Assembly: GCA_910589415.1 (NCBI GenBank)
Contig: OU342633.1
Location: 6,610,858-6,674,857 of the forward strand
Direction of reading: 5' to 3'
Length of the DNA: 64,000 nt
Source: Malachius bipustulatus
Taxonomy: Eukaryota > Arthropoda > Insecta > Coleoptera > Melyridae
The translations under genes were made by a program, and so were the position numbers. Under the pieces are notes generated by a model. The model did not search any database. It was not told the DNA's origin and saw only the letters and a list, made by a program, of their open reading frames with translations. Of the stretch, positions 1-64,000 are shown one piece after another (the stretch's first letter is position 1; each line of letters starts with the position of its first letter).

Positions 1-35
1 TGCGGAGAAGTCCGTAGGACGTCCATTTATTGTCC

Positions 36-798
36 ATGGACCAATGGACGTTTAATGGATACTCAACGGACGTCCATAGGACACTCGGTGCTATGTGGGA
101 TAAACCACAGGGTGAATCGATTCATGAAGGAATCGTCAAAAGATTGAGTCATATAATCCAAAAAGGTTTAAAAAAGGAAGTTAAAGAGGTTTTGTTAGTA
201 AAATACCCTCAAGCAGTGAATTGCAGCTTCCTCACACCACCTGACTTGAATAATGAAATTCGTGCTCTTCTGGACGAAGCCAAAGTGAGAGACGACAGAT
301 TTTTAGTGAATCTGCAAAAACAATTAGCGGCAGGGTTGTCAGCTTTAAGCATACCAATCAAGTCCGCAAGTGATCAGAAGAACATGTTGCAGCAACTAGG
401 TGATGCAGCGCAACTTTTCGTTGATAGTTTTCATGCTGTATCCCTTCACAGGAAATTTTTTATCAATCCTCATCTTAATTCAGATTTTAAAAAATCTGTA
501 GACTCGCAGGATATATCATCTGTAGACTCGCAGGATATATGGACCCATCTATATGGATCCAATCTAATGGAAAAATTGAAACAAATGCTGTCGTCAAAGT
601 CAGCCATAAGTCAAGTAAAAGCCCTTGCTGTGAAGAAACCATCTCCTGTCTCATCCTTCAGGGAAAATAATCCCTCTAGAAACCATTTAAACTTCCGAGG
701 CCAGAAAAACAGGGGAAAAATGAGACAATACATCCCTCAGATCAGGGAAAGAAAGCAGGGAGAGAAGAAAAAGCCGGAAATTCGACATCTGAAGAGAC
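36..798 (+). pseudogene. gag: DIRS-like gag, 3' end cut by Gypsy-A
   Basis: About 250 residues in one frame. The charged N-terminal half has the spacing I associate with insect DIRS gag proteins, and the basic C-terminus is rich in K, R, N and Q (around residues 215-255). No zinc knuckle is seen. A 24-bp direct duplication at 495-518 and 519-542 repeats SVDSQDIS-like residues in frame. The first ATG is at 36; sequence before it is full of GGACGTCCAT-like repeats, so the true start may lie upstream. The frame is broken at 798, where the Gypsy-A LTR begins; the ORF runs only two codons into the LTR. Family assignment rests mostly on the downstream RT and recombinase. Confidence 0.6.
495..542 (+). 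repeat. 24-bp tandem duplication in DIRS gag
   Basis: Two adjacent 24-bp units differ only in the last two bases. The unit is a multiple of three, so the reading frame is kept. Confidence 0.9.
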
Positions 799-1371
799 TG
801 TAGCGAGTAGCGACGTTGACGTTCTGTCTTCTGTATTTCTGGGTAAAGAAAAAGAAGAACCAGAACGAGCCAGAGACTATGGTCAACGCTCCAAAAAATA
901 TTATTATCTTGTATCTTATGTAGAATAAGTATCTGGTTAAGAATTATTTTGTTAAGCAGTTTAAGAATAAAGATTGAGTTGTTACTGTTTAGCAGTGGCG
1001 GTTTCTCCATTAGGTCATTTGGTCAATGACCTCCCAAATAAATTAACCAACTCAAGTAATTTTATAGTGTATCATAAACTAAAACTAATAGTAATTATAT
1101 TATAACTATGTAATAATTCCAGTAATTAACTTTACTTATATAGGTAGTTGTTATTTTATTTTGTAATTCCCGGGAAGATAGTGGCGAGGATCTGGGACGT
1201 GGGCCAACGAAGCAGTTGACCACCTTGGTTTAAAGAATAAGATGCCTTTGCCTATGTGCTGTAGCGAGATAGGTATAATAGTAACTTTGCCTGTATTTAA
1301 GGCGGTCCGATTCTGTACTTGAAGGTCAACTCCGAGACGGGACGGGACCAGAGACCAGATATTTCGATGTG

Positions 1372-1731
1372 CAGTGTTGCCGCGGTGGTACATTTGTACC
1401 ACATTTGATACATTTTATTTTTGCTGGCACGCTGGTACTACATTCTAAAGTTTAATGCTATTTTGATACATTTTTCATTTTTGCAATTTTATTATTTAAA
1501 CTTGCCTATTATTGTATGTAGGTATGCAATCACATATTTAAATTGTATAATATTATGTCTCGCAATGAACATTTTGTAGCTTTAAATATTGATTGAAATG
1601 AACCATTATGAATTTAAAATTATATCATTTAGGCTAAGTAATTAAATAAACATACTTAATTGGAAAAAGCAAAAAAGTACCATATTGGTACATTTTTAAT
1701 TTCTCATCAAAAAACGTACCGCGGCAACACG
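1372..1731. repeat. Possible MITE nested in the hAT
   Basis: GTGTTGCCGCGGT at 1375 onward reappears inverted at about 1717-1730. TACATTT/GTAC-rich sequence continues the symmetry inward on both sides. I cannot define a target duplication, so exact ends and superfamily are unknown. Confidence 0.45.
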
Positions 1732-2017
1732 GGAAAATCACTGTCGGTCGAGTTACTGTCGTGTCGACTGGGGGTCCGCCGGGCGGCGGGTGTGTGCGGA
1801 AGTGCGTGCTGGGTGGTTTGGTGGTTCGGGAAATCGGGATTCGGTGTAGACGAGAGAGAGAGACGCAGACGAGACACGACACGACTCGACCGACGGAAAA
1901 AATACGAACACGTGGTGGTGCTGGTTGGTGTCGGTTTACGGGTTTACTCGGTTTCCGGTTTTTTCAATTGTTATTTTTGGTTTGGTGATTATTAGTGAGT
2001 GATTACGTGAATTAATC

Positions 2018-2254
2018 ATGTCTACAGTTCAGACTATTACACAGTTAAAAAACAATAACAGTTTAAATTCCAACAAACGCTTGGAGTTCAAAGAAAATGG
2101 TCGTCCAAGACCAGACCTCCAAATCCGTCAAACCACCAAAGACAAAAATTGTAAAAACAGTGATGTGCATCGTAATTTTCGTGCCAACATGTACGATTTC
2201 TGCGAGTGGACTAGAACTATGATGTACATATACTTAATTCAATTAAGCATGTAA
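2018..2254 (+). pseudogene. N-terminal fragment of a hAT transposase
   Basis: This 78-residue ORF contains GRPRPDLQI followed by FRANMYDFCEW. That resembles the segment just before and into the TTF/BED-like zinc finger of insect hAT transposases of the ZMYM/ZNF862-like kind. The DDE catalytic region and dimerisation domain are missing. It lies inside an element with independent hAT evidence, which supports the reading. Alternatively it is a chance ORF. Confidence 0.45.
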
Positions 2255-2692
2255 GTAGAATCTTTTTTTATTTTTAAAATTTTTTCCCGTCAAAAACAAT
2301 AATAATTGTCTACTAGAACTATGTATACTTAGTTATAATTATTATGTAAGCAGAATTTATTTTTAATTTTAAAATATAACTTTTAAATTATTACTTAATA
2401 AACTTTAACTTTTAATTTTAATACTTTTCAATATATAATATAACTAATAAATAAATTATTAGTTTTTACATCTGAGTAAAATTTTAAACTACTGGGAAAT
2501 TGCGTGACCTTGAACACTCAAAAAAATTTCGTTTGCGGCGCATTTAGGGAGTTGTTTATTTTCCTTTCTTAGGTGATCTCCGATTTTTAAATGACCTGCC
2601 TGTGAAAAGTATCACCAGCCGCCACTGCTGTTTAGTAATGTTTTAATCTCGTAAGATTACTGAACCATCAGCAGACTAACAAAGCAATAAAT

Positions 2693-2703
2693 TGGTGACC
2701 CCG
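2693..2703 (+). other. Gypsy-A primer binding site
   Basis: TGGTGACCCCG lies 3 bp inside the 5' LTR end, where a tRNA 3' end (…TCACCA) would prime minus-strand synthesis. I do not assign the tRNA. Confidence 0.7.
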
Positions 2704-2775
2704 CAAAGAACACATATTATAGTACCTAAGCAAAATAATTGCTACTGACTGAGAATATTAGTTTTGGTTTTCAAA

Positions 2776-3591
2776 ATGGCGCCCGGTAGTGATACTGAAA
2801 ATGAAGACAAGAGCGGTCAGGAGACACGTGTACAAGTGGACAAGGTGACCATCAAATCCCCTGCTTTTTGGAGAAAGGATCCCAAATTGTGGTTTATTCA
2901 GCTAGAAGCACAATTCCAGCTAACAAACATCACCCAAGACCAAACCAAGTATAATAACGTAATTAGCGCGATCGATACAGAGATATTGCAGGAAGTTACG
3001 GAGTTAGTGTTAAAACCCCCGGCCACGAACAAATACATTGCAATTAAAGAACGTCTGATTAATGTGTTTTCCGAGTCGCAAGAACGGAAAACAAAGAAAC
3101 TTCTATCAGAAATAGAACTTGGCGAGAAGAAGCCATCACAACTTCTAAATGAGATGCAGAGATTAGGAGGAACCACGATTCCTTCAAACCTAGTAAAAAC
3201 GCTATGGATGCAAAGGTTACCAACACATATTCAATCAATATTAACCACCAGCGAAGATACCCTCGAGAATTTGGCTAAAATGACAGATAAAATCGCGGAA
3301 ATTGAGCAGCCAAGGGTGTTTTCAATTGGTAGTACTCGATCGGTCAGTAACCAGACAGAGGATTTAATCCAAAAGCTAGTCAAAGAAGTAGCCGATTTAA
3401 AAATGGAAGTGTACCGTTCTAGACAACGATCACCTACTCAATACCGACATAGAAGCCGATCTAGAGCAAACTCTTACTCTCGAGCGAAGCAACAACCAGA
3501 TGTTTGCTGGTATCATAGTGAATTTGCAGATAAAGCCAAAAAGTGTATAGAACCATGCAAATTCTCAAAACAGGGAAACGAAAAACCGTAA
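2776..3591 (+). CDS. gag: Gypsy-A Gag, DUF7041-type
   Basis: The protein is 271 residues from the first ATG. The N-terminal part carries the PAFWRKDPKLWFIQLEAQF motif of DUF7041 insect Gag proteins (residues about 30-110), which form the virus-like particle. A basic, Ser/Arg-rich segment follows (about 215-240), then a Cys/His motif beginning CWYH and ending EPCKF in place of a classical CCHC knuckle. The ORF is open throughout. Pol lies in the -1 frame: from about 3560 that frame reads on towards protease, so translation would have used a frameshift before the TAA at 3589. The copy is interrupted downstream by a MITE. Confidence 0.8.
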   Translation: MAPGSDTENEDKSGQETRVQVDKVTIKSPAFWRKDPKLWFIQLEAQFQLTNITQDQTKYNNVISAIDTEILQEVTELVLKPPATNKYIAIKERLINVFSESQERKTKKLLSEIELGEKKPSQLLNEMQRLGGTTIPSNLVKTLWMQRLPTHIQSILTTSEDTLENLAKMTDKIAEIEQPRVFSIGSTRSVSNQTEDLIQKLVKEVADLKMEVYRSRQRSPTQYRHRSRSRANSYSRAKQQPDVCWYHSEFADKAKKCIEPCKFSKQGNEKP

Positions 3592-3683
3592 CTGTAAATG
3601 CGGCATGCAGCGCGGATGACATTATTAGCCGCCATAGTTTCAATAGCAAAAAACTTTCAGTTTCTGATCCATTAACCGGTATA

Positions 3684-4544
3684 CAGGGTGAGGCGCGAGA
3701 ACCTTAGGGCATTTTTATATAGAGAAGTCCTGGGAGTAGAAGTCTAAAAATTTGTGCGTGTATAATTTCGGTTTTGACGAGCTGAACTAAAATATTCACA
3801 ACCCCACATCACTTCCGGTTATACCGGAAGTTGCCATATTTTTCTTTTTTTAAATGGTACACCCTGTATATTATTACATTTTCAGATTGCCTGAAAAAAG
3901 TAATAAAAATGATGTTTACAGTTCAAATTTGTAACGACCAATTTATGAGTTATAAACAAATGAAAATTGCAATTTTCCATTTTCAAAGCAGCTTAGCTTG
4001 AAAACGGGTCAAGATATCGGAAAACGGCTTACATGTCCCTATCCTAACTTTTTGTATACTACGCTAGAGTACCTACAAAAAAAAAATATTTTTTATTAAT
4101 TTTTTTTTTTGAAAATCGCTGATTTTTCATCACTTTGTATACAAATTTCATCAGCACCATAGGATACTACGTGAAAAGTTAAGATAGGGACATGTAAACC
4201 GTTTTCCGATATCTTGACCCGTTTTCGACCTAAGCTGCTTTGAAAATGGAAAATTGCGATTTTCATTTGTTTATAACTCATAAACCACTCGGTACAATTT
4301 TGAACTGTAAACCCCATTTTTATTGCATTTTTTCAGACAATCTGAAAATATAATAATATACAGGGTGTCCCATTTAAAATAAGAAAGTTGATGGCAACTT
4401 CCGGTATAACCGGAAATGGTGAGGGGTTGTGAATATTTTAGTTCAGCTCGGCAAAACCGAAATCATAAACGTACAAATTTTTAGACTTCTACTCCCAGGA
4501 CTTCTCCATATAAAAATGCCCTAAGGTTCTCGCGCCTCACCCTG
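3684..4544. mobile_element. 861-bp foldback MITE (CAGGGTG family, copy 1)
   Basis: Long inverted repeats run from CAGGGTGAGGCGCGAG inward, matching the other end for well over 100 bp (…CTCGCGCCTCACCCTG). TA lies on both sides (3682-3683 and 4545-4546), as for Tc1/mariner elements. No transposase is present. It sits just before the protease active site of Gypsy-A. A second copy is at 46476-55927 and a shorter relative at 61901-62298. Confidence 0.88.
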
Positions 4545-4546
4545 TA

Positions 4547-6390
4547 TGTTTTTTAATACACTCAGGGTCAGACATATCAATTTTACCCAAAAAGTGCTAC
4601 CATAAAACTGTATCAGACATCACTTTATACGCCGCTAATGGATCTAAGATTCAAACTTACGGTTCACAACGACTCAATGTAAGTTTGGGACTTCGAAGAA
4701 GTTTTACTTGGACCTTTTGTATTGCTGATGTTGATAGAGCAATAATCGGTTCCGACTTCCTCCACAAATTTGATTTGTTAATTGATATTCGCCGAGCACA
4801 ATTTATTGATCAAACTACAAAGTTGTCAAGCAAAGGAAAACAAATAGAAACTCAAATATCGGTGTCTTGCGTAGCACCCAATCATAAGTTCCATACAATC
4901 TTGGCAGAATTTCCATCAATAATAAAGACCCACAGCAGTAATATGCAGACAAGTCACCACACAACTGAGCATTTCATTGAGACGAAAGGTCCACCAGTTA
5001 CAGCTAAACCGAGAAGACTTCCAAGCAATAAACTTCAAATCGCCAGAAAAGAATTTGAGTTTATGGTAGCTCAAGGAATCTGTAGACCATCAAAAAGCCA
5101 ATGGACTAGTCCATTGCATATGATACTGAAAAAGGATGGTTCTTGGCGACTTGTAGGTGAGTGCAGGAAGCTGAATGCTGCCACAATCGAAGATCGTTAC
5201 CCGATCCCTCATATTCAAGATTTTACGCACCACCTAGCCAATAAGAAAGTTTTTTCCACCGTAGATCTGGTAAAAGCATTTTATCAAATACCTGTGGAAA
5301 AGTCATCAGTACCAAAAACAGCAGTAACGACACCATTCGGCCTATTTGAATTTTTAAAGATGCCTTTTGGATTACGCAATGCGGCTCAAAGCTTTCAAAG
5401 GTTCATCAATGAAGTACTTGGTGGCCTACCATTTTGCTTTCCATACCTTGATGATATTCTTATAGCGTCAAAGGACACAGAAGAACACAAACAACATTTG
5501 CGACAACTCTTCCAACGTCTTCAGACATATGGGCTGGTCATAAACCCCGAAAAATGTATCTTTGGAGCAGATAAAGTAAAATTTTTAGGGTATGAAGTCT
5601 CACAACAGGGAACAATTCCATTACCAGATAAAGTGGAAGCTATAAACAACTATCTTCGTCCAGAGAACAAAAAGGCTTTGAGAAGATTTTTAGGCATGCT
5701 AAATTTTTACAGACGTTTTATACCTCACGCAGCATCCAGACAAGCTGTGCTTAATGAGTTTCTGAAGAATAGTACCAAGAATGATATCACCAAGATTCCA
5801 TGGACATCCGACTCAATAGAAGCCTTTGAACAATGCAAAAAAGATCTAGCTGAGGCGACGACTTTGGTTCATCCTGTACCTAATGCCACACTCTCATTAA
5901 CAGTGGACGCATCAGATACGGCAATGGGAGCCGTAGTTGAGCAGTTTGAAGGAGAGTCGTGGAAGCCATTAAGTTTCTTTAAAAAAAAATTGTCTCCAAC
6001 AGAGCAGAAATGCAGCACATATGATCGAGAACTACTTGCAGTCTACAGTGCTATCAAACATTTCAGATATTTATTGGAAGGTAATAATTTCACTATTTAT
6101 ACAGATCATTTGCCTCTCACCTTTGCATTCTCTCAAAAAATGGAGAAAGCTTCTCCCAGACAAGCTCGACAACTTGATTTAATTAGCCAATTCTCGACCA
6201 GAATTTTGCATATCAAAGGAAAGTCGAACGTTGTAAGCTGATGCACTTAGCAGAATTAACGCAATTGCTTGTCCTGAACCTGTGGATTATCTTTTATTTC
6301 AAGAGCATCAAAGTATTGACACCGAGTTAGAGAAAATGCTGGAGAAGCCCGAACTATCATCCCTGAAATAAAAAAAAATCACTTATCCTG
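4547..6390 (+). pseudogene. pol: Gypsy-A Pol: protease, reverse transcriptase, RNase H
   Basis: Open from just after the MITE to a TGA at 6239. Protease reads FLIHSGSDISILP, so the catalytic Asp of the usual D-T/S-G is His. RT contains FLKMPFGL and YLDDIL (about 5390-5460). RNase H shows TVDASD, YDRELLAVY and YTDH, all catalytic acids present (5910-6110). A frameshift at about 6235 is followed by the expected ADALSRINAIAC linker in another frame, and a further break lies at about 6367. Function would be cDNA synthesis in cytoplasmic particles. The dead protease motif and frameshifts make this copy non-functional. Confidence 0.85.
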
Positions 6391-7528
6391 ATACTTCTAT
6401 GCAAATCTATTGTGATTTGGGTAATCAAAAGGTCCGTCCTTTTGTTCCCAAGTCCTTGCGTGAATTAATTTTCAAACAGTTTCATAATTTGACACATCCC
6501 AGCATTAAAGCTACCACGAAACTTATTTCAGACAAGTTTGTATGGCCCGGAATCAATAAAGATATTAAAACTTGGGCCAAGGCTTGCATTAGCTGCCAGA
6601 AGTCATAAATTCACCGCCACACTCATACATCATTCCAAAATTTTCAAATTCCGCAGGAGCGTTTTCAAGAAATCAATATCGACTTGATAGGACCTCTTCC
6701 CCCTTCAGATGGTTTCACTTACTGTCTCACGTGTATTGACAGATATACATGCTGGGCAGAAGCATTGCCTCTAACCGATATTTCAGCTGAGACAGTTGCT
6801 CGGGTATTGTACGTTGGTTGGATTACTAGATTTGGATGTCCTCGTAAAATAATAACAGACCAAGGCCGACAATTTGAAAGTTCACTTTTTCACTCATTAG
6901 CTAGTCTCATGGGCATCAAACGAGTCCGTACTACTCCATATCACCCTCAAACCAACGGAAAAATTGAGCGTTGGCACAGAACCTTAAAAGTGCTATCAAG
7001 TGCCATAGTACACAAAAATGGACAGAAGTCCTTCCTGTCGTATTGCTCGGGTTGAGATGCGTTACTAGAGACGAATGCAATGCAACTCCAGCCGAAATGG
7101 TTTACGGAGCTCCACTGAGACTGCCAGGTGAATTCCTCAACCCCACCACGACTCCAACGGATTCAGCTAATTTTGTAACACAACTCAAAGAAAAAATGAA
7201 GTTGCTCAGTTCGGTTCCAAGTCGAGAATATGTTCAGCAAAAGGTTTTTGTTCCACAGGACATGGACACATGTACACACGTGTTCTTAAGAAACGATGCA
7301 GTAAAGAAACCACTACAACAGCCCTATGATGGACCATATAGTGTAGTGAGTAAGAGTGACAAGTTCTTTTCAATTAATATAAAAGGAAAAGTGACTAATG
7401 TGTCCAAAGATAGAATTAAACCTGCTTATTTTGTGAAAGACAATGTAATTGCCCATGATCATGATTATGCTAAACATGCAGTTTCTCATCAAGAAATGTC
7501 TCGAGTTCGCGTTAAGTTTGTGAATTAA
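6391..7528 (+). pseudogene. pol: Gypsy-A integrase
   Basis: The HHCC zinc domain starts near HNLTHPS and ends CISCQK. A TAA follows at 6606-6608. The catalytic core then resumes in the same frame with IDLIGPLP, TDQGRQF and GKIERWH, giving a complete D,D,E set. A frameshift at about 6990 moves the C-terminal domain into another frame, which stays open to 7528 (DGPYSVV and RIKPAYF match the usual C-terminal fold). No chromodomain is evident. The stop and the shift would prevent a full-length enzyme. Confidence 0.83.
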
Positions 7529-7647
7529 TCATATTTAAAATCCTTGATCTTGTTTAAATTAAGCTTGAATAATCGCAAATGTATTATTTCTGTTCCTATT
7601 ATTTGTAAACATTGTGAGAATAATTATTTTGGTTAGGCTCCGCCTCT

Positions 7648-7660
7648 TGGAAGGGAGTAA
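7648..7660 (+). other. Gypsy-A polypurine tract
   Basis: TTGGAAGGGAGTAA directly precedes the 3' LTR, the position for plus-strand priming. Confidence 0.7.
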
Positions 7661-7915
7661 TGTAGCGAGTAGCGACGTTGACGTTCTGTCTTCTGTATTT
7701 CTGGGTAAAGAAAAAGAAGAACCAGAACGAGCCAGAGACTATGAAACGCTCCAAAATTATTATTATTATTATCTTGTATCTTAGGTAGAAGAAGTATCTG
7801 GTTAAGTAAGAATTATTTTGTTAAGCAGTTTAAGAATAAAGATTGAGTTGTTACTGTTTAGTAATGTTTTAATCTCGTAAGATTACTGAACCATCAGCAG
7901 ACTAACAAAGCAATA
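7661..7915 (+). repeat. Gypsy-A 3' LTR
   Basis: A 255-bp direct repeat of 799-2689, lacking the hAT. It shows the hAT's empty site. The duplication AGAC follows, and then DIRS sequence resumes. Confidence 0.92.
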
Positions 7916-7919
7916 AGAC

Positions 7920-8760
7920 AATACAACTTCACGCAATACAGAAAATAGGAAACGACCAGGTTAGTACGAAAAAATATGCTGGGAACCTTAAAAATCATCT
8001 AGAAAATTGGCAGTGTTTTTCTCATGTGGTCAATTGGATTAAGGGTTATGTCATAACCTTTGAAAGAAAACCACTACAAACGACAAACTATTCCTGTGGT
8101 CCAGTTTTCTTTTCAGCAGATTGGACTGATTAGGACTGCCATTAACGAACTTCAGGAAAAAGAGCTATTCAACCTTGCACTTTCGTTCAAGGGCAGTTTC
8201 TATTCTCATATTTTTTAGTGCCAAAACCTGATGGGAAATTCAGATTTATATTAAATCTAAAAAATTTAAATAAGTTCATTCTCACCTCGCATTTTAAATT
8301 AGAAGACTTCAGGTCAGTAACAAAATTGATCACAAAAGACTGTTTCCTTGCCAAAATTGATTTAAAGGATGCTTATTTTTCTCTTCCAATTCACAAGCAT
8401 TCGAGAAAATATTTAAAATTCGATTTTGAGGGTCAATTATATGAATTCCTTGTTCTTCTTTTTGGATTGAATGTAGCACCTTATATCTTTACAAAGTTAT
8501 TGAAACCAGTAATGAGGCATTTAAGGAGAAAAGGTTTTATATCTGTTATATATTTAGACGATATTTTATTAATTGGCCTCAATAAACAGGAATGTTTAAA
8601 TAACGTAGAATATACCCTCAAAACTTTCACGCAACTAGGCTTTACAATTAATTATGAAAAAAGTATCTTAGACCCCAAAAATATTATAACTTTTCTCGGT
8701 TTTCAGTATAACACTTTACAGATGACTCTTTCATTATCGGTAGAGAAAAACAAAAGTTAA
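7920..8760 (+). pseudogene. pol: DIRS-like reverse transcriptase
   Basis: Upstream of the clean ORF (8218-8760), another frame still reads ENWQCFSHVVNWIKGY, a stretch typical of the region before DIRS RT, with several stops. The ORF contains PKPDGKFRFILNLKNLN, DLKDAYFSLPI, LLFGLNVAPYIF and YLDDILLIG, that is, RT motifs with the YxDD catalytic pair. It ends with a TAA at 8758-8760, and the following ORF continues the protein after a short frame change. It copies the element RNA. The 5' part was separated from gag by the Gypsy-A insertion. Confidence 0.85.
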
Positions 8761-8780
8761 AAAGGGCAATCTCGGAACTA

Positions 8781-9848
8781 ATGGAAAAACCAAAATGCAC
8801 AATAAAACAATCTGCAGGTTTAATCGGCCAACTGGTAGCAGCCTGCCCTGGAATTAAATATGGCTGGTTACATCTAAAATCCTTGGAAAGAGAAAAATGG
8901 TTGGCATTGAAAAAATTAGGGGGAAACTATAATCGAGTGATGTTATTACCTGATTCTTTAAGAGTAGATCTAAATTGGTGGTTGGTAAACTTAAATTCCA
9001 GCCACCAAAATATCAAGCAAAGTGACTATTCTGTAGAAATTTATTCAGACGCATCACTGACCGGTTGGGGTGCATTCAGTGAAAATAGGAAAACTCATGG
9101 TTTTTGGGACAAAGAGCAAAAATATACACACATAAATCACTTAGAATTAGTAGCTGCTTTTTATGGCTTGAAATCATTCGCGAAACAATTAGAAAATTGT
9201 AATATTTTACTGAGAATAGACAATACAACTGCAATATCATGTATTAATAAGATGGGCAGTATTCAATACCCTGGATTAAATAAAATAACTCGAATGATTT
9301 GGGAATGGTGTGAATCCAGGAATATCACCATATTTGCATCCTATATTAAATCCAATAAAAATATAACAGCAGATTCGGAGTACAGGAATTTGAAAATTGA
9401 TACCGAATATGAATTGGGTAATCTCTTTTTTGAAAGAATTGTAACCTTTTTTGGCAAAAAACCCAGTATAGACCTGTTCGCGTCTCGAATAAATAAAAAG
9501 TGTAAAAGGTTCATATCTTGGGGTCCAGATCCAGAATCCATTGCCATTGATGCATTTACGGTACACTGGGGAGACCTAGAATTTTCTAATTTTTATGCAT
9601 TTCCACCATTTTCAATTATAACTAGAGTCTTGGAGAAAATAATTTCAGATAAAGCAACTGGAATTGTGGTTGTCCCTAACTGGCCAAACCAACCATGCTA
9701 TCCACTGTTCACTAATCTAATAGTCAGTAGTAAAAAAATAATTCTAGGCCCATCAAGGGTCTTATTATTATCTCCTTTCAGAGACCCCCAACCGATGTAC
9801 GGACACCTTACCCTGGTAGCAGCAGTTTTATCAGGACGGCTTTTCTGA
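8781..9848 (+). CDS. pol: DIRS-like RNase H and C-terminal Pol domain
   Basis: A 355-residue open frame. The first third links to RT (IKQSAGLIGQLVAACPG). RNase H follows, with IYSDASLTGWGAF, HINHLELVAAF and LLRIDNTTAI supplying the acidic residues. The C-terminal third, with PSIDLFASRINKKCKRF, a SWGPDP motif and FYAFPPFS, is a conserved block in DIRS Pol proteins downstream of RNase H. The frame differs from the RT ORF, so this is probably one polyprotein broken by a single shift near 8755. Confidence 0.82.
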   Translation: MEKPKCTIKQSAGLIGQLVAACPGIKYGWLHLKSLEREKWLALKKLGGNYNRVMLLPDSLRVDLNWWLVNLNSSHQNIKQSDYSVEIYSDASLTGWGAFSENRKTHGFWDKEQKYTHINHLELVAAFYGLKSFAKQLENCNILLRIDNTTAISCINKMGSIQYPGLNKITRMIWEWCESRNITIFASYIKSNKNITADSEYRNLKIDTEYELGNLFFERIVTFFGKKPSIDLFASRINKKCKRFISWGPDPESIAIDAFTVHWGDLEFSNFYAFPPFSIITRVLEKIISDKATGIVVVPNWPNQPCYPLFTNLIVSSKKIILGPSRVLLLSPFRDPQPMYGHLTLVAAVLSGRLF

Positions 9849-9865
9849 ACCAAAGTATACCAGAA

Positions 9866-10804
9866 GTGAGCATACCATTTTTTATGGCTTCATTATCGAA
9901 GAATACACTCAAGCAATACAACATTACATATAAGAAATGGTGGTCCTTCTGTCAGGATAAAGTAATTAATCCTTTTGAATATAGCTTAGCCTACATTTTA
10001 GAGTTTCTAAAGATCATAACCGATGCAGGACTTTCCTTTAGTTCAATTAATGCCTATAAATCAGCTTTAACCGTAGCACTAAAGATTCCAGTGGAAGATG
10101 AGAAAGTTTTTAAGAGGTTTCTGAAGGGAGTGTATAATATAAGCCCACCAAAACCAAAATATAATTCTACTTGGGATCCAGGTCCTGTTCCTGTACTGAA
10201 GCTCTTAGAATCTCAGTATCCGTTGGATAAGCTATCCTTAGAGCAATTAACATTGAAACTAGTAACACTTCTAGCAATAACATCGGCGCATAGGATCCAA
10301 ACCCTATCATTGATAAAAATACATAATATAAAAACTAAAGCGGATTTTATAGAAATTAAAATCGAAGACAAAATAAAGACATCTGGACCAAAAAGACCAA
10401 ATCCGGTATTAATTTTTCCTTTTTTCGTAGAAAAACCAGAACTTTGTGTGGCTTCTACAATTTTGCATTACCTAAAATTGACAAAAACGATCCGACCTCG
10501 GTCGGAAAACAAATTATTAATAACACATAAGAAGCCACACAAAGCGGCATCCCCCCAAACCATAAGCCGGTGGATAAAGAAAACGCTAAGTATCAGTGGA
10601 GTCGACACAGAAGTTTTTAAGGGTTACAGTACACGTCACGCTACGACATCGGCTGTACACAGAGCCGGAGTCAACATTGAAATAATCAGAAAAACTGCTG
10701 GGTGGTCAGAAGTTTCCACTGTCTTCAACACGTTTTATAATAGACCCTTAAGGGAAGACCCTACTCAGTTCGCTAGAACTGTTTTGTCGTTGGCAGAGAG
10801 TTAG
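9866..10804 (+). CDS. DIRS-like tyrosine recombinase
   Basis: A 312-residue open frame starting 18 bp after Pol. The N-terminal SAM-like half binds DNA (SKNTLKQYNITYKKW…). The catalytic half shows the first Arg in SAHRIQTLSL, the motif-II Arg/His pair in YSTRHATTSA, and GWSEVSTVFNTFYNRP with the nucleophilic Tyr. DIRS elements use this enzyme to join circular cDNA into the chromosome, so no target duplication is expected. All key residues appear intact, so this is the best-preserved gene of the element. Confidence 0.88.
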   Translation: MSIPFFMASLSKNTLKQYNITYKKWWSFCQDKVINPFEYSLAYILEFLKIITDAGLSFSSINAYKSALTVALKIPVEDEKVFKRFLKGVYNISPPKPKYNSTWDPGPVPVLKLLESQYPLDKLSLEQLTLKLVTLLAITSAHRIQTLSLIKIHNIKTKADFIEIKIEDKIKTSGPKRPNPVLIFPFFVEKPELCVASTILHYLKLTKTIRPRSENKLLITHKKPHKAASPQTISRWIKKTLSISGVDTEVFKGYSTRHATTSAVHRAGVNIEIIRKTAGWSEVSTVFNTFYNRPLREDPTQFARTVLSLAES

Positions 10805-11233
10805 TATACCTACTAATTACTAAAACTAAATACCTATAAGTTTATTTTCCCAGACTATAATTATTATTGTTAAATTATGTTGATTATGTATAGGGTGTAG
10901 GTATATTATTATACGTACCTATACCACCCACGTTACTTTATCGTTCGTATTTTTTGTTTTTTGTTAAATACTAAATTGGTAATTAATCTCATGTTTTCTG
11001 GATATGTTAACATGAGGTAATAGGCATGAGTATTATGCTTGCATAGGGTTTACCCACCAATTTCTATATTATTTATGTTATTATATTTATATGTATAATG
11101 TACCTAAGTATATAGGTAAATATTATTAAGGGAACTAGCGAACCATAAGATATGTTCATTGTTTAGAATAATAAAGAGACTGTTCATAGATCGAAATTCT
11201 TTAAACATCTACAGGTAGAATATGAGCGAAGAA
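10805..11233 (+). other. DIRS 3' non-coding region
   Basis: AT-rich, no ORF or RNA gene seen. It leads into the terminal inverted-repeat structure. Confidence 0.5.
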
Positions 11234-11529
11234 TAATTAATAGATTGAACGATTTACCTTAAGGAAGTCCAATCGAAATTATTCGAGCTCATATTCGGGA
11301 ACATTTTGGTCCCTCCCGTACCCAGTTTATCATCCCTTAACGATCTATTCACAGGATATTACGCACTCACCAATATAATGATTAATATTATCCAAGATAA
11401 CGAATTATTTTATATCTTAACTTGTGAATCACCGTACCGGGCCGTATTACTACAGGTAGAAATGTTCCGGAATATGAGCTCGAATAATTTCGATTGGACT
11501 TCCTTAAGGTAAGTCGTTCAATCTATTAA
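11234..11529. repeat. DIRS right-end inverted repeats
   Basis: Arms at 11234-11303 and 11461-11529 match as inverted copies over about 70 bp with roughly two mismatches. Shared cores include CCTTAAGGAAGTCCAATCG and GAGCTCATATTC. The ~155-bp loop contains only a short ORF. In DIRS elements an internal complementary region pairs with the termini during replication, and this is its likely counterpart. The right arm is cut at its last bases by the piggyBac. Confidence 0.7.
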
Positions 11530-11880
11530 CACGTTGACCGCCGTAATGGCAAATTTTTTTGACATATCTGGGGCCAGAGTTTTTTTTTTTTGTTTTAAAC
11601 AGTAGATAATTTCATGAATAAGAGATAGTATCGCCTAATATGGCGTTATTAATTTTTTAAACATTTGTTTTGAGTGCGCGGCAAGTGTGCATCGCATGGC
11701 CTGAATGACAAAATTTTCATGTTGGCGCCATGTGAAGCACACGTGTCTCGCAATTCAACAAGAAATTTCCTGTAAAAACTTGGAGTAAGCACGCTGATTC
11801 ATACGCCGGTCTCCGGTTACTTGTTCAGTTTATATTAGTATTTCGTGTAGAAAACATCGGGCATCTAATAATAGTTATTT

Positions 11881-11918
11881 ATGTATCAAGGGAGTTATGA
11901 ATAACTCCCGTGATACAT
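11881..11918. repeat. Hairpin in piggyBac 5' region
   Basis: Two 18-bp arms with one mismatch and a 2-bp loop (GGGAGTTAT / ATAACTCCC at the centre). It lies between the left end and the transposase start. Role unknown. Confidence 0.8.
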
Positions 11919-12273
11919 AATTTATTTTATTTCATATAAAATGAAATATAAAAACCAAATCTGTTTGTTTTTAAAATTAAACGAATAATAATGCTTTCTG
12001 ATTATTACACGAATGTTTAATTGAGTAAGCATGATTATTGATTACCATGGATATATCAACTGAAAAGTTTGTAGAAAATGACATATGAAATCCAAATATT
12101 CAAATGAACAATGCAATAACAAAACCAACATCCAATGGTTACCAGAATTAAACAAATAGTAATAATAGAGGGAGTTATGGATTCATACAGTCCCAAGGGA
12201 ATTATGAATATGTTTATACTTACGGTAACCAAGCGTTTATTTAGTTATAATGTATTAGTATGACAAAATACAG

Positions 12274-14116
12274 ATGTGTGATTATGAAATGGAGCAATTG
12301 CGTTTACAAACATTGATGAACGATGCTTTGTCAGACGATGAACCGTGTGAATATTCATCGGAAAGTTATAAAGCAAGTAGTTCTTCTGACTCAACTGATG
12401 ATTACGATTCTCCTGTCCAAAAAAGAAGAAAAAAGTTGGATAAAACAAAAAATGCCAATCCTCCTGTTGTACCTAGTACGTCATCTGATCAACTGTGTAT
12501 CGGGCATATTATGCAAGAACGTGAAGAACAAGGTGGTTCAGGTGTTTGTGATATTACTAATAACGTTGAACAAACAATTGAAGATGTTATAAGAAATTTT
12601 CAGTGGGATAACGATTCCTCTTCTGATGAGTTACTCCAACAGTCAACCGATTGTCAGTGGAGTGAAGTTACGGGTGAAAATTTGAAAAAATTCCCTGTTT
12701 TCACACAAAGTTTGAAAATAAATCAAGATATTCATAATATGCAAGACAAACGCCCTGTTCATTTTTTTTCTTTATTTGTGGATGATGGTCTTCTAAATCT
12801 GATGGTAGAAGAAACCAATAAATATGCTTCTCAAAAAGCTTCAAAAGTAAATCTACCTTGGGCCAGAATTAGAAGTTGGAAAGACACTAATATTGAAGAA
12901 ATGAAATTTTTTTGGGTCTTCAGATCTGGATCGGATTAGTTCAGATGCCTAAGCTGGTGTGCTACTGGTCCAACAATGTTCTCTATTCCAACAAAGTAAG
13001 ATCAGTAATGTCTCGTAACAGATTTGAGCTTCTTTTGAGCAATTGGCATTTCTCGGATAATGAAAGTGTAGATGTTTCAAATAGACTTTACAAACTCAAG
13101 CCGCTTTTAGAGTACATAAGTAGAAAATATAAAGATTCTGTTGTGCCATCATGTAATGTGTGCGTTGATGAAACCTTAGTGCCTTTTCGAGGACGGCTTG
13201 CTTTTCTACAGTATATCAAGAATAAACGACATAAGTTTGGCGTAAAGATTTTTAAAGTTTGTATCGAAGAAGGGTATACTTACGACTTTAAAATATATTG
13301 TGGAACGGAAAAAAAAATTCTTCTGATTGTGTGTCAACTTCCATTGTTATGGAACTTTGCAAAGATTTATTAGATAGTGGGCGTACAATATACGTAGATA
13401 ATTATTATACAAGCATGGAACTTGCCCATAAATTATTGAACAGACAAACTCATTTAGTTGGAACGCTAAGAAACAACCGAAAAGGAAACCCCAAAGATGT
13501 AGTGAAAAAAAAATTGAAAAAAGGCGAAATTACTTCACAGGAAAGTAACACTGGAGTAGTGGTAATAAAATGGTGTGATAAGCGTGAAGTTTTGATGTTG
13601 ACAACAAAACATAATAACAATATGGTTTCAGTCACATCACGACGAGGATATGAAAAGCAAAAACCTGAAGCTATCAAAGACTACAACAAAAATAAAAGTT
13701 TTATTGATATTTCTGACCAAATAAAAGCTTATGCTTCTTGTCTCAGACGTAGTACCAAATGGTATCGTAAATTAGCTATTGAAATTCTTCTGGGATCAAC
13801 AATCGTAAATGCATTTATTTTGCATAGCCGAGTAACACATGGACAGAAAATGTCTATTACACAGTTTAGAGAGGAAATTTGCAAGGACTTGCTTCATATT
13901 ACTCAAAAGGAGAAGCCATCATCAGAAAGACATTTTATTGAAGAAGTGGCCACAAGTAATCGTCGTAGGTGTGTAGTTTGCTACAAAAATTTGTCCAAAG
14001 AGCATGGGAGAAAATACGCGACCTCCAAAGCAACCCCGTCTCGTTATAAGTGCATTCAATGTGATAAGTTTTACTGTATATCTTGTTTCACTTCTGCCCA
14101 TTCTTGCACATTATAG
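12274..14116 (+). pseudogene. piggyBac transposase with two homopolymer frameshifts
   Basis: The protein is spread over three frames that together reach about 600 residues, the usual family size. The N-terminus is acidic and Ser-rich. The catalytic Asp residues are visible in CNVCVDETLVPFRGR, YVDNYYTS and DISDQIKAY. The C-terminal Cys-rich finger includes RRCVVC, YKCIQC and FYCISC. The first break is in a T7 run at about 12906-12913, the second in an A9 run at about 13310-13319. It would cut and paste at TTAA. Because both breaks are in homopolymers and everything else is intact, they may be recent or sequencing errors. Confidence 0.88.
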
Positions 14117-14657
14117 AAAACTCATGGCATAAGCCTAAACATTTTTTGTTCTTATATAATATTATAATCCTGTTTATTTATAAAATAACGATAGTATTGG
14201 AGTTTAGTTTTAGGAAATTTGAAATTAGTTTAGAAATTCGTTATTTTTTATATACCTACTTCTTGACGATTTTTCTTTTTCTTGTTCGCAATTTTTTTGC
14301 TAAGTAAAGAATTAGGTAAACAAAAATGTGTTGCATTTTTCATTACAACTGTACATAAATTTGATTATGAGTCTAAAATAATACTAATAGAAACAAAAAC
14401 AGCTAAGGATATAGCTAATAATAAATATATAGCTATTTTGGATCTGTTTCACTTCTAAGAGCCGGGCTAAAAAAATGAATTTGTATACCAAGCCGTGCAC
14501 TTTGTTCCTTCATAACAGTTCTAGGCTAACGTGAAGCAAATGTGAGCAGCGCGGCTCAACGTAAAAACCCACGCGTGAAACATAGGTGAGTGGCGTGGCT
14601 CACAGAGACGGGGGCCACGCGAGTCACACTTGTTTCGCATGGCGGTCAACGTGTTAA

Positions 14658-16332
14658 TTAAATTACAAGTGTCACATTTCTATTAATTCACTTTGTAATG
14701 ACTTTTCCATGGATATTCCATGTTATATTATTCCTGAAATAACACAGGTCTCCCTGAAAACACATTTTCAATTGATTCTTGGAATTTTCCACAAGATGTA
14801 AAGTTGGCAGACCCAAGCTTTAATGTTTCATGAAGAATTGATTTGCTTATTGGTGCAGAGCAGTTCTGGAATTTGCTTCTTCCAGAAAAGTACGATTTGG
14901 GAAAAAATCTTCCAAATTTGCATAATTAGCAGGACGTCTTGCAATTTTTCTCAGACTTCCTCAGAGATCATTGACCTCCAGAAATTTTGGGAACTTGAAG
15001 AGGTTAAGTTATCATCTACGATTTCATCGGACGATGAACAGTGTGACGAGCATTTTTCGAACAATATAAGTCGTGGCCCTGATGGAAGATTTGTTGTGCG
15101 CATGCCATTAAAACATTTCTCCCTCTCTGCTAGGTGACTCAAAACAGCAATTAAACGATTTTTGCTCCTGGAACGCAAACTATTGACCAATTCTTCATTG
15201 TCCGAACCTTACAAACAATTTATAAGTGAATACAAAGAGTTGGATCACATGTCTGAACTCAGTACACACATGATGAATCTGGTGTAGAATATTTTCTTCC
15301 GCATCATCACACGGTGATCCGAGATGACAGCCTCACCACGAAATTAAGGGTTGTGTTCGACGGATCTGCCCGGTCTACATCAGGGTGGTCACTTCATGAC
15401 CTTCAATATAGGGGACCTTTAATCTTGAACGATCTATTTAATATTCTGCTACGATTTAGGCAACATCCATTAGTTGTCACGGCAGATATTGAAAAAATAT
15501 TTCAGCAGATATCGCTTCACACAGTTGACAGACCTCTGCAACAAATCATTTGGAGGGAAAATTAATCTGTTCCTCTTACAATATACTAATTAAAAACTAT
15601 TACGTACGGGACTAAGTCTGCACCGTATCTAGCCGTAAGGTGTTTGAAACAACTTGCAGCCGAAGCGCAGTCAGACCATTTTATATGGATAATATCAGAC
15701 TTTTACATGGATAATTTAATTGCAGGGTTTGAAACAGAAGCACAAGCTATTGATATCTGTAAACAAATTAGCGACATTCTGATGAGCGCGCTACTTCCAT
15801 TAAGAAAGTGGGCATCAAATAGTTCAGAAATTGTCGGACAATTTCCAAGCCATTCTGAGTCGGTTACAGTTTCACAACTCGGGGGAAAAGGGCAAGTCAA
15901 AACGCTGGGTATCCAGTGGTTGACCCATTCAGATGCACTCACTTTTCAGATAGGTTTATCTGAACAATATTCAATTACGAAAAGGAGTGTCTTATCGGAC
16001 ACAGTTAAAATTTTTGACCCTTTAGGAATTATTAGCCCAACTATTTTGTTAGCGAAGGCAATCATACAGAAAATGTGGACTTCGAATTTAAGGTGAGATG
16101 ATGAAATTCCTACAGAATTAGCAGAGGATTGAAGAAAGCTGAGGGAAGAGCTGCCCCTGCCCAAACTGAATCAATTGAGAATAGAAAGGCAAGTGATTTG
16201 TACAAACGCAAAATGAGTACAATTGCACGAGTTTTGCGATGCATCGCAAGGTTTGTATGCCGCGTATATGCCGCAGTAAAACAAAGGTAGCACCGATTAA
16301 ACAAAAGCTCACTATTCCTCGATTAGAGGCTA
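14658..16332 (+). pseudogene. pol: BEL/Pao gag-pol relic
   Basis: From the first codons after the TTAA the sequence aligns in frame with the post-protease region of BEL-2 in this window (LNYKCHI against LKYRCPI; IDLLIGAEQFWNLL). RT follows (TTKLRVVFDGSA, then VTADIEKIF), then FYMDNLIAG in place of YVDD, and the RNase H start (VAPIKQKLTIPRLEA). Many frameshifts and stops are present. At 16333 it passes into LINE sequence. The part upstream of protease is not in the window, because the DIRS inserted here. Confidence 0.8.
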
Positions 16333-17010
16333 GAAATTTTAGTAGAAGATCATATAGAAATTCTATTTCAAAGGCCAAACTTGACCATAACAATGAATAT
16401 TTAAAGTCTTCAAGGAATCGTATTAGATCTTCTTGGCGTGTTATAAACGATATAAACGATAAACGTCCTAAAAAAGTGAATTACGATATATGTGATATTT
16501 TGCCCGATCGGTTTAATATGTTTTTTACTAGTATTGCCGACAAAATTGAAGATAAATTACCTGTACCTGTACATGATCCTATTGATCTAATGCATAATGT
16601 TAAGACTAATAATAATACCCTCAACAGTTATTTCTAGTTTAGTGACATTTCCAGTTGCGCTGTCAGACATGTGATTGATGGCTTGATATCAAGCAATGCC
16701 AGTGATGCATATGGCATAACTGTTGCAATGGTAAAGCATACAAAGGACATATTGATTCCACCTCTTACAAAACTTTTAAATACTTGTATTAGGGAGGGTG
16801 TTTTTCCCTCAGTGTTGAAAGGTTCTGTAGTCGTCCCCATTCATAAGAAGGGTTCTAAGAGTGACCGTAATAATTTTAGATCTATTTCATTGTTACCTGT
16901 GTTTTCTAAATTTTTTGAGAAAATAATGCACAGACAACTCACTGTATATTTTGAGGAAGCAGGCCTCTTGTCTGATGGCCAGTTTAGTTTTCGCGCTGGT
17001 CGTTCCACGG
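16333..17010 (+). pseudogene. LINE-a fragment: linker and start of RT
   Basis: The sequence reads as the stretch between endonuclease and RT of a jockey/CR1-like LINE ORF2 (SSWRVINDINDKRPKK, FNMFFTSIADKIE), then RT fingers (SNASDAYGITVAMVKH, VVPIHKKGSKSDRNNFRSIS). It has one stop (TAG at 16636) and some decay. It ends abruptly inside the FRAGRST motif at about 17008-17014, where GC-rich Gypsy-K gag sequence begins. Both ends are truncated. Confidence 0.72.
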
Positions 17011-18060
17011 CCAGTTGAGGGGCGTGCGGCACCTCGGCGCCGAAAACCAGCAACGCCGACCTCTAAAGATTGCCTGCTCCCGACCGAGGCGACGGACACG
17101 AAAACGTGCTGGATTTACCTGCTGAAGAAAGAAGAGTTAGACGCAGAGTTAGAGAGAATCGGTGCCCGTGTCCTGGTACGGTGGAAGAAAAACGCCGGGT
17201 ACTGTCGAACCTGATCAAATCGATGCCCAGATTCAACCCCAAAGGCGAAACCACCTCAGAGCCCAACGCGTCTGCCGTCCGACCGACGACGACGACGAGC
17301 ACAACGTCGGCGCTGTCCGTGTACAACGTTACGTCCGCTCCACCCAGCTCTCATGGGTCGCCGCCTGGAATCTGAGGTACGACGGCAGCACCGACCCCGT
17401 TGCATTCCTGGAGAGGCTGGAGGAGATGCGCGAGATTTACGAAGTGTCCGAGGAGCGCATGCTGCGTGCAATGCCGCTGGTGCTCGAAGGGAACTGTCTG
17501 GCATGGTACCGGAACAACGCCGGCTCCCGAGCGATTTGGGAGGATTTTTTGGTGGCGTTTCGGAAGTTTTATTTCCGGAATCTACTTTTTCGAGCTGGAG
17601 GCCGAGATCAGTCGCCGAGTTCAGGGCCCCACCGAAGACGTGCTGCATTACATCACGGCCATGTAGACATTATTCCGACGGCACGGAGCTGTCCCGAGGT
17701 ACCGACAGATGGACTGGCTAAACAGGAATATGCGGAGAGCTAAAGCAAATGCTCTGGCAACACCGACACCCGGACGTGGGTTCGTTGATGGAAGCAGCCA
17801 AATCGGCCCAGGACGTCCTCGCTGAACTGCGAGCCGCCAGAAATAAGCCCCGGCTCGAACCAAGGCTCGACAGGCACCGCACAGAGGCCAGTTACGGACC
17901 ACACACCGACACCCCCGTAGCTGCGACTCCTCCTCCCGCCGTAACACGGTCCCCACCGTCTCACCATAGCCCGTCGCCGCCCAGAGCCGTTGTGACCCCC
18001 GGGGACACCGCCGCGGAGTCAGCGACCCGCAAGACGGTCAGGTTCGCCACCCCTGAACAG
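17011..18060 (+). pseudogene. gag: Gypsy-K Gag, without zinc knuckles
   Basis: The N-terminal YLLKKEELDAELERIGA motif (about 17119-17170) resembles a SAP-like start known from some insect Gypsy Gags. The capsid part reads NLRYDGSTDPVAFLERLEEM…CLAWYRNNAGS (17369-17530) and LEAEISRRVQGPTEDVLHYI (17590-17665), a Retrotrans_gag pattern. The C-terminal part is Pro-rich and basic (17749-18055). At least four frame changes and stops are needed to follow it. The CCHC knuckles and protease that should come next are absent; RT begins directly. Knuckles of the right type occur instead at 23745-23880. Confidence 0.75.
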
Positions 18061-19689
18061 CGACGTTCCCGTCCCATATGCTGGAGATCCGACGCAGCGT
18101 CGCCGCCTCGAGGCATTCCTAAACACGGAAATGGCAGCGTTTTCAGTCGTGAAAGGGACGACCGACGTCGCCGTGCACCGTATAAAGGTGAAGGAGGTGG
18201 AACCGATTAAACAGAGACACCGACCGATGAACCCGAAGCTGCTGGAAATAGTGAACGCCGAGGTAGACAGGATGCTAGAAGAGGTGATCGAACCGTCCAA
18301 TAGCCCCTGGAACTCCCCGGTTGTCATCGTGCGCAAGAAAGATGGCACTCCGAGATTCTGCGTCGACTTTCACAAGGTGAATGAGGTGTCAGAAAAGGAC
18401 GCGTACCCCCTGCCGTTTGTATCAGCTATCCTCCATAAACTCAGGGAGACACGGTTCATATCCAGCCTAGATCTCAGACAAGGATACTGGCAGATACCCC
18501 TGACACCGGAGAGCCGACCGATAATCGCATTCACCGTGCCGGGGAGGGGCTTATTTCAATTCCGGGTAATGGCATTCGGCTTACACTCCGCCGGCGCCAC
18601 CTTTCAACGATGCCTGGACCGAGTTTTGGGGCCCGAGACCGAACCCTTCGTTTTCGCCTACCTCGACGATATTGTGGTGCTGGGGAGGACGTTCGAGGAA
18701 CACCTGGACAACCTCCGGGAGGTGTTCCGCCGACTGAAGGACGCCAACCTCAAATTAAACTCAGATAAATGCAACATCTGCCAGCGCACGTTGAAATATC
18801 TAGGGCACGTAGTCACCGCCGATGCCATCTCCACCGACCCGGACAAGGTAGCCTGCATCCGGGAGGTGCCACCCACGCGAACCATCAGACAGCTCGGAGG
18901 TTTCTCGGCATGGCAGGCTGGTACCGCCGTTTCATTCCCGACTATGCGCGGATAACGACGCCGCTTACGAAGCTCCTGAAGAAGTCCCAACGTTGGCATT
19001 GGGGGCCTGACCAAGAAGACGCCTTTACGTCTTTGAAGACGAGCTTGACCGAGGCGCCGGTGCTGACCTGTCCCGACTTTAGTCAGCCGTTCACGCTACA
19101 GACCGATGCGTCCGACGTCGGGATCGGCGCGGCCCTTACGCAGAAGTTCGAAGACCACGAACGAGTGATTTCCTATGCCAGCCGCACGCTCAACAAGGTC
19201 GAAAGAAATTACACCGTGTCCGAACGGGAGTGTTTAGCCATAGTTTGGGGAGTGCAGAAGATGCGATCGTACCTGGAGGGGTACCGTTTTACCGTAGTAA
19301 CCGACCATCAGGCCCTCCGTTATCTGCACTCGATGAAATCACCCGACGGACGAGTCGCCCGATGGACCCTGAGCCTGCAATCGTTCGACCTCGACGTGGT
19401 CTACCGGAAGGGTTCGGCCAATAAAGTAGCGGACTTTTTGTCCCGCAGTCCCATCGAACCAGCGCCCCCGGAAGGAGAAGCCAGAAAGATCCAGGCAGTG
19501 GCGAGAGACCCGAAATCCGTCCCCGACTTCAGAGTTGTAGATGGCCGTTTGCAACGACGAATTGTGGACGTGAACCGAGCACACGATCGGCAGACGTGGA
19601 CCAGTGGAAAGTGTGTGTACCAGCCGGACTCCGGTGCGCCATTCTGGCGGAGAACCACGACACGGCAACGGCAGGCCACCTGGGGGTAG
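18061..19689 (+). pseudogene. pol: Gypsy-K reverse transcriptase and RNase H
   Basis: RT starts with the linker LEAFLNTEMAAFSVV and continues to SPVVIVRKKDGTPRFCVDF, DLRQGYWQIPL and YLDDIVVLG, all canonical. One shift at about 18895 moves to the frame carrying RRFLGMAGWYRRFIPDYA. RNase H is complete in motif terms (LQTDASDVGIG, SERECLAIVWG, VVTDHQALRYL). A second shift at about 19600-19680 leads to integrase. No protease sequence precedes RT. The catalytic motifs are all retained; inactivity comes from frameshifts only. Confidence 0.85.
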
Positions 19690-20717
19690 CGAAAACCTGC
19701 GCGCGACTCGCCGAACGTTATTACTGGCCAGGTATGTTTCGGGAGGCGGCGAAATACGTTCGAAGGTGTCACCACTGCCAGAGCTACAAATCATCGCAGC
19801 AGGAGACACCGGGGTTAATGCAACCGTCCGTGGTGCGGGATCCCTGGGAGACCGTCTCCGTCGACCTGATCGGCCCGTTGCCGAGATCAGCCAAGGGCAA
19901 CGCCTACGCCGTCGTAGTCCAAGACCGGTTTACGAAGTGGATGGAATGCCGCCCCATCCGAACCGCGACCGCTGCGCCGATCATTAGGATGCTCCTCGAG
20001 TCGGTCATCACCAAGTTTGGGTGCCCGAAGACCCTGATTTCCGATAACGGGCGGCAGTTCATCGGGTCTAGCTTTACGGACTTCCTCAAGAGCTGGGGTA
20101 TAAGACACCGATTAACACCCGTCTATGCGCCGCAATGTAACCCCGTCGAACGGCAGAACCGCACCCTCAAGACAATGATCGCGCAATTTTGCGGTTCCGA
20201 TCACCGTAAATGGGACCTGCGCATTCCGGAGTTGGCGATGGCATACAACACCTCCCGACACGAATCCACCGGTTTCACCCCAGCCTATTTGAACATGGGG
20301 CGAGAATTGCACGTGCCGAGTCGGTTACCGACCGAGGGTCACGCCGCCAAGGAACCGTCCGCGGCCGAGTTTGCACCCCGTGTCCGCCGTCTCGTCGACC
20401 TCCGAGAGCTATACCAGCTGGTGCGCTTGAACCTCGGACACGCAACGGAGAACCAGAAGCGCTACTACGACCTGCGTCGTCGAGATTGGAGATGTCGGGT
20501 AGGCGACAAGGTGATGAGGGTCGAGCACCACCTATCCTCCGGCGGTAAACACTTCGCCGCCAAGCTGGCACCGAAATATTCGGGGCCGTATACCGTCGTC
20601 AAAGTCCTCTCTCCAGTGGTCTATGACCTAAAGGACGAATCCGGGCGCCGAATCCGCAGGATCCACGTAAAGGACCTCAAGCCGTATTCGACCGAGCCGC
20701 GCACACAGCCCAATTGA
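19596..20717 (+). CDS. pol: Gypsy-K integrase
   Basis: One open frame of 373 residues. The zinc domain has His in TATAGHLG and the Cys pair in CHHCQ. The core has VDLIGPLP, ISDNGRQF and NPVERQN (D,D,E). The C-terminal domain contains RVGDKVMRV and YSGPYTVVKV, ending in the basic, Pro-containing tail usual in this group. No chromodomain is seen. The first codons are read-through from the preceding frame, so the protein would be released from Gag-Pol rather than started here. Kinase coding sequence begins 86 bp downstream. Confidence 0.87.
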   Translation: MDQWKVCVPAGLRCAILAENHDTATAGHLGVAKTCARLAERYYWPGMFREAAKYVRRCHHCQSYKSSQQETPGLMQPSVVRDPWETVSVDLIGPLPRSAKGNAYAVVVQDRFTKWMECRPIRTATAAPIIRMLLESVITKFGCPKTLISDNGRQFIGSSFTDFLKSWGIRHRLTPVYAPQCNPVERQNRTLKTMIAQFCGSDHRKWDLRIPELAMAYNTSRHESTGFTPAYLNMGRELHVPSRLPTEGHAAKEPSAAEFAPRVRRLVDLRELYQLVRLNLGHATENQKRYYDLRRRDWRCRVGDKVMRVEHHLSSGGKHFAAKLAPKYSGPYTVVKVLSPVVYDLKDESGRRIRRIHVKDLKPYSTEPRTQPN

Positions 20718-20759
20718 TACCGAACACCTTCTCCCCGATCCGTCCGAATTCTGTAATAT

Positions 20760-20803
20760 GCTGATGAAACTGACGCCGCCGTTTCCGTAGGTCCGCCCGC
20801 CCT
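20760..20803 (+). promoter_or_regulatory. Putative splice acceptor before the kinase ORF
   Basis: CTGATGAAACTGAC (possible branch site) is followed by GCCGCCGTTTCCGTAG|G; the kinase ATG follows 15 bp later at 20804. Placement just after integrase matches where env acceptors lie. Inferred only. Confidence 0.35.
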
Positions 20804-21222
20804 GATGGAAGGAGACGAGCCGATGGGGGAGGATCAACTGTGGAGAGAGACCCCTTCGCGTGCCACTACCTGGTCGGGGGGAGCTGGGTAGGGGTGCCTA
20901 TGGGTCCGTGCGTTACTGCCATCACGTGCCCAGCAACACTGACCGGGCCGTAAAGCTCATCCGGGCGATAGACCAGGACGCCAGGGCGACCGCCGTGATG
21001 GAGGTCCGGTGCGGGCTGGAACTGAACAGTCCGAATGTAATATCGATGCTGGACTCGATTCATCACCCACAGGCCTTTTTCCTCGCCTTCGAGTTGGCGG
21101 AGGCGGATCTGGGGGGCTTTTTGGACACCGGCGAGGCCATGTTAGGGCCAACGCTGTTTCACCTGGGGGCACAGCTAATGCGGAACACTGCCGGGTCAGC
21201 CGGCTTATCCATAGGGACATTA
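20804..21222 (+). pseudogene. Protein kinase, N-lobe to HRD motif
   Basis: After a short acidic leader the sequence shows a glycine-rich loop (GRGAYGSV, about 20887), the VAIK equivalent RAVKLI with its Lys, an alpha-C Glu in MEVRCGLEL, a PNVISMLDS beta-4 segment, a hinge-like AFFLAFELAEADLGGFL, then SRLIHRD at about 21196-21220. This is the start of a Ser/Thr-type kinase domain. Two single-base frame changes are needed, one in the G-run near 20876 and one near 21190. Base composition matches the flanking integrase, and the gene is in the same orientation. LINE-b cuts it right after HRDI. The donor family is not determined. Confidence 0.82.
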
Positions 21223-22684
21223 TGGTTTTGATGATATTAATTCCCGGATCATTAAGTCTTGTGCTGAAGAAATATCGGGTTCTCTCTCTGTGGTTGTTAA
21301 TGGATGATTTTCTTCGGGTGTATTTCCGTCTTCCTTGAAGGTCTCTCGATGCATACCGTTGTACAAGAAGGGTTGTCCGTTGGATCCCGAAAACTACCGA
21401 CCTCTTGCAATTCCCAGTACATTGTCAAAGATCATTGAAAAAATAATGGCGTCAAGATTAATTGATTATTTGAATAAAAGAAACTTGTTTGATCCTCACC
21501 AACATGGATTTAGACAGGGTCGTTCGACTACAACGGCAATGGTGGAGTACCTGAATGAGCTGTATCGGAGGTTGGACGATGGTCATTCTTGCTTGGGTGT
21601 ATTTTTGGATCTGAGCAAGGCTTTCGATCTAGTTGATCACCGTATTTTGCTCGACAAATTATTCCGACTGGGCATCATGGGAGTTGCCAACGAATGGTTT
21701 CGATCATATCTCACCCATAGATTCCAGTATGTTGACATAAACGGTAAAGCATCTGAATTTTTGGTATCTGATCACGGTGTACCACAGGGTTCGGTTCTTG
21801 GGCCACTTTTGTATATTATTTACGTGAGTGACATGACTGTGGATGGTCGAACAGTATATGCTGATGATACCTCATTGTTGGTAAGCGCAGATGAAACTAA
21901 TGCACTCGTTTCAAATGCCAATGATTCCCTGGCTACACTAAGTAAATATTTTAGTAACAATGCTCTACATTTAAATGCAAAGAAAACCGTCATGCTTGAT
22001 TTCACAATATCTCATAATAAGCCGAATATTGGATACTATGTGCGGCTGAATGGTAAATCTGTCAAGCGGATAGACTCAGCTAATTTCTTGGGGCTGTATG
22101 TTGATCGTTGCCTTACCTGGAACGATCATCTAAACGTTTTGTGTGGTAGATTGGCTGCTGGATGTTTCGCTCTGAGGACGTTATCACTCAGTGTGGGTTT
22201 GTCTGTGAAGAGGCTTTACTATTTTGGTTACATCCACTCTCTTATATCTTATGCCATTATAGCTTGGGGTGCGTCAGGTTGTGGTATGCATCGAGTATTG
22301 ATGCTCCAAAAGAGGGCCGTACGCATTATGATGGGGGTTGGAGGGATGACTAGTTGCCGAGAGTTGTTTCGGAGGGCTGGAATATTGACGGCTCCCTCAA
22401 TATATATATACCAACTGGCTGTATATGCACGAGAGACTTTGCCCAATGAACATACACTGGGAAGGAATCATCATTATTTAACTAGAAGTAATTTATTGGA
22501 GTTTCCTCGTCATCGGACGTCTGCCTATCAGCATAGTCCTCTTTATAAAGCAATCCGAGTATTTAACCATCTGCCCAGCCAACTTAAATGCAACTCTCCG
22601 TCATTATTCAAAAAAGAATTGGAGAGGCTGCTAATTTTTAAAGCCTATTACAGCCTTGACGAGTATATGACCGACGCCATGTGA
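21223..22684 (+). pseudogene. LINE-b reverse transcriptase
   Basis: RT motifs are CIPLYKKGCPLDPENYRP, FRQGRSTTTAMVEYL, FLDLSKAFDLVDH, GVPQGSVLGPLLYI and the catalytic TVYADDTSLLV, followed by a jockey/CR1-like C-terminal region ending near YYSLDEYM. One stop (TGA) lies at about 21301-21303; otherwise the frame is open for 449 residues. The endonuclease and ORF1 are lost by 5' truncation. A related but distinct family is LINE-e at 50122-52330. Confidence 0.88.
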
Positions 22685-22848
22685 TGCGGGGAATATAACT
22701 GTGTGATGACTGTGATGGTTATAGTATAGTGTATGTAAATGTTTTTACGATTATATTTTGTATGCTTTTATATTCTGTTTGTGACTTGGCCTATACATCT
22801 ACATGTCTCTTGGCTCAATAAAGACTATTATATATATATATTATTATT
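21223..22848 (+). mobile_element. LINE-b, 5'-truncated non-LTR element in the kinase
   Basis: It starts without endonuclease, carries RT and a C-terminal tail, and ends in AATAAAG plus TA/TTA repeats. A short duplication ATTA lies at 21219-21222 and 22849-22852. Removing it rejoins the kinase HRD loop in frame. It is AT-rich against its GC-rich host. Confidence 0.85.
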
Positions 22849-23318
22849 ATTAAACCAGGGAACATCCTGACGTGGGGACGAGGCCTAGACATGGTGGCCA
22901 AATTGGGCGATTTCGGCCTGGCCGTACGAGTTCCGGATGCGACGCCGAGGCCCTACGGCTTCGCGGGGACCTCCGGCTTCATGGCCCCAGAACTGGAGAG
23001 TGAGAAGGCGTACTCTATCAGCGCCGACGTCTGGTCGTGCGGCGCCACACTCATGTGTGCTGCGACCGGCGGCCGAGTGGTCATTGGGGACCGGGTACCG
23101 GCCGCTAGACGGAACAAGCGGCGCGGCCGCGCCAAGTCCGAGACCCCGTCGAGGTCGAACCCGCTGGATGACCGCGCCGAGGCGTGGCTGCGCGCCATGC
23201 TTGCGACCACACCGGAAGACCGACCGACGCCCTCGAACGCGAGGCTCGACCGGCGACCCAGGATGAGACGCCTCCCGAACCGACGGCCTCCCCGCCAGAA
23301 GTCGCCCCCTCGATGAAG
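22849..23318 (+). pseudogene. Protein kinase, catalytic loop to C-lobe
   Basis: It continues in frame from the ATTA duplication: IKPGNIL completes the HRDxKxxN loop. Then VAKLGDFGLAV (the metal-binding DFG), GTSGFMAPELE (APE) and SADVWSCG (helix F Asp), and a final PEDRPT (subdomain XI Arg). So every invariant motif of an active kinase is present across the two halves. The region between helix F and PEDRPT contains a short basic insert (RRNKRRGRAK). The end is uncertain: frames diverge after about 23225, one stopping at 23316 and one continuing to 23372. Confidence 0.82.
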
Positions 23319-23589
23319 CATGCGGTGGTCATCCGCCTCACCGACAGTCTGCGGGAAATGATGGAGGCATAACCGCGACCCCCGCAGCTCGACGACCGCC
23401 TGAAGCGCTTGTGCCCTCCCGGCGTGCGGTGCGACAAGCAAATTAAAGTACGAACCGTGACCGACTCCGGGAGGGTGGTGCGAATACGCATACCGGCCGA
23501 CCCCCGTAAACCGTGAGCCTGCGGACACCGTGGTAGGGACCCGGCCGAGGTAGGACGACCGTAGTTAACATCGTTCATGTTTATTGCAG
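23319..23589 (+). other. Kinase 3' tail and acceptor-like site
   Basis: Short open stretches in shifting frames (for example LTDSLREMMEA and VRTVTDSGRVVRIRIP) suggest a decayed C-terminal extension. At 23550-23589, GTAGGAC…GTTAAC…TTTATTGCAG has the form of a very short intron or a 3' splice site ending exactly at the next ATG. Not proven. Confidence 0.35.
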
Positions 23590-24128
23590 ATGGGCGACGT
23601 GTTGGAATTGCAGTGGGACTGGAGCGGCCCCCCGTCACCGAATCACCCTGAGTCCGAGCCGGCCGTGCTGACGCAGCCCTGCGCGCGACCGCCACGCGCC
23701 GAACCCCCGCCGATTTTCTTGCCAGTGCGAGACCGGACCCTGTGTTGGAGGTGCGGCGAGCCGGGCCACCGCCGGTCAGAATGCCACGGGCCGTACCGCA
23801 CCGTACTGCTCGCGGTGTGGGCGCCTGGGGGTGGTCCCGCGACTGCCCTTGTCGCCCGCCAGCGCCAGGCATGACGCGGAGCGCGCTCTATGGATGGGTC
23901 ACGACCGCGGCGGCGCCCGAGAGTGAGGACCCACCAAGATACGCCCCGACGAGGACCGAGCCGAGGACGGCAGACAAGGCCGTCCAGTGTATGCTGCTGC
24001 CAACGGCGGAACCGGCCGCCGAGGACATGCCGCGGCCGGCGACCCGGCGCCCGCGGCGGTGGCTGCTGCGCGCCCCATTGGCGATGAGGAGACGGCCGGA
24101 GCGACCTGCGGCGCGCCAGCGCGAGTGA
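23590..24128 (+). pseudogene. Gag-type zinc-knuckle protein, displaced 3' of the kinase
   Basis: It starts ATG GGC GAC directly after a CAG. A Pro-rich segment leads to CWRCGEPGHRRSEC, a CCHC knuckle (about 23742-23785). A second Cys-rich unit, CSRCGRLGV then RDCPC, follows in other frames (23808-23850). This pair is the usual nucleocapsid end of Gag in this type of Gypsy element, and Gypsy-K Gag lacks exactly that part. Thus it is either a moved or duplicated nucleocapsid exon or a fragment of another copy. The remaining sequence is basic and Pro/Arg-rich. Several frame changes are present. Confidence 0.6.
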
Positions 24129-24339
24129 ACGCAACGACGTTTTGGGATGGCAGGTAACTCGCCGCACGTAGAACATTCTTTTACCGTTTAAAGTTCGGGT
24201 GTGTATTTACATTGTTATTTTTTATTATTTTTTGGAATTTATGTTAGGAACGAGCGAGGTACCGAACGAGCTAATAATTTTATTTCGATAACAAGTAACC
24301 GTCTGAAACAAAAGACTGCGTCTTTTCTTTTTGCGAAGT
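24129..24339 (+). other. Gypsy-K 3' non-coding segment
   Basis: AT-rich, no ORF of note. A donor-like CAG|GTAACT occurs at about 24149. It leads to the polypurine tract. Confidence 0.5.
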
Positions 24340-24354
24340 GGGGGGGGGGGGGGG
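24340..24354 (+). other. Poly-G polypurine tract of Gypsy-K
   Basis: Fifteen consecutive G residues immediately precede the LTR start TGTAAGG. The position fits plus-strand priming; a pure G run is unusual, since mixed A/G tracts are the norm. Confidence 0.65.
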
Positions 24355-24600
24355 TGTAAGGAAGCAATGAAAATTGTCCCGTTTTAATAGGCACGATCAT
24401 GATTTCCCCCTGTTCAAATTAATAAGAGATAGGTAGTTGCAGGTCCAGAGGCATTGATATTTCTAGTTAGTATTTCTAAAGTTCTCCTAAGTAAAATCGG
24501 GTGCAAGGAATGATAGATTATTTAATAGATGTCGAATAAGATAGGTTGTCCGGGCGTTGCATTTCCGGGAACCCGGCTGGCCGGGTGTCGTGAACTTATC
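24355..24600 (+). repeat. Gypsy-K 3' LTR, part 1
   Basis: It begins TGTAAGGAAGCAATG and is the inverted match of 60200 downwards to about 59950 in the solo LTR. It breaks after ACTTATC, where LINE-c inserted. Confidence 0.88.
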
Positions 24601-24998
24601 ATAATCGTCTTCGATTTATTTCTTGCATGGCATTTTTCTTGCTCCGTGACTTTGCTTGTTTTTACGTCGAATAAGTGAGTTATAACTGTTGGTTGGTCCG
24701 TCATATTATGTAAAAACGTATGCTTGATCTGGTGGTGCAGTTGATTTGGTGATGCTTTTATTGAAATTGCCACAATCTTAGTAGAAAAGTAGGCAATAGT
24801 GTTGTGACAATCATCGTTCGAATTTATTTATTAGTTATTTATCCGTTAGCCTGATAGTGTTATCAATTCTTCGGGCTCGGTGAACCGACCATCTGTTTCA
24901 CCTCCAATTTGTTATTTTATGTTATTTTGTTTATAAATTTAACGTTGTTTACATCTTGGAAACAGCTGTTTATTGTTTACGTTTCTCACCATGCCTGG
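24601..24998 (+). other. LINE-c 5' untranslated region
   Basis: AT-rich with no ORF. It ends CACCATGCCTGG, the start of LINE-c ORF1, where LINE-d inserted. Confidence 0.7.
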
Positions 24999-25452
24999 TC
25001 CTTAAGGTCCACTCACAACTGGTCAAAGCCTAGGCGATTCCAGTCATGTGGTGGACAAGCCAACCTTACGTCCAAGATCGTGGGGACCGGGCAACGTGGT
25101 GCCACTTGTGAGTACCACGGCTAACAAGGCTCTGACAAAACATGGCACAGACCGTAAACCGCTAGGTGGCACAACGACCCCCGAGGTATATCACTGTCGT
25201 GACCTGCCTCGGGGTAGTGACGCCAGGGGCACGGGGGCTTGGCTTAACCGCCTGTCTGCGTGGATGAGGACCACTATAAAAACCTCCCCAAATCCACGGT
25301 ATTGTGCGCGCCAATGGATGCATGGTCGAGGGGGAGCTCGGCAACTAGCGACAAACCTCGGGGAACCTGGCGCACCCCGTTGTATGTAGCCTGCTGCGTC
25401 ATGGGGGTTATGGCGCAGTACCTTTATTTCCCCCAGTTCTCGTGGGACCAAA
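24999..25452 (+). other. LINE-d 5' untranslated region
   Basis: Starts TCCTTAAGGTCC. Richer in GC than the LINE-c DNA around it. Contains only short ORFs, which I do not consider genes. Confidence 0.65.
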
Positions 25453-26610
25453 ATGGAAACCAACGAAAAAACAAAACAAACAACTGAGGGACCTCCACAA
25501 GAAGGAACCTCAGAACTTAGCATGGATGCACAGGATGTGGCAGGCCCCCAGAGCCATGCCACCCTGGAACCTATGCAAGTTGAAACACACAGCTGTGCGG
25601 CCTCGCAGGGAAGTAGCAGTGCTACAAGACCAGCGAGTACGACAGCTGAACAAAAAACGGCCTCAGGGGCCCTAATACAAACCCCGAGACCTAAGCTGTC
25701 GGGTGCACAGCGTAGAAAGCTGGCAGTTGAATTCGCGAAAGCCGCTGGGGTACCAATCAAACCCAGAAGGCCGCGGACAAACCGCCAGCGAAAAAACCCT
25801 GATGGAGAGGCGGGACCCAGCAGAGCGTCAAACTCTGCATCACAGGGAACTGCCACCCCATCTGTAAAAAGGCCAAGGTCAGTGGTAAGTACTCCATCCC
25901 CAGCGATGAGTGCAACCAAAGTCCTGGCCAAAAAGCCAAAGCACGAAGGGGAGACTGTGACCTCCGAGCCTGGCGCATCCTCACAGGGTGCTACTGGCTC
26001 CGGAGTAAGCTACAGTCAAGCCCTGACGGCTTTCAAAATGGCGGTGGTAATGGAAAGTTACCCCGAAGAGCGGCTGGATCAACACCAGGCAAAACTGGTC
26101 CAGCAATCCATCATGAAGCAGGTGATGGGGGGCGTGCCTGGACTGGGGCCACAATTCAAGAGCACCAGGTTTGAGAAGGGCGTGGTCTTCATCACCTGCG
26201 CCAATGAAAAATCTAAGAGGTGGCTGGTGGACTTGGTACCGAAGCTACGACCTTGGGATGGGGCCGCACTACGTGTGGGCCCGTCCAGAGAAGTGGTGAA
26301 AGCCACTAAGGTCGTGGTCTTCATTCCTGCAGACACACCAGGCCTCGAGGAACCAACAAAAGCCTTTCGTCTGTTGGAAAACCAGAATCTGGGCATTAAA
26401 ACAGACGAATGGTCTATCATCACACAGCACAGGGAGAGGGACGGTAAGGGTACCACACTTGTGCTGTGGATCGATGAAGAGTCTCTGAAGGCTCTCGCCG
26501 GAAGGGGGTACAAAGCGTACCTCGGTTTTGGTGAGGTAACCTTCAGAGTGATGGGAGGAAAGAAGACACCCTGCAATGCTGCGGGCTCTCCAGATCAACC
26601 TGCAGCATAG
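25453..26610 (+). CDS. LINE-d ORF1 protein, DUF4780-like
   Basis: A 385-residue open frame. The first half is low-complexity (Thr, Ser, Pro, Lys) and basic (KPRRPRTNRQRKN at about 95-110). The second half, from VSYSQALTAFKMAVV to YLGFGEVTFRV, matches the DUF4780 pattern known from ORF1 of several insect LINEs and thought to bind element RNA. No CCHC knuckle is seen. The ORF2 frame begins before its stop: the two overlap by 35 bp (26576-26610) in different frames. The start is the ATG at 25453. Confidence 0.82.
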   Translation: METNEKTKQTTEGPPQEGTSELSMDAQDVAGPQSHATLEPMQVETHSCAASQGSSSATRPASTTAEQKTASGALIQTPRPKLSGAQRRKLAVEFAKAAGVPIKPRRPRTNRQRKNPDGEAGPSRASNSASQGTATPSVKRPRSVVSTPSPAMSATKVLAKKPKHEGETVTSEPGASSQGATGSGVSYSQALTAFKMAVVMESYPEERLDQHQAKLVQQSIMKQVMGGVPGLGPQFKSTRFEKGVVFITCANEKSKRWLVDLVPKLRPWDGAALRVGPSREVVKATKVVVFIPADTPGLEEPTKAFRLLENQNLGIKTDEWSIITQHRERDGKGTTLVLWIDEESLKALAGRGYKAYLGFGEVTFRVMGGKKTPCNAAGSPDQPAA

Positions 26611-29600
26611 CAAAGCTGCCTCCGCATCTCTGTGCAGACTTCTAGCTGCCGGAGATGTAGACGTAGCCCTGATTCAAGAACCTTGGCTGGTAGCCGGCCG
26701 CGTAGCAGGTTTAGGAGCAGCCAGAGGTAAGATCATTTACAATAGGGCCTACGGTAACAGCAGAACATGTATTTACGTGAAAAACGAACTAAAAGTCCTG
26801 GTTATAACACAATTATGTTTCAGGGACTTGACCACAGTAATACTGAAATATCATATGGATGGGGCAGCCAAGGAGCTTGTAGTAGCTTCATTATACCTAC
26901 CATATGACTCCACCAGTCCTCCTCCGTCACAGGAAATGGAACTACTGGTTAAGTACTGCGAGGACCATAACCTCCAGGTCATCATTGGTGTCGATGCAAA
27001 CTCCCATCACGCAGTGTGGGGCAGCAGCGACACAAACAACAGAGGTGAGTCACTGTTACAGTTTATGGTATCCAGGAAACTGGAACTTCTGAATAGGGGC
27101 AGGGAACCCACCTTTGTAACATCGAGACGGAAAGAAATAATTGACATCACCTTAGCTTCCCCTCGTATCGGCGCCCGGGTAGTCAAGTGGCGTGTATCTG
27201 ATGAACCGTCTCACTCAGATCACAGATACATTCAGCTGGAAATCAACTCCGTTGATAAGACAGCAGAGCTGTATCGCAATCCACGAAAGACTGACTGGGC
27301 GAGGTACAGGGCGGAGTTGAGGGCAAATCTAACCAATGTCAAAAGCAACATTGCATGCATATACGATATCGAGGTAGCTACAGAACAACTCCAAGTAGCC
27401 ATTACAACCTCATATCACAACAACTGTGCTCAGACACCCCGTCGGAAAGGTGGGGATGTCAGTTGGTGGAACCCCAAACTGGCGGAAATGAGACAGAAAA
27501 CACGTAAGCTTTTTAACAAAGCTAAAAAAACAGGAAAGTGGGACGAATATAAGACCACCATTACTGAATACAACAAGGAGATCAGATTTGCAAGAAGAGC
27601 TGCGTGGAGGAAGCTCTGTTAGGATGTGGAAACGACATCCGAAGGAGCAAGACTCTACAAACTCATGGCAAAAGATCCCCTGAACCCCATTGGTACCTTA
27701 AAAAGTAGCAATGGTAATTACACAGAAACCGGGAGGGAAACTCTTAAGGTACTCCTCAGAGCACACTTTCCGGACTGCAATGTAATTGAAGTGGAAGATG
27801 GCCTACACAACACTCTGGAAAACCTGAATCACAGGGTCACCAGGGAGGACTGGAGGACATCAAGACACATAATTACATATGAAAAAGTTAAATGGGCCAT
27901 AAGCTCATTTGAGCCTTACAAGTCACCTGGCCCGGACGGGATCTATCCTGCCCTTTTGGAGCAGGCGAGTGAAGATCTCACGCCGGTGCTTTGTAGGATA
28001 TTCAGAGCCAGTTTGGCACTTGGTTACATTCCGCTGGCCTGGAGAGAAATAAAAGAGGTTTTTATACCGAAACCTGGACGTAATGACTACGACGAGGCCA
28101 AGGCATATAGACCGATTAGTTTGACATCCTTTTTACTAAAAGCGATGGAAAAACTGGTTGAGAAGCATCTCAGGCAAACCTTTCTTACAGAGAGGCCATT
28201 AAGCCAGAGGCAACATGCTTTTCAACCAGGTAAATCATGCGAATCAGCTTTGCACCAGCTAGTGATGAGAATTGAAAAATCACTAGACAACAAAGAAATT
28301 GCCCTCGGGGCTTTTCTAGATATAGAGGGGGCGTTTGACAACACCTCCTTTAGCTGCATGGTATCGGCCGCTAGAAGACATGGCGTCGACGACACCACAA
28401 CTAGGTGGCTGAGCGCTATGTTGGAAGGCAGAAGAGTCCAAGCAACTCTGTTTGGCGAGACGATGCGGGTCACCGTCACCAAAGGATGCCCACAGGGCGG
28501 AGTCCTATCTCCGTTGCTGTGGGACATGGTGGTGGATGACCTGCTCATCAAGCTAAACAACAAAGGTTATTATACCCAAGGCTATGCGGATGACATAGTC
28601 ATACTGGTCATGGGGAAATACACTAAAACCATCTCAGAGCTCATGCAAGGGGCTCTGAATATCGTGGAGGAATGGTGCCTTGGGGCGAAGCTTCGCGTAA
28701 ACCCTGTCAAAACGGCACTGGTCCCCTTCACCAAAAGAAGCAAGATGGAGGAATTAACTCCACCCATCTTCTTCAATGAACGGCTGCAGGTGAACGACCG
28801 GGTCAAATATCTGGGAATAACCCTGGATGCAAAACTGACCTGGAATCTTCACCTGCAGAAAGCGATTAATAAAAGTAAAATGGCACTGATGGCTTGTAGA
28901 AGGTCATTCAGTAAAACATGGGGACTGAAACCACGCATGGTACATTGGCTGTATATTGCCGTGGTCAGGCCCATACTAACATATGGCTGTTTAGTCTGGT
29001 GGCCAAAGATCGACCAGAAACAAGCCATTATGAAAATTCAAAGTGTTCAAAGGCTTGCATGCTTAGGCATCACGGGAGCCATGAACACTACATCAACGAC
29101 AGCACTGGAGGCCATACTTGACCTGCCTCCTCTTGACATTCATATTAAGAGCGAGGCACGATTGGGCGCCTACAGGCTGAAACAAAACCAAAACTGGGAT
29201 AAACCTGGGAAAACCGGGCATTCCAGAATAACTGATATCATCGCAGATCCTATCCTGGAAATGCAATCCGATGGTATGAGTACTACGATATCATTTGTAA
29301 AACCATTCAAGGTTCTAATGGACTGGAAAGAATGGCAACAAATGGAACACCTGTGCCTGAAAAAAGGGCTGGTCTGGTACACTGACGGCTCAAAGACAGG
29401 GACAGGTACCGGAGCTGGAGTGCATGGGGTGGTCCCTGGATGCAATATTTACGTGCCACTGGGGACTCATGCCAGCATCTTCCAGGCCGAAATAAATGCA
29501 ATTAGGCTATGCGTTGGAGAGAATACCAGAAGGAACTATCGAGGTAGGGAAATCTACATCCTCTCCGACAGTCAGGCTAGCCTGAAAGCCCTTGCAGCTT

Positions 29601-30202
29601 ATGAAATCAGATCAAAACTGGTCTGGGAATGCCTGCAAGACCTCATTGACTTAGCCAGGTGTAACGTGGTGACACTAGTTTGGGTTCCGGGTCACCGTGG
29701 GACGCCTGGTAATGAGGCTGCAGATCAACTAGCCAAGAAAGGCGCTGGGATAAACTACACTGGGCCCGAACCAGTGTTTGGCATCCCAAAGAACACTGTA
29801 CGCGGGGCGGTGGCTCAGTGGATAAGAACACAACATAGAGCACACTGGAACCGTATAACAGGAAACAAACATGGTAAGGTGATGATCAAGGAGCCCTCTC
29901 AAAACCTTGCCAGACAGATACTGCAACTAAATAGAATGCAGATCAGAACGGTGGTGGGTCTTCTCACAGGACACTGCCACCTAAGAGTACACCTACATAA
30001 ACTGGGGATATACAGAGAAGACCCAATTTGTAGACTCTGCAATGAAGAAGACGAGACAGCTTCTCATGTGATATTCGAGTGTCCAGCACTCGCACGAACG
30101 CGCTATGCGGTCCTGGGACCAATCAGTCCCGGGAGCCATCTGGCGGAAAAAACCTTGGTTAGCGGGCTGCTAAACCTTGTCAAAGGAACGGAGCTCTTCT
30201 AA
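26576..30202 (+). pseudogene. LINE-d ORF2: endonuclease, RT, RNase H
   Basis: Endonuclease: LQINLQHSKAA, LIQEPW, GVDANSHHAVWGS and SHSDHRYI (residues 1-220). A single in-frame TAG at 27620-27622 separates it from RT. RT: RPISLTSFLLKAMEKLVE, FLDIEGAFDN, GCPQGGVLSPLLW and GYADDIVIL. RNase H: WYTDGSKTGTGTGAGV, AEINAIRL, LSDSQASLKAL and WVPGHRGTPGNEAADQLA, with all acidic residues. The C-terminal CRLCNEEDETASHVIFEC is a zinc-binding end. Apart from the TAG the frame is intact for about 1200 residues. It nicks target DNA and primes reverse transcription there. Confidence 0.9.
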
Positions 30203-30314
30203 TCAAGGAGAATCTAAATGTGAGAAATACAATAAGCCCGCTGGCTTCAGTGTTTGGGACCTAATAAACCATCTCTCACATTTAGTTAAAATACCAAATA
30301 CCAATACCAATACC

Positions 30315-31181
30315 ATGCCTGGCTACTGTATGACTTGCGAATCAGCTGTGACACCTACAACGTCAGCTATTAGATGCAGTGGATCATGTCGGAAGTACAC
30401 GCATACTAAGTGTCTCAAAGTCTCCAGTGTCGAATTGAAGTCGCTCTCTCAGAGCCAGTGGGTTTGTCCGAGCTGCGTTCAGCTGGGTGGTTCATCACAG
30501 GTGTCAATCATAGAAAACACTATGAAATTGCAATTTGAAGACTTCAAAACTACGGTCATGCAGGTCATCACGGACCAATTCTCTAAGATAAATGATAGAC
30601 TTAATACTCTGGAGAGTGACGTGAGTGAGTTGAAGGGTAACTTACGTAGGCTGGAACACGATTTTACTGCTCAGTCGCTGGCGGCTAATGCTGCCACCGG
30701 GGGTACTTTGAAAACCAGGGTGGCTGATATTGTCTCGGAGTTGGAGAGCCACAGACAGCGTTGTTGCAATGTTCTTCTCTTCAGTGTACCTGAATCCAAT
30801 GCTGAAACCGTCGCTGGAAGAGTCCTAGATGACTTGAATAGGGTAAATGAAATTTTGTCTCCACTGGGTTCGTTCCCCCCGCCAAAGAAGGTAATACGGA
30901 TTGGTCACAAGAGCGAAAATAAAGATAGGCCGTTGAAGATTATTTATGACAGCGAAAGGGAGGCAGGAGATGTTCTTCGATCTAATAAGCGAAATGGTAA
31001 TCGAAAGCACCACTTTCGTGCTAATTTAACTGCTGATCAACGCAAGGAAAATAAGGCTGTAATTCAAGAATACAAGGATAGGATTTCTAAAGGTGAGCAC
31101 GGAATTGCATTGAAGTATAGAAACAATTGTCCAATCATTGTTGGACTGAAGGCATCGGCAGCAAAAGTTGCAAAAAACTAA
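30315..31181 (+). CDS. LINE-c ORF1 protein with PHD finger
   Basis: The 288-residue protein starts at ATG 30315, inside the LINE-d target duplication. The N-terminal zinc finger has CMTCES…CSGSCRKYTHTKC…WVCPSC, a PHD-like Cys4-His-Cys3 order. A coiled-coil region follows (about 75-140, KINDRLNTLESDVSELKGNLRRLE), then a conserved C-terminal fold (NVLLFSVPES…VIRIGHKSENKDRPLKI). PHD-bearing ORF1 proteins occur in CR1-like LINEs. The frame is fully open. Because LINE-d separates it from the LINE-c 5' UTR, it has lost its own promoter context. Confidence 0.83.
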   Translation: MPGYCMTCESAVTPTTSAIRCSGSCRKYTHTKCLKVSSVELKSLSQSQWVCPSCVQLGGSSQVSIIENTMKLQFEDFKTTVMQVITDQFSKINDRLNTLESDVSELKGNLRRLEHDFTAQSLAANAATGGTLKTRVADIVSELESHRQRCCNVLLFSVPESNAETVAGRVLDDLNRVNEILSPLGSFPPPKKVIRIGHKSENKDRPLKIIYDSEREAGDVLRSNKRNGNRKHHFRANLTADQRKENKAVIQEYKDRISKGEHGIALKYRNNCPIIVGLKASAAKVAKN

Positions 31182-31727
31182 CTACAGCCCAACCGAGTCG
31201 CCAGTCTCCGTTCACCTGTTATTTCCAAAACGTACGCGGTTTGAGAACTAAAACATCACAATTCTACGTAAATTCGTGTGCTGAAGACTTTGATTGTATC
31301 TGCCTGGCTGAAACTTGGCTGTCTGAAGAAATTTTGAGTTCAGAGTATTTTTAAAGTGACTTCACTGTCTTTCGTAAAGACCGCCAGTTCAACCTTGTAG
31401 GTAAGTCCCGTGGTGGTGGTGTTATTCTTGCCTTAAAAAAGGCTTATGGGGCTTGCCCCTTGAATCTTAATGATTTATCTAATATAGTTTCGTCTATTGA
31501 ATGTGTCGGGTGCAAGGTTAGAATTGGTGTAACTTATCTTTGTATACTCTATATTTATATACCGCCGGATGTAAGCACAGCTGACTTTGATTGTTTTTTT
31601 GAGTTACTTGGTAACAGTTTAACTGGTGCTACCCATGTTCTATTATTGGGTGACTTTAACGTCCCCAACTGGAGTGATGGAATTGATCAGAGTCCAAAGT
31701 CTCAGGTTCTGAGCGGCTTTCTAAATT

Positions 31728-32961
31728 GAATAGCCTAGATGAAAAAGGGCCCATCCGTGCAGTTTGTCCAAAACCCGATTTTTCTTAATTGTGATTGTCC
31801 ATCTAATCGCGCATTTGCCGAGTAAAAAAAAGTCCCACTAAGGGCAGCATAAACGTGTTAAAATCAGCTGTGTTTTTGTGGCTTAGAACAACAAGGGTCC
31901 ATATGTAACACATGGGCCTTTCTTTCGCAAAGTTAATATACATAATTTGTGTTGTGTTTCGTACATATAGCCATTCTTGCCTATAGCACTGTTAAAAAAC
32001 TTAATGTATTTACTGATGGCTGGCGCGGTCAAAATCATAACCAAAATATGCTAAAGTTTTGGCAGGCATTAGTACTGAATGGAAAGTTTGAATATGTCCA
32101 GCATTTTTTTCTACAACGGGGCCACAGTTTCTTACCCTGTGACAGTCATTTTTAAATAATAGAGAAAATGCAAAGAAAAAGAGAGATAGTTGAATCGCCC
32201 TCAGATTGGAACAGCATCTTAAGTACCAAGTTTACTGTTGTTGAGCTTAAAGAAATATGGTAAAAGACTTCGTAAATGGATTCTCAGAACCTTTTTTTTT
32301 TAAACTTTACCACAAATAAGTTGAAATTCCAAATAACAAAATATAAGTTTTTTGAGTTCAAGACTGAATCAAAAGATTTAATGTTTAGCAGCTTTTCGTT
32401 AAATAATGCCCCGATGCGTTCCGCCTGAGGTTCCGCCTTTTGAAACCTGGTGTTGAATTTGTACCTATACCAGAGAAGCTAGCTTTACTCTGGCGATTTA
32501 CCTATAAATGCCCTTAAGCTCCAGATTAAGGAACTTTGCAAGTTTTTGAAAGATGAAAAACTATTGCATTTATGATTCCTTATCTGGTGCTATATGTACA
32601 TACGAGGATGAACCGGAGGAGCGTTAGTTCATAAGAAATAATTATTGTATCTTACCCAATGTCGTTAAGTGCATCTGAATAGTTTGTTTTCCAACAGTTT
32701 GCTTGTTTGTTTTTGAGATCTTTCCCTAATTTTAACTTGGAATAAAAAGGGCCCATTTTTTAAATTTTTCTAAGTCTGTATTTGTTGCAAACAATTTTTT
32801 TTTCAAATCACGTTTGTAATAAATCATTTTGACAATAAATCACTATCATGTGTTTCATTCAGATTTATTGAATTTTCCTCTTTCGACCCAAAATACGGGT
32901 TTTTGCCTCTCCTGAAAAATTTGCTTTTTCAAAGATGGGCCCCTTTTCATCTAGGCCATTC
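31728..32961 (+). mobile_element. Sola-like DNA transposon, internally decayed
   Basis: Twenty-eight-base inverted ends (GAATAGCCTAGATGAAAA…) with two mismatches bound 1234 bp. The 4-bp duplication AATT is at 31724-31727 and 32962-32965. Removing it restores the LINE-c endonuclease frame. The DUF7869-like transposase remnant and 4-bp duplication suggest a Sola2-type element. The superfamily is my inference. Confidence 0.75.
31949..32270 (+). pseudogene. Transposase fragment, DUF7869/Sola2-like
   Basis: VFTDGWRGQNHNQNMLKFWQ, then YVQHFFLQRGHSFLPCDSHF, then KKMQRKRE-like sequence after a stop. The D-G-x-x-GQN motif followed by RGHSFLPxD matches the DUF7869 region common in aphid and other insect transposase-like proteins. 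Stops and frameshifts abound and only the central catalytic-region piece is recognisable. Confidence 0.6.
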
Positions 32962-35277
32962 AATTATATGTGCCTCAGTCAATACAGTAATGTGCGAAAC
33001 TGCAATAATCGCACCTTGGATCTGGTCATAAGTAATGTGAAATGTGAGGTTGGTCATGATTGCTTTCCGCTTGTTCCGGAGGACAGATTTCATCCTGCCC
33101 TGGTGGTTGACGTTGATCTCAGGATCCCTAGAATCAAGAATTTTTCTTTTGACCCAGCGGCTGAGAGATACAACTTCGGAAGGGCCAATTTTCCGGATTT
33201 ATATTCTGCAATTCTCTCTCAGGATTGGTCTGTGTTGAAGAACTTCGATGATATTATTGAGGCATGTTCCTGTTTCTATCAGATCATTTATTCCATATTG
33301 GACCGCTTTGTTCCCAAATACCAAAGTAAGTCAAACTCTAGTACATATCCTCCATGGTACAACGGTGACATAATACGTGACATCAAGCTTAGGAATAGAT
33401 ATCGAGCTGCATTCAGGCGTACGAATAGTATGTCGTATCTTTGCAAATATAGGAAACTGAGATCTGAAATTAAACTTAGGGTACAGAGTGCATATTTGGA
33501 CTATATTGATGGCATACAGAACGGAATTAAATCTGAGCCTAAGAGTTTTTGGAAGTTCGTTCAGAGTAAAAGGGGTAAATCTAGGATTCCAAAGATAGTA
33601 TTTGATCCTGAAGGGTTGGCTCATGAGAACCCTCGTGATGTAGTTGACAGCTTTTCTGCGTATTTCAACAGTGTATACTCGTCTTCTGATGAGGATGTCG
33701 GCGGTGTTCATCATCGGACTTCTGCGGGTTCTTCTTTGCATGTGCAGGTTCCTATGTTGTCGTTTGAGCAGGTCGATAGAGCTATGCGAGGATTGAGAGA
33801 TGTTAAAACGGCTGGCGCTGACCAGATTCCCGCTTTTTTGGTAAAGGATTGCAGATCCGCTTTTCGTGAACCTCTGTTGACATTGTTCAATTTGTCTCTG
33901 AGTACTTCGTCTTTTCCGAGTAATTGGAAGGTAGCTAAAATATGTCCAGTTCTAAAGAGTGGCGACCCTGCTCTTGTATCTAATTACAGGCCGATATCAA
34001 TTTTAAATAATTTTGCGAAGATATTTGAGATGTCGGTGTACGCGTGTATTTATCCTGCAATTAAGCAGTCTTTAGCTCCATGTCAGCACGGATTTGTTGA
34101 GGAACGCTCGACAGTCACAAATTTAATGTGTTTTACGCAGTTTGTTGCGAATGCTCTGGATGATCAGGGGCAGGTGGACGTGGTGTACACCGACTTCTCG
34201 AAGGCCTTTGATCGAATAAACCACTCTATACTTTTGGTAAAACTGGAGCAATTTGGCTTCTGCACTCGTTTACTGTCTTTCATCCAATCCTATCTTTTGG
34301 ACAGGCAACAATATGTGTTGTACGGTGGTCATAGTTCGCGGCCGTTCTCTCCCACATCTGGCGTACCCCAGGGTTCTAATCTGGGACCGCTGTTATTCTT
34401 GTTATTCATCAATGACATTTCTAATGTGATAAATTCTCACAAGCTGCTTTACGCAGATGATTTAAAGATATTTTCTGTAATTGGCAGTCGCGACGATGCC
34501 CGGCGCTTGCAGGATTCTATTGACAGGCTGAAGGATTCGTGCGTGAGCAATAGTCTCCAAATGAACATGAGTAAATGTCGAGTAGTTACATATACTAAGA
34601 AAATGACCCCAATTGTATTTGATTATTCCTTTGACTCTCTGACTTTTATTCGTACTAATTCCATAAGGGATCTTGGTGTTACTTTCGATAGTACTCTTTC
34701 TTTCGCTGAGCATATTTCTCAGATAACCAAATCATCCATTAAAATGCTGGGTTTCATGAACAGGAGTTGCAGTGATTTCAATAATACTCTTTCTCTAAAG
34801 GTCCTTTTTTACTCGTACGTAAGATATAAACTGGAGTATTGTAGTGTTGTGTGGTCACCCCATTATCGTTGTCATGTCGATCAGTTGGAACGCATTCAGA
34901 GAAGGTTTCTGAAGTTGCTGTATTTTAGGGCAAATAAATGTTATCCTGCCAGAGGTTTCGATCACGGTATGTTATTGGATCAGTTTGACTTCATTTCGCT
35001 TGAAAAGCGTCGAAAACTTCTTGCTGTGAAATTTGTGTATGGTCTCTTTCACAACCGTATTGATTGCTCTGATGTGCTGACTCTGTTTGGTCTTCATGTC
35101 CCACGCATGAACTCAAGGAACGTTTCCACCCTTGCTTTAAGAGCTGCAAAGTCCAATTCGCTGTTGAAATCACCTGTGTACGTGGTGTCGGTCTGCTTTA
35201 ACCAGTTGTCCGGGCTTTGTGATTTGTTTGGGGATAGCGTTGCTGATGTGATGAGGACGGCTGTTCAGACTTTTTGA

Positions 35278-35573
35278 CTTTTTGATTTTTTAATTTTTTT
35301 TTGCAAACTTGTTAAATTTAGTTCTTTTTTATTTTTCTTTTAGCATTTGGAGATGCATGTCAGCTGTGCTATCCATTCTATTCATTCTATTCGTTTTATT
35401 GATTGTAGTTTATTCATTTTGTAGTTTATTCATTTTGTAGTTTGTTTTTTTTTTGTAATTTTTGGCTTATTATATGCATAGAATCTCCACAGTTTAGTAT
35501 ATATGTGTGTATATTTAGTTGATAATTTATAACTTTTGTCCTGTAATTGGAATTATTCTGTTGGGTAAATAAA

Positions 35574-35600
<27 letters not shown>
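35278..35600 (+). other. LINE-c 3' untranslated region and TTA tail
   Basis: AT-rich, ending AAATAAATTG followed by about eleven TTA/ATT repeats that abut the LTR. Confidence 0.75.
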
Positions 35601-35604
<4 letters not shown>

Positions 35605-35804
35605 CGCCTGCGATAGTCGACTACCTACCTACCTACCTACGCCGTGAGATCGCGGCAAGAATTATTAAATTCATAATAAGATTTCTGTTTTCTGGTTTTA
35701 TTTAATTCAGTCGAGCATTATTTTTATTCTTTAGAAGCGATGATTTCTAGAAATCATTTTCTCCGAAATGCGTTTTTGCGACCGGGGTGCCCTGCCGGCG
35801 ACAA
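35601..35804 (+). repeat. Gypsy-K 3' LTR, part 2
   Basis: It resumes ATCGCCTGCGATAG and includes a CTAC microsatellite (35622-35641). It matches the solo LTR inverted, with about 140 bp missing relative to 59675-59812. It breaks after GGCGACAA, where the CACTA element inserted. Confidence 0.87.
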
Positions 35805-36060
35805 CCCAAGCAGCATTTTTAGGCACAATTAAGAGACATTTTCGTAACAATTGTTTCGGTACCAGACACAAATAAGAAACACTTAGCCACATGTATCCGT
35901 TTGTTTCGAAACTTGTTACGAACCATGTGCATTAGTAAATGGGCGAATTACATGTGTTTCAGTGCGTTGGCACTAGAGCGTTTCGAATGTTGTTCTGAAA
36001 AAGGATCGAAACATGATTCGCTACTTATAACGAAACAGTTCTGAAACAGTTTCGACACAA
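35805..36060 (+). repeat. CACTA left terminus with subterminal repeats
   Basis: The terminal repeat is followed by degenerate copies of TTGTTTCGAAAC and CGAAACAGT in both orientations, the usual transposase-binding arrangement in EnSpm elements. The right end (62340-62725) mirrors this. Confidence 0.75.
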
Positions 36061-36901
36061 GTGGATCTTCAAGCACATTCACGTCTGCGCAGATGTGTCT
36101 ATTGAAAAAAAAAGCTTGTTGTAAACAAGTTAATAAAAGACAAGATGAACTATTCATTTCATTATGATTTTACTTCTTGGTGTTGGTGCTGTAGATTATT
36201 ATGTCAGTGAAAACAGATCACAGATGGAAAGAATTCTTTCATGGCCGATGCTGTTTAGAACGGTGTTTGAAAAATGATGTCTTTCCCGTGACTTTGGCGG
36301 CGTATTGTGCGTTGCTCTCTGGAATATTTTTCAAACGACGACCAGTGTACCGAGTGAATTTTAATAAATTTTCCAGAAGTTTAAGGGGCTGCCTCGATTA
36401 TAATATTTTACATTATTAGCAAAAAAAAAATAGTAGGTAATTAAGAGAAAGCATTATTTGTAAGATGCATTTTTTGACGCAAATATTAGTTGTAGAGCAG
36501 ATATCGGTAATTAATAGTTAACAAAGTAGGTATGCTATACAGATTTATATTTATTTTTAAAAGTTTCGATCACAAATTTACTTAACCTCCAAATCACGCT
36601 CAAAATATATACGCAATTAAACATGGCGTTGTAAATAATGTAAATAATTCAGACGATTCGGAACAGTTTCGTTTTTGTGTCGGTTTTCGTGTTTATAATC
36701 ACACCCACAACCCACACTTGCGGGTAGTCGCGAGTTTGTAAATGCTCTGTTGCCAAGTCATGTTTTTATCGGCAATTAAAAGAAACTCTCAATAATCCAC
36801 TTTTAATGAGTCTCTTTTTAAGTAAGTGCAAAATATAGTGAAGTATTTATTTACGTAAAAGAAAACACATTAGGTATATTCTTAACTGGTATGTGTATAT
36901 T
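36061..36901. other. CACTA left non-coding region
   Basis: AT-rich with scattered stops. A short plus-strand ORF at 36201-36419 shows no motif. Probably the 3' region of the transposase gene. Confidence 0.5.
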
Positions 36902-38911
36902 TTAGAAATTCAAATCTAGTGTATGTAACAACGGTAAAAAAACAAATTTCTCTTTATGTTTTAACTGAGCAAGTTTACATTTTACATCTTGCAATTTATA
37001 TCTATTTATTTCGGTCAAATCGTCATTTCCTATAAAAATATTCAAATAAATAGAAAGTACAGGAGTTTCGAAAAAACTAGATTTATGGGAAAGTGGTCTT
37101 CCCTCTATAACAATACCGCCGTCTTCGCCTTTTATCGCTTTGATCATGCAAACAATGTGATCGGTTTTCTTATCCAAAAACCAGCAATCCTTAGAGTTAT
37201 CCGATCTTAAAATACAGTCAGTGCTCAAATATAAAATATTAGATGAAAAATCGTTTCTATCCTTTTTGTTAAGTTTTAAACATGGATACCTACATGTAGA
37301 AGCATTACATTTAAGAACATAGTTTGTAGAAGTTTTTTCACAAATTCGTTTTGCTACTTGAGCAAGTGGTTTGTTTTCACTACGAATTAAACGTTTTATT
37401 TCAAACAATTTGTTTTCAAAGGGATATGAACTTATAGACGACAAACAGCCAAATCTGTCAACATCATCTTTAACATGACAAAGGTTATACAATTTGTTTT
37501 CAAAGGGATATGAACTTATAGACGACAAACAGCCAAATCTGTCAACATCATCTTTAACATGACAAAGGTTATGAACATTACTGCTAACAAAGTCACGCCA
37601 ATACAAAATGGAAAAAACTCGGACATATTTTACAAACAAAGCATGTGCCGCTTCAAGTGATTGTGAATAATATTTTGCCGAGCAAATAGATACGGCACAA
37701 AAAAACATTAAAAAATGTTGGTACGCTTCTGTGCTTAAAAAATCTTGCAGGATTACAGGTCCAACGTAAAAAAGAAATGTTCTAAACTCTGTTCCTTTCC
37801 AGAACTTGATAGAATCCAGAGTTCTAACTGCTCGATGTATTTCAGAAGGCATTACTTTATTTGCTTCTTCAAGTTTTTCTGATAATTGAGCAATTTGTAA
37901 TTGACAATTTTTCTTGAAAACCAAATGAACCTGAGATCCAAGCTAGTAGACATTTTTTCATTATTCCCAAGTCAATAAGATGCAAACTATCTGCGATAGG
38001 AAAGTCCAAAACCATGTCAATTGGCAAATTTTCCAATGGTGAAATTTCAGCTTTGTGGTGATCAAAATCAATTCTTTGGCGAAAATTTTCGTCGGTACGT
38101 AAAGGGCAGTCGGTTTTCACAAATGACATGTGATGAGATTCATAATCTCCAATTATACAGCATCTAGAACACCCGTGATAGCTGTTAAAACTCATTATGC
38201 TTTTAATAAAACAGCGAGCAGGTGTATCACAAACAAAAGCTCTTTTTAAGAGTGGCTCTACCGCCTTCACACAGCACTCCATTCTGTAACAAATTGTTCA
38301 ACTCTTCAACAAAAGGTTGTAAAAACTCTTGCAGTGGAGGTTTTGATGTTCCAGCATAAATAGCTACTACGTGGGGCTTGAACTGCATATCAGGTGTTTC
38401 AATTGTCATCAAAATAGGCCAAAACTCATATTTAGCACTTCTACAAGTTGGGAGTCCATCCATATTAAAAGTCAATGTCAAAAGTATGTCTTCATTTAAA
38501 AATGTAAAAACATTCCGTACACAACTTTCAACGCCATAATACCATAATTCACCACGACCAATTTGACTTATTGACTGATTTTGGCGTTTTAAGAACAGTT
38601 CTGCTGTCTTTTGGTAGATCTTTATGGCCATGTTTTCTTAAAATGCACAGAAGTTTCGTAAAAGCTGAATTGGTGATATTGTTATCTAAAGTCCAATTTT
38701 TCAAGTCTTCGCATAAGTTAGCTTTCACATTTTTGTTGTTTTCGTCATCATCAGCTTCTTCTTCATCATTTTCATCCAAAAACCAACCATAATCATCAAT
38801 GTCAAATTCATTTCCAAGAATTTGAAGTGTAGTGTCATTGCTGGCACCATTTTCATTAGAAATTCTAAGAAAAACCGAGTCAAATATTATTGTTAAATCA
38901 GCTGAAATCAA
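36902..38911 (-). pseudogene. EnSpm/CACTA-like transposase
   Basis: Read on the minus strand. An acidic N-terminal piece (WFLDENDEEEADDDEN) is followed by FNMDGLPTCRSAKYEFWPIL, then CSRCCIIGDYES, then DFPIADSLHLIDLGIMKK, then HRAVRTLDSIKFWKGTEFR and finally HNLCHVKDDVDRFGCLSS with PFENKL. This order, including the DUF4218-like FG…PFEN block, is that of animal CACTA transposases. The ORFs are in three frames with overlaps at 38549-38631, 38227-38282 and 37869-37924, so there are frameshifts. A splice acceptor-like TGATTTCAG precedes 38900, so an upstream exon is likely. Confidence 0.75.
37405..37572 (-). repeat. 84-bp tandem duplication in transposase
   Basis: Units 37405-37488 and 37489-37572 are essentially identical and in frame, so the conserved NLCHVKDDVDRFGCLSS block appears twice (28 residues each). 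Confidence 0.93.
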
Positions 38912-39307
38912 CTAATATAAGGTGACCCATTAGCATGAAAAATCTTGAATATGCCAACGGCGGCAAAGATGTCGAAATGAACCAAAAAATGTTTTTGAAA
39001 ATGAGAGACCAAACTGCAGTTTGTAAAATTATTTGCAGTTATAAATACAGGGTGGCATAATATCGCTGCGCACGCCATTCAACTTTGTTATTTGAAATAG
39101 GCACCCGTATATTATTTAATTTTTATATTGTCTGTGAAAATTCAATAAGAATGATTTTTCACAGTTCAAGTTTGCAGTGAGCAAATTATGAGATAATAAA
39201 TTAAAATAGCAATTTTTCAATTTCAAAGCAGCTTACATTGAAAACAGCTCAATATAGAGTAATACAGTGCCAACTGTATGCCATACAGTTGTATCAAATA
39301 CTCTAGA

Positions 39308-39748
39308 TGTTTCATGTTCATTTTAAAATCCTTGCCGCCTTCCTTTTACCCCGTCCCTTGGTTCGACCTATAGCGTCTATGCGCAAGGGCACAGGTGTCG
39401 TCGCCGTCGCGAGACCGAGCGGCAGTAAGTAGAAAACCATTCGTCACGGTGGTCGGTTGAGAGTGAAAATATATTCGTATTGTGAACTTCTTCACTGTTC
39501 GTTGTGTCCTGTCTTCGCCCCTTCAGAAGCAGGAAAATACATGCCGGGCCCGTGCGAAGCTGTCTACCACGTCGAACAACGAGATTATTATTGAATTTAA
39601 TCAATCAACTGGTTATGGTATTTAGACTCATCACCTAACGTCGTTAAAAAGGTAGGTCAACCATTTTCCATTGTTATTTCTTCCCGTCGATTAATTCGTT
39701 AATAATCCCATCCGTTCAGATTTATGCTCCATGAACAATCTTCGTTCA
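39308..39748 (+). repeat. BEL-1 5' LTR
   Basis: 441 bp, direct repeat of 45857-46297, nearly identical. Confidence 0.95.
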
Positions 39749-39753
39749 TTTTA

Positions 39754-39772
39754 TGGTCCTTCGAGCCGGATT
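39754..39772 (+). other. BEL-1 primer binding site, tRNA-Tyr type
   Basis: TGGTCCTTCGAGCCGGATT is the complement of the 3' end of an insect tRNA-Tyr including CCA, as I recall the Drosophila sequence. It lies 5 bp inside the LTR. Confidence 0.7.
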
Positions 39773-40473
39773 TGAAAAGCTCTATTAACATACAGCTCAT
39801 TATTTGTAAATTAATACCGTAAAAAAAAAAAAATTATCTGTGTTTTGTCTTGTGATTTGCATGGGTAATTTATTTTAAGATCGCATCTGAAATCATACCT
39901 ATTGATTTCAGAAACAATTAGGGAAAGTTTTCGAAAAACAATTTCTCAACATCTGCAGCATTGCGCTTCTGTTTTTTCGTTTTCGTAGGTACCTTTATTT
40001 ACGCACGCAGTAGTGTTTTGTATTTGCCGTAGTGCATCATCGGGTAGTGGTGATAGTGGTGGTGTAGCTCGAGCTCGAGTTCACCCTATCACGGTGGTCT
40101 CGTCTGGTTTCAAGCAATTTCTCGCTGAAATTATTATCCTCGCGAGCATCACCTTTTGTTCGTCAACATTTTCTTTCTTGTTAGTTGACTTTCAAGAAGA
40201 AATATTTATTCACTCGGTTGGGTGAATTTTTACGTAACGAATTTATTCCTTCTCATCGAAATTTATTCATAATAGATTGGTCAGAACATAGGTAGGTACT
40301 TTTATGTACTTTGTTGTCTCGGTGGTTTTTTAATGATTTTATTTGCGCCCGTCAGTAAATAATTATTATTATTACCGATTGCCTTTGTTTTTGAATTATT
40401 GTTTTTTGTATCTCGTTACTACATTGACTAATTAAGGCCTTTATTATTTAATTGGTAGATTAATTGTTACGCC
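39773..40473 (+). other. BEL-1 leader
   Basis: About 700 bp of AT-rich untranslated leader with no supported gene. The ORF at 40013-40225 shows no known motif. Confidence 0.6.
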
Positions 40474-40878
40474 ATGACCGATAATAATTATACTATGGAA
40501 AAAGCCATCGTTTTGGCTAAAGTTACTATTGGAAGGTTAGCTCCTTTGGCAGTCTTGGCTGATAAAGCTAAGGATGACAGAGATGTTTGTTCTGAATTGA
40601 GCCAGTCATTTGATGAAGCTTCATCATTATACCACGAGTTTCAGTTAGTCGTTAAGGGAACTTTATATGATGATTCATGCGAGAATTTTGAAACCGTTTG
40701 CGGGCAGATTGTCGAGATTGATGCGTTGTTCAGGAGGATCAGGATTGCTCATTCACGGTTTGGCACAGAATTATCGTCGAAACCTTCGCCCATTATCAAA
40801 GCTAATTCGTCAGAATCATTGACTCCAACTCGATCTCTTCATCTCCGGAGTCTCAGGCAGGTTCTTCCGACGCTTTGA
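40474..40878 (+). CDS. gag: BEL-1 Gag N-terminus
   Basis: ATG 40474 starts a helical segment of about 120 residues (DKAKDDRDVCSELSQSFDEASSLYHEFQ) of the type found before DUF1759 in Pao-family Gags. Near 40830 the meaningful reading moves to the frame of the next ORF, where PESQAGSSDALNRSLNVKLPRI gives the normal join. A one-base change or a programmed -1 shift would explain it. The last 15 or so residues in this frame are therefore not real Gag sequence. Confidence 0.75.
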   Translation: MTDNNYTMEKAIVLAKVTIGRLAPLAVLADKAKDDRDVCSELSQSFDEASSLYHEFQLVVKGTLYDDSCENFETVCGQIVEIDALFRRIRIAHSRFGTELSSKPSPIIKANSSESLTPTRSLHLRSLRQVLPTL

Positions 40879-43800
40879 ATAGGTCATTGAATGTCAAACT
40901 TCCTCGTATTAGTCTACCCATTTATGACGGATCGTTGGAATCTTGGTCATCTTATTACAATTTATTTTGTGCGTTGATACATGAGAATAGTTCATTATCG
41001 AATATTGAAAAATTTCAGTATTTAATTTCGACTCTCTCAAAAGAGCCGTTGGCTTTGGTTAAACATCTACCTCTTACGTGTGACAATTATGTCATCGCTT
41101 ACCAGTCCTTGGTGGATCGTTATCAAAATGACAGGGTTCTGGCCACCTTATATTGGAGATCGGTCTTTGAGGCTTCGAAGGTCTCATCAGAGTCTAGTCA
41201 TGCTCTTCGGACTTTATTGAACACGTTTGTTGAAAACATCACAGCATTAGAAAGGATCCCTAATTTAGATTTATGGGACTTCACAGTCTTCAATGTGTTT
41301 GTTCAGAAGTTGGATAGTGGGACACGCAAACGATTTGAAATGGCATTTGCTCAGACTGAATTTCCTACCTTCGACGATTTGAAACAGTTTGTTAACGATC
41401 AATGCCGCGCTTTAGAAGCTAGTTCGTTTACTAATCAGCCTAGTTCCACGCCAAAATTGGGTACTGTTGAACGTAAGCCAGTTACTAATGGGTCTAGAAA
41501 CGCATCTTCGTCTTATCGTCATAGATCTCAGGCGTTATTGGCTTCTTCTGCGGATGCATCAGCGTCAAATGCATCTTCAGTGAGATCTAACTGCTTCCAT
41601 TGCAAGGGTGCATCACATCAAATTGTGAATTGCCCTTCATTTTTAGACCTTTCGCCATACAATCGTCATTTGTTGATCAAGGCTGCAAAACATTGCAACA
41701 ATTGTTTGAAACCGTCACACACGATGAAATCATGTACGTCTTCGTCTAGGTGTCAACATTGTTCACAACCACATCCTTCATTACTTCACTTTGCCGGTAG
41801 CAAGGATAATCCGTCGTCAAGCGCAACATCTAATACGTTGCCTAATGGTGTTTTATCAGATTCACCAGTCACATTATCGTCCACAGTAAATTTGACATCT
41901 TCATCCGATACGACTTTGGTGTTGTTGTCCACGGTAGCATTGGAGATTCAAGATCGTTTTGGTAATTACAAGCAGGTTAGAGCCCTTTGTGATTCCGGTA
42001 GCCAGTCTACTTTTATAACCGCACGATGTCGCAAACACCTTGGTTTGGCTATCGATCGCTCATCGATACCTCTTGCTGGTTTAGGTCAAACAGCCATTAC
42101 TTCCTCTCACGGGCGTACTAAATGTCAAATTCGTCCGATCGGTTCGCCAGAGCAGGTTTGTAAGGTTTCTGCAATTGTGCTTCCAACGATTTGTTCTAAT
42201 CTTCCGGCCGTGCCTCTACCACACACAAGGTCGTTTGAAAATTTACCGTTAGCTGATCCTCATTGGAATGTCCCATCGTCGGTGGACATGCTTTTGGGAG
42301 CTGATATATTTGCTCATATTGTTCGTGGTGGTTTTATTGCTGGTGATACTGATCATCCAGCAGCCATGAATACTACCTTTGGCTGGGCATTATTTGGAAA
42401 TATTTCTTGTACCAGTTCATCTCCAACGAGGTCCTTCTTCGTCATGACAAATCCTTCGCTTGATGATACCTTAAAGGCCTTTTGGAACGTTGAAGAAGTT
42501 CCCAACGTCGTTAGCAAATCTCCAGAGGATCAGAGTTGCGAATCGTCTTTTGTTAATGATCATTATCGTAACCAATCAGGTCGGTTTTGTGTATCCTTGC
42601 CATTCAAGGAACCAAATTCGTTGCCTTCATTCCTTGATTCTGAGAAAATCGCGGACAATCGTCTCCGTACTCTTGAACGTCGCTTATCCAAGGATTCGGC
42701 GCTTCGTGACAAATATAATGAATTTCTGTCGGAATACATCGCATCTGGGCACATGTCTCTTTTAACGTCAACCCCGTCAGATTCGAATTGCTATTACATT
42801 CCCCATCACTGCGTCTTCAAGGGTGAGGGAATCTCTTCAAAGATTCGAGTGGTGTTTGATGCGTCGGCTAAAGCGTCAAATAATGTTTCACTTAACGATG
42901 CATTGTTTGTCGGGCCTAAACTTCAAAATGACATTTCTGTCATTTTACTTCGTTTTCGTCTTCATGAATATGTGTTCACCTGTGATATACGACAGATGTA
43001 CCGTCAAATTTTGGTGACAGAAGCCCATCAATCGTTTCAATTAATTCGGTGGCGTTCGTCGCCCGAAGACCCTATTGACATATATCGTTTGAACACTGTC
43101 ACTTATGGAGTGTCCATCTCTCCTTTTCTCGCTATTCGTTGTCTTTTGCAACTAGCGCAAGAGGGCGAACAAGATTTCCCACTTGTCGCGCATGCGATTC
43201 GTAATGCATTGTACGTTGATGACTTTGCAACCGGGGCAGACGATCTTCAGACTGCCTCAGAGTTGAAGAGGCAACTCATTGGTTTATTGAAAGGGGGTCA
43301 ATTCGAACTTCGAAAATGGGCTTCGAATCATCCTGACCTTTTACTTGGACTACCTGCTGAGCATTGTCAAATTCATGCATCATCGTTTGATTCTGACTCT
43401 GACACAATGCTTAAGATTCTTGGCTTGCTGTGGCAATCGTCTAGTGATTCTTTCTCATTCAGCGTTAAGCAGATTGAGTCACCATGTACAAAGCGATCTA
43501 TTTTATCTGAAATTGCTCGCATATATGATCCTTTGGGATTCTTGTGTCCTATCACTTTTTTTGCGAAACGTCTCATTCAGCACTTGTGGTCTTTGGGATT
43601 AGACTGGGATTCTGAACCCCCGTCTGACGTCTGCGAACAATGGAAGCATTACAAATCGTCACTTCCTGTCATATCTGAACTGAGCATTCCTCGCCGTTTG
43701 AGGCTTGTTTCATCGACATGCCAGCTTCACGGATTTTGTGACGCGTCTGAGTCTGGCATGGCAGCTGTTGTTTATTTTCGGTGTGTTGATCCAGAAGGGA

Positions 43801-45737
43801 TGGTTCATGTGTCTTTTGTCATGGCCAAGTCCAGGGTCGCCCCGTTGAAGCGAATCTCTATTCCGCGCCTTGAACTATGCGCAGCGGTTTTGCTAGCCAA
43901 ATTAATTGCTCATATCATTCAGAATTGTTCTGAAAGCGTCGTCATCGAGCAAATATTTGCATGGAGTGATTCGACAGTCACTCTTTCATGGATCCGTTCG
44001 TCTCCACATAAGTGGAAAACGTTTGTGGCTAATCGAGTCACATATGTTCAAGAAAGAGTTCCTCCCGATCGTTGGCATCATGTTCGGTCGGCTGAAAATC
44101 CAGCTGATCCAGCATCACGTGGTCTTTTTCCCCGCGAACTTTTAATAAGTTCTCTATGGTGGGCGGGGCCGCATTGGCTTACGGAATCTCCGGAAAATTG
44201 GCCTTTAAATTCATCGTCGTCCACTGATGTGGATATAAATGAAGAAGCTAGGGTTGTCGTGTTACACTCTCATGTCGTCACGTCAGATATTGAGATTTTG
44301 CTAACTCGATTTTCCTCTCTACGCAAAATACAGGGCATTGTGGCTTACTGCCTGCGTTTTCTTCACAACGCTCGTCATAAGCCCAAAATTGTTGGTCCGT
44401 TGACAGATGCAAAATTACATCAGTCTTTGTTGTTAATCGTCAAGGCGGTTCAGGCAGCTATCTTTCAGCCAGAACTTGTCAAACTGCAAAGTGGACAGCC
44501 TTGTAGTAAATATCTGCAAAAATTGTCTCCCTTTATAGATAATGCGGGTATTCTTCGCGTCGGTGGTCGTCTGGCAAATTCGTCATTGCCATTTGACACC
44601 AAACACCCTGCTTTACTTCCAAGTCGTCATCGTTTGACTGAACTAATAATTTTGCAAGTTCACAATCGTCATCTGCATCCAGGGATTCAAACAACTATGT
44701 ATCTGATACAACAGAAATTTTGGATTCTCGCCTTTCGTCAAACAATCCGTCATTATTTGAAAACGTGCAACCGTTGCTTTCGGGTTCATCCACGTTCTCT
44801 TACACCCCCCATGGGCAATTTGCCCTCGTTTCGTGTAAGTCAGGTTAAAGCTTTTAGTTGTGTAGGTGTGGATTACGGAGGTCCTTTTCCCATTTTGATG
44901 TCACGTCATCGAGGCGCTCGTACCCAAAAGGCTTATTTGTGCTTGTTTGTTTGCGCTGCAACAAGGGCCATTCACGTCGAAGTCGCTTCAGACTTATCAA
45001 GCGAAACGTTCCTCGCTGCCCTTCGTCGATTTATCGCTAGACGAGGACGTTGCTCGTTTCTTTTCAGTGACTGTGGCACGAACTTTGTCGGTGCCCATCG
45101 TTTGCTCGTCGAATATATGAAATCCGCTGTAGAAGCAGAGTCCATCGAATGGCGCTTCAACCCACCTTCCTCGCCTCACTTCGGAGGGTTATTCGAAAGT
45201 GGAATTAAGTCCGTGAAAACTCATCTGGCCAGGGTCATTGGTCAACAAATCTTAACATATGAGGAACTCAACACTCTTCTTGTTCAAGTCGAAGCGGTGT
45301 TGAATTCGCGTCCGTTATGTGGTGTCAGCACTGATCCTAATGACCTAACCGTTCTCACACCCGGTCATTTTCTTACTCTTGAAACCCTAACAGCACCACC
45401 TGATCCAGATCTATCCCATTTGAAACTTTCTCGTCTGTCTCGTTGGCAATTAGTGCAACGTTTGCACTATGATTTTTGGAAACGGTGGAAGAACGAATAT
45501 CTTCATACGTTCTATCAACGTGGTAAATGGAGTAAGACCAAGACATTTGATGTTGCAGATGTCGGGACATTGGTACTGATCAACGATGAACTTGCCCCTC
45601 CCCTTCAGTGGAGGCTTGGCAGAATTGTTCACCTTCATTTTGGGTCAGACAAAATTGCTCGAGTCGCTACACTTCAAACGAAAACCGGGCTCCTTAAGAG
45701 ACCCCTCGTTAAGTTGTGTCCTTTACCGTCACAATAA
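40838..45737 (+). CDS. pol: BEL-1 Gag-Pol polyprotein
   Basis: About 1630 residues without a stop. DUF1759 capsid region (LPRISLPIYDGSLESW, residues 10-180). Knuckles CFHCKGASHQIVNC, CNNCLKPSHTMKSC and CQHCSQPHPSLLH (230-310). Protease RALCDSGSQSTFIT with its DSG (about 370). RT with VVFDASAKA and the catalytic YVDDFATG (about 650-800). Pao-type RNase H with FCDASESG, IPRLELCAA and WSDSTVTLSW. Integrase with an HHCC finger (HNRHLHPG…CNRCFR), FSDCGTNFVGA and an SPHFGGLFESGIK core, then the DUF5641-like FWKRWKNEYL end. Everything needed for transposition is visible. Confidence 0.92.
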
Positions 45738-45856
45738 GCAAGACACAACACATGTAAATAGTTAGAATTCTAACTTCATTCGTTTCTTTTTTTTTTTTTC
45801 TTCTTCTCTTCTCATCAGAAAATTACTTTATTTTATAGTAATTTTGGTGGGCGGTA
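45738..45856 (+). other. BEL-1 3' non-coding and polypurine tract
   Basis: T-rich stretch, then GGTGGGCGGTA just before the LTR. Confidence 0.65.
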
Positions 45857-46297
45857 TGTTTCATGTTCATTTTAAAATCCTTGCCGCCTTCCTTTTACCC
45901 CGTCCCTTGGTTCGACCTATAGCGTCTATGCGCAAGGGCACAGGTGTCGTCGCCGTCGCGAGACCGAGCGGCAGTAAGTAGAAAACCATTCGTCACGGTG
46001 GTCGGTTGAGAGTGAAAATATATTCGTATTGTGAACTTCTTCACTGTTCGTTGTGTCCTGTCTTCGCCCCTTCAGAAGCAGGAAAATACATGCCGGGCCC
46101 GTGCGAAGCTGTCTACCACGTCGAACAACGAGATTATTATTGAATTTAATCAATCAACTGGTTATGGTATTTAGACTCATCACCTAACGTCGTTAAAAAG
46201 GTAGGTCAACCATTTTCCATTGTTATTTCTTCCCGTCGATTAATTCGTTAATAATCCCATCCGTTCAAATTTATGCTCCATGAACAATCTTCGTTCA
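45857..46297 (+). repeat. BEL-1 3' LTR
   Basis: 441 bp, followed by CTAGA. Confidence 0.95.
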
Positions 46298-47224
46298 CTA
46301 GACTTCTAGAGTATTTGGTTGTATGCTTGTATGATGGCATGCGAAACTGGGCCATCCTGTATACGCTGTAAATAATTTTACAAACGGCACTTTGGCCTTC
46401 TATTTGCAAAAACATTTCGTTCATTTAGGCATCATTACCGGCGTTGGCGTAATCAAGCTTTTGCATACTAATGTACAGGGTGAGGCGCGAGAACCTTAGG
46501 GCATTTTTATATGGAGAAGTGTTAGGAGTAGAAGTCTGAAAGTTTGTACATTTATGATTTCAATTTCGACAAGCTTAACTAAAATATTTACAACCCCTCA
46601 CCATTTCCGGTTATACCGGAAGTTGCAATCAACTTTCTTATTTCAAATGGGACACCTGTATATTATTATATTTTCAGATTGCCTGAAAAAAAGTAATAAA
46701 AATGATCTTTACAGTTCATATTTGTAACGACCAATTAATGAGTTATAAACAAATGAAAATTGAAATTTTCCATTTTCAAAGCAGCTTAGCTTGAAAACGG
46801 GTCAAGATATCGGAAAACGGCTTACATGTCCCTATCCTAACTTTTTGTATACTATGCTAGAGTACCTACAAAAAAAATATATTTTTTATTAATTTTTTTT
46901 AAATCGCTGATTTTTTATCACTTTGTATGCAAATTTCATCAGCACCATAAGATACTACGTGAAAAGTTAAGATAGGGACATGTATGCCGTTTTCATCTAT
47001 CTTGATCCGTTTTCGACCTAAGCTACTTTCAAAATGGAAAATTGCGATTTTCATTATTTTTTGTTTATAACTCAGAAACCACTCGTTCCAATTTTTAACT
47101 ACAAAGACCATTTTTATTATATTTCTTTCAGGCAATCTGAAAATGTAATAATATACAGGGTGTCCCATTTAAAATAAGAAAGTCGATGGCAACTTACGGT
47201 ATAACCGGAAATGGTGAGGGGTTG

Positions 47225-47457
47225 TGTTACGTTTTATGATAATTTGTATAATGCGGCAACGCTGTTGAGTCGAGTGACGAGGGATGAAAGGTCTCGTCTC
47301 GAGGTATTCACTGAGAAACTGTTGGTGAAGAAGGAATGTTAAAATGTTACGAGGGTTGCAAGTTGTGTTATGTTTTTGAAGTTAAAATAAAGTTAATTAT
47401 ACAGTCCACTGTTTCAAGTTGTTTTAATACTTGTATAAGTCTACAAGAAACCGTTCA
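47225..47457 (+). repeat. BEL-2 5' LTR
   Basis: 233 bp, almost identical to 55575-55807. Confidence 0.95.
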
Positions 47458-48013
47458 TAATGGTCCTTCGATGTGGATATCAGAATCTATGGTGAATCTA
47501 TGATATCATTGAAGAAAATAAGGTAAACGGTTGAGGTTGAAGGTTGTACGTTGTACGTTGTTTTCCCGTTTCAATTACGCCGAAGCTCCCAAGTTCCAGC
47601 AGCGAGTCGTTCACTGTGCACCTGCTGATGCTGTCTGTGGTGGAATGAGAAGATAGAGAAAGATAGCTCGATTGATGTTTTACGTAAAATAAAGTAAGAG
47701 CAGAAATAAGGAGAATATTAATAAAGTGGTGAGTCCTTTAAAAATTCCTTTCTGTTTCTAAAATAAGTAGGTCTGGTTTGGCGTGATACAGTCGATGTAA
47801 AATAATAATTACAAGGTAAGAAAATTATTGATTTCAAGTCAAATACAAATAAAATTGATCGTTTCAGGTGTGACTTTTCATGATTTTATTACTGTTTTAA
47901 AAAAATAAGTTCCAATAAGTAAGTAGGTAGGTACCTACAGGTATACCTAAATTGAAAAGTTGTGCGATTTGAAATAAAATAATTGAAAATTGATAAAGTT
48001 AAGGTAATTTGAA
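47458..48013 (+). other. BEL-2 PBS and leader
   Basis: TGGTCCTTCGA at 47461-47471 matches the first 11 bases of the tRNA-Tyr type site used by BEL-1, then diverges. The remaining ~540 bp are AT-rich leader with no gene. Confidence 0.65.
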
Positions 48014-50020
48014 ATGGCAGGTGATGAGGAAACCACAGAGATTAGTGTTTTGATCAAGAAAAGAGGGTATATAAAAGGGCGTCAAACCTCGTTTAAAACT
48101 TATTTAGATGGTCTTAAGGATAAAATAAAAGATAAGAAAGTAAGTTCAATACCTAAAGAAATTATCATTGAACTTGAGACTAGATATGATAAGTTTATGT
48201 TATTATTAGGTGAATTTGAAGAGATTCAATCAGAAATTGATTTGCTATCAGATCAAGTAAACGAACAATTAAAAGAAAGAGAAACGTTTGAAAATGGATT
48301 TTATGCATTCAGTGCTGAGGCAAGAAAGTATTTATTACAGGTAAAGGGTGATCTTGAAATTAATCAGGAATCGATTAGTAGTTCAGCCAGTGTTGTTGCT
48401 TCAGGCAGGGGTGTTGCTGCAGTCAGTGGTGGTGCATATTTAGGGATTAAATTGCCACAAATAAATTTGCAAAAGTTTTCAGGTGATTACAAACACTGGT
48501 TGGAATTCAGAGATGTGTTTGATTCGTTAATTAATTCTAATCCTCAGTTAACGGATATAATGAGGTATCATTACTTAAGGTCGTGTTTAGAAGGTGGAGC
48601 TGCTCAGGTGATACGCAGTATTGAGTTTTGTGCAGAAAATTACGGTATAGCTTGGAAAACTCTTCAAACAAGGTACGAAAATAAATGTATGTTAATTCAT
48701 AACCATGTTAAATCTCTTTTTGAAGTCCCTAATTTAGGTAACGAGTCTGCTTATGAATTAAGGAAGATGATTGATACAATATCAAAACATTTGCAATCGT
48801 TAAAGGCTTTAGAACAGCCAACTGAATCGTGGAATACTCTTCTTATTTATATTTTTGGAGGTAAAATTGATAAGAATTCTGCCCGTGAGTGGGAAAAGAA
48901 GAAAATTGAATTTATGCAAGATAGTAAACAGATGCCTTCTATGAGTGATTTCTTCGATTTTCTAAAACAAAAGGCAGATCTTCTAGAAGCCTTAGAAGTG
49001 TCAAAAGATAGGGGTGGTTCAAAAAAGGTCTCAGTAGATAAAGGTTCCGGTTATGAAAAGCGTACTCTTTTTGCAAAGACAAATTCTTTGTCTGAATGTT
49101 GCGTTGTATGCAAAAAGGGGCACTCAATTAATAATTGTGAAGAATTTGTTAAGTTTGATCCAAATGGTAGAGTTGAAGTGTTGAAAAGTTTGAATTTATG
49201 TTTTAGATGTTTAAAGGGTGATCATTCTTTCAAATTTTGTCATAAGGTTTCGTGCAGGAAGTGTGGGTTAAAGCATCATACGCTGCTGCATAATGATAAT
49301 TTTGGGAAAGGTGCTACAGGTTCAAAAATAGTTGCAAGCGAACAACAAATTATGGGTAAGGAAACGTCGAACAAGGTAGGAAGTGAAAATCTCGCTTTGG
49401 CGCTAAGTCAGAATGAAGTGACGAATGTACTCTTGCAGACGGCTTTGGTACAGATCCCGGATAAAAATGGTAATGTTAAAATTTGTAGAGCTTTACTTGA
49501 CGGTGCGAGTCAGAATAATCTAATTACGGAAAGATATTGTGAAAGGTTAGGATTGGACAAGGTTGAATTACATTCTTCTGTTACGGGTGTTGGTCAGGTT
49601 ACTACAAATTTGAAATATAGGTGTCCTATTAAGGTGCTCTCTTGTCAGAATTCGTATTCGTATGAACTTTCTTGTGTGGTTATTCCTAAGATTACTTCAA
49701 GTTATCCGAGTCCAAGTTTTGATAAATCGGAATGGAATATACCTAAACATCTTCGTCTCGCGGATCCTGAATTTAATGAAAGTGGTGAAATAGATTTGTT
49801 GATTGGTGGCAGCCTATATTTAAATCTCTTATGTGTGGGTCAGGTTAAATTGGGAGAAGGTTTGCCAACTCTTCAAAAAACCAAATTTGGATGGGTTGTA
49901 GGAGGAGAGCTCAAGGCAAATAAATCGGGCACTTATATTTGCAATTTTGCGGAAAATACGCAGTTGTCAAATCAAATATCAAAGTTCTGGGAATTGGAAG
50001 AGGTTTCAGGTTCAAATTAA
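48014..50020 (+). pseudogene. gag: BEL-2 Gag and protease
   Basis: 668 residues from ATG 48014. The N-terminal coiled coil (residues 40-110) leads to the DUF1759 capsid region (LPQINLQKFSGDYKHWLEF, 155-330). Knuckles: CVVCKKGHSINNC, CFRCLKGDHSFKFC and CRKCGLKHHTLLH (360-430). The protease-like part has CRALLDGASQNNLI, where BEL elements usually have DSG; the Asp is kept. The GEIDLLIGG motif follows, then FWELEEV. A TAA at 50018-50020 ends it prematurely: the same frame continues to FIVKIPFKD before LINE-e. Confidence 0.88.
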
Positions 50021-50143
50021 TTTCTGTCTGCTGAAGAGAAATTATGTGAAGATAGTTTTGTTAAGACTACGATTAGGGATGAAGATGGTCGGTTTATAGT
50101 GAAGATTCCATTTAAAGATTCAGTTTCAGTTTCAGTTTCAGTT

Positions 50144-50335
50144 TATTATTCGCTTTTTAAATAATACAGTATCACATTATTGTGTCCGTACATTATAAGC
50201 TCGTCATATACATATAAATAAACACATAATATAACACATAAACCACAACATCACAATCAGTAAAATACAAATTTTGAAACAACAAAATCACAATCAAAAC
50301 TACTCATATTCAATCAAACCCGGACTATAGATCAC
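50144..50335 (-). other. LINE-e 3' untranslated region
   Basis: AT-rich, no ORF; lies between the LINE-e stop codon and its repeat tail. Confidence 0.6.
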
Positions 50336-52326
50336 CTAGTGATTTGGGTGAGTAAAAAATTCCTCAAGGGAATAGAAACATTTGTCTAGGAGAAATTCTC
50401 TTATTTTTTGTTTGAATACTTTAAGGCTATCTGTCTCTTCAAAACACCCATAATTACAGAGAGCATGGTTATATACCTTAATTCCTATATAATTGGGATT
50501 TTGCTGGGTTATGCTGAGTCTTGAAAAGGGAAGAGCTAGCGTATCTTTACTTTTTGTTTCGTAATTGTGAAAGAATGAGCGCTTATTGGAGATTATTGAA
50601 GGGCTTTGTTTTATATGGATTAGCAGCAGATAAATGTACAGTGACGGAAATGACATGATCCCCAACTTCCTAAACAGCGGTCTGCATGGTGTCCTACCGG
50701 GAGCGTACGACATGCACCTGATTGCCTTCTTCTGAGCAACAAATACACGCCACGTCCCACCAGCCGAGCCCCAGTGGACAACACCATATGACATGGTGGA
50801 CTGAAAAATACCGAAATACACCATCTTCAGAATATCCAATGAAACGGTGTTTCGAATGTTTCTAATTAGAAAAGAACAGGAACTCAACTTGGGTAGAATG
50901 TGTTCAATATGATCATTCCATGTCAGTTTATGATCGATATATAAGCCTAAAAACTTCGTTGAGCTGACATTTTGAACTGATTGACCTCCAAGTTTAATAA
51001 GGAGACTGGAGTCTACTCTGGTGTTTTTTGTTACGATTTCCATCGCAACAGTCTTATTTTCATTGAGTTTCAGTCCGTTATTAGTGCACCAGTTCTGGAC
51101 ATAATCTGAGCATCTAGTGGAGCCAAGTGCTAGGTCAGTTCGCCTCTTTTCCACAACCAAAGCATTGGTGTCGTCAGCATACAGAACAAATATAATATTG
51201 TTGAGTTCCGCCGTTGGTAAATCATTAATAAAACAGCCAAACAAGGTTGGAGAAATACAGGAGCCTTGTGGGGTTCCCCTTTTTATTTCCAGTGGTGTAG
51301 AGCATTTGTTTCCGATAGTAACTCGCTGATACCTACCCGTAAGGTAAGATCGAATCCAATTATTGGGTATTCCTCTCACACCCATATTGTCCAATTTCTC
51401 CATAAGGAGTTCATGGTCTACCGTGTCAAAAGCCCGGCTCATGTCAAAGAACAGACCGGCTATATGTTTACCTTCATTTAGTCCGTCAGAAATTCGCTGC
51501 ATAACTAGATTTAATGCTGTATGGGTTGAATGCGCTTGTCTAAACCCATGTTGATACGGATTCAGTATAGCGTTTTTCTCAAGAAAGTTGTTAAGCCTGG
51601 TGTTAAAATATTTCTCGAAAATTTTTGCAATTTGACACTGCATCGCAATTGGGCGATAATCGTTCACATTATGCCTACTACCCTTATTCTTATAAACAGG
51701 GACAACCTTCGATACTTTCAATGAGCTTGGGAACGTTCCCTGCAAGAAGCTTATATTTAATAATTTTGATAGTATCGGTGCTAGTATGTTCTTCGCTGCA
51801 ACGAAAACGGTACCTGGCATTTCGTCCAGTCCTGATGATTTTCCAGCGCATATTTTAGATATTATTTCCTCAATTTCTATTGGAGTTGTAGGGCATAAAA
51901 ACATTGTCTCTGAGAACCTATCTAAGGTAACATTCTTACTCTGAGGAGACTTGATGCGATTACATGCATCAACGAAATAAGCATTGAAAATCTCGCACAT
52001 TTCTCCATCGTCAGTTATTGTAGCATTATCAAACTTTAATTCAGCTTGCTTATGTGATTTCCGGTCAGTATTTTCCCTTATTATATTCCAGCTTTCTTTG
52101 TTTACATTTTTTGCCTCTTTTAATCTGATATCATTATATGTTCTTTTCAGTAAATTAATTTTATTGTAATAATATGACCTAAGTTCTCTAAATTTGCTAT
52201 CGTATATCTGATTTTCAATTGTTTTATTAATCTGGTACATTTCCTTCAATAAAGCAGATAAATTTTTTATTTCCGGCGTTATCCATTTGTATTTATTTAT
52301 TTTATTAAATTTCACATTCGATTTCA
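50336..52326 (-). CDS. LINE-e reverse transcriptase
   Basis: About 660 residues open on the minus strand. It begins in the linker after endonuclease (KYKWITPEIKNLSALLKEM), then RT: KVVPVYKNKGSRHNVNDYRP, FRQAHSTHTALNLVM, FFDMSRAFDTVDHELL, GTPQGSCISPTLF and the catalytic LYADDTNALV, then a jockey/CR1-like C-terminal region ending FYSLEEFFTHPNH. No stop is seen; only the 5' truncation removes endonuclease and ORF1. The open frame extends a few codons into BEL-2 sequence, which is not LINE coding. Confidence 0.9.
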
Positions 52327-52330
52327 TTGT

Positions 52331-53925
52331 TAGGAGGTTCTTTCGCAATGGCGAAAAATAGGTTTTATTCTTTGGAGAAAAGGTTCATGAAAAATTCTGA
52401 ATTCAAAGAAAAATACAGTGAATTTGTTCGGGAATATGAATCGTTGTCTCATATGGTAAAGGTTAGTTCAGATAAGGATTCTATTCTACCCAATTTCTAT
52501 TTTCCGCATCATGGAGTAATAAATGAGAAAAGTCCAACTACAAAGCTCAGGGTGGTGTTCGATGGATCGGCTAAGTCAGATTCTGGAGTGTCATTAAATG
52601 ACATCCAATGTGTAGGTCCGAAGATTCAAGATGAGTTGGTTTCTATTTTAATGAGGTTTAGACAGCATAATGTGGTGATGTGTGGAGATATAATTAAAAT
52701 GTATAGACAGATTTTAATTGATAAAGATCAGTGGTGTTTACAGAGAATCTTGTGGAGAACAGATCCAACTCAAGAGGTTCAAGAATATGAGTTGAAAACA
52801 GTGACGTATGGGACGTCATCTGCTCCGTTTCTCGCGGTACGTTGTTTAAAAGAGTTGTCGGTTGAATGTTCTACTAGTGATCCTAAGGTTTCAAATATAT
52901 TGGCTAAAGATTTTTATATGGATGATATGATAACAGGAGCTGAATCAGAGGAGGAAGCTATTGAATTGTGTGATCGTGTTGTTAAGGTGTTAAGTTCTAG
53001 TTGTTTCGAGTTGCAAAAATGGGCTTCTAATAGTTCAGGTTTATTAGATCATGTGAAAACAGCTTCTGCAACGTCGGTGTTGGTGTTTGGACAAAATGAG
53101 AGAACAAAAACTCTAGGTTTATATTGGTCCTGTAAAAATGATGTTCTAATGTATAGCATAAGTGAGGATAGCGTAAGGTCGAATTCGATAACAAAAAGAT
53201 CGATTTTATCAGAAATATCGCAAATTTTCGATCCACTGGGTTTGCTATCTCCCTGTATTATTGTTGCAAAGGTTCTTATGCAAAGGTTGTGGTTGAATAA
53301 GTTGTCATGGGATGAAGCGTTGCCTTCAGATCTTGATTTTAAATGGAGAAAGTTTAAAACACAACTTCCATGTTTAAATAAGTTTTTAATTGATAGACAT
53401 GTGGTTATAAGTGGTGCGGTGGAAGTGGACATCCACGGGTTTGCTTATGCTTCTCTTGAAGCATACGGAGCATGTGTTTATCTTCGCAGTACCAATGAAA
53501 AGGGTGAAGTTAAGGTTAGTTTGCTATGTGCAAAAACAAGGGTATCCCCTTTAAAATGTGTCAGTGTTCCGAAGTTAGAGTTGTGTGCATGTTTGTTACT
53601 GGCTAGATTAGTAAATAAGGTTAAACTTTCTATGACATTAAAGTTTTCGAAATGTTTTCTGTGGAGTGATTCAATGGTGGCACTAAGTTGGTTGTCAACT
53701 CAGCCAAACATTCTCCAGACGTTTGTGGGAAATCGTGTGTGTGAGGTTCAAGGTTTAACGAAACCAGATGAGTGGTATCATGTATCAACAAAGGACAATC
53801 CAGCGGATTTGCTGTCTAGAGGTTTAAGTCCAAGCTTGTTGATATCGTCGGAAATTTGGTGGCATGGACCAATTTGGTTATCCAAACGTTTTGAAGAGTG
53901 ACCTCAGTCTAAGTTTAAGGCCGTT
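52331..53925 (+). pseudogene. pol: BEL-2 reverse transcriptase and RNase H
   Basis: Resumes LGGSFAMAKNRFYSLEKRF. RT: TTKLRVVFDGSAKS, MCGDIIKMYRQI and FYMDDMITGA, where the catalytic box is YMDD. RNase H-like part: VDIHGFAYASLEAYGA, where FCDAS is usual so the first Asp is replaced (FAYAS); then VSVPKLELCA and WSDSMVALSW. A TGA at 53899-53901 interrupts, and the same frame then continues into integrase. Confidence 0.88.
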
Positions 53926-55461
53926 GATCCTTTGCCGGAAATTCGAAAAAAGGCTATGGTGTTTAAGGTGGAATGTGGAGAGTTGTTTCCTTTTACGAAT
54001 TTCTCGAAATTTTCTAGGTTACAAAGAGTTTGTGCATATTGTTTAAGGTTCATAAAAAATTGCCGGACCAAGGAAAGGTTGAAAGGTCCCTTGGCAGTGT
54101 CGGAATTGCGAGATTCATTGGTGGTCTTAGTAAAGTTATCCCAACAAGAGTGTTTTCCAGAGGAATTGCAGTCGTTAAAGCTCAAAAAGGTGATACATGG
54201 GAAAAGTAAGCTTGTTAAGTGGAATCCTTTTCTGGATAAAGAACGTGTTTTGAGAGTAGGTGGAAGGTTAGAATTGTCAAGGTATCCTTATCAAAAGAAA
54301 CACCCAGCTATATTAGATTCCAAACATGGTCTAACAAGATTATTATTTGAATATGAGCATCTGCGTCTTCTGCATGCTGGTCCACAGCATTTGCTTGCTT
54401 CAATTAGAGAAAAGTTTTGGCCTATAGGTGGGAGAAACTTGGCTAGGAAGACTGTTTATCAGTGTGTTAGATGTTTTAAGGCAAATCCTACTACGAATGC
54501 TCCTATTATGGGATTATTGCCAGAAAACCGTGTTATACCTGCACCACCCTTCTCTACTACAGGGGTTGATTATGCAGGTCCCTTCCTTTTGAAAAATAAA
54601 CGTGGACGGGGAAGTTCTAGGTACAAGGGCTATATAGCATTATTTGTATGTTTTTTAACAAAGGCTGTTCATTTAGAGTTGGTGACGGATTTGACCAGTG
54701 AAGCGTTTATTAGTACGTTTAGACGTTTTGTAGCACGTAGGGGTAAACCAGAGACTGTGTGGTCTGATAATGGAAAGAATTTTGTAGGTGCAAATCGAGA
54801 GCTGGCTGAACTCGGCAGATTTTTGATTCAGGAAAATAAAGGGTTAAGGGAAATGATAGCAAATCAAGGTACAACATGGAATTTTATTCCAGCATATTCT
54901 CCGCATATGGGTGGATTATGGGAAGCGGGAGTAAAGTCATGTAAGTCACATCTGAAACGGGTGTTAGCAAATGCAAGTTTGACCTTTGAGGATATGTCGA
55001 CTGTATTGTGTGAAATTGAGGCTGCTTTAAACTCCCGACCTTTGAATGCCCTATCTGCTGATCCCAGTGACCTGTCTGCCTTAACCCCCTCCCACTTTCT
55101 CCTTGGGAGACCAGCTACTGCATTGCCAGATCCAGATGTGTTGAACGTGAAGGAGGCAAGACTTGGTCACTACCAACAACTTCAGAGGCTACATCAGCAT
55201 TTTTGGTCCAGGTGGTCCCGGGAGTATGTTGCGGAACTCCAAGGGCGACAAAAATGGCGAACTTCAAATGAAGTTCTCCAGCCAGGAAGTTTAGTTTTGT
55301 TACGAGAAGATAAGTTACCTCCCCTACAATGGTGTTTGGGTCGTATCAAGGCTGTTTATCCAGGTCCGGATGGTGTGTGTCGTGTGGCTTCCATTCAAAC
55401 TGTTAATGGTATTGTAAAAAGGGCCTTTTCGAAGATTTGTGTCTTGCCCTTTGAAGTTTAA
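53926..55461 (+). pseudogene. pol: BEL-2 integrase
   Basis: Open for about 510 residues after the TGA. Zinc domain: EHLRLLHAGPQHLLASI…VYQCVRCFKANP. Core: TTGVDYAGPF (first Asp), WSDNGKNFVGANRE (second Asp) and SPHMGGLWEAGVK (Glu in the Pao-type context). The C-terminal HFWSRWSREYV region matches DUF5641. It ends about 110 bp before the 3' LTR. Catalytic residues are complete; it is listed as a pseudogene only because it is the last part of an interrupted Gag-Pol. Confidence 0.88.
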
Positions 55462-55574
55462 ACTGTTGTGGTTATGAAATGAGAACCATTTACTATTGTA
55501 TGATTATGTTAAGTTGTAAATTGTATCTTTTACTGGTTTTTGAAAGTGCCTAGCCCTTTCAATGTCGGGGGCTA

Positions 55575-55807
55575 TGTTACGTTTTATGATAATTTGTATA
55601 ATGCGGCAACGCTGTTGAGTCGAGTGACGAGGGATGAAAGGTCTCGTCTCGAGGTATTCACTGAGAAACTGTTGGTGAAGAAGGAATGTTAAAATGTTAC
55701 GAGGGTTGCAAGTTGTGTTATGTTTTTGAAGTTAAAATAAAGTTAATTATACAGTCCACTGTTCCAAGTTGTTTTAATACTTGTATAAGTCTACAAGAAA
55801 CCGTTCA
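55575..55807 (+). repeat. BEL-2 3' LTR
   Basis: 233 bp, preceded by the purine tract TCGGGGGCTA and followed by GGTTG. Confidence 0.95.
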
Positions 55808-55929
55808 GGTTGTAAATATTTTAGTTCAGCTCGTCAAAATCCAAATTATACACGTACAAATTTTTAGACTTCTACTCCCAGGACTTCTCCATATAAAGAT
55901 GCCCTAAGGTTCTCGCGCCTCACCCTGTA

Positions 55930-56745
55930 TAACGATATACAAACAAGTAAAACTGACAGCTACTTTTAACTTTTACTAACCTAATTGTTGCATTATGAGC
56001 TGCATTTGTGTCTGTATTTATTATTGTAGAAAGAGATGCCACGTTTTGTATTTCTCTGGAATCCCTTTCATTGGATTCAATCTAAAAATAATAATAAATT
56101 TCTAATAATAATAATACATAATAACATCGCGTCGCCCTAGCTGTCGTGGAGCCTGGCGCGGCGCAGTCGAGGCGTTTGCGCAGACAAGACAGATTTGGTA
56201 AATTCAGTGAAATGGTAAATTTCGCGCGGTTATGCTACTAATAATAATAATAGTAATATTGTGGTAATATTATAAACTTTTTTTCGGCTTTATTTGTTTG
56301 TTTTGTTTTTGTGCTCTGTTGTTACCTTGTTATGTGAATTCTGCGTGCGTCGGCCGTCGGAGTAAACTAAAATTTAACTAGTTAAGTACTAATAAATTAT
56401 TTAACTACATCCGAAGACAAAAGACTTAGTAGGTCTCTAACTCTGACTACAAAACTACCAGTAGGTACTACAACATATTCGCGCAATACAAGTAAGTATC
56501 TATTTACCTATGTGTCATTGCAGTTTTATTTTATTACTGACTGACTTGGGCACAAAAACTGAGAGGTATAAAATACTTTTGATTTAGACTTTGTTTTTAC
56601 AACATCTATCATCTTCACATCTCTGAGTAGGTAGAGTTCCATGATGTTTTCTGTTATTTCCACCAAAGAAAATAATGAAACTTGCATAACAACTGTGCCA
56701 TCAAGGTGGCTAGTTCGCAATAATTCTATTTAATCTATTTTCTAG
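55930..56745 (+). other. CACTA central region, likely promoter of the plus-strand gene
   Basis: Mostly AT-rich, with a GC/CpG-rich patch at about 56125-56240 (GCGTCGCCCTAG, GGCGCGGCGCAGTCG) and another at 56345-56365. No gene is seen. Its place between the divergent genes suggests regulatory DNA and a first non-coding exon. Confidence 0.4.
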
Positions 56746-59700
56746 GCCATCTCACCTAGAAAAAAACAGGTTGGAGCATATAATTCAAAATCCCGACTCA
56801 ATACCCTGAGGTTACCTGGCAATTGATGGACTGTTCTGTTAGAGCTACGAACCCTTGTTACAATCAAGCGGTTAAAATGGAAAAGGCTATTGCTTCCTGT
56901 GATAATACTGAAGATGAACAGGTGTAAGTATAGTACATGATAATTAGAAACTGGGTTCTCTCCTTTAAAAAAATTATTCATAGAAGCATGTAATTTGAAC
57001 CTATGATTGTTATGCCCTGACAAATTTTTCTTAAAAAACAAAATTTTAATGAGTTAGGGGACTTTTTTACTTTTTTTGAAAAGGTATATACATACATACT
57101 TTTATAAGGTACTTATTGTTGTTTGTTTTAGCAACTTATTTTTTTTTTTTTGGTTTTAGAGTTATTAAAAAAATTACAGAAAAAAGGAAGAAAAATAAGA
57201 TGGAGGAAAACAATGAAGATTTTGCTCAAAAAATTAATACTCTTTTGGAAAAAGGACAAACAATAAAAAAAAGATGATGCTAATTCCAAACAGAGTATAA
57301 AAGTGGGGACAACAAATGTTAGGAACTATGATACAAGTTCTGACAGTGACAATGGTAAACAGTTGTAAGTAACGTTATTTCTGTTTTTTTTTTGTTTTTT
57401 GCAACTAAAGATGATATTTTCTAGAGATCTTCCAAAGAGAGCAAACAAAAAGAAAAGCAAAGAATCACAAAAACTTAATACAACAGTGGTGGCGCTTGGA
57501 AATTCTAACTTCACCTTTTCAACATCAGAAATAGAGGAAGTCGTGGCTCCTTCTATTTGAAATAACGTTGAAATTACAGAGAGTACCCCTGTTCTTTTTG
57601 CTGATAGCAATGGCTTTTTACAGAGCCTTTGCATGATGAAGACGTAATGACTAGAAATTTTAAAAAATATGTCGATGGTAAGTTTTTATTCTATATAGTT
57701 TTTGGTACATAAATTAGTTAAAATAATATCATTTTTTTTAGAAACGAAAAGTGAATTGAAAATTCACATCGACAAAAAATTTGATGAAGTCAACACCCAA
57801 TTTGAGGAAATAAATCGACTCATTCGCAATTTGAACGACCAAATATCAACGAGAGAATTATCAACAGGGAATAATCTACACTTACATGATGGAAATGACA
57901 TCACGACTTGGTGTAAATTTAAATTCCCCATCGAAGACCAACAAGATGTGTACGAACTTGAAAAACAACTAGTATATTCAGAGTTCAACAGAAAAATGGT
58001 AGGATTATTGAAGTTTGTGTTTATAAAATATATATTATAAATTTTTATTTACAGTTGGTGCATATTTCACAGAAGACATTGTGACAGGCCGCCCTGGGGC
58101 TTGGGGAAAACTTACGTGTGTCGGCGGAAATTCTTCTCGGGCGCCAGATTTTTGTGAGGGTTTACTCCCTGGGGAAAGTTCTCGCAGCGTTTTACCTGTG
58201 CCTAATGCACTATGGTACTTTCTTAGTACCCTTGTCCCTAGGGTAGCTCGTGGAGAAAGGAAAATGCCAGGGGTCGGCTTAAGTTATCACCAGATTAAAG
58301 GAACTAGTCAGGGCGATGTTCTTTACGCACCTACCAGGTAGACTGGCACGTTCACGGAGCTAAGCTGTCGGCGAGATAACGGGGAAATGACATAGACTAC
58401 GACTCAAAATATTAACAAGTTTATTTTAATTAACAATAAAACAAGATACAATTCAAATTCCCTTTTGAACAGCTCATCAACTGGTAGGTACTTACGTGCA
58501 CAGATTAATGAACGGTTTATTCAGATTAAAGAAAATAATCACAATCATAGCTCCAGGAATAAATACAACAATCGATGTAGGTACTTACGTGATCAAAAAT
58601 AATCGTACGATATCATAAAAAAAATACATACGGGTCATAGGGGTATAAATGAAACACAGGTCAGTCTTTATTGTGGGTACACAGCTAGTAAAAAAAATAC
58701 GATTAAATGAAATATCTCGGTGATCGAAATAAATTAAGTAGGTACCTACCAGCATAAAGTCAGAACGAGCGACTGGTAAATTCCCCGAGCAGCGGTGGTA
58801 CGTCAAATTAAGAACAGCAAACAAGGAAGAAAAGCCGGCGAGCCGTGCGTGCGTGTATGAGCGTGTGTTCTGTGTGTGCCTGAATCTGGGGCCAGGCTCC
58901 AAGAACACCGGATCACTTCCGTGTGCAACGGGCTAGGGTTAACTTCCCACCGAGCGTCCGGGGCCAGTGGTCACCGCGCCCAAGCAAAGAACGGTGGGTA
59001 GAAAACCGCAACTCCCCCGGAAGGTCGTTGTACAGGAGTCGGCCAACAGAGAGAGGACTTTCAAATTCAAGTGGGTTGTCGTAGGTGAATGTGGGGTGTA
59101 AGGCTCGGCTTTATTACAATTATGAACGTACCTTGTTTTGCGAAGCGGGTGGTGTCGGTGCGGAATCAACGGACTGTGAACGTCGCGGTCTGGTCACTCT
59201 GCGGGGCACTCGGCGAAGCACGGCGGAAGGTGAAGTAAGAGTAGGTACACACGACAAAAGAACTGTCCGCGGGCCCTATCAAAATCACTCCAGAATTCTA
59301 CTATCTGATCTGCGAACTTCCTACCACTACGCTAACCACTATTACAGGATTCCAGACGGGCGCGAAATAACGGGTAGCTTCCGGAGAAAACTCAAAGCAC
59401 GGCTCGACGGAGTCGAAAAAAATACAATTCACTAACTTCACGAAGAAGGAACGGTCCAGAAGACGGTCAGAAAACTATCTTAATCACAACGGGTTGAAAA
59501 CAATCGAACAGGTCGGAAAGAATTGAGCCCTCCGCTTGGGTTCCGCTACCTTTTATAATAAATGATGACGGCATCCATCGCCAAATCAGTAATCGGCGTA
59601 ATTTCATTGGTCGTTGCCGGCAGGGCACGCCGGTCGCAAAAACGCATTTCGGAGAAAATGATTTCTAGAAATAATAATAAACGTCGATACGAAGTCGGCT

Positions 59701-60560
59701 TTTTGTGGGGCGATAAGAATTGCAATCGCCTGATTTTTATTAAATTTACCTCTGGGTTGCATTTGTTTCTCGTATTTACAGACACAAAAAATTGTTGGAG
59801 GAAAGTTCCCATCGCTTCTAAAGAATAAAACTGACGCTCGACTGAATTAAATAAAACCAGAAAATAGAAATGTTATTATGAATTTAATAAATCCGGCCGC
59901 GATTTCACGGCGTAGGTAGGTAGGTAGGTAGCCCGCTATCGCAAGCGATAAGTTCACGACACCCGGCCAGCGGGGTTCCTGGAAATGCAACGACCGGACG
60001 AAACCCTTCCTATTCGACATCTATTTATTAAATAATCTATCACTTATTGCACCCGATTTTATTTAAGAGAATTTTAGAAATGCTAAAAAAAGGAACATCA
60101 ATGACTCTGGACCTGAAAGTACCTATTTCTCATCAATTTAAACAGGGGAAAATTATGGTTATGCCTATCAAAACGGGGCAATTTCCATTGCTTCGTTACA
60201 ACATCTCCACAAGACGTCAGTAAACCCGTAAAGTTGGTAAAAAAAATTGTTAACATGTTGTTTACTTTGGAGTGCTTAAGGAAATTCACTTTCAAAGGAA
60301 AAGGGAAGAAATTGCCACAGTTTTCAACTTTTAGCTATATTATAGCTTTAATTTTGCAATGCGTGCAGATAAGTGGAAAATCGTTCAGCGACGAAAAACT
60401 GCGATCTACCTTGCAAAACAAGGTTTTTCGTTGTTTAAACCAAAGTATTTCCAGGAACAAAAGGTATGGTTTAAAAATAATTGATGCCTAAGATAGTTTT
60501 TTTTTTTATAAATTTTCTCTAATTACAGCAGCTCAAGTAGAGGACAACATTTAACGAGAT
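56746..60560 (+). pseudogene. Spliced DUF4806-type gene of the CACTA element
   Basis: Plausible exons with AG/GT borders: 56746-56923, 57160-57364, 57425-57677, 57742-57998, 58055-58079 joined to 60205-60463, and from 60529. Exon 1 ends ATNPCYNQAVKMEKAIASCD. Exon 4 has a helical KKFDEVNTQFEEINRLI segment, then FPIEDQQDVYELEKQLV, the DUF4806 signature. Exon 5 continues HISQK, then, after the solo LTR, SPQDVSKPVKLVKKIVNMLFT and FSDEKLRSTLQNKVFRCL. Frameshifts in exons 1-2 and a stop in exon 3 mean the gene is dead. DUF4806 proteins have no established role that I know of. As second gene it may be an accessory DNA-binding factor. Confidence 0.65.
58080..60200 (-). repeat. Solo LTR of Gypsy-K family
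   Basis: 2121 bp, read on the minus strand from TGTAACGAAGC to CCTGTCACA, with a 4-bp duplication ACAT (58076-58079 and 60201-60204). It matches the three parts of the Gypsy-K 3' LTR in order, but keeps ~140 bp (59675-59812) that copy lacks. TATAAAA lies at 59551-59557 (minus TTTTATA read inversely), a donor-like GTACGT at 59126-59131, and a GTAG microsatellite at 59913-59931. No internal element is left, so it arose by LTR-LTR recombination. It interrupts exon 5 of the DUF4806 gene. Confidence 0.9.
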
Positions 60561-60689
60561 CGTTCCCAATAATGCCGAGAGCGATGGCGAGAGTGATGGC
60601 GATGCCGAAAATAAATTAAGGATAGGGTGTAAATAATGAACAATGTTGTTTTTATTTTAGTAGAATAAGTAGTTTTTTTTTAATTGTTG

Positions 60690-61330
60690 AATCTTTATTA
60701 TTTACTAGTGATGATAGTATAAAAAGTTACCAAACTATTATAAGAAAATTATTGAAAATTATCAATCTTTACTATAATAGTGTTAATGTGAAAACACTGC
60801 CAAAGAATATTAATGTTTTGTTAATGTTTTTTTATAGAAGAATTATTTAAAAAAAAATTGGCTATCTTTACTAGTGTTCACATGAAAAAGTTGCCAAAGA
60901 CTAAGAATATTTTGTGCAATGCTTTTTTGTTTTGTTTTACTAGAATAGTTTCTTTTTTTCATCTTTACTTATAGAGTTAAATATGAAAAAGTTGCCAAAG
61001 AAAAAGAATATATTTTGTGTAATGTTTTTTTTTTAGTAGAATATATATTTTTTTTAATTTTCCATCTTTACTCTAGTGTTAAATATGAAAAAGTTGCCAA
61101 AGAATAAGAATAGTTTGTGCAATGTTTTTTGTTTTGTTTTACTAGAATAGTTTCTTTTTTTTTCATCTTTACTATAGCGTTAAATATGAAAAAGTTGCCA
61201 AAGAATAAGAATTTTTTTTGTGTAATGTTTTTTTTAGTAGAAGTTTTTTTTAATTTTCCATCTTTACTCTAGTGTTAAGAATGAAAAAGTTGCCAAAGAA
61301 TAAGTTGTGCCAATGTTTTTTTTTAGTAAA
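60690..61330 (+). repeat. Degenerate ~115-bp tandem repeat
   Basis: About six units share CATCTTTACT…TAGTGTTAA…ATGAAAAAGTTGCCAAAGAATAAGAAT, separated by T-rich TTTTAGTAGAA stretches. It lies in the right arm of the CACTA element, downstream of the DUF4806 gene. Internal repeats are common in CACTA ends. Confidence 0.8.
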
Positions 61331-61655
61331 ATTGTTGTTTTAAATAATCTGTAATAATTTGCAATGTTATTTTTTTAAGTAGGTAGTTTGTTTTTTGATA
61401 AATTTCTACTAGTGCTTATGAAAGTTATTAATTTTTTTAAAACACACAATATTTATTTTTAGCTTCAGTTTTTTGAGTTTTTTTTAAATTTTATTTTGAG
61501 TTTTTAGTTTTTTTAAATTTTTGTTTCAAATAATTGTTATTATTTTCTTAAACTAAATAAATATACCTATCGTAACTATATTCGTTGTTTTTTTTTTCAA
61601 CCGTTTAGTTAACGTTCTTATGTTTGAATAATAATATATGGGAGCTATTTACTAG
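61331..61655. other. AT-rich non-coding DNA
   Basis: T-rich runs with no ORF, repeat or motif that I can support. Confidence 0.5.
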
Positions 61656-61659
61656 TTAA

Positions 61660-61830
61660 ATGTTCTTCTTCGTTTTGGGTTTTAGGTTCTTGATAATAAA
61701 AGTATTATTTTTCAAAACTATTTTCATAAAAATGGAACGTTTCGGGACTGATTGGTCATTTATATAAAAATATTTTTGAAAATAATACTTTTATTATCAA
61801 GAACCTAAAACCCAAAACGAAGAAGAACAT
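61660..61830. mobile_element. 171-bp TTAA-flanked foldback MITE
   Basis: Arms of about 58 bp starting ATGTTCTTCTTCGTTTTGGG are almost perfectly inverted, with a ~55-bp loop. TTAA lies on both sides (61656-61659 and 61831-61834), as for piggyBac-type elements. Its termini do not match the piggyBac at 11530. Confidence 0.85.
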
Positions 61831-61900
61831 TTAACAAGTAAGAAGCAAGGTTCAATAAAAATAATCAAATCTGAGCTATTTACTTTTTATTTTTTTTACA

Positions 61901-62298
61901 CAGGGTGTTAGTAAATAAGTGCGACAAACTTCAGGGGGTGATTTTGCATTTAAAAATATTGACAGTTTGCTATAAAAAAATCTCAGTGGCTTACCAATTT
62001 TTTTTTTTTTTAATTGAGATCATTACCCGTATGCGCGCCACTGTTGAACATAAAATTCTTAATTGCATGTCAAAAAATGCACAATCACTTCCTCTTAAAA
62101 CCCACCAAATTTCATTTGCGTATCTCGACCGGTTTCAGATCAAATAAATAAATCGTCAGTTTTTAAGAAAATCTATAACACCCCGTATCTGGAAAACGAA
62201 GCATTTGCGCCTATACGTTTACATAGCAAACTGTCATTACTTTTTCATGTAGAATCACCTCCTGGTGAAGTTTGTCGCACTTATTTACTAACACCCTG
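61901..62298. mobile_element. 398-bp MITE with CAGGGTGTTAG ends
   Basis: CAGGGTGTTAGTAAATAAGT at the left returns inverted at the right (…CTAACACCCTG). The interior also has partial symmetry. Its CAGGGTG terminus is shared with the 861-bp family, suggesting the same transposase. A TA follows the right end; the left flank reads TACA, so the duplication is imperfect. Confidence 0.75.
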
Positions 62299-62339
62299 TA
62301 GGAACACGCACTGGTGGTACTTACAAGCTATTGATGTAC

Positions 62340-62725
62340 AAATACGTGTTATTAAAATTTCGACACTTTTTACCCCCGGCCTTTGGAACGGCAACGCTGC
62401 AATTGTTTCAAAATATTTTCGTATTTGTTGCAAAACAATTGGTTCGATCAATATTTGTAACCGTTGCTTTGAAACTCTACCGAAACATTTGTTTCAGAAC
62501 AAAAATAGTCACAATTGATCCGAGTCATAATTGACACAGTTGTTCTGAAAAAGTGTCGAAACAATTGTTTCGAATCATAGTGTGTTGAACTTGTTTCGAA
62601 AATGTTTCAAAACTTTTTTAACTGACACAAGCAGCTTAAAATTATTCGGTTATGTTTCGGTTTGTTTCGAAACGTCCAGTTTGTGTCTATTTGTTGCTAA
62701 AATGTGCCTAAAAATGCTGCTTGGG
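62340..62725 (-). repeat. CACTA right terminus with subterminal repeats
   Basis: GTTTCGAAAC-like motifs (for example at about 62567, 62597 and 62665) precede the perfect inverted terminal repeat. It is the mirror of 35805-36060. Confidence 0.78.
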
Positions 62726-64000
62726 AACCAATGAAAATACGCGGATTGGCGATTTGGAGATGGATGTTGTCATCATTTATTAAAAAAGGTAGCGGAACCC
62801 GAGAGAAGGGCTCGATTCTTTCCGACTGGTTCGCTCGTCATCAACCAGTTGTGCTAATTAATCGTGATAGAATTATTCTTAGGATCGTTTTCTGACCGAC
62901 TTCTGAATCGCTTCTTCCCCGTTCATTTGTTGAAGATACTTTGTCGACTCTGTCGAGCAGTGTTTGAAGTTTGCCCCGAAAGTTACTACTTCGCGTCCGT
63001 CCGGAGTTCTATGGTAGTGATCAGTGCAGTTATAGGGAGTTCTTAGATCGAATAGCAGTAGTCGGGAGTCATTTCGATAGGGTCCACGGACAGTTTCCTC
63101 GTCGCGTGTTCACCGTCTGCCGTGCTTCGTCGAGTGCCTCGCCGAGTGCCCCGCAGAGTGCCCAGACCGCGACGTCCCTGGACCGTTTGATACCGCACCG
63201 ACGTCACCCCGCTTCGCAGAAACAAGGTACGTTCATAATCATAATAAAATCGAGCCTTACGCCCTGCATTCACCCACAACAACCCACTTGAATTTAATAG
63301 TCCTCTCTCTGTTGGCCTGGCTCCCGTACAACGACCTTCCGGGGGAGTTGCGGTTTTCTACCCATCGTTCTTTGCTTGGGAGCGGTGACCACTGGCCCCG
63401 GACGCTCGATGGGAAGTTAACCCTAGCCCGTTGCACACGGAAGCGGAAGTGATTCGGTGTTCCTGGAGTCTGGCCCGCAGATTCAGGCACACATAGAACA
63501 CACGCTCATACACACACACACGGCTTGCCGGCTTTTCTGACTTGTTTGTTGTTCTTAATTCGACGTACCACCGCTGCTCAGGGAATTTACCGGTCGCTCG
63601 TTCCGATTGCAGGCTGGTAGGTACCTATTTAAAATATTTCGACCAATCATTTATTTCGTTAATCATTTCCGACCAGCAATGCTCCTACAATAAAGATTGA
63701 CCTGGTGTTTTATTTATACCCCTAAGTCCCGTTCATGAATTATTGTTATAATACTGTATGATTGCTTGTTCACGTAAGTACCTACGTATGATCGATTTAT
63801 TTATTTATTCATGTAATTATCATTGTGATTTATTTTCTTTAATTTGATTAAACCGTACTTTCATTTATTCACGTAAGTACCTACCAGTGTATGATTTGTT
63901 TAGGAGGAATTTGCATTGTATCTTATTTTGTTGTTAACTAAAAATAAACTTGTTCATATTCTGAGTCGTATTCTATATCACTTCCCCGTTATCTCGCCGA
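62726..64000 (+). repeat. Gypsy-K 3' LTR, part 3, runs off the window
   Basis: From AACCAATGAAAATACGCGG it follows the solo LTR (minus strand, about 59620 down to 58369) to the last base. It contains a donor-like AAG|GTACGT at 63227-63232, a poly-A signal AATAAA at 63689-63694, and repeated ACGTAAGTACCTAC motifs near 63775 and 63872. The TATA position is TTAAAAAA here, so the promoter box is probably lost in this copy. By comparison with the solo copy about 290 bp of LTR remain outside. Confidence 0.85.

What the first reader, a model, noticed from the sequence alone, without database searches (positions are those of the whole stretch)
20804..23318. Ty3/Gypsy element carrying a protein kinase in the env position
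Seen: directly after a Gypsy integrase, same strand and same high GC, lie all kinase landmarks in order: GRGAYGSV, AVKL, HRDIKPGN (rejoined across LINE-b), DFG, APE, DVWSCG and a closing PEDRPT. Known: LTR retrotransposons normally have env or nothing there; acute retroviruses can capture kinases. I know of no described Ty3/Gypsy lineage with its own kinase. Inference: a captured cellular (or viral) kinase retained as a third gene, perhaps acting on host or capsid proteins.
Basis: partly seen in the sequence, partly recalled or inferred. Interest (0 to 1): 0.92.

Follow-up and report, generated by a model that had tools for sequence, protein, structure and literature searches.

The report
Retrotransposon family with its own kinase
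A family of jumping genes in this genome carries, in the slot where virus-like relatives keep an envelope gene, a protein kinase that selection has preserved while the family diversified; the copy in this window is a broken member of it.

Summary
Confirmed, and larger than the finding says. The window holds a damaged Ty3/Gypsy element: integrase, then a serine/threonine kinase gene, a zinc-knuckle gene (ORF4) and a 3' LTR. It is no one-off. In the same 544 Mb genome a kinase follows the integrase in 41 of 53 entered copies at 65-100% integrase identity, and in some of a deep group at about 52%. One copy has uninterrupted gag, pol, kinase and ORF4, a 4-base target duplication and identical LTRs where sampled: elements with the kinase moved recently. 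Between two subfamilies the kinase has dN/dS 0.20-0.24. Key kinase residues are mostly kept; two subfamilies lost HRD or DFG. Splice-acceptor-like sites precede kinase and ORF4, suggesting env-like spliced messages. Nine of the 15 closest copies lack the kinase; the two inspected share one deletion of kinase plus ORF4, so the pair is a trans-acting or dispensable accessory module. The donor kinase is unknown. Ten paper searches showed no Ty3/Gypsy lineage with a kinase. Function and substrate are untested.

The parts
17007..18091 (+). gag remnant (frame-broken); 5' LTR and leader not found upstream
   Evidence: colinear at 83-87% with gag of L018, L019, L011, L021, L022; the open Gag frame of L018 matches Retrotrans_gag PF03732
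18088..20717 (+). pol: RT, RNase H, integrase; about 770 bases (protease region) that L018 has before RT are absent
   Evidence: 87-91% colinear over nearly the whole stretch with 9 of the 17 fetched copies; Pfam RVT_1, RT_RNaseH, Integrase_H2C2, rve on L018 Pol
20776..20790 (+). splice-acceptor-like site just upstream of the kinase start
   Evidence: such a site lies 6-17 bases before the ATG in 9 of 10 subfamily representatives
20805..21222 (+). kinase gene, 5' part (glycine loop, AVK lysine, C-helix, up to HRDI), frame-broken
   Evidence: 78% to residues 14-128 of the L018 kinase; 74-95% DNA identity with other copies
21223..22848 (+). LINE-type insertion, not part of the element
   Evidence: same stretch found at other places without the kinase, up to 97% identity; absent from other copies, whose two kinase halves are adjacent
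22849..23516 (+). kinase gene, 3' part (KPGN, DFG, APE, DVWSCG, conserved C-terminal tail), frame-broken
   Evidence: 85% to residues 141-271 and 79% to 267-364 of the L018 kinase
23590..24128 (+). ORF4, double zinc-knuckle protein gene, frame-broken here; acceptor-like TTGCAG directly before its ATG
   Evidence: homologous to ORF4 of L018 (182 aa, zf-CCHC E = 3.3e-6)
24340..24600 (+). G tract (24340-24354) and start of the 3' LTR (TGTAAGGAAG..., from 24355); similarity followed to 24600
   Evidence: 13 of 17 fetched copies align here; LTR start TGTAACGAAG in L018 and L023

Best explanation
This is a dead copy of a Ty3/Gypsy LTR retrotransposon lineage whose genome is LTR-gag-pol-kinase-ORF4-LTR. 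An ancestor captured a cellular serine/threonine kinase downstream of integrase (shown: it is a multicopy element gene kept in at least groups A-C; inferred: cellular origin). Kinase and ORF4 are probably made from spliced subgenomic RNAs, as env is in retroviruses (acceptor-like sites shown; splicing inferred). The kinase is kept by selection at protein level (shown). Most likely action, inferred and at about 40%: with ORF4, a second nucleocapsid-like zinc-knuckle protein related to the element's own Gag, it forms a trans-acting regulatory module on the element's ribonucleoprotein, phosphorylating Gag/ORF4 or host factors that handle it. Copies that lost both genes together still spread, either helped by complete copies or because the module is not needed for movement inside one cell.
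For: Copies: a kinase within 2.5 kb after integrase, same strand, in 6 of 15 (integrase 96-100%), 9 of 9 (91-94%) and 26 of 29 (65-77%) entered copies; in the ~52% group 2 of 15 and a third, split one. Of 14 divergent kinase loci read, 11 have integrase sequence upstream. Seventeen of 115 genome matches cover at least 340 of 364 residues without a stop. Recent movement: one copy with uninterrupted frames, 4-base duplication CATC, 805 of 2304 LTR bases compared without difference. Selection: omega 0.11-0.18 among the four group-A kinases used, 0.20-0.24 between groups A and B at dS 0.75-0.87; integrase of A-B pairs 0.08-0.12. Catalytic residues; kinase fold, pLDDT 81, CaMKII as best PDB match. 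Acceptor-like sites 9 of 10 upstream of the kinase. ORF4 zinc knuckles align with those of Gag, E = 5e-17 in a two-sequence comparison.
Against: No RNA, protein or activity data. Nine of the 15 closest copies and 12 of 15 in the ~52% group lack a detected kinase, so it is not needed in cis. Two subfamilies (L033/L035 without the DFG aspartate, L034 with HRN) and one single copy (L012, HRN) look catalytically impaired. Some very close kinase pairs have omega up to 0.45 (few changes), and pairs between groups A/B and C 0.29-0.54 at dS near saturation. That the kinase of the ~52% group shares the same capture is not shown: the tree needs two changes, one in 53% of 200 bootstrap trees, and the tail similarity is weak. 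The acceptor test counts related subfamilies as independent; for ORF4 it is only 4 of 6 at the same threshold.
Confidence: 0.75

Rival explanations
1. The kinase works on the host, not on the element: it changes cell cycle, silencing or immune signalling so that the element is expressed or can spread, like kinases of large DNA viruses (recalled).
For: It diverges much faster than integrase (37-42% against 71-77% identity to L018 for group C), as genes in conflict with hosts do; it can be lost from copies that may use the product of others.
Against: No host target evidence; co-loss with ORF4, a likely nucleic-acid-binding protein, ties it to the element's own particles.
Confidence: 0.35
2. Some lineages keep it as a pseudokinase scaffold rather than an enzyme.
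For: L033/L035 read GFS instead of DFG and L034 reads HRN, in open frames; these lineages keep the C-terminal tail.
Against: 14 of 16 aligned kinases keep the HRD aspartate and 14 of 16 the DFG aspartate.
Confidence: 0.2
3. A chance insertion of a host kinase beside one Gypsy copy.
For: The window copy alone would allow it; it is broken and split by a LINE.
Against: Same order in dozens of copies at many places.
Confidence: 0.01
4. Passenger without function, amplified with the element.
For: Kinase-minus derivatives are the majority of the closest group.
Against: omega 0.20-0.24 over dS 0.75-0.87, and frames kept across groups with about 38% kinase identity.
Confidence: 0.04

Closest known systems
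Ty3/Gypsy elements annotated K02A2.6-like or uncharacterized in Hymenoptera (Solenopsis, Osmia, Lasioglossum)
   Same: Pol with RT, RNase H and integrase in the usual order; 56-57% identical to the best named hits, 63% to the best unnamed ones
   Different: The list shows Pol proteins only; whether a kinase or ORF4 follows in those elements could not be inspected
Errantiviruses / insect endogenous retroviruses (recalled)
   Same: A third gene after pol, reached by splicing in errantiviruses and apparently here
   Different: The third gene is a kinase, not an envelope; a fourth gene follows
Phalaenopsis orchid Gypsy elements with an AlkB-type m6A demethylase (PMC9289625, abstract and passages seen)
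   Same: Gypsy lineage that fixed a captured enzyme in an extra ORF
   Different: Plant, RNA demethylase, 25 kb elements; the word kinase does not occur in its main text
Burro giant Gypsy elements of planarians (PMC6431247, passages seen)
   Same: Animal Gypsy elements with captured regulatory domains (BIR, BCL2-like, ankyrin, MATH)
   Different: The word kinase does not occur in its main text; those domains lie largely in a polyprotein
Rous sarcoma virus with src; crocodilian ERVs with KIT-ligand or nectin3 (PMC4299795, passages seen)
   Same: Cellular gene captured by a retrovirus beside or in place of env; src is a kinase
   Different: Vertebrate retroviruses; genes of recognisable host origin, and src a tyrosine kinase. 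Here a serine/threonine-type kinase whose donor is not recognisable

Membership tests
Ty3/Gypsy LTR retrotransposon | pol order protease-RT-RNase H-integrase | tested here: met
   Pfam order on L018 Pol; the window copy lacks the protease region
Ty3/Gypsy LTR retrotransposon | LTRs TG...CA, primer site after the 5' LTR, purine tract before the 3' LTR, 4-6 base target duplication | tested here: met
   L018: LTR of 2304 bases TGTAAC...TGTCACA, TTTGGCGCCC right after it, G tract before the 3' LTR, duplication CATC. The tRNA matching the primer site was not tested
Ty3/Gypsy LTR retrotransposon | RT/integrase phylogeny inside Ty3/Gypsy | tested here: inconclusive
   groups A-C form a 100/100 clade among 25 integrases, but all references were Pol hits; no BEL/Pao, retrovirus or reference clade such as Mag was included
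Errantivirus / env-bearing Metaviridae | envelope glycoprotein gene after pol | tested here: not met
   the position holds a kinase; Pfam finds only kinase families there and zinc knuckles in ORF4
Eukaryotic-type protein kinase | glycine loop, VAIK lysine, C-helix Glu, HRD, DFG, APE | tested here: met
   lysine, Glu and APE in 16 of 16; HRD and DFG aspartates each in 14 of 16
CAMK group | grouping with CaMK kinases in a tree with strong support | tested here: inconclusive
   best PDB hits are CaMKII by sequence and fold, but the tree with 22 reference kinases picked does not resolve it
Oncogene-capturing retrovirus | captured gene recognisably from the host genome | tested here: not met
   matches in the genome not tied to an element are at about 28-36%; they were not inspected
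Functional kinase-encoding element | expression and kinase activity | not testable with these tools
   no RNA or biochemical data

The most novel reading that the evidence does not exclude
A long-lived retrovirus-like lineage whose hallmark is a kinase plus a second nucleocapsid-like protein in place of env, both made from spliced RNAs and recombining as one cassette, with phosphorylation of its own particle as a built-in switch; kinase-minus copies are its natural parasites.
Probability: 0.4. Interest if true: 0.88.

Novelty: new variant of a known kind. Interest (0 to 1): 0.8.

Why it matters
Retrotransposons are thought to rely on host kinases (recalled). One that has carried and selected its own protein kinase through deep divergence would be a natural experiment on which step of the retroelement cycle is worth controlling by phosphorylation, and the repeated loss of kinase and ORF4 together gives comparisons of copies with and without it in one genome.

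Tried and rejected
One-off insertion: rejected. Kinase-minus copies as retrotransposed spliced RNAs: rejected for the two inspected; the junction in L040 and L041 has filler sequence. Tail-like motif after integrase in the ~50% group (L044, L047): not above shuffles. Protein database for kinase relatives in other species: only ordinary kinases in the best 120 rows shown; the top three profile hits carry two kinase domains; both searches scored only the about 8000 candidates sharing most words, so distant element kinases could be missed. Viral contigs: 95 kinase relatives, 80 kept, 22-42% identity, not read further; no integrase relative among 34 pattern matches. Rfam on the window: none at gathering score. 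NCBIfam: only kinase models far below their cut-offs. Papers: ten searches (one search was for giant elements) of an open-access library, read as listings; passages were seen in five papers, of which PMC11963269 and PMC8556966 mention no element kinase in the passages and counts shown.

Rows left out. One search entered 77 of 115 kinase rows and 68 of 146 integrase rows: 68 rows at 48-50% identity were not entered, nor 8 fragments at 69-93% ending before integrase residue 240, nor 2 fragments that reach it (C2:54362231 and C16:9365078; each has a kinase match close downstream). Both genome lists hold only best-scored candidates (112 of 255 and 144 of 3347). Searches used 18 kinases and 12 integrases, 12, 25, 38 and 11 sequences; copies with stops in the piece concerned or near-duplicates were left out, and one search did not print pairs with pS of 0.72 or more. 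L023 was left out of the integrase alignment because its piece has a stop.

Full report
Check of the observation. The stretch 20804-23318 encodes a protein kinase on the + strand right after a Gypsy integrase. Its pieces match residues 14-128, 141-271 and 267-364 of a full-length relative. This copy is broken by frame changes, a stop and a LINE-type insert at about 21223-22848 that splits HRDI from KPGN; in other copies the two halves are adjacent. The homology continues to about 23516, followed by a separate zinc-knuckle gene, ORF4, at 23590-24128, and by the 3' LTR from 24355.

Copies in the genome. The window lies in an unnamed 544 Mb genome of 52 contigs. Of 17 near copies fetched (L009-L025), 15 have integrase sequence directly upstream of the kinase, 14 reach the zinc-knuckle region and 13 align to the start of the LTR. 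I crossed 68 of the 146 integrase hits with 77 of the 115 kinase hits (what was left out is told under Tried and rejected). A kinase lies within 2.5 kb downstream on the same strand in 6 of 15 copies with integrase identity 96-100% (group A), 9 of 9 at 91-94% (B), 26 of 29 at 65-77% (C) and 2 of 15 at 51-54% (D). A search with the kinase of group D (L036) finds one more there, split by an insertion. Of 14 divergent kinase loci read, 11 have integrase upstream; L032, L038 and L039 do not.

A recent copy with open frames. L018 has uninterrupted frames for Gag (445 aa), Pol (1093 aa), kinase (364 aa) and ORF4 (182 aa) (Pfam). Its LTRs are 2304 bases; the 307 and 498 bases compared are identical, and a 4-base duplication CATC flanks it. 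L016, whose kinase frame is open, has LTR stretches 99.55% identical over 1332 bases. So kinase-bearing elements moved recently. This is description for dating only.

Selection and catalysis. By the Nei-Gojobori method the kinase has omega 0.11-0.18 among four group-A copies and 0.20-0.24 between groups A and B at dS 0.75-0.87; the integrase has 0.08-0.12 in A-B pairs, but 0.19-0.36 in very close A pairs with few changes. Close kinase pairs elsewhere reach 0.45, and comparisons of A/B with C give 0.29-0.54 at dS 1.2-2.2, near saturation. Sixteen aligned kinases keep the lysine, the C-helix glutamate and APE; HRD is changed in L012 and L034, DFG in L033 and L035. AlphaFold gives a kinase fold (pLDDT 81) plus a small C-terminal tail of helices and a beta hairpin. 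CaMKII is the closest solved structure by sequence and fold (26-30% identity in the top five hits).

Expression. Upstream of the kinase ATG a pyrimidine-rich stretch ending in CAG or TAG lies 6-17 bases away in 9 of 10 subfamily representatives (7 or more pyrimidines of 12; background 0.20 at random positions; the tenth, L036, has none), and a CAG lies 0-2 bases before the ORF4 ATG in 5 of 6 representatives, 4 of them above the threshold (binomial tail 0.017). Related representatives are not independent. I infer spliced subgenomic messages, as for env.

ORF4. Its double zinc knuckle aligns with the end of Gag of the same element at 37% over 84 residues, E = 5e-17 in a two-sequence comparison, so it probably arose from Gag or shares its origin. 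ORF4 of group D aligns with it in the knuckles and at the N-terminus.

Loss. Two kinase-minus copies of group A inspected from integrase to past the 3' LTR (L040, L041, of 9) lack the same stretch from the kinase start to near the LTR, with the same filler: one deletion, then amplification. Two of group D (L042, L043, of 12 without a detected kinase) share another deletion removing the kinase and most of ORF4. L046 has an internal kinase deletion but keeps ORF4. So the pair was lost together at least twice, in copies whose integrase lies in a long open frame.

History. Integrases of groups A-C form one clade with full support; the place of group D is unresolved. Kinases of A-C also form one clade; whether the group-D kinase joins it is open (two changes on the tree, one in 53% of bootstrap trees). 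A tail profile from A-C scores the L036 kinase above all 2000 shuffles, but with E = 1.2 and below one unrelated protein. Between L018 and L022, dS is 0.14-0.22 over the first 900 codons of pol, 0.52 at its end, 0.88 in the kinase and 1.13 in ORF4: the 3' cassette has another history than gag-pol, most simply by recombination.

Comparison. Extra ORFs after pol, in lieu of env, are known (PMC6431247, passages), as are an RNA demethylase in orchid Gypsy elements (PMC9289625, abstract and passages) and host genes in retroviruses including src (PMC4299795, passages). Ten searches of the open-access library showed no Ty3/Gypsy lineage with a protein kinase; subscription papers and Repbase entries were not covered. 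I therefore call it a new variant of a known kind.

Limits. Host species, other species, expression, activity and substrate are untested. The mechanism on the element's own particle is a commitment at about 40%, a host-directed role about 35%.

Noticed in passing
L038 (own genome C13:11628600-11631500, - strand): One open frame of at least 816 aa holds five tandem copies of the kinase's C-terminal tail without a kinase domain.
   Followed up: partly
L018 against L022: Synonymous divergence rises from about 0.2 in most of pol to 0.9-1.1 in kinase and ORF4, pointing to recombination near the end of integrase.
   Followed up: partly
L016 (C1:2824700-2834600): Copy with 99.55% identical LTR stretches seems to lack gag: no gag match, and the LTR end is followed closely by sequence from the gag/protease border. 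A second kind of deletion derivative.
   Followed up: no
L033, L035, L034: Open-frame kinases with GFS for DFG or HRN for HRD: likely pseudokinase subfamilies.
   Followed up: partly
L032 (C17:20551700-20555000): Kinase frame of 275 aa without tail, integrase or ORF4 within the 3.3 kb read: truncated element or a stray kinase.
   Followed up: no
L040 (C13:234400-240400): A kinase-minus copy ends about 0.8 kb from a frame matching RuvB-like 1, E = 1.7e-55.
   Followed up: partly
proteins P0023, P0054, P0113: Mantis shrimp (Oratosquilla oratoria) proteins named Chk1-like form their own long-branched clade, with 9 and 17 cluster members for two of them; possibly another mobile kinase family.
   Followed up: no
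window 25453-30202: Non-LTR retrotransposon (by eye) with an ORF1 frame and a second coding region interrupted by a stop near 27620.
   Followed up: no
C31 (37 kb contig): Six integrase hits of the ~50% Gypsy group on one short contig.
   Followed up: no
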